In this document: piece after piece, positions 1 to 64,000 of the stretch
How the letters are laid out: each line of letters opens with the position of its first letter
Position numbering within the stretch: position 1 is the stretch's first letter
NCBI GenBank assembly: GCA_017882335.1
Contig: JADGPR010000008.1
Location: forward strand, 1-64,000
DNA length: 64,000 nt
Reading direction: 5' to 3'
From: Bacteroidales bacterium
Lineage (GTDB): Bacteria > Bacteroidota > Bacteroidia > Bacteroidales > FEN-979
Made by a program: the position numbers and the translations under genes
Notes under the pieces: model-generated
Database searches by the model: none
Told to the model about the DNA's origin: nothing
Seen by the model: only the letters and a program-made list of their open reading frames with translations

Positions 1-177
1 CTTCAGATCGATGTTGCGGATCTTATTCATGACATTCTCCGGGGTTTCGATATCCGGCTGGCCAATATTGAGATGATAAACTTTAATTCCTCTTTTTTTG
101 GCTTCTTCTGAAAAAGGAACCAGCTTCCTGATTGGGGAAGCTGGCATCATCTTTCCTTTTAATGAAATAACGGGCAT
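1..177 (-). CDS. Pyridoxal-phosphate-dependent aminotransferase (class I/II), N-terminal fragment, runs off window start
   Basis: Reverse-strand translation [59 protein letters not shown]; typical aspartate-aminotransferase-like N-terminus (LNIGQPDxxTP). Not in the ORF track because it is partial. Confidence 0.85.
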
Positions 178-185
178 AATAAGTT

Positions 186-647
186 TTATTTTTGAAGCGG
201 TGTCGCGCTGTTGTCGTTTGTCTTTTCAGGCACCTTATCAGCCGGTTTTGCTACTACATTGCCTTTGATGGAAAGAATCACCCTGGCAGTTTTTGCATTC
301 GAAGTAACCGTTACCGTTTTGTTGATAGGTCCAACATTGTGCGTGGCATAGGTGACTTTTATTATATCGCTTTTTCCAGGAAGAACAGGTTCCTGCGGCC
401 ATGTCGGAATAGTACACCCGCATGAGGAAACAGGTTTCTGAAGGATCAAGGGTTCTTTCCCGGTATTGGTGAATTTAAATTCGCAGGTACCGTCGCTGCC
501 TTGAACAATAGTGCCATAATCATGAACGGTTTTGTCAAAAGAAATTTCAGGAGCATTCGGATCAGCGGGAGCGGGCTGAACATCCTGGGCTTGCAATGTA
601 AAAACTGCAAAGATAAAAAGGACGAATGGAAAAATTATTTTTTGCAT
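186..647 (-). CDS. DUF1573 domain-containing secreted protein
   Basis: Signal peptide, then [33 protein letters not shown]...SCGCTIPTW typical of DUF1573. Confidence 0.9.
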
Positions 648-871
648 ATTCTCTGGGTATTAAGGTTAATGTTCTTTTTAATGGAGCAAAATTAATAAAT
701 AATTATGTCTTAAAAGTAAATTATGATAAATTAACTTTTATAGTCAAAGAAAATGGATGATTCTGTTTTAATTTTGTGTTTTAATAAAAATTCTGATATT
801 TGTGTCCGGGTCTTAGCATTTGGAATTGACTTTTGAGTATATTATTCCTTTCCTGAATTAGGTTCATTTTC

Positions 872-1258
872 ATGAGAAAAAAATCAATCCTGAAATTATT
901 TTCTTGTTATTTTTTGACTGGTTTGATTCTTATTTCCTGCACACATCAAGTCTCTCCATCCGGTTTTGCTGCGGGTTCAAAAAGGGGAACGGTTGGCGTA
1001 TCCTCTCCTCCCTGTATCATCTACCGTACCCAGTCGGATTATTCCATGTATGTTCCGGTGACATTGTCAGCAGATAAAAGCAAAATCGTATCCTATCCCG
1101 ATATAAAGGACATCTGTTTTAATGGTAAGTTGTCTGTGCCTACCCTCCTGTCCGATGGGTTTCTTCTCGATAACCGTGGCATCAGGTTACAGATCGAAAA
1201 GGAGTTGAATGTACTACTCACTTCGGATAAGCTTAACAAATGCAAGAAATTAAAGTAA
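872..1258 (+). CDS. Hypothetical lipoprotein
   Basis: ORF with lipobox-like LILISC; no recognised domain. Confidence 0.6.
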   Translation: MRKKSILKLFSCYFLTGLILISCTHQVSPSGFAAGSKRGTVGVSSPPCIIYRTQSDYSMYVPVTLSADKSKIVSYPDIKDICFNGKLSVPTLLSDGFLLDNRGIRLQIEKELNVLLTSDKLNKCKKLK

Positions 1259-1303
1259 ATTTTCAATAATTCTTATCTTTGCAACAAAATCAACCATAAT
1301 AAA

Positions 1304-3103
1304 TTGTCAGAGTCTCTTAAGAAAATCAGTGAGTTAGACGGAAAACAGTTGTATTATAGCTTCTTGTCGGGGGCACAGCGGATCTTTGAAAACCAAAAAC
1401 TGCTAAACCGGATCAATGTTTTCCCTGTTAACGATGCGGATACCGGAACCAATCTGGCATCTACGATGCGTTCCATCATGGATGCAATCATCCCTACTGA
1501 TAACCTGAAAGAAACAGCGGTTGCAATGGCTGATGCTGCATTGACAGGCGCCAGGGGGAATTCAGGTATTATCTTTGCACAATTTCTTTATGGGTTTGGC
1601 AATGAGATCAAGACCGGGCAGACGATGGATATTAAATCGTTTGCGGAGAGTATGCGTAACGCAGTGAATTATGCCTACGAGGCCATTGCAAACCCGGTGG
1701 AAGGTACGATCCTGACGGTCATAAAAGACTGGGCCGAATATCTCTACGCATTAAAGGACATTATCGATGATTTTATCAAATTGCTGATCCAGGCCTATGA
1801 AAGGGCTCAGCAATCGCTGGCTGAAACCACAGCGAAACTACCGATTCTTGCACGCTCGCATGTGGTGGATGCAGGAGCAAAAGGCTTTGTAGTATTTCTT
1901 GAAGGAATCCTTGATTTCTTTACAAAAGGGGGAGAAAAACCTGTTTCCATTCCCGAACAGGTAACTGAAAATGAAAATGACGATATCGTTACCCACGATG
2001 AGATCACATTCCGATACTGTACTGAGGCCATGATCAACGCTGAAAATCTTGATAAATCCAAGATCCGCAATACCATCAAGGTCTGCGGGGATTCATTGGT
2101 TGTTGCCGGTTCCCCGAAAAAAATGCGGATCCACATTCATACCGATTTTCCTGCCGAACTTTTTTCCTACCTGCGCCGCTTCGGCAACATCACCTACCAG
2201 AAAGTGGATGATATGGTGATGCAGCATGAGATCCTGAACAACCGGAAGTCCGGAATTGCAATCCTTACAGATTCTTCCTGTGACCTGCCGAAGGAGGTAC
2301 TTGACCGGTTGCAGATTCACATGGTTCCAATGAGCATCCATTTCGGCGAAACATTTTACCTCGACCGTTATACCATTCAACCCGAACAATTTTATTCACT
2401 GCTCGCAAAATCGGAACAGAACCCGACCTCTGCGCAACCCTCCATCCGTGATTTCCAGAATAAATATGAGTACCTGTGTTCTCATTATTCTTCCGTGATC
2501 GCGTTAAACCTGAGTAAGGCATTAAGTGGAACTTTCAACAGCAGTTTTCAGGCTGCAAAGGAAATTTCTGACAGGACCGGGAAAAGGATTGATGTGATCG
2601 ATTCAGGAACTATAACCGGCGCTCTGGGCTTGATCATCTTACGCCTGGCCGAGGCAATTGAAAAAGGTGCCACACATGAAGAATTACTGCCTGAAATCAG
2701 GAAATGGATTAAAAAAACTCAGGTAAGGATCACTGTGACTACTTTGAAATATATCATCCGTTCCGGACGTGTCAGTGCATTCAAAAGTATTGTTGCCAGG
2801 TCACTGGACCTGAAACCTGTGATCATCATCAATGAAGAAGGGCGTACAGTACTATCTTCAAAATCATTTACCGAAAAGGCAAGCATGAAGAAGGTGATCC
2901 GGAATATTCAGCAGATCACCCAAAAGAACAAGCTCTGGGGATATGCCATCACACATGCAAACAATGCACGCACAGCCGAATGGTTCGCCGTCCAGATGGA
3001 ACAGGTCACCGGACAAAAACCGGCCTTTATAGCGCCTGCATCACCGGCTCTCGGCGCAAATGCCGGACCAGGTGTGGCCTGCGTTTCTTTTATGCTGGAA
3101 TAG
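1304..3103 (+). CDS. DAK2/DhaL-domain + DegV-domain fusion (FakA-FakB-like fatty acid kinase), TTG start
   Basis: N-terminal DhaL motif NVFPVNDADTGTNLASTM; C-terminal DegV motif ILTDSSCDLP...LSKALSGTFNSS. Confidence 0.85.
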   Translation: MSESLKKISELDGKQLYYSFLSGAQRIFENQKLLNRINVFPVNDADTGTNLASTMRSIMDAIIPTDNLKETAVAMADAALTGARGNSGIIFAQFLYGFGNEIKTGQTMDIKSFAESMRNAVNYAYEAIANPVEGTILTVIKDWAEYLYALKDIIDDFIKLLIQAYERAQQSLAETTAKLPILARSHVVDAGAKGFVVFLEGILDFFTKGGEKPVSIPEQVTENENDDIVTHDEITFRYCTEAMINAENLDKSKIRNTIKVCGDSLVVAGSPKKMRIHIHTDFPAELFSYLRRFGNITYQKVDDMVMQHEILNNRKSGIAILTDSSCDLPKEVLDRLQIHMVPMSIHFGETFYLDRYTIQPEQFYSLLAKSEQNPTSAQPSIRDFQNKYEYLCSHYSSVIALNLSKALSGTFNSSFQAAKEISDRTGKRIDVIDSGTITGALGLIILRLAEAIEKGATHEELLPEIRKWIKKTQVRITVTTLKYIIRSGRVSAFKSIVARSLDLKPVIIINEEGRTVLSSKSFTEKASMKKVIRNIQQITQKNKLWGYAITHANNARTAEWFAVQMEQVTGQKPAFIAPASPALGANAGPGVACVSFMLE

Positions 3104-3207
3104 AAGATCGTCACGCGTTACGCGTCATACGTAACGAAAACATCTACTCCCAAACTTTCCGATCCTGGTTTCGTGGTTTTTTGATATTTTAGCAGAAAAT
3201 CAATCTC

Positions 3208-5301
3208 ATGATCAACCAGCAACTCATTCATCCCGGAAGCATTGTCGTTATCGGAGGTTCAAATGATGTTCAGAAACCAGGCGGCGCGGTGTTGCGAAAC
3301 CTAATCGAAGGCGGGTTCAATGGCAAACTATATGTTACTAACCTGAAGGAACCTGAAGTTCAGGGAATAAGAAGTTACAACGATCCTTCCCTTTTACCGG
3401 ACGTTGATCTTGCCATCATTGCAATAGCTGCAAAATATATTCCTGATACCGTGGAACTCCTGGTCACCCAAAAAAACACCCGTGCTTTTATTATTCTTTC
3501 GGCAGGTTTTTCTGAAGAGAACCAGGAAGGAAAAGTGCTTGAGCAGAAAGTGGTGGATAGCATCAACCAGGTGAGTGGTTCATTGATTGGGCCGAATTGC
3601 ATAGGCATATTGACTCCTTTCTACCACGGGGTTTTTACGAAACCCATCCCACGACTGGATCCGATGGGCTGTGATTTTATTTCCGGTTCTGGCGCTACGG
3701 CCTGTTTTATTATGGAAGCAGGGATCCCGAACGGACTAACTTTTGCCAGTGTATTCTCCGTTGGTAACAGCGCTCAGATGGGTGTGGAGGATATCCTTCA
3801 GTACCTGGATGAGACCTTTGAACCTGGGAAGAGTTCAAAAGTGAAACTTATCTATATGGAAAATTTTTCCAAACCGCAATTACTGCTGAAACATGCATCA
3901 TCCCTTGTCCGGAAAGGATGCAGGATCGCAGCAGTCAAGGCCGGCTCCTCGGAAGCAGGCAGCCGTGCAGCTTCTTCGCATACGGGCGCATTGGCAAGCC
4001 CAGATGTGGCAGTGGACGCGCTTTTCAGGAAAGCAGGGATTGTTCGTTGTTATGGAAGGGAAGACCTCATCGCTGTGGCTTCTATCTTCATGCATTCGGA
4101 ACTGAAAGGAAAGAACATAGGCATCATTACGCATGCAGGTGGCCCGGCAGTCATGCTTACCGATGCCCTGTCAAACGGAGGAATGAACGTTCCCCACATT
4201 GAAGGTCCTGCTGCAAAAGAATTACTATCACAACTTTTCCCTGGATCTTCGGTGGCCAACCCCATCGATTTTCTCGCCACGGGTACCGCACAGCAACTTG
4301 GAAACATAATCGATTATTGCGAAACCCGCTTTGATACGGTCGATGGAATGGCTGTGATATTCGGTACTCCCGGACTGAACAAGGTTTTCGATGTGTATTC
4401 AGTTCTGGATGAGAAGATGAAAACGGCGGTGAAGCCCATTTTTTCTATCCTTCCTTCCATTCTTACTGCTGCTCCGGAGATAGAAGATTTTATCTCCAGG
4501 GGAAGAATATTTTTCAGGGATGAAGTGGTTTTTGGAAATGCACTCGCAAGAGTTTACAATACACATCGTCCGTTTGTCGAGAAATCCCTGATCCAGGAAG
4601 TAGATCATAACCGGATCCGGAATGTCATCAACCAGGCGCAAGATGGCTTCATCTCACCGGGTGAAATCTGTGAACTATTGGATGCCAGCGGGATACGGAG
4701 AGCAGGTGAAGCTTTGGTGAATACAGTTAAAGATGCCGTGAAAGAGGCAAAAGTGCTGCGTTTCCCGGTCGTTATGAAGGTGGTCGGCCCCGTTCATAAA
4801 TCGGATGTAGGCGGAGTCGTACTGAATGTTAAAGATGAAAAGGCTGTTACCCGCGAATTTGAACGGATGATTCGCATCCAGGATACGACAGCTGTCCTGA
4901 TCCAACCCATGCTTTCAGGTACCGAACTATTTGTAGGGGCCAAGTACGAGCCTAAATTCGGACACATGATCCTTTGCGGATTGGGCGGAATCTTTATCGA
5001 AGTGCTGAAAGATGTTGCTGCCGGATTAACGCCACTGGGCAAGGAAGAAGCCCTCTTCATGATCAGGAACCTGAAGAGCTATAAGATCATCAAAGGTGTG
5101 CGTGGACAAAAAGGCGTAAATGAAGAACTGTTTGCAGATGTCATCCTCAAGCTTTCCGCATTGTTAAAGTCAGCACCTGAGATCATGGAACTCGATTTCA
5201 ATCCCGTGCTCGGGAAAGAAGATTCCATTACCGTTGTGGATGCCAGGATCAACCTGAAAAAAATTAATGCAGGAACCCGATTTGTTGGAGGAATCCCATA
5301 G
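3208..5301 (+). CDS. ADP-forming acetate/acyl-CoA ligase, fused alpha+beta subunits
   Basis: N-terminal CoA-binding domain, SGSGATACF, SSHTGALA, C-terminal ATP-grasp region (PVVMKVVGPVHKSDVGGVVLNV). Confidence 0.9.
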   Translation: MINQQLIHPGSIVVIGGSNDVQKPGGAVLRNLIEGGFNGKLYVTNLKEPEVQGIRSYNDPSLLPDVDLAIIAIAAKYIPDTVELLVTQKNTRAFIILSAGFSEENQEGKVLEQKVVDSINQVSGSLIGPNCIGILTPFYHGVFTKPIPRLDPMGCDFISGSGATACFIMEAGIPNGLTFASVFSVGNSAQMGVEDILQYLDETFEPGKSSKVKLIYMENFSKPQLLLKHASSLVRKGCRIAAVKAGSSEAGSRAASSHTGALASPDVAVDALFRKAGIVRCYGREDLIAVASIFMHSELKGKNIGIITHAGGPAVMLTDALSNGGMNVPHIEGPAAKELLSQLFPGSSVANPIDFLATGTAQQLGNIIDYCETRFDTVDGMAVIFGTPGLNKVFDVYSVLDEKMKTAVKPIFSILPSILTAAPEIEDFISRGRIFFRDEVVFGNALARVYNTHRPFVEKSLIQEVDHNRIRNVINQAQDGFISPGEICELLDASGIRRAGEALVNTVKDAVKEAKVLRFPVVMKVVGPVHKSDVGGVVLNVKDEKAVTREFERMIRIQDTTAVLIQPMLSGTELFVGAKYEPKFGHMILCGLGGIFIEVLKDVAAGLTPLGKEEALFMIRNLKSYKIIKGVRGQKGVNEELFADVILKLSALLKSAPEIMELDFNPVLGKEDSITVVDARINLKKINAGTRFVGGIP

Positions 5302-5881
5302 CCAGCGACGGTTTTAATGCAATCATAAAGATCACACCATAAACGGCCCCCCAGAAATGCGCATCATGGCCGATGTTATCCTTGGCTTTCCTGCTCATGT
5401 AAAATTCATAGATGATATAAAGAATTCCAAAGATCCATGCCGGAATTTCAAGCGGGACGAAAAAAAATGAGATGGGGGCCTTCGGAATTATGATTATGCT
5501 GGCAAAGATCACGGAGGATACTGCACCGGAAGCACCGACTGCATTATAAAAAACATCATTTTTATGTTTTCCGAAGGCAGGGATGATCGATAGCAACAAT
5601 CCTCCTAAATAAAGAAGAATATAGTACAGAATGTATTTTTCTACAAAATACACCTTGAAGAAATGTTCTACAAGGTTTCCGAATGAGTAAAGCACCAACA
5701 TATTGATCAGCAGATGAACCCATCCCGAATGCAGGAAGCCATAGGAAAAAAACCGGTACCACTGGTTGCTGTGCTTTACATCAAAAGCATTGAACTTTAA
5801 CCGGTTGAATAGCTCCTCGTTGTTGAAACAAATGATCGAAGTTACAACCGTGAAAAGTATGATTCCGTAAGTGATTTCCAT
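5264..5881 (-). CDS. Rhomboid family intramembrane serine protease
   Basis: Multi-TM; catalytic GASG (YNAVGASGAVSS) and His (DAHFWGAVYG); convergent overlap with the upstream ligase end. Confidence 0.88.
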   Translation of the reverse strand: MEITYGIILFTVVTSIICFNNEELFNRLKFNAFDVKHSNQWYRFFSYGFLHSGWVHLLINMLVLYSFGNLVEHFFKVYFVEKYILYYILLYLGGLLLSIIPAFGKHKNDVFYNAVGASGAVSSVIFASIIIIPKAPISFFFVPLEIPAWIFGILYIIYEFYMSRKAKDNIGHDAHFWGAVYGVIFMIALKPSLAMGFLQQIGFLH

Positions 5882-5899
5882 ACTTGTAGAAAAGAAATT

Positions 5900-5965
5900 A
5901 AGTTATAAAGTTCATAAAGTTATAAAGTTCATAAAGTTATAAAGTTCATAAAGTTCATAAAGTGT
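5900..5965. repeat. Short tandem repeat (ataaagttc / ataaagtt)n
   Basis: Visible repeats of ttataaagttcataaag. Confidence 0.9.
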
Positions 5966-5991
5966 TAAGTTTTAAGGATAAATTCCTGCAA

Positions 5992-6043
5992 TCCCACACT
6001 CACACATCCAGCATCCAGTATCCAGCATCCAGTATCCAGCATC
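5992..6043 (-). repeat. Dispersed repeat GATGCTGGATactGGATGCTGGAT...GTGAGTGTGGGA
   Basis: Reverse complement matches 12481-12510. Confidence 0.85.
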
Positions 6044-6044
6044 T

Positions 6045-6872
6045 TTACTTGCCAACTTTCTCAGTCTTCGGAAGCTTAGTGTAATCAATCTCCGATCCGA
6101 GCATGCTATGAGGGATCAGGAAAACAACCAGCAATACGATGGAAGCAAGAATGGGCCAGAATTTCGTTTCCCGGTTCTTATATTGAACAATAAGTGCAAT
6201 AACCCAGAAAAGGAAAGCAACAATGGATTTGTTGTCGGTCAGGTCGTGACCGAAAGGCCAACCGGCCCAAAAAACATTAAAGGAAAATTTCTGAACAATT
6301 GGCCCGAGGATCAGGCCTCCGATGAGAAGGGTAACAATGGTGATCCAGGTATAAAGGAGAGTGTTTTTCCCTTTGGTGATTGCTTCAAGTCCGGTGATGG
6401 TAGAAAACAGCATCGCTAGAAAGATGATCAGGATATGGGGAAGAAGGATGTACATCGGTACATGCCCTTTATAGCGGAGAACAGCCGGTTCTTCGTTCAG
6501 TAAAACCTGTTCGTTCCCTTTGGCAAGGGTGATATGATACATCACCTTGCCGGCAATATCCTGGTGCGGCAGACTGCCAATGAGGGAGTCGCCTTTCCTC
6601 ACCATTGGAGCAGTGGTCCAGCTGTCGTAACTTTTAAATCTCCTGAATTGAACTTTGCCCTTTATGGAGGTATCAGCAATTTTAAGAATAACTTTGGCAT
6701 CATCCTGACCATCATAAGTCCGGATCAAATCAGCTTTTATAACCTTTTGCCCGATCTCTTTTTTCACATCCATCGGGTATGTAGGTCCCGTTCTGCGCTG
6801 ATATCCGGCAATCACCACCGTGAAAATAAATGCAAAGATCCAGATCATCCAGTTTTTTAGTGTCTTGTTCAT
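6045..6872 (-). CDS. Conserved hypothetical membrane protein
   Basis: Long ORF, several TM segments, N-terminal soluble domain. Confidence 0.75.
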   Translation of the reverse strand: MNKTLKNWMIWIFAFIFTVVIAGYQRRTGPTYPMDVKKEIGQKVIKADLIRTYDGQDDAKVILKIADTSIKGKVQFRRFKSYDSWTTAPMVRKGDSLIGSLPHQDIAGKVMYHITLAKGNEQVLLNEEPAVLRYKGHVPMYILLPHILIIFLAMLFSTITGLEAITKGKNTLLYTWITIVTLLIGGLILGPIVQKFSFNVFWAGWPFGHDLTDNKSIVAFLFWVIALIVQYKNRETKFWPILASIVLLVVFLIPHSMLGSEIDYTKLPKTEKVGK

Positions 6873-6895
6873 ATTTCTTTAATTTTCGCTATTCG

Positions 6896-6936
6896 CTAGA
6901 ATAATTTCACCCCTGAGGGGTTCCAAGGTTTTTTTT
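6896..6936 (-). repeat. Leader-type repeat with CCCCnnnGGGG hairpin (CTAGAATAATTTCACCCCTGAGGGG)
   Basis: Same family as 12522-12547 and 41821-42058. Confidence 0.85.
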
Positions 6937-6978
6937 GTTTTTATTTCGCTATTTCGCTATTTGTCATGGCAAAGATAA

Positions 6979-9948
6979 TTATTTCTTCACATATGAATCT
7001 TGCAAGATGTCATACATAGCCTGGTGGATTTTCGTCCGGATATTCATTTCGACGATTCTCTCATTCGATGCATCGGGATAAACCCTGTTGGAAAGGAAAA
7101 TATAGCTAAGGCGGTTTTCCGGGTCTGCCCAGATATAGGTTCCTGTAAAGCCGGAATGGCCGAAACTTCTTGGTGAAGCGCTTTTACAGGAAGGTCCGTC
7201 GGTTATTGAAGTCAAGGTTGGTTTATCAAATCCCAATGCTCTTCTGTTGCCATTGGCAGGAAACTGGACACGCGTAAATTCTTTTATGGTGGAAGGAAGG
7301 AAATATTGTTTTCCCCCGTATTCCCCGTTATTCAAAAACAGCTGGAGGAGGACTGCCAGGTCGGCTGCATTTGAGAAAAGTCCGGCATGGCCTGAGACCC
7401 CGCCAAGCATAGCGGCTCCGGGGTCGTGCACATCGCCCCGGATGAGTTGTTTCCTGAAAATAGTATCATATTCCGTTGGCATGATCCGGCTTGCAGGGAA
7501 ACGCTTTCGCGGGAGGAACCCAGTTGTCGACAATCCAAGCGGTTTGTAAAATGAAGAAGAAAGATAGTCTTCCATGGATTCTCCTGTTTCCTTCTCAATG
7601 ATCCGGCGCAACAAATAGAACCCCATATCACTGTATTTGTAATCCCGGGTTGGCCGCAACGGGGCATCCATGATGGCCCAGTAAACCGAATCCGGGTAAT
7701 CCCTGCGGATATAAAGATTTTCTGCAACCCGCAAGGGATATCCTTCAGATGGATGATGCTGATAAATTGCAGGATCAGGTCGCCCTTTATGAAGTGTTTT
7801 GAGATAAAATGGAATCCAGGCCTGCAAACCCGCCTGGTGAGTCATCACATCCCGCAAAATTAAATCCTGTTTGTTCGATCCTTTCAATTCGGGAAGATAG
7901 GTTCCCAGTTTTTCATCCAGGGAGATCTTCTTCTCCTCAACCAATTTCATAATGGCCAGGGTCGTAGCAGCCACCTTCGTCACCGAGGCCAGGTCATAGA
8001 TGTCTCCATTGGTTACCTTCAGGGTATCTTCATACCTCGGATGGCCAAATGACTTATTGTAAAATACCTTTCCATCAAGAGCAAATACAATTTGACACCC
8101 GGGATAGGCTCGTTTATCGATACCCGACAGTGCAATGGAGTCGATGGTTTTTAGTTTTTCTGACGGAACACCGATCTCCTCCGGGAAAACAAATTCCAAC
8201 CGGGTCACGGACGTGGAAATCCCTGTCATATAAGGAAATGAATGCGATGCTGTGACCGGCAGATGGCCCCGGGCCTTGATTGCCCCAAAGATCAGTCCGG
8301 CAGAAAGCGATTGTGATTCCGGGCAGTCCTGGTAAGATGCAACGATAGCTTCCAGGTTACCGGGATTTTTCAGGAAGGACAATACATAAGGGCTTCCGAA
8401 AACATCAAGGATGACTTTCTTGATCGCACTTAAAGTATCGATCAGCTTTAGGGCACATTCCTGTATTCCGTATTGACGGGAGATCAATCCCTGGTTGCAG
8501 TGAAGGCCGATTATGATAAGGTCATTATCTTTTAACTCTGCGATTAGTGAATCTTTCCTGTTGATGGAAAATGAAGCCGGCAGTGAAATATTCTTTACCG
8601 GTGCATAGCGTGAGATCATTTCCTGGAAGGGCTGCAAGACCGTATCTCCGATGAAGACCACCGCTATCTTTCTCCGGTCAAGGAAGTTGATAGGGATCAG
8701 CTGGTTTTCATTTTTCACAAGGGTGATGGAATTCCGGAAAATCTTTCGTGTGAGTACTTCCGAATTCACTGAGTTTATATCTTCCGGGAGATGGATCAAC
8801 GAAACTGGGGTAAGATGGCTAAGCCCGGCTTTATATTTTAGATTGAGCATCGTACGGCATTTCTGATCGATCAGCTCCTGCGGGATCAGGGCGCTGTCGC
8901 GTGCTTCGCGGATAGCATTCACTGCCTTTTCCAGATTCTTTGGCAGGAGGAGAATATCATTCCCGGCCATCAGCGCTTTGACTTCTATTTCCCCGGGTTT
9001 AAAATATTTGGTGACGCCCTTCATGTCAAGGGCATCTGTTATTACAAACCCCCTGAACCCCATCTTTTCTTTCAGCAACCCGGTCACGATTTTTTTAGAA
9101 AGTGTGGCAGGGGTATTCCTGGTGGAGTCGAAGGCAGGTACAAACAGGTGGGCGATCATGATTCCATCCACACCATTATGAATCGCTTCCCGGAATGGAT
9201 AGAGTTCAACGGAATCAAGCCTTTCCTGTGAGTGATGAATGACCGGTAATGTAAGGTGGGAGTCGCTGTCAGTATCTCCGTGCCCGGGAAAATGTTTCGC
9301 CGTAGTCAGAATTCCGCCCGACTGCAATCCTTTCATAAAAGCGGTACTTCTGTGTGCAACCTCTTCAGGGTTTTCCCCGAAAGACCTGAAACCGATCACA
9401 GGGTTATCGGGGTTGTTGTTGATATCGATGACAGGAGCAAAATTCATATGAATTCCCATCCTCCTGCAATCCTTTGCAACCAGTACTCCCATTTCTCTGA
9501 TGAGGGAATCATCAGGGAGGGCTCCCAGGGTCATAGCCCGTGGAAAGTAAGATACGCTGTCAAGACGCATACCTAACCCGTACTCGGCGTCGATGGCGAT
9601 CAATAAAGGCGTCTGCGAATGCTGCTGGACGGTATTGGTGAGTGATGCCTGCCGGCAGGGAGTTCCTTTAAAGAAACAAACGCCTCCCGGGTTCCATTTC
9701 CGGACAAGATTGGTAAGGGTGTCGTTATAAACGGAATCCCTGTCGGAGAAGGCTCGGATAATGAATAACTGTGCTATGCGCTGGTTGGTAGTGAGCGAAT
9801 TAAATACGGAGTCAACCCAGGTGGAATCCGGTTTCGGAAAAACGGAGGATGCCTTTAAAGTAAGACAGGCAAGCAAAACAAGCAAAAAAACAATTCCCGA
9901 AAGGCCCCTGATTTTTTTCATTCCCGGTTTTAAATCTGCAGACCACAA
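6979..9948 (-). CDS. Glycoside hydrolase family 3 (NagZ-like) fused to class C beta-lactamase-like serine hydrolase
   Basis: KHFPGHGDTDSDSH GH3 motif in N-terminal half; SVTK (SxxK) and YSDMG in C-terminal half. Confidence 0.92.
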   Translation of the reverse strand: MWSADLKPGMKKIRGLSGIVFLLVLLACLTLKASSVFPKPDSTWVDSVFNSLTTNQRIAQLFIIRAFSDRDSVYNDTLTNLVRKWNPGGVCFFKGTPCRQASLTNTVQQHSQTPLLIAIDAEYGLGMRLDSVSYFPRAMTLGALPDDSLIREMGVLVAKDCRRMGIHMNFAPVIDINNNPDNPVIGFRSFGENPEEVAHRSTAFMKGLQSGGILTTAKHFPGHGDTDSDSHLTLPVIHHSQERLDSVELYPFREAIHNGVDGIMIAHLFVPAFDSTRNTPATLSKKIVTGLLKEKMGFRGFVITDALDMKGVTKYFKPGEIEVKALMAGNDILLLPKNLEKAVNAIREARDSALIPQELIDQKCRTMLNLKYKAGLSHLTPVSLIHLPEDINSVNSEVLTRKIFRNSITLVKNENQLIPINFLDRRKIAVVFIGDTVLQPFQEMISRYAPVKNISLPASFSINRKDSLIAELKDNDLIIIGLHCNQGLISRQYGIQECALKLIDTLSAIKKVILDVFGSPYVLSFLKNPGNLEAIVASYQDCPESQSLSAGLIFGAIKARGHLPVTASHSFPYMTGISTSVTRLEFVFPEEIGVPSEKLKTIDSIALSGIDKRAYPGCQIVFALDGKVFYNKSFGHPRYEDTLKVTNGDIYDLASVTKVAATTLAIMKLVEEKKISLDEKLGTYLPELKGSNKQDLILRDVMTHQAGLQAWIPFYLKTLHKGRPDPAIYQHHPSEGYPLRVAENLYIRRDYPDSVYWAIMDAPLRPTRDYKYSDMGFYLLRRIIEKETGESMEDYLSSSFYKPLGLSTTGFLPRKRFPASRIMPTEYDTIFRKQLIRGDVHDPGAAMLGGVSGHAGLFSNAADLAVLLQLFLNNGEYGGKQYFLPSTIKEFTRVQFPANGNRRALGFDKPTLTSITDGPSCKSASPRSFGHSGFTGTYIWADPENRLSYIFLSNRVYPDASNERIVEMNIRTKIHQAMYDILQDSYVKK

Positions 9949-10102
9949 AAGAAATAAAAATGAGGATTGGTTCGTTAAATCTTATCCATATTTATGAACA
10001 TTTATGAAAGGCTCCGTCGAATTGTAATATTTTTGAAACGCTTTTCTTCGACTGCTTCCACAGTTTACCTGTGATCCGAAAATCAACAAAATAATCCATC
10101 TA

Positions 10103-10948
10103 ATGCCTTCAACTACTGAACTACTGAAAATTTCCACCCAGGTCCGGCGCGATATCATCCGTATGACACATGGAGCCGCTTCGGGCCATCCCGGTGGCTC
10201 ATTGGGGTGTGCTGACTTCCTCACCACCCTCTATTTTGGGATCATGAAGCCGGATCCCAAAAACTTTACCATGGATGGAACAGGGGAAGACCTCTTCTTC
10301 CTTTCGAACGGGCATCTTTCACCAGTATGGTACAGCGTGTTGGGACGTTACGGCTATTTCGATTTTCATGAGTTGGGAACCTTCCGCATGCTGAATACCC
10401 GGTTGCAGGGACATCCTTCGGTGCATGAGAAATTGCCGGGGATACGGATGGCTTCCGGATCGCTCGGACAGGGTTTGTCGGTTTCCAACGGGGCAGCATT
10501 ATCCAAGAAATTGAACCAGGATCTCCATCATGTGTTTTGCCTGATGGGTGATGGCGAATTGCAGGAAGGCCAGAACTGGGAAGCTGCGATGTTTGCCGCA
10601 GCACATAAGGTGGATAACCTGATCGCGATTGTGGATGAGAATGGAAAACAGATCGACGGGCCGGTGGAGAAAGTGATCGATATGGGCGACCTGAAGGCTA
10701 AGTTTGAAGCTTTCGGATGGCTGGTAATCAGGATGAACGGAAACGATATCGCGGATATCCGCGAAAAAATGCTCCTTGCCAGGGTAGCCAGGGGGAAAGG
10801 GAAGCCGGTCATGGTACTGATGAAGACCATCATGGGATTCGGAGTCGATTTCATGCAGGACAACCACGAATGGCACGGTGTAGCACCGAATGATGAACAG
10901 ACAGTGAAAGCCCTGGCGCAACTGGAAGAAACTTTAGGAGACTACTAA
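10103..10948 (+). CDS. Transketolase, N-terminal (TPP-binding) subunit
   Basis: GHPGGSLGCADFLTTLYF, GDGELQEGQNWEAAMFAAAHKVDNLIAIVDENG. Confidence 0.95.
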   Translation: MPSTTELLKISTQVRRDIIRMTHGAASGHPGGSLGCADFLTTLYFGIMKPDPKNFTMDGTGEDLFFLSNGHLSPVWYSVLGRYGYFDFHELGTFRMLNTRLQGHPSVHEKLPGIRMASGSLGQGLSVSNGAALSKKLNQDLHHVFCLMGDGELQEGQNWEAAMFAAAHKVDNLIAIVDENGKQIDGPVEKVIDMGDLKAKFEAFGWLVIRMNGNDIADIREKMLLARVARGKGKPVMVLMKTIMGFGVDFMQDNHEWHGVAPNDEQTVKALAQLEETLGDY

Positions 10949-11038
10949 AAATAATTACGAATTACGAATTACGAATTATGAATTTCGCGTTACGCGTCAC
11001 GAACTTATCAAGGTTTACAGTATCAAAATAACATCAGG

Positions 11039-12418
11039 TTGTTGAAAAAAAGTGAGTTTATATTATTGTTCCTCCTGATCATTCTTACTGGAGGATTTGG
11101 ACAGGGACAAGTGGGCGAAGAAAAACCAAAGCCGCTGACCCGGATTCTTTTTGTTTTTGATGCTTCACAAAGCATGTACGGAAGGTGGCAAAGCGATACC
11201 AAATTCAACATTGCATCCCGGCTCTTTGTCAACATCCTCGACAGCCTGAAGAATGTCAAAAACCTCGAAGTTGCATTACGGGTTTACGGACACCAGAAAC
11301 AATTCCCTCCGCAGGATTGCAACGATACCAAACTGGAAGTCCCGTTTGCTCCTGATAATATCGGAAGAATAAAGCATGTGCTGAAAACGATCGTACCGAA
11401 GGGAACAACCCCGATCGCCTATTCGCTCGAACAGTCGGCGAATGATTTTCCTCCCTGTGATCATTGCCGCAACATCATCATCCTGATCACTGATGGACTG
11501 GAAGAATGTAACGGTGATCCCTGCCTGGTTTCGCATGATCTCCAGAAAAAAGGAATTATCCTGAAACCATTTATCATCGGCATCGGCAGGGATTTCGCGG
11601 AATCCTTCGATTGCGTGGGCAGCTATTTTGATGCAACCAGTGAAAAGGAATTTACCAATGCTTTGAACATCGTTATCTCCCGTGCACTTAACCCAACCAC
11701 CGCGCAGGTCAACCTTCTCGACCAGTATGGGAAAGCAACAGAAACCAATGTCAACATGACATTTTACGATAATGTTTCCGGAAAAGTTGAATACAATTTC
11801 ATTCATTCCTTTAACAGCAAGGGATTCCCCGATACCCTCGAGATCGATCCCATGTTGACTTATGATATCGTGGTCAATACAATTCCCCCGGTGCGGAAAG
11901 ATTCCGTAAAACTGACACCCGGCAAGCATAAGATCATCGGGATCGAGACCCCGCAGGGATACCTGGCATTCAAAACTAACGGTAATTCAACCATTAAATA
12001 CCTTCCTGTACTGATCCGCAGGAAAGGAGACAGGGAAACGTTGAATGTCCAGCAGTTTGACCAGGTTGAAAAATACCTTACCGGCAGCTATGATGTAGAA
12101 GTGCTCTGCCTGCCCAGGATCCAGGTGAATAACGTGGTGATCGCGCAAAGCCATACGACGACGGTTGAGATACCGGTTCCCGGCATGGCGGTGATCCAGC
12201 GTACAACCAATGGGTATGGAAGTGTTTACATTGAGGATAAAGGCCAAATGACTTGGCTATACAACCTGAAGGACAATCTCCAGCAGCAGGAAAATCTTTT
12301 CCTTCAGCCGGGAAAGTACAGGGTGGTATTCCGGTCAAAATTTTCAAACCGCTCAGAATTTACTACAGAAAAGTCGTTTGTCGTGGAAGCCGGGCAAACG
12401 GTGAATGTTAAACTGTAA
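11039..12418 (+). CDS. von Willebrand factor type A domain protein, secreted
   Basis: Signal peptide; MIDAS motif FVFDASQSM; ILITDGLEEC. Confidence 0.9.
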   Translation: MLKKSEFILLFLLIILTGGFGQGQVGEEKPKPLTRILFVFDASQSMYGRWQSDTKFNIASRLFVNILDSLKNVKNLEVALRVYGHQKQFPPQDCNDTKLEVPFAPDNIGRIKHVLKTIVPKGTTPIAYSLEQSANDFPPCDHCRNIIILITDGLEECNGDPCLVSHDLQKKGIILKPFIIGIGRDFAESFDCVGSYFDATSEKEFTNALNIVISRALNPTTAQVNLLDQYGKATETNVNMTFYDNVSGKVEYNFIHSFNSKGFPDTLEIDPMLTYDIVVNTIPPVRKDSVKLTPGKHKIIGIETPQGYLAFKTNGNSTIKYLPVLIRRKGDRETLNVQQFDQVEKYLTGSYDVEVLCLPRIQVNNVVIAQSHTTTVEIPVPGMAVIQRTTNGYGSVYIEDKGQMTWLYNLKDNLQQQENLFLQPGKYRVVFRSKFSNRSEFTTEKSFVVEAGQTVNVKL

Positions 12419-12424
12419 ATGCAG

Positions 12425-12443
12425 CCTGCCTGCCGCAGGCAGG
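12425..12443. repeat. GC-rich palindromic repeat CCTGCCTGCCGCAGGCAGG
   Basis: Perfect odd palindrome; related copies at 20647 and 21014. Confidence 0.85.
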
Positions 12444-12480
12444 GAATTCAGAATGCAGGAATGTAGGATTTCAGGAAATT

Positions 12481-12547
12481 GATGCTGGATGCTGGATATG
12501 TGAGTGTGGGACCGGGAAATGACCCCGTAGGGGTGAAATTATTCTAG
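12481..12547 (+). repeat. Composite of two dispersed repeats (GATGCTGGAT..GTGAGTGTGGGA and ACCCCGTAGGGGTGAAATTATTCTAG)
   Basis: Reverse complements occur at 5992-6043 and 6896-6936. Confidence 0.85.
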
Positions 12548-12549
12548 AG

Positions 12550-13506
12550 ATGAAGGAATATACTAATACAGGATCAAAAGATACCCGCTCGGGATTCGGG
12601 GAAGCCTTACTGGAACTTGGAAAACAGAACCCGGACGTGGTGGCACTTTGTGCCGACCTTACCGGTTCAATGAAAATGGATGCCTTTGCAAAAGCATTTC
12701 CTGAACGGTTTTTCCAGGTTGGCATTGCCGAAGCAAATATGATGAGCATAGCAGCCGGAATGACGATAGGAGGGAAGATTCCCTTTACGGGTACGTTTGC
12801 CAACTTCTCAACAGGTAGGGTTTATGACCAGATCCGCCAATCCATCGCCTATTCCGAAAAGAATGTGAAGATCTGTGCCTCCCATGCCGGTGTTACACTG
12901 GGTGAGGACGGCGCCACACACCAGATCCTGGAAGATATCGGACTGATGAAGATGCTTCCGGGAATGACTGTGATCAATACCTGCGATTTCAACCAGACAA
13001 AGGCCGCAACCCTTGCCATCGCCAAACATATTGGCCCGGTTTACCTGCGTTTTGGCAGGCCGAAGGTTCCGAATTTTACGCCTGCTGATTCGGAATTTGA
13101 GATAGGGAAAGCCATCCTGCTGAATGAAGGAACCGATGTTTCAATTTTCGCTACAGGGCACCTGGTATGGAAAGCGCTGGAAGCAGGTAAAATCCTGGAA
13201 AAAAATGGGATTCACGCCGAGATCATCAACATCCATACTATCAAACCTCTGGATTGTGAGGCCATACTTGCATCCGTGTCAAAAACCGGTTGCGTTGTCA
13301 CCGCTGAAGAACACATGATGAACGGCGGATTGGGTGATAGCATTGCTCAGTTACTCATTCGGGAAAACCCCTTACCCATGGAAATGATTGCCGTGAATGA
13401 TCAGTTCGGTCAGAGTGGGAAACCGGAAGAACTCCTGGTAAAATACGGACTTGAAGCAGCAAACATCGTAAAGGCTGTTCAGAAAGTCATGTCAAGAAAA
13501 AAATAG
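12550..13506 (+). CDS. Transketolase, C-terminal subunit
   Basis: MKMDAFAKAFPERFFQVGIAEANMMSIAAGM; SHAGVTLGEDGATHQILEDIGLM. Confidence 0.95.
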   Translation: MKEYTNTGSKDTRSGFGEALLELGKQNPDVVALCADLTGSMKMDAFAKAFPERFFQVGIAEANMMSIAAGMTIGGKIPFTGTFANFSTGRVYDQIRQSIAYSEKNVKICASHAGVTLGEDGATHQILEDIGLMKMLPGMTVINTCDFNQTKAATLAIAKHIGPVYLRFGRPKVPNFTPADSEFEIGKAILLNEGTDVSIFATGHLVWKALEAGKILEKNGIHAEIINIHTIKPLDCEAILASVSKTGCVVTAEEHMMNGGLGDSIAQLLIRENPLPMEMIAVNDQFGQSGKPEELLVKYGLEAANIVKAVQKVMSRKK

Positions 13507-13540
13507 AAACCGGACGGGAATCCCTGCATCCTGTCCACTG

Positions 13541-15520
13541 TTATATTGGAATATGCCTGCCACCATTGTTTTCTCCGTTCCTCGTCAATAACTGGGGTGC
13601 CTCTTTGTCGATAAAGAGAGGTACTGTTTCGATGGTGACGTTACTGGTATCCAATCCCAATGACCTTACTTCGGTTATCCCAAAGCGTTTCAGGATGGAA
13701 TAGAGATCCATGATGAACTGTTCACGTGGGGGGAAATCAAAATCATAATTCTGGATACGGTCGATCAGTACAAAGCGGAAGTCGCTCGGGATATCGAACT
13801 TACGCAATGAATCATACCGGCTGATCAGGTTGATCTCATTGTTCCTGCTCATCTCCTCGATAACCTGCCTAAAAAACAGGTTGATCCTCGGCTGTACCTT
13901 GAACCCGATCTTGAAATCGATCTTAAATAGCACATCAGGGATTAGGTGAGTGACACGGTATTCGAGCACATGCGGCTCATCCAGGATATCGACATGGAGG
14001 AGCCAGTAAACATCGGCTCGCTTCGGTTGCTTACTTAGGATGGAATAAATAACCTTCGATTCAACATCGCTGGATTTATTGGCCTTGGTCAGGAATACCA
14101 GATTCGTGGCATATTTCGGAATGGATTCGTCTTTGCTGATGGCGGTGATGACTTCATAATAATTTTCGATCTTAATGAATTCGATGAAACTGTTCTTGAT
14201 CTTCCTTCCGCTGAACCAGACATACATGACCACGAACAGGAATCCACCCAAGAGAACCGTAAACCAACCTCCATGTACAAATTTATTCAGATTGGCAACC
14301 AGGAATGAACCTTCAATGGTAAGGTACACGCAAAGTAACAGGAAAATGAGATAAACCGGGATCTTACGGTAATAAAGATAAGTGCTGAGAAGAATGGTGG
14401 TCATCAGCATGGTGACCGTAATGGATAATCCATAAGCGGCCTCCATGTTTGAGGAGCGCTGGAAGTACAGAACGACGAAAAAGCAGCAGGCATAAAGCAG
14501 CCAGTTGATGCTGGAAATGTACATCTGCCCTTTGATATTCGTCGGGTAGTTGATCTTGATCTTTGGCCAGAAATTCAGTTGAATGGCTTCGCTGATCAGG
14601 GTATATGAACCACTGATGAGCGCCTGGCTGGCTATGACAGCTGCGAGGGTTGAAATGATAATGCCGGTAACCAGGAACCAGGAGGGCATGATAGAGAAGA
14701 AAGGGTTGGTCCACTCATATACCTGGTCGGTATGGTTCAATATCCATGCTCCCTGCCCCAGGTAATTCAGTATAAGAGCTGATTTTACATAGATCCAGGT
14801 GATCCGGATGTTCTTCAGTCCGCAATGTCCCAGGTCGGAATACAAAGCTTCAGCCCCGGTGGTACACAAGAATACCGCTCCAAGCAAGACAAACCCGTGT
14901 GGTGATTTTGTGAGAAAAAGATAGGCGTATTTTGGATCCAATGCCTTGATGATCGACGGGTATTGCAGGATCTGGATCACGCCAAGCGTTCCCAGCATAA
15001 AAAACCACAGGAACATGATCGGGCCAAACGATTCGCCAACCGCTTTGGTCCCGAATTTCTGGATAAAAAACAATAGTGTGATGATAATAAGTGCAATGGG
15101 AACCACGGGTATTCTCGGGTTGATGTTGATCAGGCCTTCCACTGCAGAAACAATAGTAATGGAAGGTGTGATCACGCCATCGGCCAGCAGGAAGCATCCC
15201 CCGATGATGGCAAAAACAAATGCCCATTTTGCTCTTTTACGGATCAGGGCGAACAGGGAGAAAATCCCGCCTTCCCCTTTATTGTCGGCCCGCAGAGTGA
15301 TGATGATGTACTTAACAGTGGTCTGCAACGTCAGGGTCCAGAAGATACAAGACAATCCTCCCAGGATGAAATTTGTACTGATGGTGTCGGCACCATAAAT
15401 GATGGCCTTCATCACATACAATGGGGAAGTACCTATATCACCGTAAACGATACCCAGTGTAATCAGCAAACCGGCTGCGGATACAGTTGAAATATGGCTT
15501 TTGTGCATTAACCTTCTCAT
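13541..15520 (-). CDS. kup: KUP-family potassium transporter
   Basis: GIVYGDIGTSPLYV, GGIFSLFALIRKRAKW; 12-TM N-terminal region plus soluble C-terminal region. Confidence 0.95.
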   Translation of the reverse strand: MRRLMHKSHISTVSAAGLLITLGIVYGDIGTSPLYVMKAIIYGADTISTNFILGGLSCIFWTLTLQTTVKYIIITLRADNKGEGGIFSLFALIRKRAKWAFVFAIIGGCFLLADGVITPSITIVSAVEGLININPRIPVVPIALIIITLLFFIQKFGTKAVGESFGPIMFLWFFMLGTLGVIQILQYPSIIKALDPKYAYLFLTKSPHGFVLLGAVFLCTTGAEALYSDLGHCGLKNIRITWIYVKSALILNYLGQGAWILNHTDQVYEWTNPFFSIMPSWFLVTGIIISTLAAVIASQALISGSYTLISEAIQLNFWPKIKINYPTNIKGQMYISSINWLLYACCFFVVLYFQRSSNMEAAYGLSITVTMLMTTILLSTYLYYRKIPVYLIFLLLCVYLTIEGSFLVANLNKFVHGGWFTVLLGGFLFVVMYVWFSGRKIKNSFIEFIKIENYYEVITAISKDESIPKYATNLVFLTKANKSSDVESKVIYSILSKQPKRADVYWLLHVDILDEPHVLEYRVTHLIPDVLFKIDFKIGFKVQPRINLFFRQVIEEMSRNNEINLISRYDSLRKFDIPSDFRFVLIDRIQNYDFDFPPREQFIMDLYSILKRFGITEVRSLGLDTSNVTIETVPLFIDKEAPQLLTRNGENNGGRHIPI

Positions 15521-16182
15521 TCCTGTGTTTGTGTTTTTTTGCGTTCTGCAATATTTTTGATCACAGTAATGACCACGGGGAGAAGCGAAATGATGATGAT
15601 CCCCAGTATAACGAGTGTGAAATTATTTTTGACATAGGGGAGATTCCCAAAGAAATATCCTCCGAACGCAAACAGGTTGACCCAAATGATGTTCCCGATG
15701 ATGCTGAACGAAAAGAACCGCATGTATTTCATGGTCCCGACTCCGGCAACAAAAGGTGCAAAGGTACGTATGAATGGCATGAACCGGGCAATAATCAATG
15801 CCTTTCCTCCATGCTTCTCATAAAATGCATGCGTCTTGATCAGGTATTTCTTTTTTATCAGTCTATAGTTTTTATCATACACTTTCATCCCCAGGAACCG
15901 GCCAATGAAATAATTGGTGTTATCTCCGGAAAAAGCAGCTGTTATGAGCAGGAAAACAATAATCACGATATTCAGCGGATGGGATTCTTTGGCAGCAAAT
16001 GCCCCGGCAGCAAAAAGCAACGAATCTCCAGGAAGAAATGGAGTTACCACAAGCCCGGTCTCACAAAAGATGATGAGGAAAAGGATCAGGTAGGTCCAGT
16101 TCTGATAATTATGAATCCATCCTTCCATAATGATATCAATGTGGAGGACAAAATAAATCAGTTCATTTATCAGATTCATCAT
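15517..16182 (-). CDS. DedA family membrane protein
   Basis: FCETGLVVTPFLPGDSLLFAAG; ARFMPFIRTFAPFVAGVGTM; 4-bp overlap with kup. Confidence 0.93.
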   Translation of the reverse strand: MMNLINELIYFVLHIDIIMEGWIHNYQNWTYLILFLIIFCETGLVVTPFLPGDSLLFAAGAFAAKESHPLNIVIIVFLLITAAFSGDNTNYFIGRFLGMKVYDKNYRLIKKKYLIKTHAFYEKHGGKALIIARFMPFIRTFAPFVAGVGTMKYMRFFSFSIIGNIIWVNLFAFGGYFFGNLPYVKNNFTLVILGIIIISLLPVVITVIKNIAERKKTQTQE

Positions 16183-16493
16183 CCTGTTGTGGGTTTCCTG
16201 AAAAAACGTGCAAAGTTACACTTTTAATTAAGTTCATATTCCAATGGGGAAAAAGAAGTTTTTACCTATATTTTATGATGAATGGATGGCTGTCCGAATC
16301 GCTTGGCAACTTTGCCCAATATTTTGGCAGCAACCAATATGATCAGCAAACTAAAGATCAGGGGCAACTGGAAGTTTATCTGTTGAAACATGGACAGTGA
16401 GGCGTCAGGAAATTTAGGATAAAATTAATTCTTTTTATTCAAACCACTTTTAAAACCCTTATTTTTGTCGGGAAACAAAAAAACCACCGTAAA

Positions 16494-17141
16494 ATGCCTT
16501 CCAGCCATCATAACCAGCTGAATGAGATCGTCGAACTGATCATTGAAGCCAATCCAGGAAAACTCCTGGATATCGGAATCGGGTTTGGAAAGTATGGCTT
16601 CCTTTCACGTGAATACCTCGAACTCTGGGATCCGGATGCGGTTTATGGTTCACACAAACGGCAAATCGATGGAATCGAAGCCTTTGAACCTTACCTGACA
16701 CCGCTTCACCGGCTCATCTACGACCGCATCTTCACGGGTGATGCAAAGGAAATATTGCCTGAATTAAACGATCGTTACGACCTCATCCTGATGATCGATG
16801 TTTTTGAACATTTTACATATGAAAATGGGCTGAAGGTGCTTGAAGAATGCATGCGGTGCGGAAGAAATATCCTGATCTCGGTTCCCAGGGTGATGTCGGT
16901 GCAAGATGAGGTCTATGGCAATCCATACGAAACCCACCGCTACAATTGGAAAAGGAGAGATTTTTCCGGCATCCCGGATAAATTCTTTCTTTACAATGCC
17001 GAATCAACAATCTGTTTCATCGGGGAAGACAGCCAACGCATCTGCGGGATCCTGAAAAAAAGAAAACACAGAAGAATCCTGATCCGGATATTGGAACTGA
17101 CAGGACTCAAAAAACCATTGAAATACATATTTAAACATTAG
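16494..17141 (+). CDS. Class I SAM-dependent methyltransferase
   Basis: LLDIGIGFGKYG motif I; LILMIDVFEHF. Confidence 0.8.
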   Translation: MPSSHHNQLNEIVELIIEANPGKLLDIGIGFGKYGFLSREYLELWDPDAVYGSHKRQIDGIEAFEPYLTPLHRLIYDRIFTGDAKEILPELNDRYDLILMIDVFEHFTYENGLKVLEECMRCGRNILISVPRVMSVQDEVYGNPYETHRYNWKRRDFSGIPDKFFLYNAESTICFIGEDSQRICGILKKRKHRRILIRILELTGLKKPLKYIFKH

Positions 17142-17328
17142 AAGTCCTCCTGTTCACCTCCTTTTTATTCTTATATGCGCCTGGGCCTATCCGGCAGAAT
17201 TCAATTGTATCATTTCGAAGAAAAAGCCTGTCTGAAAAGTTATTTTTGGGTAGCTTTTTTTCGCATAGCTCAAGCAACATATTATTTTGATATATTTGTT
17301 AAATATTAATCAGAACAATAACAAAAAA

Positions 17329-17718
17329 ATGAAAATACAAATACGATCAGGATTTTATTTCCTTTTACCAATTGCCTCTCTCATCTTCTTTTTGTTACTT
17401 ATTCCCCCGGGATGTAAGAACTATAACGAAGTGGATCTATATCCTCCCTGTGATACGGTCAATGTGACCTATTCTGGTGACATACAGCCGATTATTTTTG
17501 CCAACTGTTTACCCTGTCATAGCGTTGCGAATAAATTTGGCGGAGTGATACTGGCTGTTTTGGACAGTGCCAGGATACCGGCCAGGAACGGCCTGTTACT
17601 GAAAGCCGTCACACACGATCCTGGTGTGATTCCGATGCCGAAAGGTGGAGGTAAACTATCCGATTGCGATATTGCGAAAATCAGGCGCTGGATTGCCCTT
17701 GACGAACCTGCAAAATAG
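17329..17718 (+). CDS. Lipoprotein with c-type haem motif
   Basis: IIFANCLPCHS (CxxCH); lipobox region PPGC. Start moved from 17287 to the ATG at 17329 (MKIQIRSG). Confidence 0.8.
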   Translation: MKIQIRSGFYFLLPIASLIFFLLLIPPGCKNYNEVDLYPPCDTVNVTYSGDIQPIIFANCLPCHSVANKFGGVILAVLDSARIPARNGLLLKAVTHDPGVIPMPKGGGKLSDCDIAKIRRWIALDEPAK

Positions 17719-17769
17719 GTCAGATTTTCAGGTGAAAGAAATCAGTAATCATCCATCAAGATATCACAT

Positions 17770-18654
17770 ATGAAAATATTTTTACTATCATTCTGTTTAA
17801 TAAATTCCTGGATTCTCTGTTCGCAGACAACAGATACTTTAAGGCATAAACGGTCAGGATCAACAATTTATACAGAAGAAACATTCAAATCTTCAAGGGT
17901 TATCCTTGGACAATCTATTGAAACACCACCTAACGGTGCATTAACAATCCTGATTTCCCACCATTTTGGGGCATTAAACACCGGGGCTTACGAGTTATTT
18001 GGACTTGACCAGGCCAGTACAAGAATTGGACTCGAATACGGGATTAATGATTTCATAGGGGTTGGAATCGGCAGAAGCACATACCGCAAAACCTTTGATG
18101 GTTATCTGAAATTCAGGGTACTGCGCCAGAGCAAGGGAAAAAGAAACATGCCGCTGTCCATTTCTGTTTTTGGGAACATGGCAGTCAATACGCTTAAACT
18201 GAGTGATCCCAAGGAAAAAGACTATTTTGATGCCAGGTTGTCCTATTGTACTGAACTGATATTGGCCCGGAAATTCGGTAAGGTTTTTTCACTTCAGATT
18301 GCATCGACGTGGGTACACAAGAACCTTGTTGCCACACCGGAGGACCATAATAACCTGTTTTCAATCGGTACCGGGATCAGTTTCAGAATCTCGGATGTGA
18401 TCTCCCTGAATGGTGAGTATCATTACCTGATCTCTGGCCAGCATTTGAGTGAAGTGACCAACTCTGTTTCCATCAGTTGTGATATCAAAACCGGTCAGCA
18501 TGTTTTCCAACTGTTCTTGACAAATTCACAGGGTAACTTTGAGCAGGCGTTTATTACAGAGACTGCAGGAAAATGGTATAACGGGGATATTTATTTTGGG
18601 TTTAATATTCACCGCCTCTTTACCCTAAAATATCCCAAGGTACAGAAAAAATAA
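17770..18654 (+). CDS. Outer-membrane beta-barrel (DUF5777-like) protein
   Basis: Signal peptide, alternating beta pattern; follows a haem-type lipoprotein as in DUF5777 neighbourhoods. Confidence 0.7.
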   Translation: MKIFLLSFCLINSWILCSQTTDTLRHKRSGSTIYTEETFKSSRVILGQSIETPPNGALTILISHHFGALNTGAYELFGLDQASTRIGLEYGINDFIGVGIGRSTYRKTFDGYLKFRVLRQSKGKRNMPLSISVFGNMAVNTLKLSDPKEKDYFDARLSYCTELILARKFGKVFSLQIASTWVHKNLVATPEDHNNLFSIGTGISFRISDVISLNGEYHYLISGQHLSEVTNSVSISCDIKTGQHVFQLFLTNSQGNFEQAFITETAGKWYNGDIYFGFNIHRLFTLKYPKVQKK

Positions 18655-18695
18655 AAATTTCCTCAAATCTAATTTTCAGCAGGTTCTCCCGTGGT

Positions 18696-19397
18696 TCATA
18701 CCTGTGGTGGCTGCCCTACCACGATCCTGAAATTAAAAAACGGATGCTGTAATGTGGTCATAATACGAACCCATATTGGAAGCATCTGCTCGGTTCCCCG
18801 TGCAGTCGTGATGTCGCCAAGGTCAAGTATATTTTCATCTTTCCACCCAAAGGTGATCAATAACCCCCGGATTTTTAATTTTGCTTCAGTGTCATTGCCA
18901 CCCAGGAAAACGGTATGATCTCCCGGAACCAGTGAAGGGTTGACCATCAGGTAAGCATTCATGGTTTGCAGGCTCTTTACCACCTTTGTTTCAGGAAATG
19001 CGCGCTGGATTTGTTCTCCCAATGAATCAGTATTGCTGACCGACAAGCTTGGAGGCATTCCCTTGGAAAAATCCAGGGGATTGGAAACATCGAGAAGTAT
19101 CTTGTTCTTCATGTTTTCCTTCCCTGCCTGTTCAAGGGCATTGAGGGAACCCATGCCATTGGTGGCATTGACGATGAATTCGCCGAAGATTGCTGCATCT
19201 GCGAATGTGGCAATTTTAATATTTGCATGACCTGAATACCATTCGCCGAAAGCGGGTCGGCCAAACATATCTTTTCCCGTCGTTGCAAGCGCTTTTTTAA
19301 CATCGCGTGTTCCCATGGTAACATCATGTTCCAGCGCTGCCAATTTTTCTGCAATAGTCTGCCCGACCACACCTGTACCTAATACTGCTATTTTCAT
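18696..19397 (-). CDS. NADPH-dependent F420-reductase-like / NAD(P)-binding oxidoreductase
   Basis: MKIAVLGTGVVGQTIAEKL Rossmann motif; TRDVKKA. Confidence 0.85.
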   Translation of the reverse strand: MKIAVLGTGVVGQTIAEKLAALEHDVTMGTRDVKKALATTGKDMFGRPAFGEWYSGHANIKIATFADAAIFGEFIVNATNGMGSLNALEQAGKENMKNKILLDVSNPLDFSKGMPPSLSVSNTDSLGEQIQRAFPETKVVKSLQTMNAYLMVNPSLVPGDHTVFLGGNDTEAKLKIRGLLITFGWKDENILDLGDITTARGTEQMLPIWVRIMTTLQHPFFNFRIVVGQPPQV

Positions 19398-19665
19398 ATT
19401 TCTTGGGTTTTATATGATAAAAATTATTGATTTTAAGTTTTCACAAATATACCTTTAATAGGAGGTTTTGTCAATGAATTTTATTCGTAATACTCAACCT
19501 GATTCCCTTTTAAAGTTTTGATAACTTTTATTCATAATATTTTATGGATTTATGATTGTTTTCTGTTTTATTTTTAACAGGTTCTAAAAAGATTAACTAT
19601 TTTTACCATTATTAAACATTAATTAAAAGAATTACACACTTTATGTATAACTAAAAACAAAACTT

Positions 19666-20502
19666 ATGAAAAAGATTTACTTAATGGTATTGGCTATCTG
19701 CATGATGGCGGGTACTCTAAATGCCCAAAAAGCTTACATTCGCCTGGGTGTTGGCGGTGGTGTCGGACTCAAACAATATGAGGGTACCACGTGGGCCGAT
19801 GAAACCCATACGAGTACCACCGATAATTTTGTGATTAAATCTATGGGATTGGGCAGTGGTTTTAATGCAAATCTGGCTTTCGGTTTCATGCTATCAAATT
19901 ATGTTGGAATTGAGCTTGGTGTAAATGAATTCATTGGGCTTGGCAACAAAATTCATAGCTCCTCAACCACCAGCGGTTTTGATTTATCTTCGGATTCAAA
20001 ACTTTCGGGGATGATGTTACAGATCGTTCCGGCTATTATTATTACTCCCGGGCTCGAAAAGGTCAATCCTTATGCAAGGTTAGGAATGAGCGTTGGCATC
20101 CTTCCGTCGGTTGTTATGAATGACAATTCAACTACTACCGGTGGTGAGTCATTAAAAGCCACATCCAGTTCTGAAACTACAATAAAACTTTCTGGTGGTA
20201 TTGCGCTTGGTTTCACCGCGGCTGGTGGGATTGATTTTAATTTGAGCGAGAGACTGACATTTTTTGGTGAATTTGTTTTCAATGGGATCACCTATGCACC
20301 GGCAAAAGGGAAATTTACGAAATGTATAATTGACGAGGTTGATAAGTTACCAACGCTGACAACCAGGGATAAAGAATGGACCTTTGAAAAGAAATATGAC
20401 ACCGATGAACTTATTCCGGAGGGTAGCCCAGATAAAAAACCGAAAATGTCAGTCAATTTCAGTAATGTTGAACTGAATATTGGAATAAAATTCAAATTAT
20501 AA
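19666..20502 (+). CDS. Outer-membrane beta-barrel protein
   Basis: Signal peptide ending LNAQ; Gly-rich alternating beta pattern. Confidence 0.75.
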   Translation: MKKIYLMVLAICMMAGTLNAQKAYIRLGVGGGVGLKQYEGTTWADETHTSTTDNFVIKSMGLGSGFNANLAFGFMLSNYVGIELGVNEFIGLGNKIHSSSTTSGFDLSSDSKLSGMMLQIVPAIIITPGLEKVNPYARLGMSVGILPSVVMNDNSTTTGGESLKATSSSETTIKLSGGIALGFTAAGGIDFNLSERLTFFGEFVFNGITYAPAKGKFTKCIIDEVDKLPTLTTRDKEWTFEKKYDTDELIPEGSPDKKPKMSVNFSNVELNIGIKFKL

Positions 20503-20646
20503 GTCCACTCCAAAAAGTCGGAGCGATCAGACTAATTAATGTCCGTCTATAATTCCCCCATCTTATTAATAATCGTAAGATTTTTGATGAGGTGGGGGAT
20601 ATTGATACAACGAGCTGTCTCCCGACAACCCGTAATTCATAATTCG

Positions 20647-20665
20647 CCTGCCTGCCGGTAGGCAA
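20647..20665. repeat. GC-rich palindromic repeat, degenerate copy (CCTGCCTGCCGGTAGGCAA)
   Basis: Same family as 12425 and 21014. Confidence 0.7.
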
Positions 20666-20686
20666 GTAATTCGTAATTAATTTTCG

Positions 20687-20760
20687 TGACCCCGGCGGGA
20701 TTCGAACCCACGACCCACAGCTTAGAAGGCTGTTGCTCTATCCAGCTGAGCTACGGGGCC
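20687..20760 (-). tRNA. tRNA-Arg (anticodon TCT)
   Basis: Reverse strand GGCCCCGTAGCTCAGCTGGATAGAGCAACAGCCTTCTAAGCTGTGGGTCGTGGGTTCGAATCCCGCCGGGGTCA; acceptor, D, anticodon and T stems all form. Confidence 0.96.
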
Positions 20761-20995
20761 AATTCTTAATAAACTCTCTTCCAATTCCACTTTTCAGATA
20801 TATTTCTCTTTTCCTTTCTTCTGTTCGGGTAGAGAATGATTCAGTAAACAGTACTTTCCATGGTTTATAGAACCGGGTGGATTTGGTTTTTCCATTATTA
20901 TGTTCTTTGATCCGACGTTCCAGATCAATTGTCATACCAATATATACTCTCTTATAAGTTTCACTTTCCAAGACATAGACGATGTACATAAGCAA
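20738..20995 (-). CDS. GIY-YIG nuclease domain protein; 3' end overlaps tRNA-Arg (ATG start probably 20989)
   Basis: YIVYVLESETYKRVYIGMTIDLERRIKEHN; C-terminal residues NWPRSSAG* are read from tRNA sequence. Confidence 0.92.
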   Translation of the reverse strand: MLMYIVYVLESETYKRVYIGMTIDLERRIKEHNNGKTKSTRFYKPWKVLFTESFSTRTEERKREIYLKSGIGREFIKNWPRSSAG

Positions 20996-20998
20996 TAA

Positions 20999-21057
20999 TT
21001 AGAAGGCTGTTGCTCCCTGCCTGCCGGCAGGCAGGGATCCAGCTGAGCTACGAGGCC
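20999..21057 (-). pseudogene. Partial tRNA-Arg copy (5' half through anticodon) with palindrome in the D-arm
   Basis: Reverse strand GGCCTCGTAGCTCAGCTGGAT[CCCTGCCTGCCGGCAGGCAGG]GAGCAACAGCCTTCTAA versus the intact tRNA 5' half at 20722-20760. Confidence 0.92.
21014..21037. repeat. 24-nt perfect palindrome TCCCTGCCTGCCGGCAGGCAGGGA
   Basis: Direct reading. Confidence 0.95.
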
Positions 21058-21255
21058 TGATCTGGGCTGCAAAATTAGAAAAATTTAAGTTACTAACAAG
21101 GATAGCTGCTATTGCTGAAAATTCTAATTTTGTAACAAGGAATGAAAAAGGTACCCTGCAATGCCGGAATAAGCAACAGCTTATCTACTGCTGACTGTGA
21201 ATTTAAGTAAGTTTAATATTTATCGAATGCGTTTACCTTTTAAATCTTTATTGAC

Positions 21256-21798
21256 ATGAGAATCTTGAAAGACAGGTCCGCTGCGTTGATCATCGATATG
21301 CAGGAACGGTTGTATCCGTTCATTTTTGAAAATGAAATGCTCACAAAAAATGTATCGAAACTTATTGAGGGCCTGAAAATAATCGGGGTTCCTATTTTTA
21401 TCACGGAACAATATGTGAAAGGGCTGGGACCAACCATCGAACCGGTTGCAACGCTTCTTGGAAGCCATCCCCGCATTGAGAAAATGTCATTCAGCTGCTG
21501 CGACGAACCCCGCGTAATGGAAGGGATTGCCGTTACCGGAAAGGAAAACATCATCATCGCCGGCATTGAAAGCCATGTTTGCGTATTGCAAACCGTTATC
21601 GACCTCAAACGCAACGGATATCATCCCGTTATAGTGGAAGATTGTGTTTCTTCCCGCCATGAAAATGACAAGAGGATGGCCATTGAACGGATGCGTCAGG
21701 AAGGTGCAATCATAACGACCTGCGAATCCATCTTGTTTGAACTCTTACGTTATTCCGGCACAGAACAATTCAGGGGAATATCAAGACTTGTGAAATAA
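21256..21798 (+). CDS. Isochorismatase-like cysteine hydrolase
   Basis: ALIIDMQERLYP; GIESHVCVLQT. Confidence 0.92.
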   Translation: MRILKDRSAALIIDMQERLYPFIFENEMLTKNVSKLIEGLKIIGVPIFITEQYVKGLGPTIEPVATLLGSHPRIEKMSFSCCDEPRVMEGIAVTGKENIIIAGIESHVCVLQTVIDLKRNGYHPVIVEDCVSSRHENDKRMAIERMRQEGAIITTCESILFELLRYSGTEQFRGISRLVK

Positions 21799-21884
21799 AT
21801 TTGTAAAGTTTGTAAAGTTCATAAAGTTTAGAAAGGTTAGACATAATTATGAAGTATTGGCATTACACCATTTCGCCATTTTAT

Positions 21885-21970
21885 ATTGCGAGGAGCGAAG
21901 CGACGAAGCAATCTCCTGTAGTTATCACAAACAATTGTCATTGCGAGGAGCGCAGCGACGAAGCAACCCC
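21885..21970 (+). repeat. Two copies of dispersed repeat ATTGCGAGGAGCGaAGCGACGAAGCAAtC
   Basis: Copies at 21885-21915 and 21939-21970. Confidence 0.9.
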
Positions 21971-21997
21971 CAGAGTAACTTCGCTATTTGATACCTT

Positions 21998-24820
21998 ATG
22001 GTCATTGATGAAATAAACAATACGAACGGGACTGAGAACGATAATCCGGAACTGGAATCGGGAGAATTGCGGGGAGCGATCCATTTATCAGCTATGTACA
22101 AAGACTGGTTTCTGGATTATGCTTCCTATGTGATCCTCGAACGTGCGGTTCCGGAAGTTATGGATGGATTGAAACCGGTTCAGCGACGCATCCTCCATGC
22201 CATGAAAGAGCTGGATGATGGCCGCTACAACAAGGTGGCTAACATCATCGGTCATACCATGAAATACCATCCGCATGGAGATGCCTCCATAGGGGATGCA
22301 TTGGTTCAGCTAGGACAGAAAGATCTGCTGATCGATACGCAAGGCAACTGGGGAAATGTACTCACAGGAGACAGTGCTGCTGCTCCGCGTTATATCGAAG
22401 CGAGGTTGTCGAAATTCGCCCTCGAAGTTTTATTCAACCCGAAAACAACCATCTGGAAGTCTTCATACGATGGAAGAAACAAGGAACCCCTGGCATTGCC
22501 GGCCAAGTTTCCTTTGCTGCTTGCCCAGGGCGGGGAGGGTATCGCTGTTGGACTTGCTTCCAAGATCCTGCCTCATAATTTCAATGAACTGATCGATGCT
22601 TGTATAAAAATACTGCAGGATAAAGAATTTGAATTGTATCCGGATTTTCTCACAGGCGGATTTGTGGATGTGTCAAAGTACAACGACGGCCAGCGGGGCG
22701 GGAAGATCCGCTCGCGTGCCAAGATGAGTCAGCTGGATAAAAAAACGCTGGTTATCACCGAAATTCCTTTTGGTACCACCACCAACTCCATCATTGATTC
22801 GATCCTGGCTGCCAATGATAAGGGGAAGATCAAGATCAAGAAAATCGATGACAATACCTCTCAGAATGTTGAGATCCTGATCCAACTTGTCCCAGGAGTT
22901 TCACCGGATACGACCATGGATGCCCTTTATGCCTTCACCGATTGCGAGGTTTCCATTTCTCCCAATACCTGTGTTATCGCGAACGGAAAACCAAGCTTCA
23001 TGGGCGTCAGCGAGATCCTGCGGATCTCCACTGCATCGACCCTTGACTTGTTACGAAGAGAACTGGAGATCCGGAGGGATGAACTGAAAGAACAACTGCA
23101 TTTTGCATCGCTCGAGAAGATCTTCATCGAAAAAGAGATCTACGAAGGGATCAAGAAATGCAAGACTGGCGAGGAGATCGACAAAGCCATCATCAGAGGA
23201 TTTAAACCCTACCTCGACCTCCTGATCCGTCCGATCAACGAAGATGACCTGCATCGCTTGCGGAAGATCCCCATCGAACGCATTTCGAAATTCAATTCCG
23301 ATAAAGCCGACGAAAGTATCCGTGACATCGGTATCAACATAGAAGAAGTTGAAAATCATCTCGCCCACCTTATCGATTATGCCATAGAATATTTCCGGCA
23401 AATCAAAAAGAAATATGGAAAAGGAAGAGACCGGAAGTCGGAGATCCGGAATTTCGATACCATTGAAGCCGTAAAGGTTGCGGCCGCCACCCAGCGGCTC
23501 TATGTAAACCGGGAAGAAGGATTTGCCGGTACATCGCTGCGGAAGGACGAATTTGTGACCGAATGTTCCGACATCGATGATATCATCGTCTTCCGCCAGA
23601 ACGGAACTTTTGTGGTTACGAAAGTCATCGACAAAGTCTTTGTAGGGCAGGAGATCATCCACATTGCTGTCTTCAATAAAAATGATGAACGAACCGTTTA
23701 CAACCTGATCTACCGTGATGGAAAGAATGGCAAGGTCAGGGTAAAGAGGTTCAATGTGATGGGCGTTACCCGAGACAAGGAATATTTTATCACCAAAGGA
23801 ACGCCCGAATCAAGAGTCCTTTATTTTACGGCGAATCCGAATGGTGAAGCAGAGATTGTCAGGGTTGAACTGCGCCCGAAACCGAGGCTGAAAAAATTGA
23901 ATTTCGATTTTGATTTCACAACGGTTTCGATCAAAGGGCGGGGCTCTATGGGGAACATCCTGACCCGGTATGGCGTCAGAAAAATCGAACAACGCCAGGA
24001 AGGTGTTTCAACACTGGGCTCACGGTTGATCTGGTACGATGATACCGTCAAACGGCTCAATACCGAAGAACGGGGAATCATCCTGGGCGACTTCTCCGGG
24101 CCCGACCGGATCATCACTATCATGCAATCCGGTCATTACCGGCTCACTTCATATGATCTCAGTACTCATTTCGATGAAGATATGATCCTCATTGAAAAAT
24201 ATAATCCTGAAAAAATATTCACTGCCATTTATGAAGATACGAAAACGAAATCGTTTTACGTTAAAAGGTTTATCATTGAAGTAACGGAACGGAAGATGGA
24301 TTTTATCGGGGAAGAAGAGAAAAACAAGATTGTGTTGCTGACCGGCGATAAATATCCGAGGCTTGACATTGCTTTTGACATGAAGCTGAAGACCAAAGGT
24401 GCTGAGAAGGAAGTGATCACAGTACATGAATTCATCGGCGTTAAAGGCTTCAAGGCGAAGGGGAAAAGGATTTCTCTCCATGCTGTGAAGAAAATTGAAT
24501 TCCTGGATCCTCTTCAGGTTGATGAACCTCTTCCCGACGTGCATGTTGAAGATGGAGGACAGAAAACGGAGGTCAGAGGTCGGAAGACTGAGGATCAAGA
24601 ATCGAGGATAGAGAATGGAGATCGGAAAACAGAGGTTAGGAGGCAGAAGGTTGATACTGGAGAAAAGAAAATAAAAAATGAAAAATTAAAAGTGAAAGAC
24701 GATTTTCGGAAAGCGAAAAGCGAACAGCGAGGAACGAAAAGCCAAAAGCGAAAAGCGAAGGGTGAGGATAAAAAAGAGGAGGATACGGGAGGTACAGTGC
24801 AGATGGAGCTTCCACTCTAG
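21998..24820 (+). CDS. parC: DNA topoisomerase IV subunit A
   Basis: ASYVILERAVPEVMDGLKPVQRRILHAM; GDSAAAPRYIEARLS; low-complexity charged C-terminal tail. Confidence 0.93.
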   Translation: MVIDEINNTNGTENDNPELESGELRGAIHLSAMYKDWFLDYASYVILERAVPEVMDGLKPVQRRILHAMKELDDGRYNKVANIIGHTMKYHPHGDASIGDALVQLGQKDLLIDTQGNWGNVLTGDSAAAPRYIEARLSKFALEVLFNPKTTIWKSSYDGRNKEPLALPAKFPLLLAQGGEGIAVGLASKILPHNFNELIDACIKILQDKEFELYPDFLTGGFVDVSKYNDGQRGGKIRSRAKMSQLDKKTLVITEIPFGTTTNSIIDSILAANDKGKIKIKKIDDNTSQNVEILIQLVPGVSPDTTMDALYAFTDCEVSISPNTCVIANGKPSFMGVSEILRISTASTLDLLRRELEIRRDELKEQLHFASLEKIFIEKEIYEGIKKCKTGEEIDKAIIRGFKPYLDLLIRPINEDDLHRLRKIPIERISKFNSDKADESIRDIGINIEEVENHLAHLIDYAIEYFRQIKKKYGKGRDRKSEIRNFDTIEAVKVAAATQRLYVNREEGFAGTSLRKDEFVTECSDIDDIIVFRQNGTFVVTKVIDKVFVGQEIIHIAVFNKNDERTVYNLIYRDGKNGKVRVKRFNVMGVTRDKEYFITKGTPESRVLYFTANPNGEAEIVRVELRPKPRLKKLNFDFDFTTVSIKGRGSMGNILTRYGVRKIEQRQEGVSTLGSRLIWYDDTVKRLNTEERGIILGDFSGPDRIITIMQSGHYRLTSYDLSTHFDEDMILIEKYNPEKIFTAIYEDTKTKSFYVKRFIIEVTERKMDFIGEEEKNKIVLLTGDKYPRLDIAFDMKLKTKGAEKEVITVHEFIGVKGFKAKGKRISLHAVKKIEFLDPLQVDEPLPDVHVEDGGQKTEVRGRKTEDQESRIENGDRKTEVRRQKVDTGEKKIKNEKLKVKDDFRKAKSEQRGTKSQKRKAKGEDKKEEDTGGTVQMELPL

Positions 24821-24856
24821 CTGGCGAGTTGGTGAGCTGGTGAGTTGTGATTTGTG

Positions 24857-24940
24857 GATTGCTTCGGCACGATGTGCCTCGCAATGACAAGGGGCTATTA
24901 TACAAAGGAGATTGCTTCGTCGCTTAGCTCCTCGCAATGT
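24857..24940 (-). repeat. Two inverted copies of the GCGAGGAGCgAAGCGACGAAGCAAT-type repeat
   Basis: attgcttcggcacgatgtgcctcgcaatg and attgcttcgtcgcttagctcctcgcaatg. Confidence 0.85.
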
Positions 24941-24980
24941 GAAAAGCGAAAAGCGAATGGCCAAAAGCGAAAAGCGAATT
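24941..24980. repeat. (gaaaagcgaa)n low-complexity repeat
   Basis: gaaaagcgaaaagcgaatggccaaaagcgaaaagcgaa; the same units lie inside the parC 3' end. Confidence 0.9.
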
Positions 24981-24988
24981 ATTTGACG

Positions 24989-26194
24989 ATGACGGATAAT
25001 AAGATTATAAAAGTAAGTGAAGATGTGACCTGGATCGGTGTTCTTGATCCGGATATTGTTACGTTCGACATCGTGATGGAGACCCGTTATGGAACTACCT
25101 ATAATTCTTATTTTATCAACGCCGAGAAGAAAGTGGTCGTAGAGACGGTGAAAGAGCCGTTCTGGGATACTTATCTGAAAAAGCTTAAGAAAGTAGTGGA
25201 TCCTGCCACCATCGACTACATCGTAATGAATCATACCGAGCCGGATCATTCCGGGTGTCTGGCAAATCTTCTGAAACTCGCTCCGCATGCAATAGTGGTG
25301 GGTTCAGGCAACGGAATACGTTACCTGAAAGAACTTCTGGGCTTTGATTTCCCGAACCTGGTCGTAAAAGACGGGCAGATACTTGACCTCGGAAACAAGA
25401 AATTGCAGTTTGTGGGTGCAGCCAACCTCCACTGGCCCGATTCCATGCTGACCTACCTCTGGGAAGATCAGCTCCTGTTTACCTGTGATGTATTTGGCGA
25501 ACATTATTGCAATGCTTCGCTGTTTGATGATCTTGCAGGCGATTTCGATGATGCTTTCCGGTATTATTTTGAAGTGATCATGAAACCATACAGCAAGTTC
25601 ATGATCCATGCTATAGAGAAGATCCGCCCGCTTCCGATACGGGCCATCTGTACTGGTCACGGGGTGGTTCTGCGAAAAAACTGGAGAAAATATGTGGATC
25701 TTACTGAACAGTATGCCCTGGAAGCTTTAAAAGAACCCGTCCCGAATACAGTCTTCCTGGCCTATGTTTCGGCATACCGGAATACAGGTATTATAGCCTC
25801 GGCCATAGCGGACGGCATCCGTCAGGCTGGGGCCATCGAGGTTGACCTTTGTGATATTGAAAAGATGGATCTCTCTGAAATCGAAAAGAAGCTGATCCAT
25901 TCCTCATCGGTCATTCTCGGTTGTCCGACCTTCAACCAGAACATCCTCTTACCCATCTATCAGGTTTTTGCACTGGCCAACCCGATACGCGACAAAGGCA
26001 AACTGGCTGCGGCTTTTGGTTCTTATGGATGGAGCGGGGAAGGCGCCAGGCTTATTAACTCCAACCTGGCAAACCTGAAATTCAGGTTGTTTGATGAAGG
26101 CCTGATGGTGAAGTTCACCCCGCACAAGAAAACCCTTGAAAAATGTGTTGAATATGGAAAAGCCTTCGGGGTTAGACTGCTGGAAAAAGAGTAA
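24989..26194 (+). CDS. FprA family A-type flavoprotein (flavodiiron protein)
   Basis: NHTEPDHSG di-iron motif; C-terminal flavodoxin domain (FLAYVSAYRNTG). ORF-track start 24854 reads through repeats; start moved to ATG 24989. Confidence 0.93.
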   Translation: MTDNKIIKVSEDVTWIGVLDPDIVTFDIVMETRYGTTYNSYFINAEKKVVVETVKEPFWDTYLKKLKKVVDPATIDYIVMNHTEPDHSGCLANLLKLAPHAIVVGSGNGIRYLKELLGFDFPNLVVKDGQILDLGNKKLQFVGAANLHWPDSMLTYLWEDQLLFTCDVFGEHYCNASLFDDLAGDFDDAFRYYFEVIMKPYSKFMIHAIEKIRPLPIRAICTGHGVVLRKNWRKYVDLTEQYALEALKEPVPNTVFLAYVSAYRNTGIIASAIADGIRQAGAIEVDLCDIEKMDLSEIEKKLIHSSSVILGCPTFNQNILLPIYQVFALANPIRDKGKLAAAFGSYGWSGEGARLINSNLANLKFRLFDEGLMVKFTPHKKTLEKCVEYGKAFGVRLLEKE

Positions 26195-26237
26195 CCGGCG
26201 TTAATAATGATTTACCCATAATCTTTAAATCTGAAAA

Positions 26238-27086
26238 TTGAATCGAAAAAAAATGTACTGCAGATTATTATTCCCGGGATTGCTGCTTCTGCTGATCTTT
26301 CCATCATGTACTATGGAGAAAAAACTGGGAATGGAATTTCTGGCCCAAACACCACAGATCAGCATCGAGGTTTATACTCCTCTAAACCTTTATAAGTTCA
26401 GTCATAAGGGGGAAAAGATCCCCGGCTTTGATTCTCTTTCCGGCCCACAGCAGGATTCAGTCTTGTATGCCAGCAGCCGTTTTATCCGTGTTGTCGATGA
26501 TTCAACTTTTCTCGATAAGTATGTCAATGCCTTTATCGATGAACTCCGGGGAATAGGATTCCGGGTGTTTGTGGATAGCAATGTAGATACGATCCTAAGG
26601 ACAGAGCCACAGGCCTACGTCGTGAATATGTCTCAGGTCCAGTTGGATGAATATTTCGCACCTTATGCAGATTCTGAGCCTGTTGGCGACACCGTTTTTT
26701 ATAAATCCTTTGAATTAAATGCCGTGGATGTTTCTTCCTGGTTCGAGTTGAATAAATACAACGCGGTAAAACCCGTCAAAAAGGTGCTTTATTCCAGCTT
26801 TACCGCTTCAGATGGTTTTACCGGCGACTTTATCATGAATAATTTCAATATGAACCTTCAGTACCGGTACAAAATCGATTCACTGAAACTGAACGACATT
26901 TATGACCTGGCTTCCTTCTCCGGCCGGCGCGATGCTAACTACCTCTTTGATTATTTCATGAACCAGTATATCTCCTTTCAGATGCCTGAGAACATGGAAA
27001 TATTGGGATACTTGCATTATACCCCTTCCCGGAAATCCTTCAATTTTACCGATGAAGAAAAATTCGAGGTGTTGAAGAACAAATAA
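26238..27086 (+). CDS. Hypothetical lipoprotein
   Basis: Lipobox-like LIFPSC; no recognised domain. Confidence 0.65.
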   Translation: MNRKKMYCRLLFPGLLLLLIFPSCTMEKKLGMEFLAQTPQISIEVYTPLNLYKFSHKGEKIPGFDSLSGPQQDSVLYASSRFIRVVDDSTFLDKYVNAFIDELRGIGFRVFVDSNVDTILRTEPQAYVVNMSQVQLDEYFAPYADSEPVGDTVFYKSFELNAVDVSSWFELNKYNAVKPVKKVLYSSFTASDGFTGDFIMNNFNMNLQYRYKIDSLKLNDIYDLASFSGRRDANYLFDYFMNQYISFQMPENMEILGYLHYTPSRKSFNFTDEEKFEVLKNK

Positions 27087-27098
27087 TTTCTGTGTTGC

Positions 27099-27749
27099 AT
27101 GACACATGATGAATCCCGGTTATACAGAACAGCGCTTTTCCTTAGCCTGTTCACGATCCTCTACAATGTTCTGGAAGGAATCGTCTGCATGTATTTTGGT
27201 TATGAAGATGAAACCCTCACACTTTTTGGCTTTGGTGCTGACAGCTTTATAGAAGTTGTTTCAGGATTAGGGATTTTCCAGATGATCTTGCGGATCCGCA
27301 AGCATCCCGACACTGCAGTCAGTAAATTTGAGATCAGGGCACTCAGGATCACCGGTGTCGGTTTCCTTGCCCTGGCCTTGGGATTGATGGCCGGGATCGT
27401 CGTGAACCTGGTAGCGCAACACAAGCCTGAAAGCACCCTATGGGGAACCATCATTTCATCCATTTCCATCGTGGTTATGCTTTGGTTGGTCATCTCGAAG
27501 CGGCGTGTTGGCCGGAAACTGGATTCGAACGCCATCCTTGCAGATGCCGCCTGCAGCCAGGTTTGCATTTACATGTCGCTGGTACTGCTGGTCTCAAGTG
27601 CATTGTATCAACTCACCGGTTTTGCTTATGCCGATGTTCTGGGTTCAGCAGGACTGATCTGGTTTTCCCTGGCCGAAGGGAAGGAAGCGCTTCAAAAGGC
27701 AAAAGAGCGGAAATACTCAGCTTGTTTCTGTTCGGATGAGTCAAAATGA
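27099..27749 (+). CDS. Cation-efflux (CDF)-like membrane protein
   Basis: Multi-TM; YNVLEGIV, GFGADSFIEVVSG, DAACSQVC. Confidence 0.7.
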   Translation: MTHDESRLYRTALFLSLFTILYNVLEGIVCMYFGYEDETLTLFGFGADSFIEVVSGLGIFQMILRIRKHPDTAVSKFEIRALRITGVGFLALALGLMAGIVVNLVAQHKPESTLWGTIISSISIVVMLWLVISKRRVGRKLDSNAILADAACSQVCIYMSLVLLVSSALYQLTGFAYADVLGSAGLIWFSLAEGKEALQKAKERKYSACFCSDESK

Positions 27750-28757
27750 ACTGCGGGCATAGGGCGCTACCGAGAGGTTTGCAAAATCATTGTTACAGTA
27801 TTTGAAATACCCCGTGATGGCAATCATGGCTGCATTATCTGTGGAATATTCCAGCCGTGGAATAAAAACATTCCAATTAAAGTCGTCCTGAGCTTTCAGC
27901 AGAGCCGCACGCAATGAAAAATTGGCAGAAACACCGCCGGCAATAGCGATCTCACGGATACCCGTGAGGTCGGCAGCGGTTTTTACTTTCTGCAGGAGTA
28001 TATCGACGATGACCGACTGAATGGATGCACAGAGATCGGCCTTGTTCTTTTCAATAAAATCAGGATCTTTTTTTAAATGATCCCGTAGAAAATAAAGGAT
28101 GGAGGTCTTTAGTCCGCTGAAGCTGAAATCGAGTCCTGGAATGTTAGGCTTTGAAAAACGAAAGGCATCCGGATTTCCTTCTTTCGCGTAAGCATCTATC
28201 ATTGGCCCGCCGGGATAGGGAAGTCCCATAATCTTGGCAGTCTTGTCGAAAGTTTCGCCGGCAGCATCATCGATCGTCCGGCCGATAACCTGGAAATCGA
28301 AAGGACTTTTCACTACGGTGATCTGCGTATGTCCACCTGATACCGTCAGGCAAAGGAAGGGAAAAACAGGGACGGGTTTAGAGCTGGTATCATCTCTCAG
28401 GAAATGCGCCAGGATGTGGGCCTGAAGGTGATCCACTTCAATAATGGGGATCTTCAATCCAAGGGAAAAAGATTTTGCAAAGGAAATCCCGACAAGCAGT
28501 GAACCGAGCAACCCCGGACCCCTTGTAAATGCGACGGCGGAAAGCTGATTTTTACTTATATTTGCTTCCTGTATGGCAGCCTGTATCACGGGAATGATAT
28601 TCTGCAGGTGTGCCCTGGAAGCCAGTTCGGGGACCACCCCACCGAAGTTCCGGTGTACCTCTTGGTTTGCTGTTACATTTGAAAGTAGGCGATCATCCAA
28701 AGTAACAGCTGCAGCTGTATCATCACAGGAAGATTCGATGCCCAGAATGTAGATCAT
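27741..28757 (-). CDS. tsaD: tRNA N6-adenosine threonylcarbamoyltransferase
   Basis: GIESSCDDTAAAV; LTVSGGHTQI; GGVSANFSLR. Confidence 0.97.
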   Translation of the reverse strand: MIYILGIESSCDDTAAAVTLDDRLLSNVTANQEVHRNFGGVVPELASRAHLQNIIPVIQAAIQEANISKNQLSAVAFTRGPGLLGSLLVGISFAKSFSLGLKIPIIEVDHLQAHILAHFLRDDTSSKPVPVFPFLCLTVSGGHTQITVVKSPFDFQVIGRTIDDAAGETFDKTAKIMGLPYPGGPMIDAYAKEGNPDAFRFSKPNIPGLDFSFSGLKTSILYFLRDHLKKDPDFIEKNKADLCASIQSVIVDILLQKVKTAADLTGIREIAIAGGVSANFSLRAALLKAQDDFNWNVFIPRLEYSTDNAAMIAITGYFKYCNNDFANLSVAPYARSSF

Positions 28758-28766
28758 TGTTGTTAA

Positions 28767-31700
28767 TTGGATGAGCTGTTCACGGATTCGAAATACAAAA
28801 TTACCATAAAAAGGGTCACAAAAATATTGATTTATATCCTGGTGGTGCTGATCTCCTTTATTACCACCAGCTATCTCGTTTTACGGGATCCCTGGGTACA
28901 AACCCTGTCGGCAAGGATCGCTTCGCATTACCTGTCGGTTCATCTTCATACGGAAATCAGGATCGGGGGATTTGATCTTTCCTTCGGGCGTGGACTTACC
29001 ATGGAGGACATTGTTATCCGCGACCAGCATCAGGTGGAACTCTTCTCCGCCCATAAACTCAGCATTATCCCCGGAAAATTCAGCCTGTCAAAAAAGATCC
29101 TCAATTTCAGAAAGGTATTTATCGACAAAGGACTGATCCAGCTCCTGACACACAAAGGCGACACCGTTCTAAACCTTCAGTTTATCATTGACTATTTTAC
29201 TCCAAAGGCTACATTGAAACCGCCGGATACCATCGGCCCCAAATGGCATCTCTCCATAACGGCGCTTCAGCTTTCGTCAACCCGGTTTCATCTCCAGGAT
29301 GAGAATAAACCGCTGGTAACGTTGGGGATGGACTATTCAAATATTGATGTTCGGAACATTAACTTCCTGATCACCGGTTTCCATCCGGATGGTGATACAC
29401 TGATTGCCAGGATCGAACGGCTTTCGGCTACCGAACGCTCGGGTTTTTCGGTTCATTCCATGAGCGGTGATTTCCAGGTCAGTCCTGCTTTCCTGAAGGC
29501 GCATAACTTGAAGCTTGTGACCAATCACAGTGAACTCGACCTGACATTTGACTTTTTATATGACCGGTGGAATGATTACACCGATTTCCTGAACAAAGTA
29601 CGCATCCGGGCATCTATAAATCCGTCTTATCTGGATCTCCAGGACATCGGGGCATTTGCTCCGGTAATGTATGTGATGAAAGACCGGTTTAAGATGGAAG
29701 GAAAGATAAAAGGAACAGTCAGCAATTTCAATGCAAAAGATTTCCGGTGCGCCTACGGAACCGAAACAAGGTTCTGGGGAAATATCCATGCATATGGCCT
29801 CCCAAATGTGGAAGAAACCTTCGTGGATCTCAACATAAAGGATTTTGTAACCAACAAGGAGGATATTCACTCCCTGAATCTTCCTATCGCCGATAAAAAC
29901 CTGGATCTTCCGGCTTTTCTGAAGAATGCAGGAACATATAACCTGAAAGGAAATTTCACCGGTTTCTATAACGATTTTGTGGCAAATGCAAGGCTTCGTA
30001 CGGATATCGGCGATCTGAAAACGGATCTTACCCTTCGAAAACACAAGGGAGTAAAAGGACTGTTCTACACCGGCGAAGCGGATATTACCAGTCTGCAGCT
30101 CGGTAAACTTTTTAAATCAAATGAATTGCTTGGACCCATATCACTCCGGGCTGATCTGAATGGCAGTGGCTTCACACTCGAGGATGCTATTGTGACGATG
30201 AATGTATGGATTGATTCTGTCAGTCTGAATAAATATACATATCGCCACATTACCATACAAGGAGGGTTGGAGGATAAGAAATTTAACGGCAGGATGAATG
30301 TGGATGATCATAACCTCAGGCTCGATTTCAACGGACTTGTGGATATGGGCGATTCCCTGCCGGCCTTCAATTTTGATTTGATGTTGAATCATGCCCAACT
30401 GTTTGCAATGAACCTGGTGAAACGGGATTCGCTGGAAGATCTTTCGGCCCATGTCAAGGTGGATTTTACCGGAAACAATATTGACAACATTGAAGGAACA
30501 ATCCATATCGATAGCACACGGTACTGTGAAGGACATGATACGATCCGTATGAATCATCTTTCGCTTCTGACCTCTAGGGATGCAAAAAACAACAAATCCT
30601 ACCATCTTCTTTCGGATTTTGTGGATGCCGATATTTCGGGAAACTTCTACTTCAGCGACATGATCCCCTCACTTACTTCCTTCATCACAAATTACATAGC
30701 TTCCTTTGAACTTAATGATTCACTCATCGACCACCATCCTTCCACTAACCAGCAGATCAATTATGTTGTCAAACTGAAGAAAACGGACCCCATTATGAAA
30801 GTCTTCGTCCCTTTTCTGAGGATGGCTCCCAATACCAACTTCGAAGGATATTACAATGAAAACGAAGGGATGATCGCCTTGACTGGATCTTCACCGGACA
30901 TTTCCCTTTTTGGAAAACACTTTGCAGGTTGGTTTATCAAGGCTACAAGCCGGCAGGAGAATCTCAACATCCAGACGGGTTGTAGCAGGTTTTATATATT
31001 CAGGGGAGAGAAACTGGATTCTGCACTGATCATGATGGATTCGTTACACCTGGTCTCAAACCTGCATCACGACAGCATCTTTTATGACATTTCCTGGAAT
31101 ATGGAAAAAATACAAAGTGACCTGGGCGGATTTGTCAACCTCAAGAACAGTCCTGTTATCCAGGTCAAACTGACGCGTTTCCACACTTATATTGATCACC
31201 ACTACTGGACAGTTGCGAAGGAGAATGAAGTGATCATCGACAGTTCTACGATACTGTTTCGTGATGTTGCTTTTGAGTCGGGTGAACAAAAACTGCAAGT
31301 CGACGGAAAGATCTCCAGCCTCCCGGAAGATACTTTGCGGTTGAATTTCAATAAGGTGGATATTTCCGATCTTGACTATTTCCTGGCAAATCCGCAGATC
31401 AATGTCGACGGCATCTTGAGTGGCAGCCTGAAACTGATGAATATACCACATTCCCTTACTGTCCTCTCGGATCTCAGTATCGATAGCCTCGCTTTCAATA
31501 AGGAACAATTGGGTGATGCAAAGTTCAACGTGTTTTATGACGACAAGGCGGAACGGTTTGATGTGGATTCCCGGATCTATTATACAGGGAATGCCGGAAC
31601 CAACATTCCCCTTTCGCTGAAAGGAAGTTATTACCTCGGTAAGCCGGAACCTCATATGAATTTTAACCTGGCATTGAATAACCTGAACCTGAAAATGGTT

Positions 31701-33266
31701 GCACCCTTTGTTGCAAGTTTCATGTCAAGGCTCAGTGGTTTGGTTTCAGGAGATGTCACGATCACGGGTTCCCCGGATAGACCAAAGCTGGCCGGAAAGC
31801 TCAACCTGATGCGTACGGAATTCAAGATCAATTACCTGAACATACCTTACTCAGTGGTGGATGTAGTTACCGTTGACAGCACCGCTTTCACTTTTAACCA
31901 TGTTACCATTTATGATTCACTGGGGCATAAGGCCTATCTCAGCGGAAAGATCTATCATAATTATTTTCATAGGCTTGAACTTGATCTGTCGATTGATCCC
32001 GATGATTTTTCCATATTCCGTAATACCTATGTGCAGAATAATATCTTTTACGGAACGGCGAGAGCAACAGGAAATGTCAGGATCACCGGGCCGACAGATA
32101 ATATTTCGATCAATGCCAGAGCCAAGACAGGTGGCGGAACCCATGTATACATCCCGATCAGTTCTGCCGCTGATGTGGGCCAGAACGACTACATCATTTT
32201 CACAAAACACTGGAACGACTCGACCCGGAAAGAGGAACTTTTTCCCAATTCCACTCCAAAGGGTCTTTCCCTGGGGCTCGCCATCTTGGTCAATCCTTCT
32301 GCTGATGTGGAAGTCTCATTGCCCAACCAGATGGGAAATATAAAAGCCACAGGATCAGGAAACCTGACCATGGGCATGACACCCACAACAGGATTTTCAC
32401 TTTCTGGTTCCTATACGATCCTGAAAGGATCTTTTCATTTCCAGATGAAGAACCTGATACCGCTGAGTTTTTCCATTGAGAATGGAAGCAGAATAACCTG
32501 GTCGGGCGACCCCGCCAATGCCAATATCAGCATGAGCGCCATCTACAAAACGAGGATTCCCCTTGGGGATCTGGCCAGCGAAGAAGACAAGTTCCAGCGG
32601 ATCCCGGTTGAATGCATTATCAGGCTTTCAGGCCAACTCACGAATCCGGCTATCTCTTTCGGGCTGAACCTCCCGAATGCTGATGAGAAGGTAAAATCAA
32701 TAGTTTATGGTGCTATCGATACGGTCAATTCTGCAGAAATGACCCAGCAGATTTTCAGTATACTGGTTCTGGGTCAGTTTAGATCCTACAAGGGAAATTC
32801 AATGGGAGGCATCGATGTAGGCTCCACATCCTTGTCAATCATTATGAGTCAGTTCAATTCCCTGCTTTCAAAGTGGTCGAAAGATGTAGACATCGGGGTA
32901 AATTACCGTCGTTCCTCATACACTCCCGGGCAGGAGATCGACCTTGCCGTTTCCACTCAGCTATTTAATGAGCGGCTTCTGATCGATGGTCTTTTCGGGG
33001 TGAATTCACTAAACCCCACTTCTACCGTTCAGAATACAAGTACAATCGTGGGCGATATTAAACTTGAATACATCCTGACCAATAACAGGAGATGGAGGAC
33101 CCGGGCGTTTAACCGCACCAATACGATAGGCCTGCTGGATAATAATGCGCTCTATACTCAGGGAGTTGGCCTTTCTTACCAACGGGATTTCAGCTATTGG
33201 CATGAATTTTTTAAAAGTGATAAAAGTATAAGAAATAAAAAACCGGCAAAAATAAAATCAAAATAA
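28767..33266 (+). CDS. TamB/DUF490-like translocation and assembly module protein
   Basis: Very long, single N-terminal TM, repetitive beta structure, C-terminal DUF490-like region. Confidence 0.85.
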   Translation: MDELFTDSKYKITIKRVTKILIYILVVLISFITTSYLVLRDPWVQTLSARIASHYLSVHLHTEIRIGGFDLSFGRGLTMEDIVIRDQHQVELFSAHKLSIIPGKFSLSKKILNFRKVFIDKGLIQLLTHKGDTVLNLQFIIDYFTPKATLKPPDTIGPKWHLSITALQLSSTRFHLQDENKPLVTLGMDYSNIDVRNINFLITGFHPDGDTLIARIERLSATERSGFSVHSMSGDFQVSPAFLKAHNLKLVTNHSELDLTFDFLYDRWNDYTDFLNKVRIRASINPSYLDLQDIGAFAPVMYVMKDRFKMEGKIKGTVSNFNAKDFRCAYGTETRFWGNIHAYGLPNVEETFVDLNIKDFVTNKEDIHSLNLPIADKNLDLPAFLKNAGTYNLKGNFTGFYNDFVANARLRTDIGDLKTDLTLRKHKGVKGLFYTGEADITSLQLGKLFKSNELLGPISLRADLNGSGFTLEDAIVTMNVWIDSVSLNKYTYRHITIQGGLEDKKFNGRMNVDDHNLRLDFNGLVDMGDSLPAFNFDLMLNHAQLFAMNLVKRDSLEDLSAHVKVDFTGNNIDNIEGTIHIDSTRYCEGHDTIRMNHLSLLTSRDAKNNKSYHLLSDFVDADISGNFYFSDMIPSLTSFITNYIASFELNDSLIDHHPSTNQQINYVVKLKKTDPIMKVFVPFLRMAPNTNFEGYYNENEGMIALTGSSPDISLFGKHFAGWFIKATSRQENLNIQTGCSRFYIFRGEKLDSALIMMDSLHLVSNLHHDSIFYDISWNMEKIQSDLGGFVNLKNSPVIQVKLTRFHTYIDHHYWTVAKENEVIIDSSTILFRDVAFESGEQKLQVDGKISSLPEDTLRLNFNKVDISDLDYFLANPQINVDGILSGSLKLMNIPHSLTVLSDLSIDSLAFNKEQLGDAKFNVFYDDKAERFDVDSRIYYTGNAGTNIPLSLKGSYYLGKPEPHMNFNLALNNLNLKMVAPFVASFMSRLSGLVSGDVTITGSPDRPKLAGKLNLMRTEFKINYLNIPYSVVDVVTVDSTAFTFNHVTIYDSLGHKAYLSGKIYHNYFHRLELDLSIDPDDFSIFRNTYVQNNIFYGTARATGNVRITGPTDNISINARAKTGGGTHVYIPISSAADVGQNDYIIFTKHWNDSTRKEELFPNSTPKGLSLGLAILVNPSADVEVSLPNQMGNIKATGSGNLTMGMTPTTGFSLSGSYTILKGSFHFQMKNLIPLSFSIENGSRITWSGDPANANISMSAIYKTRIPLGDLASEEDKFQRIPVECIIRLSGQLTNPAISFGLNLPNADEKVKSIVYGAIDTVNSAEMTQQIFSILVLGQFRSYKGNSMGGIDVGSTSLSIIMSQFNSLLSKWSKDVDIGVNYRRSSYTPGQEIDLAVSTQLFNERLLIDGLFGVNSLNPTSTVQNTSTIVGDIKLEYILTNNRRWRTRAFNRTNTIGLLDNNALYTQGVGLSYQRDFSYWHEFFKSDKSIRNKKPAKIKSK

Positions 33267-33347
33267 TTATGCCGGGGATGCAATCAACTGAAACCTTACC
33301 CTGCAACTGACGAAGAGGTAAGGAGAAGGAATAAAATCGAAATCGTT

Positions 33348-36300
33348 TTGTCGTTCACGGTCTACAAATCATCTGCAGGTTCAGGTAAGACTTTCACGCT
33401 GGTGAAGGAATACCTCCGATTGATATTGCCTGAACCGGATCAGTTCCGGCATATCCTGGCCATCACATTTACGAATAAGGCAGCCAATGAGATGAAGGAA
33501 CGTGTCCTCGGCAGCCTGAAGGAATTGGCCGGTAAGCCGGACGAAAGAAGCGATTCTACCATCAAAAACCTGCTGCCTGCGCTGATCAGAGAAACCGAAC
33601 TCACGGAGGCAGAAATTCAAAGGAAAGCCGGTGAGGCATTACGGCTGATCCTGCACGACTATTCGGACTTTACCATTGGGACCATCGACAGCTTTTCACA
33701 CCGGATCATCCGGACCTTCGCACATGATTTTGGGTTACCAGTGAACTTTAGTGTTGATGTCGACAGTGATGAATTATTGACCACCGCTGTAGATCTTTTG
33801 ATCGATAAGGTAGGCGCGGATGAAGGGCTGACGAACCTGCTGGTCAGGTTTATTGAGAACAGGATGGATGATGAACAGGATTGGAACATTGACCGCATCC
33901 TGTTGAATTTTGCGAGGATTCTGCTGGATGAAGAAGGGAATCAGCAGCTTGTAAAATTAAAGGATCTGACACTGGATGATTTTTCCAGGATCGCTACCAG
34001 CTTGAAAAAACAAACGAGGGTTTTTGAGCAGAATATCAGCTCCCTTGCCGGTAAAGCTACGACGTTAATAAATTCTTCGAACTTGCCGGCTACTTCGTTT
34101 TTCCAAGGAAGATCCGGCATATCGCGTTACTTCGGGAAGCTGTCGAATGGCGACCTGGATTCCATTGAGCCAAACACCTATGTGAGAAAAACCATCGATG
34201 AGGACAAATGGACCAGCGGGAGTGCAAGCGCATCTGAGAAGGACGCGATCCAATCTCTCAAGCCTGAACTGACTGCAATTTATGAGAAGATCCATTATAA
34301 CTACGAGGAAGGGAAAAACCTGTATCATCTTTCGCTGGCTGTCCTGAAAACCCTTTTCCCGATGGCGGTCCTGAATGTGATCGGGCAACTGCTCGACGGG
34401 TTTAAGAAGCAAAATAATATTGTCCACATATCTGAATTCAACCAGCGTATTTCGCGGTTCATCCTGCATGAGCCGGTTCCCTTCATCTACGAGCGGCTGG
34501 GTGAAAAATTCAACCATATCCTGATCGATGAATTCCAGGATACCTCCATCCTTCAATGGCACAATCTGCTCCCACTGGTGGAAAACTCACTCTCCAACGG
34601 GTATTTCAACCTCGTGGTAGGAGACGGGAAGCAGGCCATTTACCGCTGGAGAAATGGCGATGTAAGACAGTTTGCAGATCTTCCGGCCATTCCCGGAAGT
34701 GGGTTGAACCGGTCACTTCATGAAAGTGAAAAGATTTTGACAGATCATTTCAAAAATGAATTGCTTGATACGAATTTCAGGTCAAAAAAGGAGATCGTTG
34801 AATTTAATAACACATTCTTCTCCCGGCTAAAGACATTGTTAACACCATATAACCAGCTGGTCTACGACAGCCTTGAACAAAAAGCAAAGACAGGTTCTGA
34901 CGGTGGCTACGTCCGCATTGAATTTACCGACCGTGAAATGAAAGGTGCGCAATTCCGCGAATACATGGGAACACGCATCCTGGAAACCATCCGTGAACAG
35001 GAAGCAGCAGGTTACCGAAAACAGAATATCGCCATTCTTTGTAGGAGAAATAAAGAAGGAAGTGAGATCGCCCGTTTCCTCCTGGGCCATGGTATCGACG
35101 TGATCTCCGCTGAATCACTGATGCTCATGCACTCGCCTGAAGTCAACTTCCTGACAGGGTTTGTCCGTTTGTTGTATGGCTCGAACAATGTTATCCTGAT
35201 TGCCGAATTGATTACCTACCTGTATGGCAAAGGAAAACTTCCGGCTCCCGGACTTCATGAATTGCTGGTAAGGATCCCCGCAAAACCCGGAAAGGATTTT
35301 ATCTTCCGGCTTTTAAAGGAAAATAATATCCTAGTTTATCCCGACAGGCTGAGGACGCGGCCTGTATACGATGCCATTGAGGAACTTATACGCGTGTTCT
35401 ACCCGGGCGCCAACGCCGACCCTTACCTCCAATTCTTTCTGGATACCGTTCTGAAATATTCAAGGAAACATTCTTCCAGTGCAGTGGATCTCCTTGAATG
35501 GTGGGATGAACACAAGGATTCGTTTTCCATCATCATGCCCGATGGTATGAATGCGGTTCGCATCATGAGCATGCACAAAGCCAAGGGACTGCAGTTCCCG
35601 GTGGTGATCCTTCCGTTTTTTGGGGAAAAGAAAATGCTAACCAAAAGATTCCTCTGGGTGGATCTTCCGAAAGCAGGATTCCATGGGCTTCCGGCAGCTA
35701 TGCTTGAAACCGGAGGATCCATAGGTAAAACGGAATTCAGCGAAAGATCAGCGGAGGAAAAAGATAAAACCTTGCTGGATTCCATCAACCTGCTCTATGT
35801 TGCGATGACACGCCCGGAAGAAAGATTGTTCGTATTTTCTCCAGCTCCACCGGCCAAACCTGCAGCCATAGATACTGTGCCGACATTCTTTTTTTACTAC
35901 CTGCAACAATCGGATTTGTGGTCGGACGAAAAAGGAGTTTATGAATTTGGAACGGCTTCTCCGCATAAAGCGATGGAGAATGACAAAACGATTTTCAAAA
36001 GGTCATTGTCGTCCATGATCAGCAGCGACTGGCGCAAAAAAGTGCTGATCCGGACCAGCGCACCCGAATCCTGGGACATCGCTGATCCTCAGAAAAACTT
36101 CCAGTGGGGAAACCTGGTTCATACCGCTTTTTCGAGGATCCTGAGAGCAGGAGATGAGGAAAATGTGCTCCTGAAGATGAACGATGAAGGGATGATCGAT
36201 CGAAAGCAAATGGAGCAATTGCTTTCAAAGATCCGTATATTACTTGCTGATCCATTGATCCGCCCGTTTTTTCTTCAGGACAATAAAATCCGGGTCGAAG

Positions 36301-36521
36301 CTGAGATCCTGCGTGAAAGCGGGCATGTTTACAGGCCCGACCGGGTTATCATCCGGGAGAAAGAGGCGATTGTACTGGATTTTAAAACTGGGAAACCTAA
36401 AGAAGAGCAGGAAAAACAGATCGGACTTTATGGCAAATTGCTGAATGAACTGGGCTATCCAAATGTGAAGAAATATCTTGTATTTATTGAACCGGAGATA
36501 AATGTTGTTGAAGTTGAATGA
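33348..36521 (+). CDS. UvrD-like helicase with C-terminal PD-(D/E)XK nuclease (AddA/RecB-like)
   Basis: SSAGSGKTFTLVKEYLRL Walker A; ILIDEFQDTS; MSMHKAKGLQFPVVILPFFG; LDFKTGKPKEEQEKQIGLYG. Confidence 0.92.
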   Translation: MSFTVYKSSAGSGKTFTLVKEYLRLILPEPDQFRHILAITFTNKAANEMKERVLGSLKELAGKPDERSDSTIKNLLPALIRETELTEAEIQRKAGEALRLILHDYSDFTIGTIDSFSHRIIRTFAHDFGLPVNFSVDVDSDELLTTAVDLLIDKVGADEGLTNLLVRFIENRMDDEQDWNIDRILLNFARILLDEEGNQQLVKLKDLTLDDFSRIATSLKKQTRVFEQNISSLAGKATTLINSSNLPATSFFQGRSGISRYFGKLSNGDLDSIEPNTYVRKTIDEDKWTSGSASASEKDAIQSLKPELTAIYEKIHYNYEEGKNLYHLSLAVLKTLFPMAVLNVIGQLLDGFKKQNNIVHISEFNQRISRFILHEPVPFIYERLGEKFNHILIDEFQDTSILQWHNLLPLVENSLSNGYFNLVVGDGKQAIYRWRNGDVRQFADLPAIPGSGLNRSLHESEKILTDHFKNELLDTNFRSKKEIVEFNNTFFSRLKTLLTPYNQLVYDSLEQKAKTGSDGGYVRIEFTDREMKGAQFREYMGTRILETIREQEAAGYRKQNIAILCRRNKEGSEIARFLLGHGIDVISAESLMLMHSPEVNFLTGFVRLLYGSNNVILIAELITYLYGKGKLPAPGLHELLVRIPAKPGKDFIFRLLKENNILVYPDRLRTRPVYDAIEELIRVFYPGANADPYLQFFLDTVLKYSRKHSSSAVDLLEWWDEHKDSFSIIMPDGMNAVRIMSMHKAKGLQFPVVILPFFGEKKMLTKRFLWVDLPKAGFHGLPAAMLETGGSIGKTEFSERSAEEKDKTLLDSINLLYVAMTRPEERLFVFSPAPPAKPAAIDTVPTFFFYYLQQSDLWSDEKGVYEFGTASPHKAMENDKTIFKRSLSSMISSDWRKKVLIRTSAPESWDIADPQKNFQWGNLVHTAFSRILRAGDEENVLLKMNDEGMIDRKQMEQLLSKIRILLADPLIRPFFLQDNKIRVEAEILRESGHVYRPDRVIIREKEAIVLDFKTGKPKEEQEKQIGLYGKLLNELGYPNVKKYLVFIEPEINVVEVE

Positions 36522-37966
36522 AAAATGAAGAAAGCATAATGAAAAATGAAGAATTGAAAATAGTGGAGTTGTATCATTCCTGGGCGGGAATTGAGCCGGA
36601 AAGCATAACGTTTCTTCCCGGTTCCGGTTCTTACCGGAAGTATTACCGTTTGGAAGGGAAACGAAATTCTGTGATCGGGGTATTTAATGAAGACCAGAAA
36701 GAAAATGATGCCTTCATCTCCTTCTCACAAAAATTCCACAAGCATAAGTTGCCGGTTCCTTTGGTATACTCAACGGATTCATCCGGACAGTTCTACCTGC
36801 TCAGCGATCTGGGCGATCTGACTTTATTCAGTTACCTTTCCGGGAACCGCTCCGGAGCTGAAGACTTCCCTGAAGAAATGATCGGCATATACCGGAAAGT
36901 GATCGGCTTCTTGCCCTTATTTCAGGTGGTCGCAGGAAAGGAAATAGATTATTCAAGATGTTATCCCCGGCAGAAGTTCGACATTCAGTCGATGATGTGG
37001 GACCTGAATTATTTTAAATACTATTTCCTGAAGTTGGCGAAGGTCCCGTTTGACGAACAGAAACTTGAGGATGATTTTCAAACCCTGGTACAATTCCTTC
37101 TGGGCGCTGGCGCTGATCATTTTATGTACCGTGATTTTCAATCGAGGAATATCATGCTGGTAAAAGGAGAACCATGGTTCATTGATTACCAGGGTGGCAG
37201 GAAAGGTCCATTGCAGTATGATATCGCTTCCTTGTTGTACGATGCAAAAGCATCAATCCCTGAACCTGTAAGAGAACTTTTATTGGACTATTATCTGGAT
37301 GTTTTGGAGAACTATTTTCCCGTCGACCGGAAATCCTTTCGTAAATATTATTCAGGGTTTGTCCTGATCCGCATCCTCCAGGCCTTGGGAGCCTATGGTT
37401 TCCGCGGATTTTATGAAAATAAGCCCCATTTCCTGAAAAGCATACCTTTTGCCATAGCGAATTTGCAGAATTTATTGGACACAAAGTCCCTTCCTGTGCC
37501 CTTGCCAATGCTCAGAGAAGTTTTGGAGAAGCTTATCGTAAACCCGTCATTTCGTTCTTACAATGAAACGAGCAACCAGCTGACGGTTAAAGTCTCAAGT
37601 TTTTCGTATAAAACAGGGATCCCAGCCGATGACAGTGGAAACGGAGGCGGATTCGTATTTGATTGCCGCGCTTTGCCTAATCCCGGCAGGTTTGAGGAAT
37701 ACCGTTCGTTCACAGGAAATGATCAGGTTGTTATTGCTTTCCTGGAAAAGGAACCGGAGGTCGGGGAGTTCCTGAACCATGCCTGTTCATTGGTGGATCA
37801 GAGCATCAGAAGGTACATTGAACGGGGATTTACCGGGCTAACCGTCAGTTTCGGTTGTACCGGCGGCCAGCATCGCTCGGTCTATTGCGCCTGTGAACTG
37901 GCCAAACACATACGTTCAAAGTTTGGAGTAACAATCGACCTTCACCATACGGAGTTGAATAAATAA
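36518..37966 (+). CDS. AmgK-like sugar phosphotransferase fused to RapZ C-terminal domain
   Basis: Kinase motifs HFMYRDFQSRNIML, WFIDYQGGRKGPLQYDIASLLYD; C-terminal FVFDCRALPNPG...GCTGGQHRSVY. Confidence 0.88.
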   Translation: MKNEESIMKNEELKIVELYHSWAGIEPESITFLPGSGSYRKYYRLEGKRNSVIGVFNEDQKENDAFISFSQKFHKHKLPVPLVYSTDSSGQFYLLSDLGDLTLFSYLSGNRSGAEDFPEEMIGIYRKVIGFLPLFQVVAGKEIDYSRCYPRQKFDIQSMMWDLNYFKYYFLKLAKVPFDEQKLEDDFQTLVQFLLGAGADHFMYRDFQSRNIMLVKGEPWFIDYQGGRKGPLQYDIASLLYDAKASIPEPVRELLLDYYLDVLENYFPVDRKSFRKYYSGFVLIRILQALGAYGFRGFYENKPHFLKSIPFAIANLQNLLDTKSLPVPLPMLREVLEKLIVNPSFRSYNETSNQLTVKVSSFSYKTGIPADDSGNGGGFVFDCRALPNPGRFEEYRSFTGNDQVVIAFLEKEPEVGEFLNHACSLVDQSIRRYIERGFTGLTVSFGCTGGQHRSVYCACELAKHIRSKFGVTIDLHHTELNK

Positions 37967-37978
37967 TCTATTGAAGAC

Positions 37979-38704
37979 GTGAACCCGAAACAAACTATTC
38001 CAACCAAAGCGATGATACTTGCCGCCGGCTTGGGAACACGGCTACGGCCCATTACCAATACCATGCCGAAAGCCCTGGTTAAGATTGGTGGCCGTACCCT
38101 GCTTGAAGGCGCTATCCGTCATCTTTCGGATTATGGAGTGAAGGAGATCGTAATAAATGTTCACCATTTCGCAGACCAGGTCATTCAGTATCTAAATCAG
38201 AACAGAAATTTCGGTTTGAATATTATCATCTCCGATGAAAGGGATCAACTGCTCGATACCGGTGGCGGGTTAACAAAAGTTTCCTGGTTCTTTACCGGTG
38301 GAAAGCCCTTTTTTGTCCGGAATGTGGATATCGTCTCCGACCTGGATCTTCACAACATGATGGAACAACACCTGAAATCGCGTGCACTCGCAACGCTGGC
38401 AGTCCGGAACAGGAAGACCTCCCGCTATTTTCTTTTTGATCTGGATCATCGCCTTTGCGGTTGGACGAACCTGAAGACAGGGGAGAATATCCTGTCTATT
38501 GAATCTAAAATGAATCTGGAAATGCTCGCCTTCAGTGGCATCCAGGTCCTCAGCCCGGAAATTTTTACCCTGATCACCGAAGAAGGAAAATTTTCCCTTA
38601 CCAGCCTCTATCTTCGTTTGGCAAAAGATCACTTTATTAAGGGATTCCGGGATAGAGGGTCTATTTGGAGAGATGTTGGGAAATCAATTGGAGAAATTGA
38701 TTAA
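37979..38704 (+). CDS. Nucleotidyltransferase, MurU-like (MurNAc-1-P uridylyltransferase)
   Basis: AMILAAGLGTRLRPITNTMPKALVKIGG; RDRGSIWRDVG; directly follows AmgK-like gene. Confidence 0.82.
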   Translation: MNPKQTIPTKAMILAAGLGTRLRPITNTMPKALVKIGGRTLLEGAIRHLSDYGVKEIVINVHHFADQVIQYLNQNRNFGLNIIISDERDQLLDTGGGLTKVSWFFTGGKPFFVRNVDIVSDLDLHNMMEQHLKSRALATLAVRNRKTSRYFLFDLDHRLCGWTNLKTGENILSIESKMNLEMLAFSGIQVLSPEIFTLITEEGKFSLTSLYLRLAKDHFIKGFRDRGSIWRDVGKSIGEID

Positions 38705-38734
38705 AATTAAAGTTTCTTAATTCGTACTATCCTT

Positions 38735-39541
38735 TTATCCTCCAATATTATGAAATAAGTTGTGATTGTTGATCTTCCCTTTTTCCGGTTTTGTAGTTAT
38801 CGCGCTGAGCATGGCTTCCCGGATCCCCAGATCACGGATGCTGTATTCGAGATTGGCGAACAGGCAGGGTTTGATCATTCCGTTTGCTGTTAACCTCAAT
38901 CGGTTACAGTTTCTGCAGTTCCCTCCGTCACCGCCTTCCACCAGCGTAAAACAGCCGGTATCAAGATCCATTTCGTGAATAAACCTGACTTCAAGGCCAT
39001 TTTGCCGGCAAAAGTTCCCGACTTCAATTGCATCAGGTTCAAGGGAAGAATTTTTAACAACACAATTTATCTTGATGGGTAAAATACCGGCTTCTTTCGC
39101 AGCATGAATCCCGGAAAAGACTTTTTCCAGTTCACCACCACGTGTGATCTGCCGGTATTTCTCAGGATTGATGGTATCAAGGCTGATGTTCACCCTATGA
39201 AGCCCGGCTCTTGAAAGATCTGAAGCAAATTGATCAAGAAGGATCCCGTTCGTAGTCATGCCAAAGTCGGTGATCCCTTTTAGTTGAGCGATCATTTCCA
39301 CGAAGCCGACCACGCCTTTTCTCACAAGCGGTTCGCCTCCCGTGATCCTCACCTTGGTGATCCCAAGACGGATCCCTTCACGGATCACCTCAAGAATTTC
39401 TTCATACGAGATGATCTCCGAATGATCCATCAACCGGATGCCTTCTTCGGGCATGCAGTATACGCACCTCAGATTGCACCGGTCTGTAATAGAGACCCTG
39501 AGATAGCTGATGGAACGGTTAAATGGATCGAACATCTGCAA
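38735..39541 (-). CDS. moaA: GTP 3',8-cyclase MoaA, short variant
   Basis: CNLRCVYCMPEEG radical-SAM motif; CRNCNRLRLTANGMIKPC; C-terminal GG; about 268 aa. Confidence 0.88.
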   Translation of the reverse strand: MQMFDPFNRSISYLRVSITDRCNLRCVYCMPEEGIRLMDHSEIISYEEILEVIREGIRLGITKVRITGGEPLVRKGVVGFVEMIAQLKGITDFGMTTNGILLDQFASDLSRAGLHRVNISLDTINPEKYRQITRGGELEKVFSGIHAAKEAGILPIKINCVVKNSSLEPDAIEVGNFCRQNGLEVRFIHEMDLDTGCFTLVEGGDGGNCRNCNRLRLTANGMIKPCLFANLEYSIRDLGIREAMLSAITTKPEKGKINNHNLFHNIGG

Positions 39542-40691
39542 TTTCTCCTTTTACCAATTCTGTTTTTCCGATTTCGATCGTGATAATCCCGTGAGCCTGT
39601 GTATAGGCATTGATGTGTGCCGAACCATGATATTCCACCGGGAAAACCAACCCGTTTTCAATTCTGACGGGGATCAGAGATTTCCGTTCGGATTTTTCTC
39701 TTTTAAAGTTTGTTCCTAAAGGCAAATGAAGCATCTCCGGTTCTTCCAGGCATCCCATCATCCTGAGCAGGAAAGGTTTTACAAGGACTTCGAAAAGCAC
39801 AAATGACGAAACAGGGTTTCCCGGCAATCCGAAAATAAATTGATTTCCCCGTTTCCCGAAAACGGTAGGCCTGCCGGGCTGGATGGCAACACTTTTAAAG
39901 AGGATATCAATATTCAATTTTTCCATTGCCTTCGGAACATAATCAAAATCACCCATTGAAACACCCCCGGTAAGGAGAACTACATCATTACGGTCGAGTG
40001 AATCTGACAACTTAACCGACAAGGCAATCTCATTGTCGGCAGCAATCCCTCCGTATTGAGGATGAGCGCCTGCAGTGGAAACCTGTGCGATTAACTGGTA
40101 AGCATTGGTATTCCTTATTTTTGAAGGTGAGGGGAGATGTTGCGGCTCCACCAGTTCATCTCCGGTTGACAGGATTCCAACATGAATCTGTTTTGATACC
40201 TTCGGATTAACAGCTCCTGTAATAGCCAGTACTGAAATGTGTTGGGGCTTTATAAGAATTCCTTTCGAGAGGACCTTATCGCCTGCTTTTATGTCTTCAC
40301 CCTGGTAACAGATGTTCAGGGATTCCAGTCTTTTGGTTGTTCGCATCATCCCATTATCCAGGATCTGTGTGTCTTCAACCATTACCACACAATCCGATCC
40401 TTCCGGGAGCATGGCTCCGGTCATAATCCGGGAACATTTTCCTTTGCTGATCGTGAATTCAGGGGTTTTCCCTGCCGGAATGGTTTCGATTATCTCAAGG
40501 TCATGGTCAATATCTGCCATCCTGCCGGCAAACCCATCTACTGCGGATTTATTAAAAGGAGGAATATCGATATCGGATAAGATATCTTCCGCAAGAATTC
40601 GGCCAAGGCTATCCATGATGTTAACCCGTTCTGATGGGAAAACGGTAACATGATTCATTACGATCCGGTAAGCTTCCTCAAAGGAAATCAT
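39519..40691 (-). CDS. moeA: Molybdopterin molybdenumtransferase MoeA
   Basis: PPFNKSAVDGFAGR; GILSTGDELVEP; TGGVSMGDFDYV; GLPGNPVSS. Confidence 0.96.
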   Translation of the reverse strand: MISFEEAYRIVMNHVTVFPSERVNIMDSLGRILAEDILSDIDIPPFNKSAVDGFAGRMADIDHDLEIIETIPAGKTPEFTISKGKCSRIMTGAMLPEGSDCVVMVEDTQILDNGMMRTTKRLESLNICYQGEDIKAGDKVLSKGILIKPQHISVLAITGAVNPKVSKQIHVGILSTGDELVEPQHLPSPSKIRNTNAYQLIAQVSTAGAHPQYGGIAADNEIALSVKLSDSLDRNDVVLLTGGVSMGDFDYVPKAMEKLNIDILFKSVAIQPGRPTVFGKRGNQFIFGLPGNPVSSFVLFEVLVKPFLLRMMGCLEEPEMLHLPLGTNFKREKSERKSLIPVRIENGLVFPVEYHGSAHINAYTQAHGIITIEIGKTELVKGEIADVRSI

Positions 40692-40716
40692 ATTAAATTA
40701 TGAATTATGAATTATA

Positions 40717-40760
40717 ACTTCTGACTTCTGACTTCTGACTTCTGACTTCTGACTTCTGAT
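40717..40760. repeat. (ACTTCTG)6 heptamer microsatellite
   Basis: Direct reading. Confidence 0.95.
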
Positions 40761-40774
40761 TACAAAGTTACGAT

Positions 40775-41878
40775 TTATGCCGGGATGAACCTGACCGCAG
40801 TGGCTTTGAAATGGAGCCAGATCTTCTTTCCTTCCTTGAGTTTAAGATGTGCCAGCGATTCAGCCGTGATCAGCGCGTGAAGCGTGATCCCTGCATCAAC
40901 AACGACATCAATACCCCTTACTCCGGGAATGATCTCGGTGATGGTTCCCTCGAAATTATTTGTTGCACTCGAATCAAAAGATTCAATGGAAAGGATGATA
41001 TCTTCACCCCTGATCAGGATAAAACCCTCAGGCCCGGTATCAGGCGGGAGCAGCCTGACGGCAATGGTTTTATCTACAATGGCAACGCTGTTATTATTCT
41101 CACTGGCTAACCGTGCCTTGAAAAAATTCCTGGCTCCGACAAAATGTGCAACAAACTCTGATTTTGGATTCCGGAACACCTTTTCCGGTGTGCCTTCCTG
41201 GATAATGGATCCATCATGAATTACCGCAATTCTGTTACCGAGTGAAAGGGCTTCTTCATAATCATGCGTCACATGAAGGATCGTTTGTCCCTGACGGTGG
41301 ATATTCCTTAATTGGCTTCGGAGGTCTGATTTAATGCGGGTATCGAGCGAAGCAAGGGGTTCGTCGAGCAACAGAACCTTAGGTTGCTGGATCAGCGTCC
41401 GGGCCAGGGCAACCCGTTGCATCTCCCCGCCCGAAAGGGTGGAAGGCCTCCTGTCAAGAAGTCCTGAGATACTCAATTGTTCTGCAATCAGGTGAACCCT
41501 CTCTTTTTTTTCTTCACGACTTACTTTCCGGGCGTGCAGGGAATAGGCGATGTTTTCGTAAACAGTCATGTGTGGGAAAACAGCATGGTCCTGGAATACC
41601 AACCCGATTCCCCGGTTCTGGATCTTGTGATGGGTAATGTCGTTGCCTTCCATTATTATGTATCCGCTTTCGGGATGAACCAGCCCGGCTATGGTTTCCA
41701 GTAACATCGATTTACCTGCGCCAGACTCGCCCAACAGAATGAAATAATCACCCTGTTCAACCGAGAAAGAGACATCCTTCAAACAGAAATTCAAAAATCG
41801 CTTTGAAATATTTTTAAGTTCTAGAATAATGTCACCCCTGCGGGGTTCAAGGGTATTTTTTATTTTTTTTTTCACCAT
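40775..41878 (-). CDS. wtpC: Tungstate/molybdate ABC transporter ATP-binding protein with C-terminal TOBE-like region
   Basis: LGESGAGKSMLLETIAGL; LSGGEMQRVALARTL; adjacent to WtpA/WtpB. Confidence 0.9.
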   Translation of the reverse strand: MVKKKIKNTLEPRRGDIILELKNISKRFLNFCLKDVSFSVEQGDYFILLGESGAGKSMLLETIAGLVHPESGYIIMEGNDITHHKIQNRGIGLVFQDHAVFPHMTVYENIAYSLHARKVSREEKKERVHLIAEQLSISGLLDRRPSTLSGGEMQRVALARTLIQQPKVLLLDEPLASLDTRIKSDLRSQLRNIHRQGQTILHVTHDYEEALSLGNRIAVIHDGSIIQEGTPEKVFRNPKSEFVAHFVGARNFFKARLASENNNSVAIVDKTIAVRLLPPDTGPEGFILIRGEDIILSIESFDSSATNNFEGTITEIIPGVRGIDVVVDAGITLHALITAESLAHLKLKEGKKIWLHFKATAVRFIPA

Positions 41879-42058
41879 TTTGCTAGAATAATGTCACCCC
41901 TGTGGGGTTCAAAGGTATTTTTTATTTTATTTTTCACCATTTCGCTAGAATAATGTCACTCCTGTGGGGTTCAAGGGTATTTTTTATTTTTTTTTCACCA
42001 TTTCGCTAGAATAATGTCACCCCTACGGGGTTTATAGGTATTTTTTATTTTTTTTCGC
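41821..42058 (-). repeat. Four tandem ~62-bp repeats with CCCCnnnGGGG hairpins and variable poly-T tracts
   Basis: ctagaataat recurs at 41821, 41883, 41945, 42006. Confidence 0.97.
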
Positions 42059-42849
42059 TATTTCGCTACTTCGCTATTTTTCTCTTTCGCAAGCCATCTC
42101 AGCATGATAAACAATGTCAGGGAAATCAGGATGAATAAAACAGAAACAGGCCGTGCATATTTCAATCCGAAAGCCCCAAACCGTTCATAGATCAGCACCG
42201 GTGTAATCATGGGGTGATAAGCAACGACGATAACGGCACCGAATTCACTCATTCCGCGTGCAAACATGAGGATCAGGCCTGAAACAACATTTCTCCAGGC
42301 CAATGGCAGGGAGATGGTGAAGAAAACCCTGGCCGGTGTTGCACCCAGCGTAAGTGCTGCCTTTTCAGTACGTTCCGGAACACCGGCAAAACCGTCACGG
42401 GCAGCATTTATAAGGTATGGAATGCTCACAAACGCCATAGCAATGGCGATCCCGGCAGGATTCCCGATAAAATTCAGGCCGATAGCCGAACCCATTTTAC
42501 CCAATACGGTGTCCCTGGAAACGAACCCAAGGATCGCGATCCCGGCTGCAGAATGAGGAATCACAATGGGAAGGTCAATAATGCCTGTAACCAACTTTTT
42601 GAGGGGGAATTTTTTTCTTGCCAGGAGATAAGCGAGTGGAATGGCAGCCAATGCAAATAACGAAGTAGCCGCCATCGAGGTCCAGATGGTCAGCCAGATA
42701 CTGCCGGTGACTTCTTTGTCTTTTGCTGTCTCAAACAAACTCTGCGGACTGGTCTTGAAGAACATCCCCAGCAAAGGGGCCAGTATGAAAAGCAGGACCA
42801 GCGACCCGAGGAGGATGAAGACCAATTGTATGGGTTGATAGCGTTTCAA
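42058..42849 (-). CDS. wtpB: Tungstate/molybdate ABC transporter permease
   Basis: EKAALTLGATPARVFFTISLPLAWRNVVSGLILMFARGMSEFGAVIVV. Confidence 0.9.
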   Translation of the reverse strand: MKRYQPIQLVFILLGSLVLLFILAPLLGMFFKTSPQSLFETAKDKEVTGSIWLTIWTSMAATSLFALAAIPLAYLLARKKFPLKKLVTGIIDLPIVIPHSAAGIAILGFVSRDTVLGKMGSAIGLNFIGNPAGIAIAMAFVSIPYLINAARDGFAGVPERTEKAALTLGATPARVFFTISLPLAWRNVVSGLILMFARGMSEFGAVIVVAYHPMITPVLIYERFGAFGLKYARPVSVLFILISLTLFIMLRWLAKEKNSEVAK

Positions 42850-42924
42850 TTTTTGGTATTTGGTATTAGGTTTTAGGTATTAAAATTTCGTGACGATTTA
42901 CGCGTTACGCGAAAAGAATTTTCG

Positions 42925-43890
42925 CTATTTCCCTTCTTTTGCAAATGCTTTCAGCTCTTTCGGAAGTTTATCGTAATTCTTTGTTGGCATGGGCAGAACC
43001 GATGATTGTCCATTCTTCTCCATGATTTTCATCCCCTTTTCTTTGGAAAGAAGGAACTGCAGAAACGCAATAGCTGCCGGTTTATTCGGTGCATCGCGCA
43101 ACATCGTTACACCATAAACCATGGGTTCCCCTTTCACGGTTTCTTTCTTTCCCGGTTCTTTTCCGTTGATCTCTGTAACGGCTTTGGCATATAGTGCGGC
43201 AAAACCCATGTTTTTCAGGTTGATCTCATCGGGCAGAGTAATGTATTTCAGGTTATGTTGAATAGCGACCGAGCGGTAAAGAAAGATATAATCGATGCTG
43301 CCTGATTCCAGTAATGCAAGCAGGTCAACTTCTTTCGGCCGGATGTAGTTCTGATCCTTGCCGGAAATCATTTTTGCAAGTCCCGGTTTTTTATAAAATT
43401 TCTCTGCCAGTTGAAGTGACATGACGGTACGATAGCCGCAGGGATCGGCATTGGGATCAGCACGGCCAAAAGCAACTTCATTTTTCATCAGGAGTTCATA
43501 CCAGTTTTTCGAATTAATCTGGCCGGCAAGTCGAGATTTTTCCTGGTAGACGATTGAGAGTTCATTACTGACAAACTTGATGTTCCAGTCTGCATATTTC
43601 GGGATCAGCATGTTATCAATCACTCCATAATCGGATGATGCCAGAATATCGCATGGACGATTGAGATCGGTGATTTTCCGGGCAGAAGCCACACTGCCAG
43701 CCGATTCCATCAGGATCTTCACATTCGGATACAATTTATTGAATTCAGCAGCAATTTCCTTAAAAGGAACCGAAAGACTTCCAGCATGAAAAATGATCAG
43801 ATCACCTGAAATAGCATCGTTTTTTTTCTGACTGAATATAGAAATGGACATTAATGCTGCCGTAATAAGTAGAAAATATTTCTTCGTCAT
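42925..43890 (-). CDS. wtpA: Tungstate/molybdate ABC transporter substrate-binding protein
   Basis: LIIFHAGSLSVPFKEIAAEFNKLYP; ESAGSVASARKITDLNRPCDILASSDYGVI; FGRADPNADPCGYRT. Confidence 0.92.
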   Translation of the reverse strand: MTKKYFLLITAALMSISIFSQKKNDAISGDLIIFHAGSLSVPFKEIAAEFNKLYPNVKILMESAGSVASARKITDLNRPCDILASSDYGVIDNMLIPKYADWNIKFVSNELSIVYQEKSRLAGQINSKNWYELLMKNEVAFGRADPNADPCGYRTVMSLQLAEKFYKKPGLAKMISGKDQNYIRPKEVDLLALLESGSIDYIFLYRSVAIQHNLKYITLPDEINLKNMGFAALYAKAVTEINGKEPGKKETVKGEPMVYGVTMLRDAPNKPAAIAFLQFLLSKEKGMKIMEKNGQSSVLPMPTKNYDKLPKELKAFAKEGK

Positions 43891-43952
43891 AACTAAAGAT
43901 TATCGTAGACATTATTATTCTGCATTCTGATTTCTGAATTCTTAATTCTGAA

Positions 43953-44327
43953 TTATTCCAAGTCCTGGATGAATTTCTCAAATCCTTCCTGAATAACAGA
44001 ATCCACCGCTGCATGAAAATGGTCGAAAGCCTGTACCAGTTTTTTCCCTTCAGGTGTGAGCATAGTGCGGCCTCCGTCACTTCCGCCCCGTTGTTTTTCC
44101 AGAAGCGGGAATCCGAAGAATTGCTCGATCTTTTTCAGGTTACCCCATGTTCTGCGATAAGTGTATCCGAGCTCATCACAAGCAGCTTTTATGGATCCTT
44201 TTTCTTCGATCAGTTTCAGTATCTGCCATTTTCCATCGCCAAGGATCCCCTTTTCATCTTTATCAGACATCCATATCTTGTAATGAAGGTGGATGCTCGA
44301 TAAGCGGTTAGTGAATGTTTTTTCCAT
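43953..44327 (-). CDS. ModE-type winged HTH regulator (DNA-binding domain only)
   Basis: LIEEKGSIKAACDELGYTYRRTWGNLKKIEQFFGFPLLEKQRGGSDGGRTMLTPEGKKL; about 124 aa, no molbindin domain. Confidence 0.88.
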   Translation of the reverse strand: MEKTFTNRLSSIHLHYKIWMSDKDEKGILGDGKWQILKLIEEKGSIKAACDELGYTYRRTWGNLKKIEQFFGFPLLEKQRGGSDGGRTMLTPEGKKLVQAFDHFHAAVDSVIQEGFEKFIQDLE

Positions 44328-44344
44328 AGGTTACAATGTTTACG

Positions 44345-44352
44345 CAAAATTA
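44345..44352 (-). promoter_or_regulatory. Candidate -7 box TAATTTTG for modE-wtpABC operon
   Basis: Matches Bacteroidetes TAnnTTTG, upstream of the 44327 start. Confidence 0.45.
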
Positions 44353-44360
44353 GTTTTTTT

Positions 44361-44386
44361 TCGATATGTCGGTATCAACATATCGA
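44361..44386. promoter_or_regulatory. ModE-like operator TCGATATGT-N8-ACATATCGA
   Basis: Perfect 9-bp inverted repeat, extended by flanking T7/A6; same architecture at 48385-48410. Confidence 0.8.
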
Positions 44387-44425
44387 AAAAAATATCTATA
44401 AAATAGAAGCGTTCTAAATAATTTG

Positions 44426-44433
44426 TACATTTG
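44426..44433 (+). promoter_or_regulatory. Candidate -7 box TACATTTG for the aldehyde dehydrogenase gene
   Basis: Exact TAnnTTTG match about 20 nt before ATG 44454. Confidence 0.55.
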
Positions 44434-44453
44434 CATACAAAAAGTTTGAATTT

Positions 44454-46094
44454 ATGAACAATGCAATTTTTAACATGGAACGCCCGGTCAATGAACACGC
44501 GATGGATTATGCTCCGGGTTGTAAAGAAAGAAAAGCGCTGAATTCAGAACTCACCCGTATGAGCAATGAAGTGATAGACATTCCGCTGATCATCGATGGG
44601 AAGGAAGTCAGGACCGGCGATACCGGGAAGATTGCGATGCCTCATGATCACCAGCATGTGCTTGCCAATTATCATAAGGCAGGAGAGAAGGAGGTGAAAA
44701 TGGCCATTAATGCAGCCCTGAAAGCCCACACGGAATGGTCATCCTTTTCCTGGGTCGAACGGGTCTCCATCAACCTGAAGATAGCCGAGCTGGTGGCAAA
44801 AAAATACCGGTTTGTAATGAATGCCGCTACCATGCTGGGACAAGGAAAGAACGCATACCAGGCTGAGATTGACGCAGCCTGTGAGACCATCGATTTTCTC
44901 AGGTACAATGCCTGGTTCACTTCTGAAATATATAAGCTTCAACCCAATTCACAATCGGGTGTAATCAACCGCACGGAATACCGGCCATTGGAAGGATTCA
45001 TCTTTACGGTTTCTCCGTTTAATTTCACTGCCATCGGCTCGAACCTGAACCTGGCTCCCGTGGTGATGGGAAATACGGTGGTCTGGAAACCCTCCTCCAC
45101 AAGCCTGTTATCAAATTACTATCTTATGAAGATTTACAAAGAAGCCGGTGTTCCAGACGGGGTGATCAATTTCTTACCGGGATCAGGGAGCCTGATCAGC
45201 AAAACAGTTTTAGAACACAGGGATTTTACCGGGATTCATTTTACCGGATCAACCGGGACCTTTAACGGGATTTGGAAGACCATCACAGAAAACATCAGGA
45301 CTTACAAATCATATCCAAGGATCGTTGGTGAAACTGGCGGGAAAGACTTCATCTTTGTACATTCTTCCGCCGATCCTCAGGAAGTAGCCGTTGCCATAGT
45401 GAGAGGCGCTTTTGAATACCAGGGGCAAAAATGTTCGGCTGCTTCCCGTGCTTATATCCCGGAATCATTATGGACTGATATTAAAAACCGGATGGGCGAA
45501 ATGATCTCACGGATCACAGTAGGGGATGTCAACGAGTTCAGCCATTTTATGAATGCAGTCATTGATGAAAAGTCGTTTGATAACATCATGGGAACCATCG
45601 GCTATGCAAAAAAATCGAACGATGCGGAAGTGATCTTTGGCGGAAATGGCGAAAAATCGAAAGGATATTTTATTGAACCAACTGTGATTCTCACAAAAGA
45701 TCCCCATTTCAAAACGATGGAAGAAGAGATCTTTGGTCCGGTAATGACCATCTATGTTTATAAGGATAAGGATTTTGAAGCTACCCTGAAGATCTGTGAC
45801 CAGACTTCACCCTATGCCTTGACCGGATCCGTCTTTGCAAAAGACAGGGAAGCCCTGAACCATGCCTGTCGTATCCTGCGGTATGCTGCCGGAAACATGT
45901 ACTTCAATGATAAGCCATCCGGTGCGGTTGTGGGACAACAGCCTTTCGGCGGTGCGAGAGGTTCAGGTACCAATGATAAATCAGGGAGTTTTCTGAACCT
46001 GTTACGCTGGACAAGCCCGAGGACGATCAAAGAAACCCTGATCCCTCCTACAGAATTTACTTATCCGTTCATGAAGGAAGACCGCTGTCACTGA
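44454..46094 (+). CDS. pruA: Aldehyde dehydrogenase, L-glutamate gamma-semialdehyde (1-pyrroline-5-carboxylate) dehydrogenase type
   Basis: FIFTVSPFNFTAIGSNLNLAPVVMGNTVVWKPS; FEYQGQKCSAASRAYIP; QQPFGGARGSGTNDKSG. Confidence 0.92.
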   Translation: MNNAIFNMERPVNEHAMDYAPGCKERKALNSELTRMSNEVIDIPLIIDGKEVRTGDTGKIAMPHDHQHVLANYHKAGEKEVKMAINAALKAHTEWSSFSWVERVSINLKIAELVAKKYRFVMNAATMLGQGKNAYQAEIDAACETIDFLRYNAWFTSEIYKLQPNSQSGVINRTEYRPLEGFIFTVSPFNFTAIGSNLNLAPVVMGNTVVWKPSSTSLLSNYYLMKIYKEAGVPDGVINFLPGSGSLISKTVLEHRDFTGIHFTGSTGTFNGIWKTITENIRTYKSYPRIVGETGGKDFIFVHSSADPQEVAVAIVRGAFEYQGQKCSAASRAYIPESLWTDIKNRMGEMISRITVGDVNEFSHFMNAVIDEKSFDNIMGTIGYAKKSNDAEVIFGGNGEKSKGYFIEPTVILTKDPHFKTMEEEIFGPVMTIYVYKDKDFEATLKICDQTSPYALTGSVFAKDREALNHACRILRYAAGNMYFNDKPSGAVVGQQPFGGARGSGTNDKSGSFLNLLRWTSPRTIKETLIPPTEFTYPFMKEDRCH

Positions 46095-46118
46095 TCGTGA
46101 CGCGTGACGCGTGACGCG
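46095..46118. repeat. (GTGACGC)n repeat
   Basis: gtgacgcgtgacgcgtgacgcg between convergent genes. Confidence 0.85.
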
Positions 46119-46142
46119 GAAAAGATGAATGAAGCTTCAAAT

Positions 46143-48305
46143 TTATTCCTGGAACAGTGCAACGGTTTCAATCAATTCCGGAAGATCCATGCCGATATTT
46201 TTCAGGTGTTCGATCTTCGGAACGCCATTCTTATTCCATCCGCGACGCTCATAAACGGCATCAAGCAACTGCTCATACTGATCTTCCCGGTATGTGCGGA
46301 GGACTGCCATCTTCTCTTCGGTTGACTTCCCGGAAGGATCAAACGCTACTTTTTCCAGCAGCTGTTTGTCATAACGTTCAGCGCGGGATTCATACTCTTC
46401 TTTCGTCACCGGTCCGCAGGCACGGTAGGGTTGTGCATCATGCTTACGCATACCATAGCCCCTGCGCAGGTTGAAAATCCGCTGAAAATTATAAACCCGT
46501 TCTGATTGCCTTAAAAGTTCAGTCTTATCGATATTCTGGCCGGTAACAGCATTAAATATGGTTACGTAATTGTCAACGTGCTCCGGCACTTTTGCGGGTT
46601 CGGAAGATTGGGGATTGTCTTCAGGTTCGACATCATTCCAAGGCAGTTTGCAGAATCCTGCCAATCCAAACCAGGTACGGAACATCGGGAAGTAATGCAG
46701 GGCTTCGGCTTTCTTTTCAAAGGTGGGGATCTGGTTGTTCACCATATCCATGAAGATCAACCATGCTTCGTCGTGCTGCGGTCCTTTGTTTGTCATTGCA
46801 TACCCTCCCTGCTGTGCAAGGGATTCTTTGGAAACATACTGCGAATATTCCAGTCCTTTGTTTTCCATTCCGATGTCCTGCATGAACTTCGGGTCTCCCC
46901 AGCCATTCTTTGCAAAAATTTCTTTCATCTTTCTGACTCCCTGTCCGGCGATGGGACCAAAGCCTTCACCCCGTGAAACCTGGTGAAGGAGATCCATAGC
47001 TGCATCGGCATTCCCGAAATTCAGTTTCAGTCCGCCTGTACGTTCTTCATTCAGGATGCCGGTTTCATAGCATTCCATGACAAAACCAAGAATGGTTCCC
47101 CAGCTGATGGTGCAGATGCCGTAAGTATCACAATAAAAGTTAGCTTCAATGGTGAAATCAGGATTAAAGATCCCGGCAATGGATCCCAACGATGAGGTTG
47201 TTTCGTATTCCGGTCCATCAACAATCACCTTATCCCCTTTGTAAGGGCCGGAACGAAGTTCGTAATTATCAACACCTTTGGCGCACGACATGTTACAACC
47301 GATCCAGCATCCGTCGGGGACATTTTGAGTAAAATACGATTTCCAGACATCCCCGCGGATTTTAACTGCATCAGGATGGCTTCCAAACCGGAAATTGTTG
47401 ACCGGGAGAAGGTCATAGTCGTTCATGATGAGGGTGAGGTGGGCCGTTCCTTTCGACCGCATTTCGCATTGTTTGTCGTCCAATTCACGCATCTCTTTGT
47501 TGAAGCGGCGTCCGCGTTCCTGGATGGCTTCAAGGTTCGCCACATTGTTACGGTTTCCGCCGATGTTTTTCACCTTTGCAACCAGCGCCTTCACTTTTTT
47601 GTCGCGCAGCACTGTGCCGATCCCGCCGCGTCCGGCCTGCTTCAGGCGGACCAGTTTGCGTTTAGGATCATAAAATGTGAAATTCAGCATCCCGATGAGG
47701 GAATGCTCGGCCGCAGTACCGGCAGCAACAACCGCCACATTCATTTTGTCCTTCTCATTGTCTTCCTTTGCAAAGGTTTCATGCAGGATTTCCCCGAGAA
47801 TGTGGCTGTCGGAAGGCAGGTCGCCTGCTTCATAGATCTCAACAACTTCGCGCTCTTCGTCCAGTAAAATCATGATTTCCTGGTCCGACTTTCCCTGCAA
47901 TTCAATGGCATCAAATCCGCAGAATTTCAGAAAAGGGCCAAAGAAACCGCCAACATTGGAGTCGACGATGATATCGGTTTGCGGACTGATGGCGCAACAG
48001 ATGGCTTTGCCGGCACCGGAATACTGAGTGATGCCGCAACAAGGCCCACCGGAAATGACGATCTCGTTTTCCGGGTCATTCCATTTTGTGCCGGGTTTCG
48101 TAGCATCCCATAATAGGCGGAGGTCAAATCCTTTTCCTCCAATGAATTTATCTTTCATTTGCTGGGTAACCGGCTTTTCCTTGATGGTGCGATCGCCAAC
48201 ATTTACATAAAGCGTGCGGTTGTTGTAGCCTTTGTCAATCGGGGCCCAGGTGTATTTGTAGGTTGCGAGCAGTTTGTGTTTTTCTTTGAATTCTGCGAGT
48301 TTCAT
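46143..48305 (-). CDS. Tungsten-containing aldehyde:ferredoxin oxidoreductase family protein
   Basis: FIGGKGFDLRLLWDATKPGTKWNDPENEIVISGGPCCG; GRGGIGTVLRDKKVKALV; CWIGCNMSC cluster motif. Start moved to MKLAEFKEK at 48305. Confidence 0.93.
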   Translation of the reverse strand: MKLAEFKEKHKLLATYKYTWAPIDKGYNNRTLYVNVGDRTIKEKPVTQQMKDKFIGGKGFDLRLLWDATKPGTKWNDPENEIVISGGPCCGITQYSGAGKAICCAISPQTDIIVDSNVGGFFGPFLKFCGFDAIELQGKSDQEIMILLDEEREVVEIYEAGDLPSDSHILGEILHETFAKEDNEKDKMNVAVVAAGTAAEHSLIGMLNFTFYDPKRKLVRLKQAGRGGIGTVLRDKKVKALVAKVKNIGGNRNNVANLEAIQERGRRFNKEMRELDDKQCEMRSKGTAHLTLIMNDYDLLPVNNFRFGSHPDAVKIRGDVWKSYFTQNVPDGCWIGCNMSCAKGVDNYELRSGPYKGDKVIVDGPEYETTSSLGSIAGIFNPDFTIEANFYCDTYGICTISWGTILGFVMECYETGILNEERTGGLKLNFGNADAAMDLLHQVSRGEGFGPIAGQGVRKMKEIFAKNGWGDPKFMQDIGMENKGLEYSQYVSKESLAQQGGYAMTNKGPQHDEAWLIFMDMVNNQIPTFEKKAEALHYFPMFRTWFGLAGFCKLPWNDVEPEDNPQSSEPAKVPEHVDNYVTIFNAVTGQNIDKTELLRQSERVYNFQRIFNLRRGYGMRKHDAQPYRACGPVTKEEYESRAERYDKQLLEKVAFDPSGKSTEEKMAVLRTYREDQYEQLLDAVYERRGWNKNGVPKIEHLKNIGMDLPELIETVALFQE

Positions 48306-48384
48306 AGGAGTCGGAATTAACAGGGATGGTTTCGAATGTAAAATTAAATAAAAAATCAATGTAACTGATAGGAATTCAAAAAGT

Positions 48385-48410
48385 TCGATATGCCATGATG
48401 TGCATATCGA
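48385..48410. promoter_or_regulatory. ModE-like operator TCGATATGC-N8-GCATATCGA
   Basis: Perfect 9-bp inverted repeat with the same 8-nt spacing as 44361-44386. Confidence 0.8.
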
Positions 48411-48455
48411 TGGAAGTCATTTCGGCAGGAAATCAGGTGATTAATCCATTTTTGT

Positions 48456-48463
48456 TAATTTTG
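48456..48463 (+). promoter_or_regulatory. Candidate -7 box TAATTTTG for thiF/thiS-like genes
   Basis: Exact TAnnTTTG match. Confidence 0.45.
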
Positions 48464-48529
48464 CGTCAAAGAATGGATCACTGACTGAAAAACAGCGAAT
48501 CCTTAAATCGTAAACACCAACACCGTGTC

Positions 48530-49108
48530 ATGACATTCGAAGAGATTAAGAAAATCCTTCAACACAAGATCGTGGGGATTGCCGGTGCCGGCGGACTCGG
48601 ATCCAATTGTGCAGTGGCACTTGCCCGTGTAGGAACCGGTACACTCATTATTGCTGATTTTGATGTGGTGAGCGAGAGCAACCTGAACCGTCAGTATTTT
48701 TTTTATGACCAGATCGGGAAACCCAAAGCAGATGCACTAAAGGAAAACATTCAAAGGATCAATCCTTCCGTGAAGGTTATTACGCACAATATTTGTCTTA
48801 CAAGAGATAATATTCCCGTCCTTTTCAGGGATTGCGATGTCATCGTTGAGGCATTTGACCTGGCAGATCAAAAAGAGATGCTGATAGAAACCGTGCTGAC
48901 TGAGTTTCCGGAAAAACCACTTGTCATCGGGCTTGGTATAGCCGGGTGGGGGAATAATGATGGTATTCATTGCCGGAAAGTAGATAATATGTTTATTTGT
49001 GGGGATGAGATCTCTGAAATTACTCCCGATTTACCTCCAATTGCCCCAAGAGTGGGGATTGTTGCCAATATGCAGGCAAATATTGTACTGGACCTGTTGT
49101 TGAAGTAG
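48530..49108 (+). CDS. Small ThiF/MoeB-like E1 adenylyltransferase
   Basis: GIAGAGGLGSNCAVALARVG; IADFDVVSESNLNRQYFFYDQIGKPKADAL. Confidence 0.9.
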   Translation: MTFEEIKKILQHKIVGIAGAGGLGSNCAVALARVGTGTLIIADFDVVSESNLNRQYFFYDQIGKPKADALKENIQRINPSVKVITHNICLTRDNIPVLFRDCDVIVEAFDLADQKEMLIETVLTEFPEKPLVIGLGIAGWGNNDGIHCRKVDNMFICGDEISEITPDLPPIAPRVGIVANMQANIVLDLLLK

Positions 49109-49142
49109 AAAATGGAAGAAAGAATTTTGAAAATCTGAAAAA

Positions 49143-49346
49143 ATGCAAATCACTTTAAATAATAATTCGGAAATCCTTGAAGGAAACAGTATCACGGTAA
49201 ATCATCTGCTCCAACTGAAGAAATTTACCTTTAAGATGCTGATCATAAAAATCAATGGAACCCTTGTACAGAAGGGGTCTTACGAAACAACCGCCATCCA
49301 TGACGGGGATGAGGTCTCGGTATTGCACCTCATTAGTGGCGGCTGA
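49143..49346 (+). CDS. ThiS/MoaD-like sulfur carrier, C-terminal GG
   Basis: 67 aa beta-grasp-like protein ending EVSVLHLISGG. Confidence 0.88.
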   Translation: MQITLNNNSEILEGNSITVNHLLQLKKFTFKMLIIKINGTLVQKGSYETTAIHDGDEVSVLHLISGG

Positions 49347-49357
49347 TTTTTTATCGG

Positions 49358-50674
49358 CTAAATCACTTCTGCTACTACAAAAGTACTTCCGCCAATAAAC
49401 ACAAGGTCGTTCATGCCTGCACGCTGCTGTGCGGCTTTCAAAGCCTTTTTTACCGAATCAAATGCCTCGCCTGCCAATCCGTATCTTTGGGCTTCTATCC
49501 GGAGTTTATTGGCTTCCAATCCGCGCGGAATATCGGCTTTGCAAAAATAATAAGTGGCATCTTTGGGCAGCATCCGGAGGATGTTTTCTATCTCTTTGTC
49601 ATTCACCAGCCCGAAAACAAAATGAAGGTTTTCATGGGGTGTATTGCCAATCTGATCCAATACTTCCCGCAACCCGGATTCATTGTGGCCGGTATCGCAG
49701 ATGGTGAGCGGAACCCTGGAAAGAATTTGCCATCGTCCGGCAAAACCGGTATTTTCGATGACATGGAGAATCCCTTTCCGGATAGTTTCTATTGAAATAC
49801 TATCGAAGTGAGAAACGAGCATCTCACACGCTGCACAAACCGTGACAATGTTTTTCTTCTGGTAATTTCCACCAAGGGGTGATTCAAGGTTTGCAAGATA
49901 GATGGTGCTGTTCCGGAAGATATCCACCCTCATTTTCCCGCTGCAGGCCTCCCATGCTTTGGTTGTCACAACTGTAAATTCTGAATCTGCAAATAAAATT
50001 TCTGACCTTTCATCCCTGGCTTTTTCAACGAATACATGCCGGGTCTCTTCCTGGTCTTCGCCGATCACAACAGGAATTCCGGGTTTTATAATGCCGGCTT
50101 TTTCTTTAGCGATCTTTTCAAGAGTATCCCCGAGAAACTGCTTGTGATCAAAACTGATGTTAGTGATAACCGATAAGAGGGGCATGATAATATTTGTTGA
50201 ATCCAATCTTCCTCCTAATCCAACTTCAATTATTGCAACATCCACATTTTCTTCCCTGAAATGATTAAAAGCCAAGCCAATAGTCATCTCGAAGAACGAT
50301 GGCTGGATCTTTTCAAAGTCCTTTTTGTACTTCTCAACAAAGCAAATGACTTTTTCTTCGGGGATCATAATTCCGTTTATCCGGATTCGTTCCCTGAAAT
50401 CGATTAAATGCGGAGAGGTATACAGGCCGGTTTTTAATCCTTTTTCCTGCAGGATGGAAGCCAGCATGTGGGAGGTTGATCCTTTCCCATTGGTTCCGGC
50501 AATATGAACAGACCTAAAGGAATTTTCGGGATTTTGCAGCAGGTTGCAGATCGCCAAAGTGTTGTTGAGGTCTGGCTTATAGGCTGCGGCTCCGATCCGC
50601 TGGTACATCGGCAGTTGGGCGTTTAGATAGTCGAGTGTTTCCTTGTAGGTCATTCGTTTATTCGTGAGACTCAA
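49358..50674 (-). CDS. folC: Folylpolyglutamate/dihydrofolate synthase
   Basis: HIAGTNGKGSTSHMLASIL; SPHLIDFRERIRING; EVGLGGRLDSTN. Confidence 0.96.
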   Translation of the reverse strand: MSLTNKRMTYKETLDYLNAQLPMYQRIGAAAYKPDLNNTLAICNLLQNPENSFRSVHIAGTNGKGSTSHMLASILQEKGLKTGLYTSPHLIDFRERIRINGIMIPEEKVICFVEKYKKDFEKIQPSFFEMTIGLAFNHFREENVDVAIIEVGLGGRLDSTNIIMPLLSVITNISFDHKQFLGDTLEKIAKEKAGIIKPGIPVVIGEDQEETRHVFVEKARDERSEILFADSEFTVVTTKAWEACSGKMRVDIFRNSTIYLANLESPLGGNYQKKNIVTVCAACEMLVSHFDSISIETIRKGILHVIENTGFAGRWQILSRVPLTICDTGHNESGLREVLDQIGNTPHENLHFVFGLVNDKEIENILRMLPKDATYYFCKADIPRGLEANKLRIEAQRYGLAGEAFDSVKKALKAAQQRAGMNDLVFIGGSTFVVAEVI

Positions 50675-50783
50675 ATTTTTAGAAAGAAGTGATAAAAAAT
50701 TTGTTAGTCGAACAATCCCGACGAATTCAGAGGGTATAATACCCCGTCCCGAGTACCCGGAACCCTGGGATTGATACCCGTGA

Positions 50784-51872
50784 TCATTCTGGAAATGCCC
50801 GGTAAATTGCTCCTCCTACATTGTTGTGACTGGCGCCGGTACAGGATTTCAGACAGTTGATCTCTGCTCTCCAACGGAGTACCCCGAGAAAAGCAAAAAT
50901 CAGGGCTTCCTTAAAATTTATGGTAAGGGGATCAGGCAGGACGAGTGTCAGTTGGGTTTTTTCCCGGATCCTTTCTGCAAGGAAACCATTGAATGCTCCA
51001 CCACCGGTGATTAGCAGGGTAGAGGTATCAGGGTTCCCGACGGCCCTGGCTACCTGGTCCGCGATGTGTTCCACGAAGGTCCTGAGTTTATCTTCAACAG
51101 GAATATCAAAATGTTGCAGAACCGGGTGAACTTCCGAAACGACCCACTCTTTCCCCAGTGATTTTGGTGGCTTGCGATGATAAAATCCCAGTTTGTTTAG
51201 TGCTTCAAGTAAAGGTTGATGGAGAATCCCCTGCCGGGCCAACTTACCGTTTTCGTCAAAATCTTTATGAAGAAAGGATGCGAGATAATTCAGGACGATG
51301 TTAGCCGGGCAAATATCAAATGCGATACGATTCCCGAATTCCCCATAAGAGATATTCGCAAACCCACCCAGGTTAAGGCAATAGGTATAGTTATCAAACA
51401 GAAATTGATCCCCGATAGGGACCAGCGGAGCGCCCTGACCTCCCAGCGCAACATCCGTTGACCGGAAGTCACATACAACGGGAACCCCGGTTTCAGCAGC
51501 GATGGCAGATCCTTTCCCGATCTGGGATGTGAATTTGCTGCCCGGCTGATGGAAGATCGTATGTCCGTGAGAAGCAATAAAATCGGGCTTCAGGTTGTGA
51601 TTCAAATGAAACGCCCTCGTAATTTTTCCCAGGTAATGGCCATATTCCGAATCCGTCTTCACAAACTCGAGCGCACTCCGGTTTTCAAGATTCGAAAGAC
51701 GGGTTTTCCATTCACCGGAATAGGGGATAGTTTCTGCGTTTTCAAGGGTATAACTCCATTTTTCCTCCTTTATATTAAAAGTGCAGAATGCAATATCAAC
51801 GCCATCCAGGGAGGTTCCCGACATTAATCCTGTCACCTTATAGGAGTCTTTATTTTTTTCTTTTGAATCCAC
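50784..51872 (-). CDS. anmK: Anhydro-N-acetylmuramic acid kinase
   Basis: GLMSGTSLDGVDIAFC; SHGHTIFHQP; LNLGGFANIS; FDICPAN. Confidence 0.96.
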   Translation of the reverse strand: MDSKEKNKDSYKVTGLMSGTSLDGVDIAFCTFNIKEEKWSYTLENAETIPYSGEWKTRLSNLENRSALEFVKTDSEYGHYLGKITRAFHLNHNLKPDFIASHGHTIFHQPGSKFTSQIGKGSAIAAETGVPVVCDFRSTDVALGGQGAPLVPIGDQFLFDNYTYCLNLGGFANISYGEFGNRIAFDICPANIVLNYLASFLHKDFDENGKLARQGILHQPLLEALNKLGFYHRKPPKSLGKEWVVSEVHPVLQHFDIPVEDKLRTFVEHIADQVARAVGNPDTSTLLITGGGAFNGFLAERIREKTQLTLVLPDPLTINFKEALIFAFLGVLRWRAEINCLKSCTGASHNNVGGAIYRAFPE

Positions 51873-51903
51873 AGGTTTTCAAAAAATAATATTGATAAAA
51901 ATT

Positions 51904-53196
51904 TTAAAGCAGATCGACCAGCTTCTCAAGTTGAATTCCTCGCGACCCTTTTAGAAGAATTACAGCATCGTTTATCCGGTGATGGTCCAGCCACATTCTG
52001 GCTAGTTCGCTGTCCTGGAAGCATAACCATTCTCTTTTTGTATTCAGCCTGGTAAATACCGGCCCTACCAGGAAGACCTCTGTAAACCCGAGTTTTTCGA
52101 TCAGTTCCAGGATATTTTGGTGTTCATTGTCGCATTCACTTCCCAGTTCAAGCATATCACCCAGGACAAGCACCTTCCTGACATGTGTGGATCCGGCAAA
52201 ATCCTGCAGTGCCGGTTCCATGCTGCTGGGATTGGCATTGTACATATCGAGGATCAGGAGGTTGGATCGGGTTTTAAGAACCTGTGAACGGTTGTTCTGC
52301 GGCTGGTATGATTCAATAGCCTCTTTAATTTTTTCGGGTTCTATACCGAAAAAATGCCCGATACAGGCAGCTGCAAGAATATTCTCTGCATTGTACCTTC
52401 CAAAAAGTTTTGTCGAAAGTGTGATTTCCTGCTCGTCAATTTTTATTTCCATCTTCAAATAAGGATCCTCCGGATGGTTTTGCTCATCTATACCGGTAGT
52501 TTTTCCGGTTTCGTAATGAATGACTTTCATCCCATTCGAATATTTAACAAGCAAAGGATTGTCATTATTTACAAAAACAATTCCATGGTGGGATTTCAGA
52601 TAACGGTAGAGTTCTGTCTTTGTCCTTACCACGCCTTCAAATCCTCCAAATCCTTCAAGATGTGCTTTCCCGATGTTGGTGATAATACCGTGTGTGGGTT
52701 CTGCGATCCTGGTGAGAAGATCAATCTCCCCGGGATGGTTGGCTCCCATTTCCACGATGGCAATTTCCGTGTCGGGCTTGAGTTTTAACAGCGTCAATGG
52801 TACCCCGATATGGTTATTCAGGTTCCCTGTTGTTGCCAGCGTTTGGTATTTTTTTGAAAGAACAGCATGAATGAGTTCCTTGGTGGTGGTTTTTCCATTC
52901 GTGCCGGTTATGGCAAGAACAGGAATCCGGAACTGTTTCCGGTGGTGATTTGCAAGTTGCTGCAATGAGGCAAGGACATTCTCCACCAGGATACAGCGGT
53001 TATCAAGGCGGTAACGTGTGTCATCAATGATGGCAAGGGAAGCTCCCTTATCAAGGGCATATCCGGCAAATTCATTCCCGTCAAAATGATCCCCTTTCAG
53101 GCCGAAAAAAAGAGCATCTTTCGGTATATGCCTGCTGTCGGTGGATATTTCAGGGTTCTGAAGGAACAGGCTGTATAAATTTTCAACCGTCATCAA
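51904..53196 (-). CDS. murF: UDP-N-acetylmuramoyl-tripeptide--D-alanyl-D-alanine ligase
   Basis: AITGTNGKTTTKELIHAVL; EMGANHPGEI; DMYNANPSSM. Confidence 0.97.
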   Translation of the reverse strand: MMTVENLYSLFLQNPEISTDSRHIPKDALFFGLKGDHFDGNEFAGYALDKGASLAIIDDTRYRLDNRCILVENVLASLQQLANHHRKQFRIPVLAITGTNGKTTTKELIHAVLSKKYQTLATTGNLNNHIGVPLTLLKLKPDTEIAIVEMGANHPGEIDLLTRIAEPTHGIITNIGKAHLEGFGGFEGVVRTKTELYRYLKSHHGIVFVNNDNPLLVKYSNGMKVIHYETGKTTGIDEQNHPEDPYLKMEIKIDEQEITLSTKLFGRYNAENILAAACIGHFFGIEPEKIKEAIESYQPQNNRSQVLKTRSNLLILDMYNANPSSMEPALQDFAGSTHVRKVLVLGDMLELGSECDNEHQNILELIEKLGFTEVFLVGPVFTRLNTKREWLCFQDSELARMWLDHHRINDAVILLKGSRGIQLEKLVDLL

Positions 53197-53230
53197 GATC
53201 TATAGAGCTTAAGATATTTTACAAAGTAAA

Positions 53231-53264
53231 TAAAAAACCCCGCTTCCTTTTCGAAACGGGGTTT
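53231..53264 (-). terminator. Rho-independent terminator after the GldJ-like gene
   Basis: Minus strand AAACCCCG-N14-CGGGGTTT followed by a T-run. Confidence 0.85.
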
Positions 53265-53282
53265 AATTAATTTCGTTTTTAT

Positions 53283-54758
53283 TTATTTCCCCGGGATAGT
53301 ACTACCAACACGGGTCATTGCGCAACGGAACCCGATGCAATCGGAGGCATCATCCTGGTCGAGGAACCTGCGGGTACTGGGGCTCAGGTAATAGGCGCCG
53401 TCTTTCCAGTTGCCGCCTTTGTAAACCCTGGCTTTGTCTGTAATAAGGGAGGTTTTTCCATATTCATACATCAGGTTTGTGGAGGATGTGTCCTTTGGAG
53501 GATTTTTCCAGTCGACGCCGATGTTGGATGCATAGTCTCCATCGAGATAATTGATGTTATCTGCTGCACGGTAATTTTTACGGTTGATGGCTTCTACCGT
53601 TGTAACATCACGGTATTTCAAATGGCCGAGGCTGTCTTTCTGAGCGATAAATCCTTCCGCATCACGAACCTCCGTTTTGAATGTATTTCCACGGAAAGGA
53701 CGCAGGTCGGTATTTTCCATAGAATTCATGGGCCTGTAAACATCGAGAACCCATTCGCTGACATTACCGGCCATGTTATAAAGCCCATAATCATTTGGGA
53801 AGTAAGAAGCAGTAGGGGCGGGGATATCGGCACCATCGTTCGGGTTGCCGGCAACGCCCATGTAGTCGCCCTTAGCTCTGCGGAAGTTATCCATGAAGGC
53901 GCCGTAATACTTGGATTCGCTGGTACGGGTATAATTTCCATTCCAGGGATAATTTTTACGTTCAACTACTCTTTCGAAAAGCGTATTTCCGATGAGCCCG
54001 AGAGCGGCAAATTCCCATTCTGCTTCGGTCGGGAGCCTGTATTTTGGGAGGAGGAGACCGTCTTCCATCCGTACTTTGCGGGTTCCTGTACCATTCGGGT
54101 TCAGGTCGGGCAGGGGTTTGTCAACAAGGCCTTCATATTGCCCTGCAAGGTAGGATTCAGTATTGAAATTGTTTTCATCTTTCTGGGAAGGATCCATTGC
54201 AAGAACTCCTTTCCGGATGAGCAGGTTTTCATTGACCCTGTCTGTTCTCCAGGCGCAATAATCACTGGCCTGTACCCAACTGACGCCCACCACAGGATAA
54301 TTCCGGTAGGCCGGATGCCGGAAATAATATTCAACCAGCGGTTCGTTGTAGGCCAGTTTGTCGCGCCAGACCAAAGTATCCGGTAATGCTTTCCGGTAGA
54401 CACCCGGGTAGTCGGTACCGTACACATGGTTCAGCCAGTAGAGGTATTCAAGGTAATCAAGGTTCTTCACCTCGGTCTGATCCATGTAAAAACTTGAAAC
54501 GGTTACTCTCCTGGGCTGGTTATCCCAATCGAACATCACGTCGTCCTGGGTTTGCCCCATCGCAAAAGTACCGCCTTCAATAAAAACTAACCCCGGTCCT
54601 GTTTGTTGTTCGGCATAAGGCCGGACTTCAAATCCACCGTTTTTGGGGTTGTTGTAATCCCAGCCGGTGGACTTTGACGTTTCTTTATGACAAGAACCGA
54701 GCAATACGAGGGCAAATGCCATCATAAGTGCGGGAAGATGTTTATTGAATTTCATCAT
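53283..54758 (-). CDS. gldJ: GldJ-like T9SS/gliding lipoprotein (SUMF1/FGE fold)
   Basis: Lipobox LLGSC; GLVFIEGGTFAMGQTQDDVMFDWDNQPRRVTVSSFYMDQTEV; NYPVVGVSWVQASDYCAWRT. Confidence 0.87.
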   Translation of the reverse strand: MMKFNKHLPALMMAFALVLLGSCHKETSKSTGWDYNNPKNGGFEVRPYAEQQTGPGLVFIEGGTFAMGQTQDDVMFDWDNQPRRVTVSSFYMDQTEVKNLDYLEYLYWLNHVYGTDYPGVYRKALPDTLVWRDKLAYNEPLVEYYFRHPAYRNYPVVGVSWVQASDYCAWRTDRVNENLLIRKGVLAMDPSQKDENNFNTESYLAGQYEGLVDKPLPDLNPNGTGTRKVRMEDGLLLPKYRLPTEAEWEFAALGLIGNTLFERVVERKNYPWNGNYTRTSESKYYGAFMDNFRRAKGDYMGVAGNPNDGADIPAPTASYFPNDYGLYNMAGNVSEWVLDVYRPMNSMENTDLRPFRGNTFKTEVRDAEGFIAQKDSLGHLKYRDVTTVEAINRKNYRAADNINYLDGDYASNIGVDWKNPPKDTSSTNLMYEYGKTSLITDKARVYKGGNWKDGAYYLSPSTRRFLDQDDASDCIGFRCAMTRVGSTIPGK

Positions 54759-54779
54759 TGAGAAATTTTGTTTATATAA

Positions 54780-55769
54780 CTAAAACCTGGGGCATTTTAT
54801 TGCCCGGATGTGCCTTCTTTTTTCAATACAGGGGAATTGCCAGGATGCAGAAGCTTCATAAGCCCCGCCAGTGACACCTTTCAGCCTCGAAAGCGTCACG
54901 TCGTAGCTAAACCCGAAACGAAAATTTTGATAGTGAACTCCCAAAAACGGGATCAGTGCATCGGCATTTTCAAAATTGTGTCTGAACCATACACCGATGA
55001 TCAAAGGATCGATGGTAAGGTAAGTTCCGACATTTAACTGGTGGAATTTGAATTGTTGCTGGTAAAGAATATTCGGAGAAATGCTGAATTCACGGTCATC
55101 GCCATACCCGCCTTCCTTCAGGTTGATCACTCCTCCGGCATGTATGGTGAACTTCATATCGAGCCTGCTGTTATTGGCCGAATAAAATCCGAATTTGGGT
55201 TGTGAAAGATGCGAAACCGAAACGCCTCCGTAATACTGTTCGTTATACCCAAGCATCACCCCTGCTGCAAAATCAGGGGCTCCAATGGTAGGATTGTCGG
55301 GAGCACTCTCTTTGGTAGGCTGAACGACCCCCAGCCGGGGATCGATCATGTCTTCAAATACCAGGTTATCCCAGGATAAATGACGCTGGTAGTACCCGGC
55401 TTGCACAGCACCGGCGGCTGTGAGCTTGGCGGAGATGTTGAATTTGTAAGCATAGATAAGGCTGATTTCAGTGGTATTTAATTTTCCTCCACCGGTCCTG
55501 TCGGCAGTCACCAATAAGCCTACACCACCATGAATCGCATCCACATATTGATCATAAGCTGCATTATATGTGACAAAAGCGCCACCTATAGCCGGCCACT
55601 GATCCCTAAAATTGCCCATCGCCCTGGGGCATATCGTGGCCCCGGCAAGAGCTGGATTCAGATACAACGGATTAGCATAAAACTGCGAAAATTCCGGATC
55701 CTGTGAATAGCCCATTTGCATGTATGAAATCAACGCCAAAATTGTGATTATAAATGACTTATTGGCCAT
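54780..55769 (-). CDS. PorP/SprF family type IX secretion membrane protein
   Basis: QDPEFSQFYANPLYLNPALAGATICPR. Confidence 0.95.
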   Translation of the reverse strand: MANKSFIITILALISYMQMGYSQDPEFSQFYANPLYLNPALAGATICPRAMGNFRDQWPAIGGAFVTYNAAYDQYVDAIHGGVGLLVTADRTGGGKLNTTEISLIYAYKFNISAKLTAAGAVQAGYYQRHLSWDNLVFEDMIDPRLGVVQPTKESAPDNPTIGAPDFAAGVMLGYNEQYYGGVSVSHLSQPKFGFYSANNSRLDMKFTIHAGGVINLKEGGYGDDREFSISPNILYQQQFKFHQLNVGTYLTIDPLIIGVWFRHNFENADALIPFLGVHYQNFRFGFSYDVTLSRLKGVTGGAYEASASWQFPCIEKRRHIRAIKCPRF

Positions 55770-56009
55770 GAGTGTTTATACAGCCCTAATTAATATTAGG
55801 TTACAATATTACAAATAATTTTTAAAATAGCTTTTGGTGATGAATTTAAATTGTTAAATTAGTTGTACACATCGACAATAATCAAAACCCGGAACCGTTT
55901 ATTTATGCAATTACAAATCCCAAACAAAGCTCCAATCTGATGACAGTTTACAAATGAAGAATAAGTATTGAGGGAGCCGGGTTATTGACAAAACCTGATA
56001 TCTGTTGAC

Positions 56010-59000
56010 ATGATTACTTTCTTTTCTTTCAGAGACCGGCCATTTTTTTTCAAAATGGTAATCACCGGAATATTATTCATCAGTTCATTTTCTACAGGAT
56101 ATTCGCAACCTGTTCATCAACACAGGAGCCTGAAATGGTTTCCGGTAAACAAGGTGGAGATCGGCCCGGGTGATTCCATGCAGGTTCTCAGTTTCAAAGG
56201 GGCTGCCAGCCAGTTGGAGGCCCATGGTTTCCTGCCGGTTTTCCTGGAGATGTTTCCATTGAATTCTCCGGATGATCAGTTAATCAGCCTTTCCATTGAA
56301 AATCCCTTTTACCAGGAAATCAGCAAAGGTGAACTTTCCGGTGTGAAAGACCTGGATCAGATCCCAACCTCAATAATTCCTGAAAATTCCATTGCAACGC
56401 AAAGAAACAATGCATTTCTTTCCATTTCCTTCGTTCCTATTCGCAAAAATACGGAAAAAGGAACCTTCGAAAAACTCCTTTTCTTTGACCTTGTGTATGA
56501 AATCCGTGAGAATTCCGAAGTTTCTTTGAAAAAAACCACACGGGTATATGCTGCTCATTCTGTTCTCAGTATAGGCACGTGGTTTAAAATGTCAATTCCT
56601 TTATCCGGGATTTATATCATCCAGGCTAAAGACCTGAAAAATATTGACCCTGCTTTTTCAACCATTGATCCCAGAACCATACAAATCTTCGGCAATGACG
56701 GTGGAATGCTTCCGGAATCCAATGCAACGCCAAGGATCGATGACCTGCGGGAACTTTCTATTCAGGTTGTAGGAACAGATCCAACAAAACTGAATGATAA
56801 CGATTACATTATTTTTTATGCAAAAGGGCCTGATTCCTGGAAATACAATAATACCGACCAACTCTTTCACCATCAGAAGAACCTCTATTCAAATTATTCC
56901 TATTGCTTTCTGACTTACGGACAGGCTTCCGGGAAGAGAGTGGTTGCTGAACCTTCTGTAATCGACACGCCAAACCCTACCATCAGCCGGTTTAACGACT
57001 TTGCTTTTTACGAACCTGCCGAAATCAACCTTATCAAGTCAGGACGAGCCTGGTATTCAAAAGATCTGTTTGAACTTACCACCACACATGATTATACATT
57101 CAATTTCGCCGACCTGGATTTGAGCGTACCGGTTTCGATCATTGCAACCGTGGCAGCACACTGTACAAGTTCACCAACATCCTTTAATTTATATGCCAAC
57201 GGGCAGCAACTGTCAACCGTAAATATCCCGGCCGTGGGTTCTCTATATACGGATACTTTTGCAAACGAACGACTGCTTACGCCGACCTATAGTTCTTCAA
57301 GTCCTTCCATCGACCTCAGACTGGATTACATCCGGACAAATAACGATGGAACAGGCTATATAAAAAGCCTGGAATTGAATGCCATGCGCAAATTGGTTTT
57401 CTCTGGTGGACAAATGGATTTCCGGTCTGTTGCAGGTTCAGGTCACGGCCAGGTCAGTGAATTCCGTGTTTCCGCCGGGAGCCAACCGGTGACGGTATGG
57501 GACGTCAGTGATCCGGCTGCCGTCAAGTCGATCGGGACAACCCAGAATAACAACCTTGTCGTTTTCCGTTTACATACCGACACCATCAGGGAATTCACCG
57601 CATGGGACGGTTCAGCCTTTTATTCGGTTCAGTCATTCACAAAGATTGACAACCAGGACCTTCATTTCACAGGGAACCCGGATCTGGTGATCGTGACCCA
57701 TCCTGCCTTTATCAACCAGGCACTTTCCCTGGCCGGCTTTCATCAGCAACACGACCACATGAATGTGTTGGTCACTACACCGGATAAGATCTACAATGAA
57801 TTTTCATCAGGCGCCCAGGACATCACGGCCATCCGTGACTTCATGAAAATGATCTATGACCGTTCGGGCAAGACGGCTCCAAGGTATCTTCTTATGTTCG
57901 GTGATGCTTCCTATGATTACAAGGACAGGTTACTGAACAACAGCAATTTCGTTCCCACATATGAATCCAGCGAATCCCTGAACCCGGTAATGTCCATTGT
58001 AACGGATGATTATTTCGGATTGATGGATGATAATGAAGGACAGGGAACCGTGGGCATGCTGGATATCGGCATAGGACGGTTTCCTGTTCAAACAGCTGAC
58101 CAGGCAGATGCCGCGGTTAAAAAGGTCATACATTATTGTTCCGGTTCCGATTCGGTCAAGAATGACTGGAGAAATGTTATCTGTTTCGTGGCGGATGACT
58201 GGGATTATGGTATGCATGAAGCAAACGCAGATGCAGTTAGTATCGATGATTCCGTTTACAACGTTGATAAGATTTACCTTGGTGCATACGACAGAATCTC
58301 AACCCCGGGTGGGTTAAGGTATCCTGAAGTCAATGAAGCCATCACCCGGAGGGTGGAAAAAGGGGCGATGATCATGAATTATGTCGGCCATGGCGGTATT
58401 TTGGGATGGGCTCATGCGAGGGTGCTTGATATTCCTCAGATAAAATCATGGCAGAATTTCGATAATTTGCCGGTTTTCCTGACGGCTACCTGTGAATTCA
58501 GTTACTTTGACGATCCTTCGTGGACATCCGCCGGGGAGTGGGTTTTCCTGAACCCGACCGGGGGAGGTATCGCCTTACTGACAACGACCCGGCCCACTTA
58601 TGCGAGTGATAATCAACAATTGGTAACCGGGTTCTATATGTATGCATTCAAAAAAACCAATGGGAAGTATCCTGCATTGGGGGACCTGATCATGGATTCA
58701 AAGAACTACAGCGGGGGGAACACAGGTGATGCCAATACGCGAAAATTTGTGCTCCTGGGAGATCCTGCATTGCAGATGGCCTATCCGCAACTTCATGTGG
58801 TTACAACTTCCATTACCACGAAAGCACAACCCTCAGGAACTGATACCATTAAAGCATTATCCATAGTGACAATTACAGGAGATGTCCAGGATGATAACGG
58901 AAACAAGGTTACCAGTTTTAACGGAACCGTATTTCCGACCGTTTATGATAAGATCTCCGAGGTCACAACAATACCCCTTGAAGGAGAACCTCCCTTTCAT

Positions 59001-59867
59001 TTTTCAGTAAGGAAAAATGTGATCTACAAAGGAAAACTGGCTGTAACCGCGGGTCAGTTTTCATTTACATTCATCGTTCCCAAGGATATTGCATACAATT
59101 TCGGTGGCGGGAAGATCAGTTATTATGCAAGGAACGAGTCGACGGATGCAAACGGTTACGATCAGAACTTTATCGTGGGCGGTTATAACAATGAAGCTGG
59201 TCAGGATAACGAAGGGCCGGTAATCCGGCTGTTTATGAATGATACAACTTTTGTTTCCGGAGGAATTACGGATCAGAATCCGAGATTGATCGCTTTTTTA
59301 AGTGATTCTTCAGGAATCAACACCGTGGGAAATGGAATCGGACATGATCTGACTGCAACGGTTGACGATGACACCAAGTCGCTGAAGATCCTCAATGATT
59401 ATTATGTGGCCGATCTGAATACCTTCAAACAGGGTGTAATAGCCTATCCTTTCTTTGGATTAAGCGATGGTTATCATACCCTGACCATAAAAGTGTGGGA
59501 TGTATACAACAACTCCTCCGACGCTAATATCGAATTTCTCGTTGTGTCTTCCGCTCAGCTGGCGGTTCAGCATCTATTAAATTATCCGAACCCTTTCTTT
59601 GACAGGACGACTTTTTCCTTTGAATATAACCAGCCGAACACGGAACTGAATGTACAGATCGATATTTATTCGCTCACCGGGCAGAAGGTGAAAACCCTTC
59701 GTCAGCCGATCTATTCAAATGGTTACCGGGCAAATACGATCGAATGGGATGGGACAGGTGATAATGGCGTCCGGATCGGTTCCGGAACTTATGTTTACAA
59801 TATAAGGGTAACCATGCCGGATGGTTCAAGTACATACAAATCCTCCAAACTTGTGGTGATCCGTTAA
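56010..59867 (+). CDS. porU: Type IX secretion sortase PorU-like (C25 peptidase, C-terminal sorting domain)
   Basis: C25 motifs NYVGHGGILGW and FLTATCEFS; C-terminal domain NYPNPFFDRTTF...GSGTYVYNIRV. Confidence 0.9.
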   Translation: MITFFSFRDRPFFFKMVITGILFISSFSTGYSQPVHQHRSLKWFPVNKVEIGPGDSMQVLSFKGAASQLEAHGFLPVFLEMFPLNSPDDQLISLSIENPFYQEISKGELSGVKDLDQIPTSIIPENSIATQRNNAFLSISFVPIRKNTEKGTFEKLLFFDLVYEIRENSEVSLKKTTRVYAAHSVLSIGTWFKMSIPLSGIYIIQAKDLKNIDPAFSTIDPRTIQIFGNDGGMLPESNATPRIDDLRELSIQVVGTDPTKLNDNDYIIFYAKGPDSWKYNNTDQLFHHQKNLYSNYSYCFLTYGQASGKRVVAEPSVIDTPNPTISRFNDFAFYEPAEINLIKSGRAWYSKDLFELTTTHDYTFNFADLDLSVPVSIIATVAAHCTSSPTSFNLYANGQQLSTVNIPAVGSLYTDTFANERLLTPTYSSSSPSIDLRLDYIRTNNDGTGYIKSLELNAMRKLVFSGGQMDFRSVAGSGHGQVSEFRVSAGSQPVTVWDVSDPAAVKSIGTTQNNNLVVFRLHTDTIREFTAWDGSAFYSVQSFTKIDNQDLHFTGNPDLVIVTHPAFINQALSLAGFHQQHDHMNVLVTTPDKIYNEFSSGAQDITAIRDFMKMIYDRSGKTAPRYLLMFGDASYDYKDRLLNNSNFVPTYESSESLNPVMSIVTDDYFGLMDDNEGQGTVGMLDIGIGRFPVQTADQADAAVKKVIHYCSGSDSVKNDWRNVICFVADDWDYGMHEANADAVSIDDSVYNVDKIYLGAYDRISTPGGLRYPEVNEAITRRVEKGAMIMNYVGHGGILGWAHARVLDIPQIKSWQNFDNLPVFLTATCEFSYFDDPSWTSAGEWVFLNPTGGGIALLTTTRPTYASDNQQLVTGFYMYAFKKTNGKYPALGDLIMDSKNYSGGNTGDANTRKFVLLGDPALQMAYPQLHVVTTSITTKAQPSGTDTIKALSIVTITGDVQDDNGNKVTSFNGTVFPTVYDKISEVTTIPLEGEPPFHFSVRKNVIYKGKLAVTAGQFSFTFIVPKDIAYNFGGGKISYYARNESTDANGYDQNFIVGGYNNEAGQDNEGPVIRLFMNDTTFVSGGITDQNPRLIAFLSDSSGINTVGNGIGHDLTATVDDDTKSLKILNDYYVADLNTFKQGVIAYPFFGLSDGYHTLTIKVWDVYNNSSDANIEFLVVSSAQLAVQHLLNYPNPFFDRTTFSFEYNQPNTELNVQIDIYSLTGQKVKTLRQPIYSNGYRANTIEWDGTGDNGVRIGSGTYVYNIRVTMPDGSSTYKSSKLVVIR

Positions 59868-59898
59868 GAACCTGAATGAAACAGAAATAAGCTTAATT

Positions 59899-62800
59899 TT
59901 GAATGTCGAACGCACCGATAATAAATCTCCGGATAAAATAAATCCTCAAACCATGAGAATTAAGATCCTGATTGTTCTTTTTTTACTTCCTATAGGATTG
60001 CTGGCGGGATATCCCCACAAGGCAAATTCTGTTTTGAAGAATGGCAAATGGTTCAGGATTTCGTTGCAGAAAACAGGTATCTATCAGATCACCTACGATG
60101 ATTTCGTTTCCATGGGATTCGATCCTTCTACACTCGATCCATCGAAGATCTCCGTTTTTGGTAATGGAGGCGGCATGCTCCCTGAATCAAATGCAATAGG
60201 CCGCTCCGATGACCTGATTGAGAATGCCATCCTGGTTCAGGATGGAGGAGACGGGAAACTGGATCAGGGTGATTATGTGCTCTTCTATGGAGAGTCGCCT
60301 GATACCTGGGTATTGGATTATATTACCCGTCGTTTTTCGCACCAGAAAAATCTTTATTCGGATTCGACATTCTATTATGTAACGATTGGCCCAACTGCCG
60401 GGAAACGGGTACAGCAGGTTCCTTCCTTGACCGGTACCCCGGATACTCACTCCCTAAATTTTATGGATCATGCATTTCATGATATCGATTCAGTCAGCCT
60501 GATACAGTCTGGAAAAACCTGGGTCGGAGAAAAATTTTCGTATAATAAAAATACCTGCAACATTTCATTTTCATTTCCTCACCTTGATTCGATGGCAGCA
60601 GCAAGGGTGGTCACTCATGTTTTGGCTAAATCAAACCTGCCCAGTTCATTCCTGCTTACAGATCACAAAAATTTTAATCAATCCATACACATTCCCGATA
60701 CCAACCCACTGAGCGGCCTCTTTGCAAAGGATAGCACGAAATCCAGTTTCCTGCTTAACCCGCATTCACCGATGGATTTCACCCTGACCTATTTGATGAA
60801 TGAATCCAATGCCAATGGCTGGCTCGATTATATCGAAGTGACCTGTCAGCGGAAGCTTACATGGTCGGGCCCTCAAATGTCATTCCGTGACCCGAATACC
60901 GTGTATATCCATATCAGTAAATTCCACATTACAGGAACAAATCCTTCAGTTGTTGTCTGGAATGTTACCAGAAAGGGAACCCCTTCAGAGATTGTTCCTC
61001 TTACGACGGAACCAACGATGACATTCGAGGTTGCGACGGATAGCCTGCAGGAGTTTATTGGTTTCGACGGATCTTCCTTTTACCCGGTCCACCTTTCGGG
61101 TCCGGTTGCTAACCAGGACCTTCATGGCCTGGATCCCCCGAACCTGGTTATTGTGACGCATCCTTTATTCAGGGAACAGGCCGACAGTCTTGCCGAGTTT
61201 CACCGTACACACAACAACCTGACGGTAGAGGTGGTGGATGTGAACCAGATCTATACTGAATTCGGGTGCGGGCAAAAGGATCTTACCGCGATCCGTGATT
61301 TTATGAAAATGCTATATGATAAGGGCTATCCTGGTAATTCACCCCGTTACCTTTTGTTGTTTGGTGATGGAACCTATGATCCGAAAAACCGCATCACCGC
61401 CAACAATAACCTGATCCCTCCCTATGAATCTAACGAGTACCTGTCCACTACAGCAACCTATGTGTCGGATGATTATTTCGGGATTTTGGGCGATGCCGAA
61501 GGATATGCCATGAACGGGTCGATCGAGATCGGCATCGGGCGGTTACCGGTGAATACAATAGAACAGGCAAAAGATGTCGTGAATAAGATCAAAAGGTATT
61601 CTTCACTCAACGATTCCACAATGGCTGATTGGAGAAATACCATCACCTTTGTTGCCGACGACCCTGATGATAACCTTCACCTGCAGCAAGCAGAGCGACT
61701 GGCGGATACCGTTAAAAGGAAATATCCTGTTCTCAATGTAAAAAAGATCTTCAACGATGCTTACCGGTTTATCCCCTCACCCTCAGGCTTGCGTTCTCCA
61801 GATTGTGAAAAGGCAATCACCCAGGCTGTAAATGACGGAACGCTCGTATTCAGTTATACCGGCCATGGAGGTGAAGACGGATGGAGCGGAACAAAGATAC
61901 TGACTGTAAAGGATATAAATGGCTGGAACAACTATTACCGCCTGCCTGTTTTTATCACCGCTACTTGCGAGTTCGGCAGGTTCGACAATCCAAACCGGCC
62001 TACCGGAGGGGAACTGGTGATAACGAAACCCAACGGCGGCGCTATTGCTATCTTTACTACTACCCGGCTGTCCTTTGCTAATACCAATATTGAGCTTGCG
62101 GCTTCCTTTTTCAGTCACCTTAAATCGGTGAACGGAGATGCCAACCAGAAAATGGGTGATCTGATGCGAATTGTAAAAAATGTTAACAGCAACAACATTC
62201 TTATGCGGAATTTTGTCCTGTTGGGTGATCCTGCTCAGGATATAGCGTTTCCGAAGCAGCAGGCAGTGACCACATTTATCAATAACCATCCTGTCGGCGC
62301 AGTTCCTGATACATTGTTAGGAATGTCAAAAGTCACGGTCAAAGGTGAGATCAGGGATGTACAGGGCAATAAGATGGGAAATTATAATGGCCTGGTTTTT
62401 CCGAAAGTATTTGATAAACCTGTAACCTACATCACAATTGGCAACACCCCGGTTAGTTATCCGCAGTCATTCAGGGTTCAAGACCGGTTACTTTTCTCCG
62501 GAAAGACTAAGGTTACCAACGGCGATTTTGAATTCACCTTTATGGTTCCAAAGGGGATCGGGCTTACATTTGGAAACGGGAAAATAAGTTACTATTCCCG
62601 CGATCTTCAAACCGATGCCAATGGTTTCACTTCGAACTTCATCATTGGGGGTGAGAATGCATTGGGAGATACCGTTGTCAAGGGGCCCGGGATAGCGCTG
62701 TACATGGACAACACGCGTTTTATTTCCGGTGGACGGACAGGCAGGAATCCTGTGATGCTGGCGTTTTTGAATGACCCTGCAGGGATCAACGATTTTAATC

Positions 62801-63336
62801 TGGGGATCGGCCATGATATCATTGCCGTGCTGGATAATGATTATAGCCATCCCATCGGGCTGAATGATTATTATGAACCGGATACGAACTCTTATTCAGC
62901 AGGATCCATTCGCTATCCCTTCACTGACCTCGCAACGGGGTTTCATTCACTCCTCATGAAAGCATGGAACGTGTATGATATTTCCGCTGAAAAGGAGATC
63001 TACTTCTGGGTTTCTGACCAGCAGATTCCCTTGGTTCAACAGGTGAAGAACTTTCCAAACCCTATGCGGACAGCAACCACCTTCATGTTTTCTTCCATGA
63101 ATGTAACCGGTGACGTGAATGTAGAGATCCTTATTTATACATATACCGGGCAACTGATAAAAACGATTGAGAAAAAGATCAATGAAACAACGGCCGATAC
63201 GCAGTTTATTCTATGGGATGGCAATGGGGAGAACGGGCAACCCCTGAGCAGTGGAATTTATCCATATCGTGTAATCCTGAAAGGTTCGAACGGGAGCTTT
63301 GCCCAAGCTTCTCAAAAACTCGTAATTGTAAGATAA
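59899..63336 (+). CDS. Second PorU-like C25 peptidase with type A T9SS C-terminal domain
   Basis: SYTGHGGEDGW, FITATCEFGRF; C-terminal NFPNPMRTATTF...LSSGIYPYRV; lacks the N-terminal region of the upstream paralog. Confidence 0.9.
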   Translation: MNVERTDNKSPDKINPQTMRIKILIVLFLLPIGLLAGYPHKANSVLKNGKWFRISLQKTGIYQITYDDFVSMGFDPSTLDPSKISVFGNGGGMLPESNAIGRSDDLIENAILVQDGGDGKLDQGDYVLFYGESPDTWVLDYITRRFSHQKNLYSDSTFYYVTIGPTAGKRVQQVPSLTGTPDTHSLNFMDHAFHDIDSVSLIQSGKTWVGEKFSYNKNTCNISFSFPHLDSMAAARVVTHVLAKSNLPSSFLLTDHKNFNQSIHIPDTNPLSGLFAKDSTKSSFLLNPHSPMDFTLTYLMNESNANGWLDYIEVTCQRKLTWSGPQMSFRDPNTVYIHISKFHITGTNPSVVVWNVTRKGTPSEIVPLTTEPTMTFEVATDSLQEFIGFDGSSFYPVHLSGPVANQDLHGLDPPNLVIVTHPLFREQADSLAEFHRTHNNLTVEVVDVNQIYTEFGCGQKDLTAIRDFMKMLYDKGYPGNSPRYLLLFGDGTYDPKNRITANNNLIPPYESNEYLSTTATYVSDDYFGILGDAEGYAMNGSIEIGIGRLPVNTIEQAKDVVNKIKRYSSLNDSTMADWRNTITFVADDPDDNLHLQQAERLADTVKRKYPVLNVKKIFNDAYRFIPSPSGLRSPDCEKAITQAVNDGTLVFSYTGHGGEDGWSGTKILTVKDINGWNNYYRLPVFITATCEFGRFDNPNRPTGGELVITKPNGGAIAIFTTTRLSFANTNIELAASFFSHLKSVNGDANQKMGDLMRIVKNVNSNNILMRNFVLLGDPAQDIAFPKQQAVTTFINNHPVGAVPDTLLGMSKVTVKGEIRDVQGNKMGNYNGLVFPKVFDKPVTYITIGNTPVSYPQSFRVQDRLLFSGKTKVTNGDFEFTFMVPKGIGLTFGNGKISYYSRDLQTDANGFTSNFIIGGENALGDTVVKGPGIALYMDNTRFISGGRTGRNPVMLAFLNDPAGINDFNLGIGHDIIAVLDNDYSHPIGLNDYYEPDTNSYSAGSIRYPFTDLATGFHSLLMKAWNVYDISAEKEIYFWVSDQQIPLVQQVKNFPNPMRTATTFMFSSMNVTGDVNVEILIYTYTGQLIKTIEKKINETTADTQFILWDGNGENGQPLSSGIYPYRVILKGSNGSFAQASQKLVIVR

Positions 63337-63433
63337 CCCTTATTTGACCGCATTTTTTGTGATCCGGGCAATATCGGAAAAAATAATTCGTTATTTTTGC
63401 TGACTCATTATTTAACATCTTAATACAAATTCG

Positions 63434-64000
63434 AATGCAACAAATGAAGATCCATTATTTTCTTTTTCTCGCCTGTATTCTTTTTACATCCAATGCTTTT
63501 TCCCAAAGAAACCCAATCACGACGGCAGTCCCATTTCTATTGATTGCACCGGATGCGCGCAGTGGCGGCATGGGTGATGCAGGGGTATCATCTACACCGG
63601 ATGTGTATTCCATGTTTTGGAACCCTGCAAAATATGCTTTCGCCGATAAAGACTTTGGATTTGGAATCGGCTATGTTCCCTGGTTACGCGGGTTGGTCAA
63701 TGATATCGGGCTTGCTTCCGTTGCCGGTTATAAAAAATTTGGAGACAAGCAGGCCATTGCCTTTTCGCTACGGTATTTTTCAATGGGAAGTGTAACTTTC
63801 ACCAATGAAACCGGGCAGGAACTCGGAGATGTGAAACCCAATGAATGGACGATTGACGCCACCTATGCCAGGAAGTTTTCCCCATCGTTTTCCGGTGCAG
63901 TTGCAGGCCGTTTTATCTATTCGAATCTGGTTCCTGTAAAATATATCGAAAATGTACGGCCCGGGACATCGGTTGCTGCAGATGTTTCATTGTATTACCA
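63434..64000 (+). CDS. porV: PorV (LptO)-like T9SS outer-membrane protein, truncated by window end
   Basis: AVPFLLIAPDARSGGMGDAGVSSTPDVYSMFWNPAKYAF; read directly from the sequence. Confidence 0.92.

Follow-up and report, generated by a model that had tools for sequence, protein, structure and literature searches.

What has happened at a tRNA-Arg gene when a nuclease reading frame lies between a partial and an intact copy of it, and how does the tRNA survive this arrangement? The question is raised by the window analysed here (the whole 64,000-nt stretch of a Bacteroidales contig), on whose minus strand native upstream sequence is followed by a dead 5' half of tRNA-Arg, a GIY-YIG ORF and an intact tRNA-Arg(TCT). 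We consider it likely that this cassette is a minimal mobile element, consisting of a GIY-YIG nuclease gene and a palindrome, which invades tRNA genes and rebuilds a functional tRNA. The features of the locus are as follows:

21066..21100, minus strand: likely native tRNA promoter region (TTG ... TAATTTTG) upstream of the dead half, seen in the 60-nt upstream matches; we take it to be a promoter from the known Bacteroidota consensus
21057-20999, minus strand: whole half-tRNA, palindrome included
21037..21057, minus strand: dead copy, tRNA-Arg positions 1-21 (20/21 aligned, one mismatch, 95% repeat)
21014..21037, no strand assigned: palindrome TCCCTGCCTGCCGGCAGGCAGGGA in the D-loop of the dead copy (inverted repeat, 100%)
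21016-21035: palindrome core CCTGCCTGCCGGCAGGCAGG, inserted after tRNA position 21
20999..21015, minus strand: dead copy, tRNA positions 23-39, GAGCAACAGCCTTCTAA (repeat 17/17)
20738..20989, minus strand: GIY-YIG nuclease ORF, 83 aa from ATG 20989, stop 20738 (Pfam PF01541)
20686..20760, minus strand: intact tRNA-Arg(TCT) (ARAGORN; Rfam tRNA, 69 bits)
20647..20666, no strand assigned: a further member of this palindrome family, located 20 nt past the tRNA 3' end, with 2 mismatches to the core

An earlier note on this DNA had described the order of half-tRNA, ORF and intact tRNA, with the stop codon inside the latter, and coordinates, ARAGORN, Rfam and Pfam bear it out: the last 7 codons and the TAG stop of the ORF, for which TTG at 20995 is an alternative start, run into the intact tRNA-Arg. 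This tRNA gene is apparently single-copy in the assembly, the next-best match in the genome being another tRNA. The direct repeat, described as about 39 bp long, exists but is not continuous, as the palindrome core interrupts it after tRNA position 21; its two blocks (21 nt at 95% and 17 nt at 100%) are the only other matches to the intact tRNA-Arg on the contig and are not due to chance. The repeats are spaced by 297 and 277 nt, and the net insert therefore measures 297 bp, of which the palindrome contributes 20 nt.

Where in the tRNA gene did the insertion occur? The earlier note had favoured the anticodon loop, with homology ending just after the anticodon, and it did not mention the palindrome in the D-loop of the dead half. 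In the window, homology indeed ends there (position 39). However, among about 20 relatives at tRNA-Arg genes with five different anticodons, it is the palindrome, the same or near-identical in each dead 5' half, that keeps its place, mostly at position 21 or 22, directly between GGATA and the D-stem strand GAGC, whereas tRNA homology between palindrome and ORF fades at variable points, from about 7 to more than 25 nt past the palindrome. Because the position of the palindrome is constant and the point of homology loss is not, the conserved junction is the D-loop, which is the likely point of insertion; the anticodon loop was dropped, and the loss of homology there is, judging from these relatives, particular to the window copy. 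Scored more widely, 24 of 26 inserted palindromes fall within cloverleaf loops (D 17, T 5, V 1, anticodon 1) and the remaining two at the D-stem edge of tRNA-Leu, in a sample in which many insertions share ancestry and arm-replacing insertions were not all scored.

That a tRNA gene was split and its function kept is strongly supported by empty sites. An uninterrupted tRNA-Arg(TCT) is found in 13 relatives, in many of which it adjoins the same isochorismatase-like gene as in the window. Among relatives that conserve the upstream region, to which this evidence is limited, the 60 nt before the window's dead half match those before the uninterrupted gene at 45/60 (G005) and 43/60 (G002), compared with 20/60 and 19/60, respectively, for the 60 nt before the window's intact tRNA; in G016 and G003 no such match to the dead-half flank was seen. 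A second site, tRNA-Gly(CCC), displays three states within one genus. In the congener G003 it is empty, the tRNA being followed directly by the native terminator. In the congener G004 the tRNA is followed by a new terminator, a GIY-YIG ORF, a dead 3' part and then the native terminator. The window's own genome (G000) has no ORF at this site; here another terminator stands between the tRNA and a dead copy that contains palindrome TCCCGAGTACTCGGGA, and the native terminator comes last:

G000:C96:26632-26907: ORF-less tRNA-Gly(CCC) scar (locus L211/L220)

As far as sequence comparison can tell, this series shows that GIY-YIG ORFs come and go. Half-tRNAs devoid of a nuclease gene had been thought to speak against an element; one does occur here, but at a site where a congener holds the nuclease. 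Two hallmarks of known mobile genes are present: as in homing, a nuclease gene lies at its presumed target while relatives carry empty alleles (tRNA-Arg and tRNA-Gly), and, as in mORFs, a split gene is restored with its displaced native part kept.

How general is this design? We surveyed 393 genomes of the order, 165 of which have a match to the window protein by a single nuclease query, and examined 143 distinct ORF contexts from these genomes and from loci in named genomes. A tRNA gene lies within 300 bp of the ORF in 96 of the 143 contexts, and all 114 such tRNAs are on the ORF strand; from about 45 tRNAs in 3.5 Mb, we estimate that chance would place a tRNA in this way at about 1% of ORFs. 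As the earlier note had anticipated, a partial tRNA next to a GIY-YIG gene is a widespread arrangement: at 74 of 94 testable loci the ORF is accompanied by an incomplete copy of the same tRNA, against 12/94 in controls at 430-640 bp, which partly reflect tandem arrays, and 0/94 in shuffled controls. The 5' form of the window, in which the dead half precedes the ORF, accounts for 28 loci, and a mirror 3' form, in which the ORF comes after the intact tRNA and a terminator and is itself followed by a dead 3' part, for 58 clear loci. About 15 tRNA types are involved (Arg, Met, Val, Leu, Asn, Pro, Gly, Glu, Ser, Phe, Thr, Ala, His, Asp and Gln), and several genomes harbour tandem tRNA-nuclease units. 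The 5' form also occurs at tRNA-Leu in a WOR-1 MAG (L067), and a KSB1 MAG has a GIY-YIG locus at tRNA-Asp (L088). In a 136-protein tree built from few alignment columns, tRNA type tracks nuclease clade (22 changes, compared with a mean of 52 and a minimum of 46 after shuffling) and the 5' and 3' forms switch inside clades; 36 of the 136 relatives have no tRNA by our criteria, some being cut by contig ends and some lying in other palindromes. An assembly artefact was rejected as the source of the design, which recurs in independent genomes, an isolate Flavobacterium among them. In one genome (L007/L026, G038:C3), an array of tRNA-Val(TAC) copies is interleaved with two GIY-YIG ORFs, and several of these copies have their anticodon arm swapped for a TTCCGTCTTAAAACGGAA hairpin.

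The window protein is a bare GIY-YIG domain (PF01541, E=7e-16) with the catalytic Tyr, Tyr, Arg, His and Glu of the superfamily; across 136 relatives, Y5, Y16, R26 and H30 are invariant (100%) and E62 nearly so (98%). Its nearest solved relatives by sequence are the UPF0213 proteins 1zg2 (E=9e-6) and 1ywl (E=3e-5), YhbQ-type stand-alone proteins which likewise consist of a single small GIY-YIG domain but show low similarity at these E values. The assembly contains one other GIY-YIG match, a domain within a 622-aa open frame that is probably UvrC, a name we assign by inference. Matches to PHROGs homing families cover residues 1-45 only and are weak (E=2e-4). A scan of IMG/VR with the window protein as query returned no close viral relative and a search of PLSDB no plasmid relative, and a phage or plasmid vector was rejected on these grounds.

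How might such a cassette enter a tRNA gene without destroying it? We envision that the nuclease cuts the gene where it encodes a loop, in this case between positions 21 and 23 in the D-loop, and that repair inserts the cassette at the cut. The palindrome would form one end of the insert; the other end would be a tRNA part that joins the untouched remainder into a complete tRNA, and the displaced part would persist as a dead copy with the palindrome inside it. The ORF, which points in the tRNA direction, would probably be expressed from the tRNA promoter, and the homologous tRNA pieces might give rise to tandem arrays or to loss of the ORF, leaving scars. Comparison among genomes documents the anatomy, the empty sites, the scar, the recurrence at many tRNAs and the conserved active site; from these we infer cleavage, the cleavage site and the route of transfer or transposition. 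Since each locus predicts the cut site within a base or two, the mechanism is directly testable.

Against this scheme, the intact tRNA keeps the presumed target after insertion, and the restored part of the 5' form matches the host locus and need not be an imported part. In most loci, the restored 5' part agrees with the local dead half at 20-23 of 21-23 nt, whereas agreement with other loci averages about 66%. Given this near-exact local match, local templating or co-adaptation seems a better account of the restored part than the earlier idea that the element carries a replacement 5' half; the match could either have been templated locally during repair or be forced by acceptor-stem pairing. 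In loci of the mirror 3' form, the intact tRNA is followed by a terminator unlike the native one, and there the element seems to bring its own.

How does the cassette relate to known systems? Its closest counterparts are phage SegB and fungal mitochondrial mobile ORFs (mORFs). T-even phages encode SegB as a GIY-YIG homing endonuclease; according to the sections of the report that we draw on, its gene lies beside tRNA genes of many isotypes, the enzyme cuts inside tRNA genes at the motif RAWTSGAAC, whose reverse complement is a T-loop sequence, units of tRNA and nuclease gene are amplified in tandem, and the 3' end of the nuclease gene shares microhomology with the 5' end of the tRNA (PMC13096335). 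Compared by description, the two have in common a GIY-YIG nuclease at tRNA genes and tandem tRNA-nuclease units; unlike the cassette, SegB is phage-borne, and those sections report neither a dead half-tRNA with a palindrome nor a rebuilt tRNA. Fungal mitochondrial mORFs (Allomyces, Glomus atp6) place an endonuclease ORF together with a replacement part in an essential gene and leave the displaced native part behind, often unexpressed (PMC3630166). The replacement of a gene part and the native part left behind recur in the cassette, whereas mORFs reside in mitochondrial protein genes, supply foreign C-terminal parts, are larger and are described with no mention of a palindrome mark; the Glomus enzymes are moreover LAGLIDADG proteins, in contrast to a GIY-YIG protein in bacterial tRNA genes. 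Group I introns with homing endonucleases are found in bacterial tRNA genes, including the anticodon region (PMC3984707). They splice, whereas the cassette restores the tRNA by duplication and mainly occupies the D-loop or T-loop; a group I intron was rejected for the window, as an Rfam scan at lax threshold revealed no ribozyme and tRNA as the only credible hit. In the open-access PMC literature we found no description of bacterial tRNA cassettes of such design. We conclude that the cassette is real and widespread, and that it probably represents a new form of replacement-part homing element. If so, essential tRNA genes host widespread, near-minimal mobile elements with one gene of about 80-100 codons, which survive by rebuilding the gene that they split, a parallel on bacterial chromosomes to mORFs and SegB. 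This would also account for small GIY-YIG proteins that end in translated tRNA and for the partial tRNAs that adjoin them.

Alternatively, the palindrome itself may be the mobile unit, in the manner of REP or MITE sequences. The GIY-YIG protein would then move palindromic DNA into hairpin loops; tRNA genes would be one class of target, since their DNA folds into hairpins, and at the tRNA-linked loci a part of the tRNA would have been captured as well. We regard this as a genuine, if somewhat doubtful, possibility. It is compatible with an element that rebuilds tRNA genes: a mobile nuclease is common to both, and the unit that is moved differs. Consistently, palindromes and nuclease co-occur. 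The window palindrome is present in 24 copies within one mismatch in its own genome (chance expectation in the window, 0), and many of the dispersed copies sit cleanly inside other intergenic repeats. Among genomes scored positive for the nuclease it occurs in 49 of 165, among negative ones in 3 of 228 (p=2e-17), and at four or more copies in 17 positive genomes from about 15 families and no negative one (p=2e-7); a second palindrome, TCCGCCNNGGCGGA, reaches at least five copies in 12 positive and no negative genomes (p=2e-5). All three p values ignore kinship, the counts include copies at tRNA loci, nuclease status derives from one query, and the four- and five-copy thresholds were picked after the counts had been seen. 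A reversed control pattern was never found across the 393 genomes, and a third palindrome, CCTGTCTACCGACAGG, was weakly informative as a test for cognate pairs.

Also in line with mobile palindromes is a second class of ORFs, which are enclosed by a palindrome and have no tRNA (L173, L174, L176, L178 and L180). At L173 (G193:C36), the GIY-YIG ORF is bounded by inverted ends ACCCCGTTGGAT/ATCCTACGGGGT and lies inside a tyrosine-recombinase/integrase-like gene, so named from the peptide GHS/SSKTTEIYTHV and not from a family search. The genome G339 holds one tRNA-free ORF and 14 ORF-less copies with the same arm type, most of which have asymmetric arms, ACCCCGTTGGAT / ATCCTACGGGGT, identical to those of the copy with the ORF. 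This suggests autonomous elements together with internally deleted ones, that is, MITE-like derivatives, although the shared asymmetric ends come from one genome and from another palindrome than the window's. No ORF-less palindromes of this type were seen in 79 other genomes tested, and they are absent from the four other genomes that hold the same ORF class (1/5 positive). Insertions into loops, whether of tRNAs or, in G377, of another repeat hairpin, fit as well, but most dispersed copies lie in simple repeat contexts with no obvious hairpin, the match between palindrome and nuclease clade is loose, and no GIY-YIG enzyme is known to transpose. With less certainty than the tRNA cassettes, the scattered palindromes can be read as probable derivatives that lack the ORF, or else as substrates on which such nucleases act. 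The composite in G377 (L249-L251) is a nested repeat, in which CCTGCCTGCCGGCAGGCAGG occupies the loop of a different hairpin, likewise dispersed (TTCCGCATCA...AGTGCGGAA).

REP sequences, short dispersed palindromes linked to the small nuclease gene of RAYT transposases, offer the closest analogy to such a link. Dispersed palindromes and a small nuclease gene are shared features; RAYTs, however, are Y1 tyrosine transposases, whereas the cassette encodes a GIY-YIG protein and has no other substantial ORF. The open-access PMC literature yielded no paper on GIY-YIG proteins with REP-like palindromes, no description of these palindrome sequences or their translations, and no described source for the dispersed palindromes of these genomes. 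Tentatively, we suggest that stand-alone GIY-YIG nucleases might drive a large undescribed class of bacterial palindromic elements, comprising invaders of tRNA loops and other genes as well as MITE-like ORF-less progeny, in Bacteroidota and possibly other phyla. Such a class would be the GIY-YIG counterpart of REP/RAYT systems and would provide a testable origin for the dispersed palindromes of these genomes; it is in the palindrome link that something categorically new might lie.

Might the locus instead serve the host? Some GIY-YIG nucleases are antiviral, and in a defence or toxin-antitoxin module the nuclease would attack invading tRNA genes or tRNAs, with the dead tRNA acting as decoy or regulator. 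The invariant active site would suit such a role, as would weak PADLOC matches (UzuA, 1e-5; PDC-S14), but these matches are confined to about 30 residues within the catalytic core that such nucleases share. The ORF has been lost at tRNA-Gly while the scar stays, the tRNA part kept in the dead copy varies between loci and no co-conserved partner gene was seen, and we consider a defence function unlikely. Slightly less probable still is a non-mobile tandem duplication of the tRNA, in which a passenger nuclease was trapped, the dead copy decayed and the palindrome was gained by chance. Dead and intact parts do match locally, and the upstream region is also repeated at L039 (31 nt) and L141 (45 nt). 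Chance decay can hardly produce one palindrome recurring at a fixed tRNA position across many families, 15 tRNA types in two mirror forms with the strand always the same, and a series of empty, full and scarred states at one site, and a duplication is disfavoured for this reason. Finally, it is very improbable that the locus is what remains after an integrase inserted DNA at a tRNA attachment site: a direct repeat of a tRNA part, resembling attL/attR, is present and typical of tyrosine-recombinase integration, but the 297-bp cassette contains a GIY-YIG ORF only and no integrase gene, its dead copy carries a palindrome, many similar minimal units exist elsewhere, and among the relatives none with a long integrase-bearing form was seen.

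The neighbours of the tRNA-Arg locus encode an outer-membrane beta-barrel protein, an isochorismatase-like protein and a topoisomerase IV subunit A-type protein. The end of the last of these ORFs (window 24500-24820) forms a long low-complexity tail of lysine, arginine and glutamate that resembles translated intergenic repeats. A dispersed repeat, TTGCTTCGTCGCTNNGCTCCTCGCAAT, occurs in three exact copies at window 21885-21911, 21940-21966 and 24912-24938, and in the congener G003 the same repeat also flanks the GIY-YIG ORFs L032 and L204.
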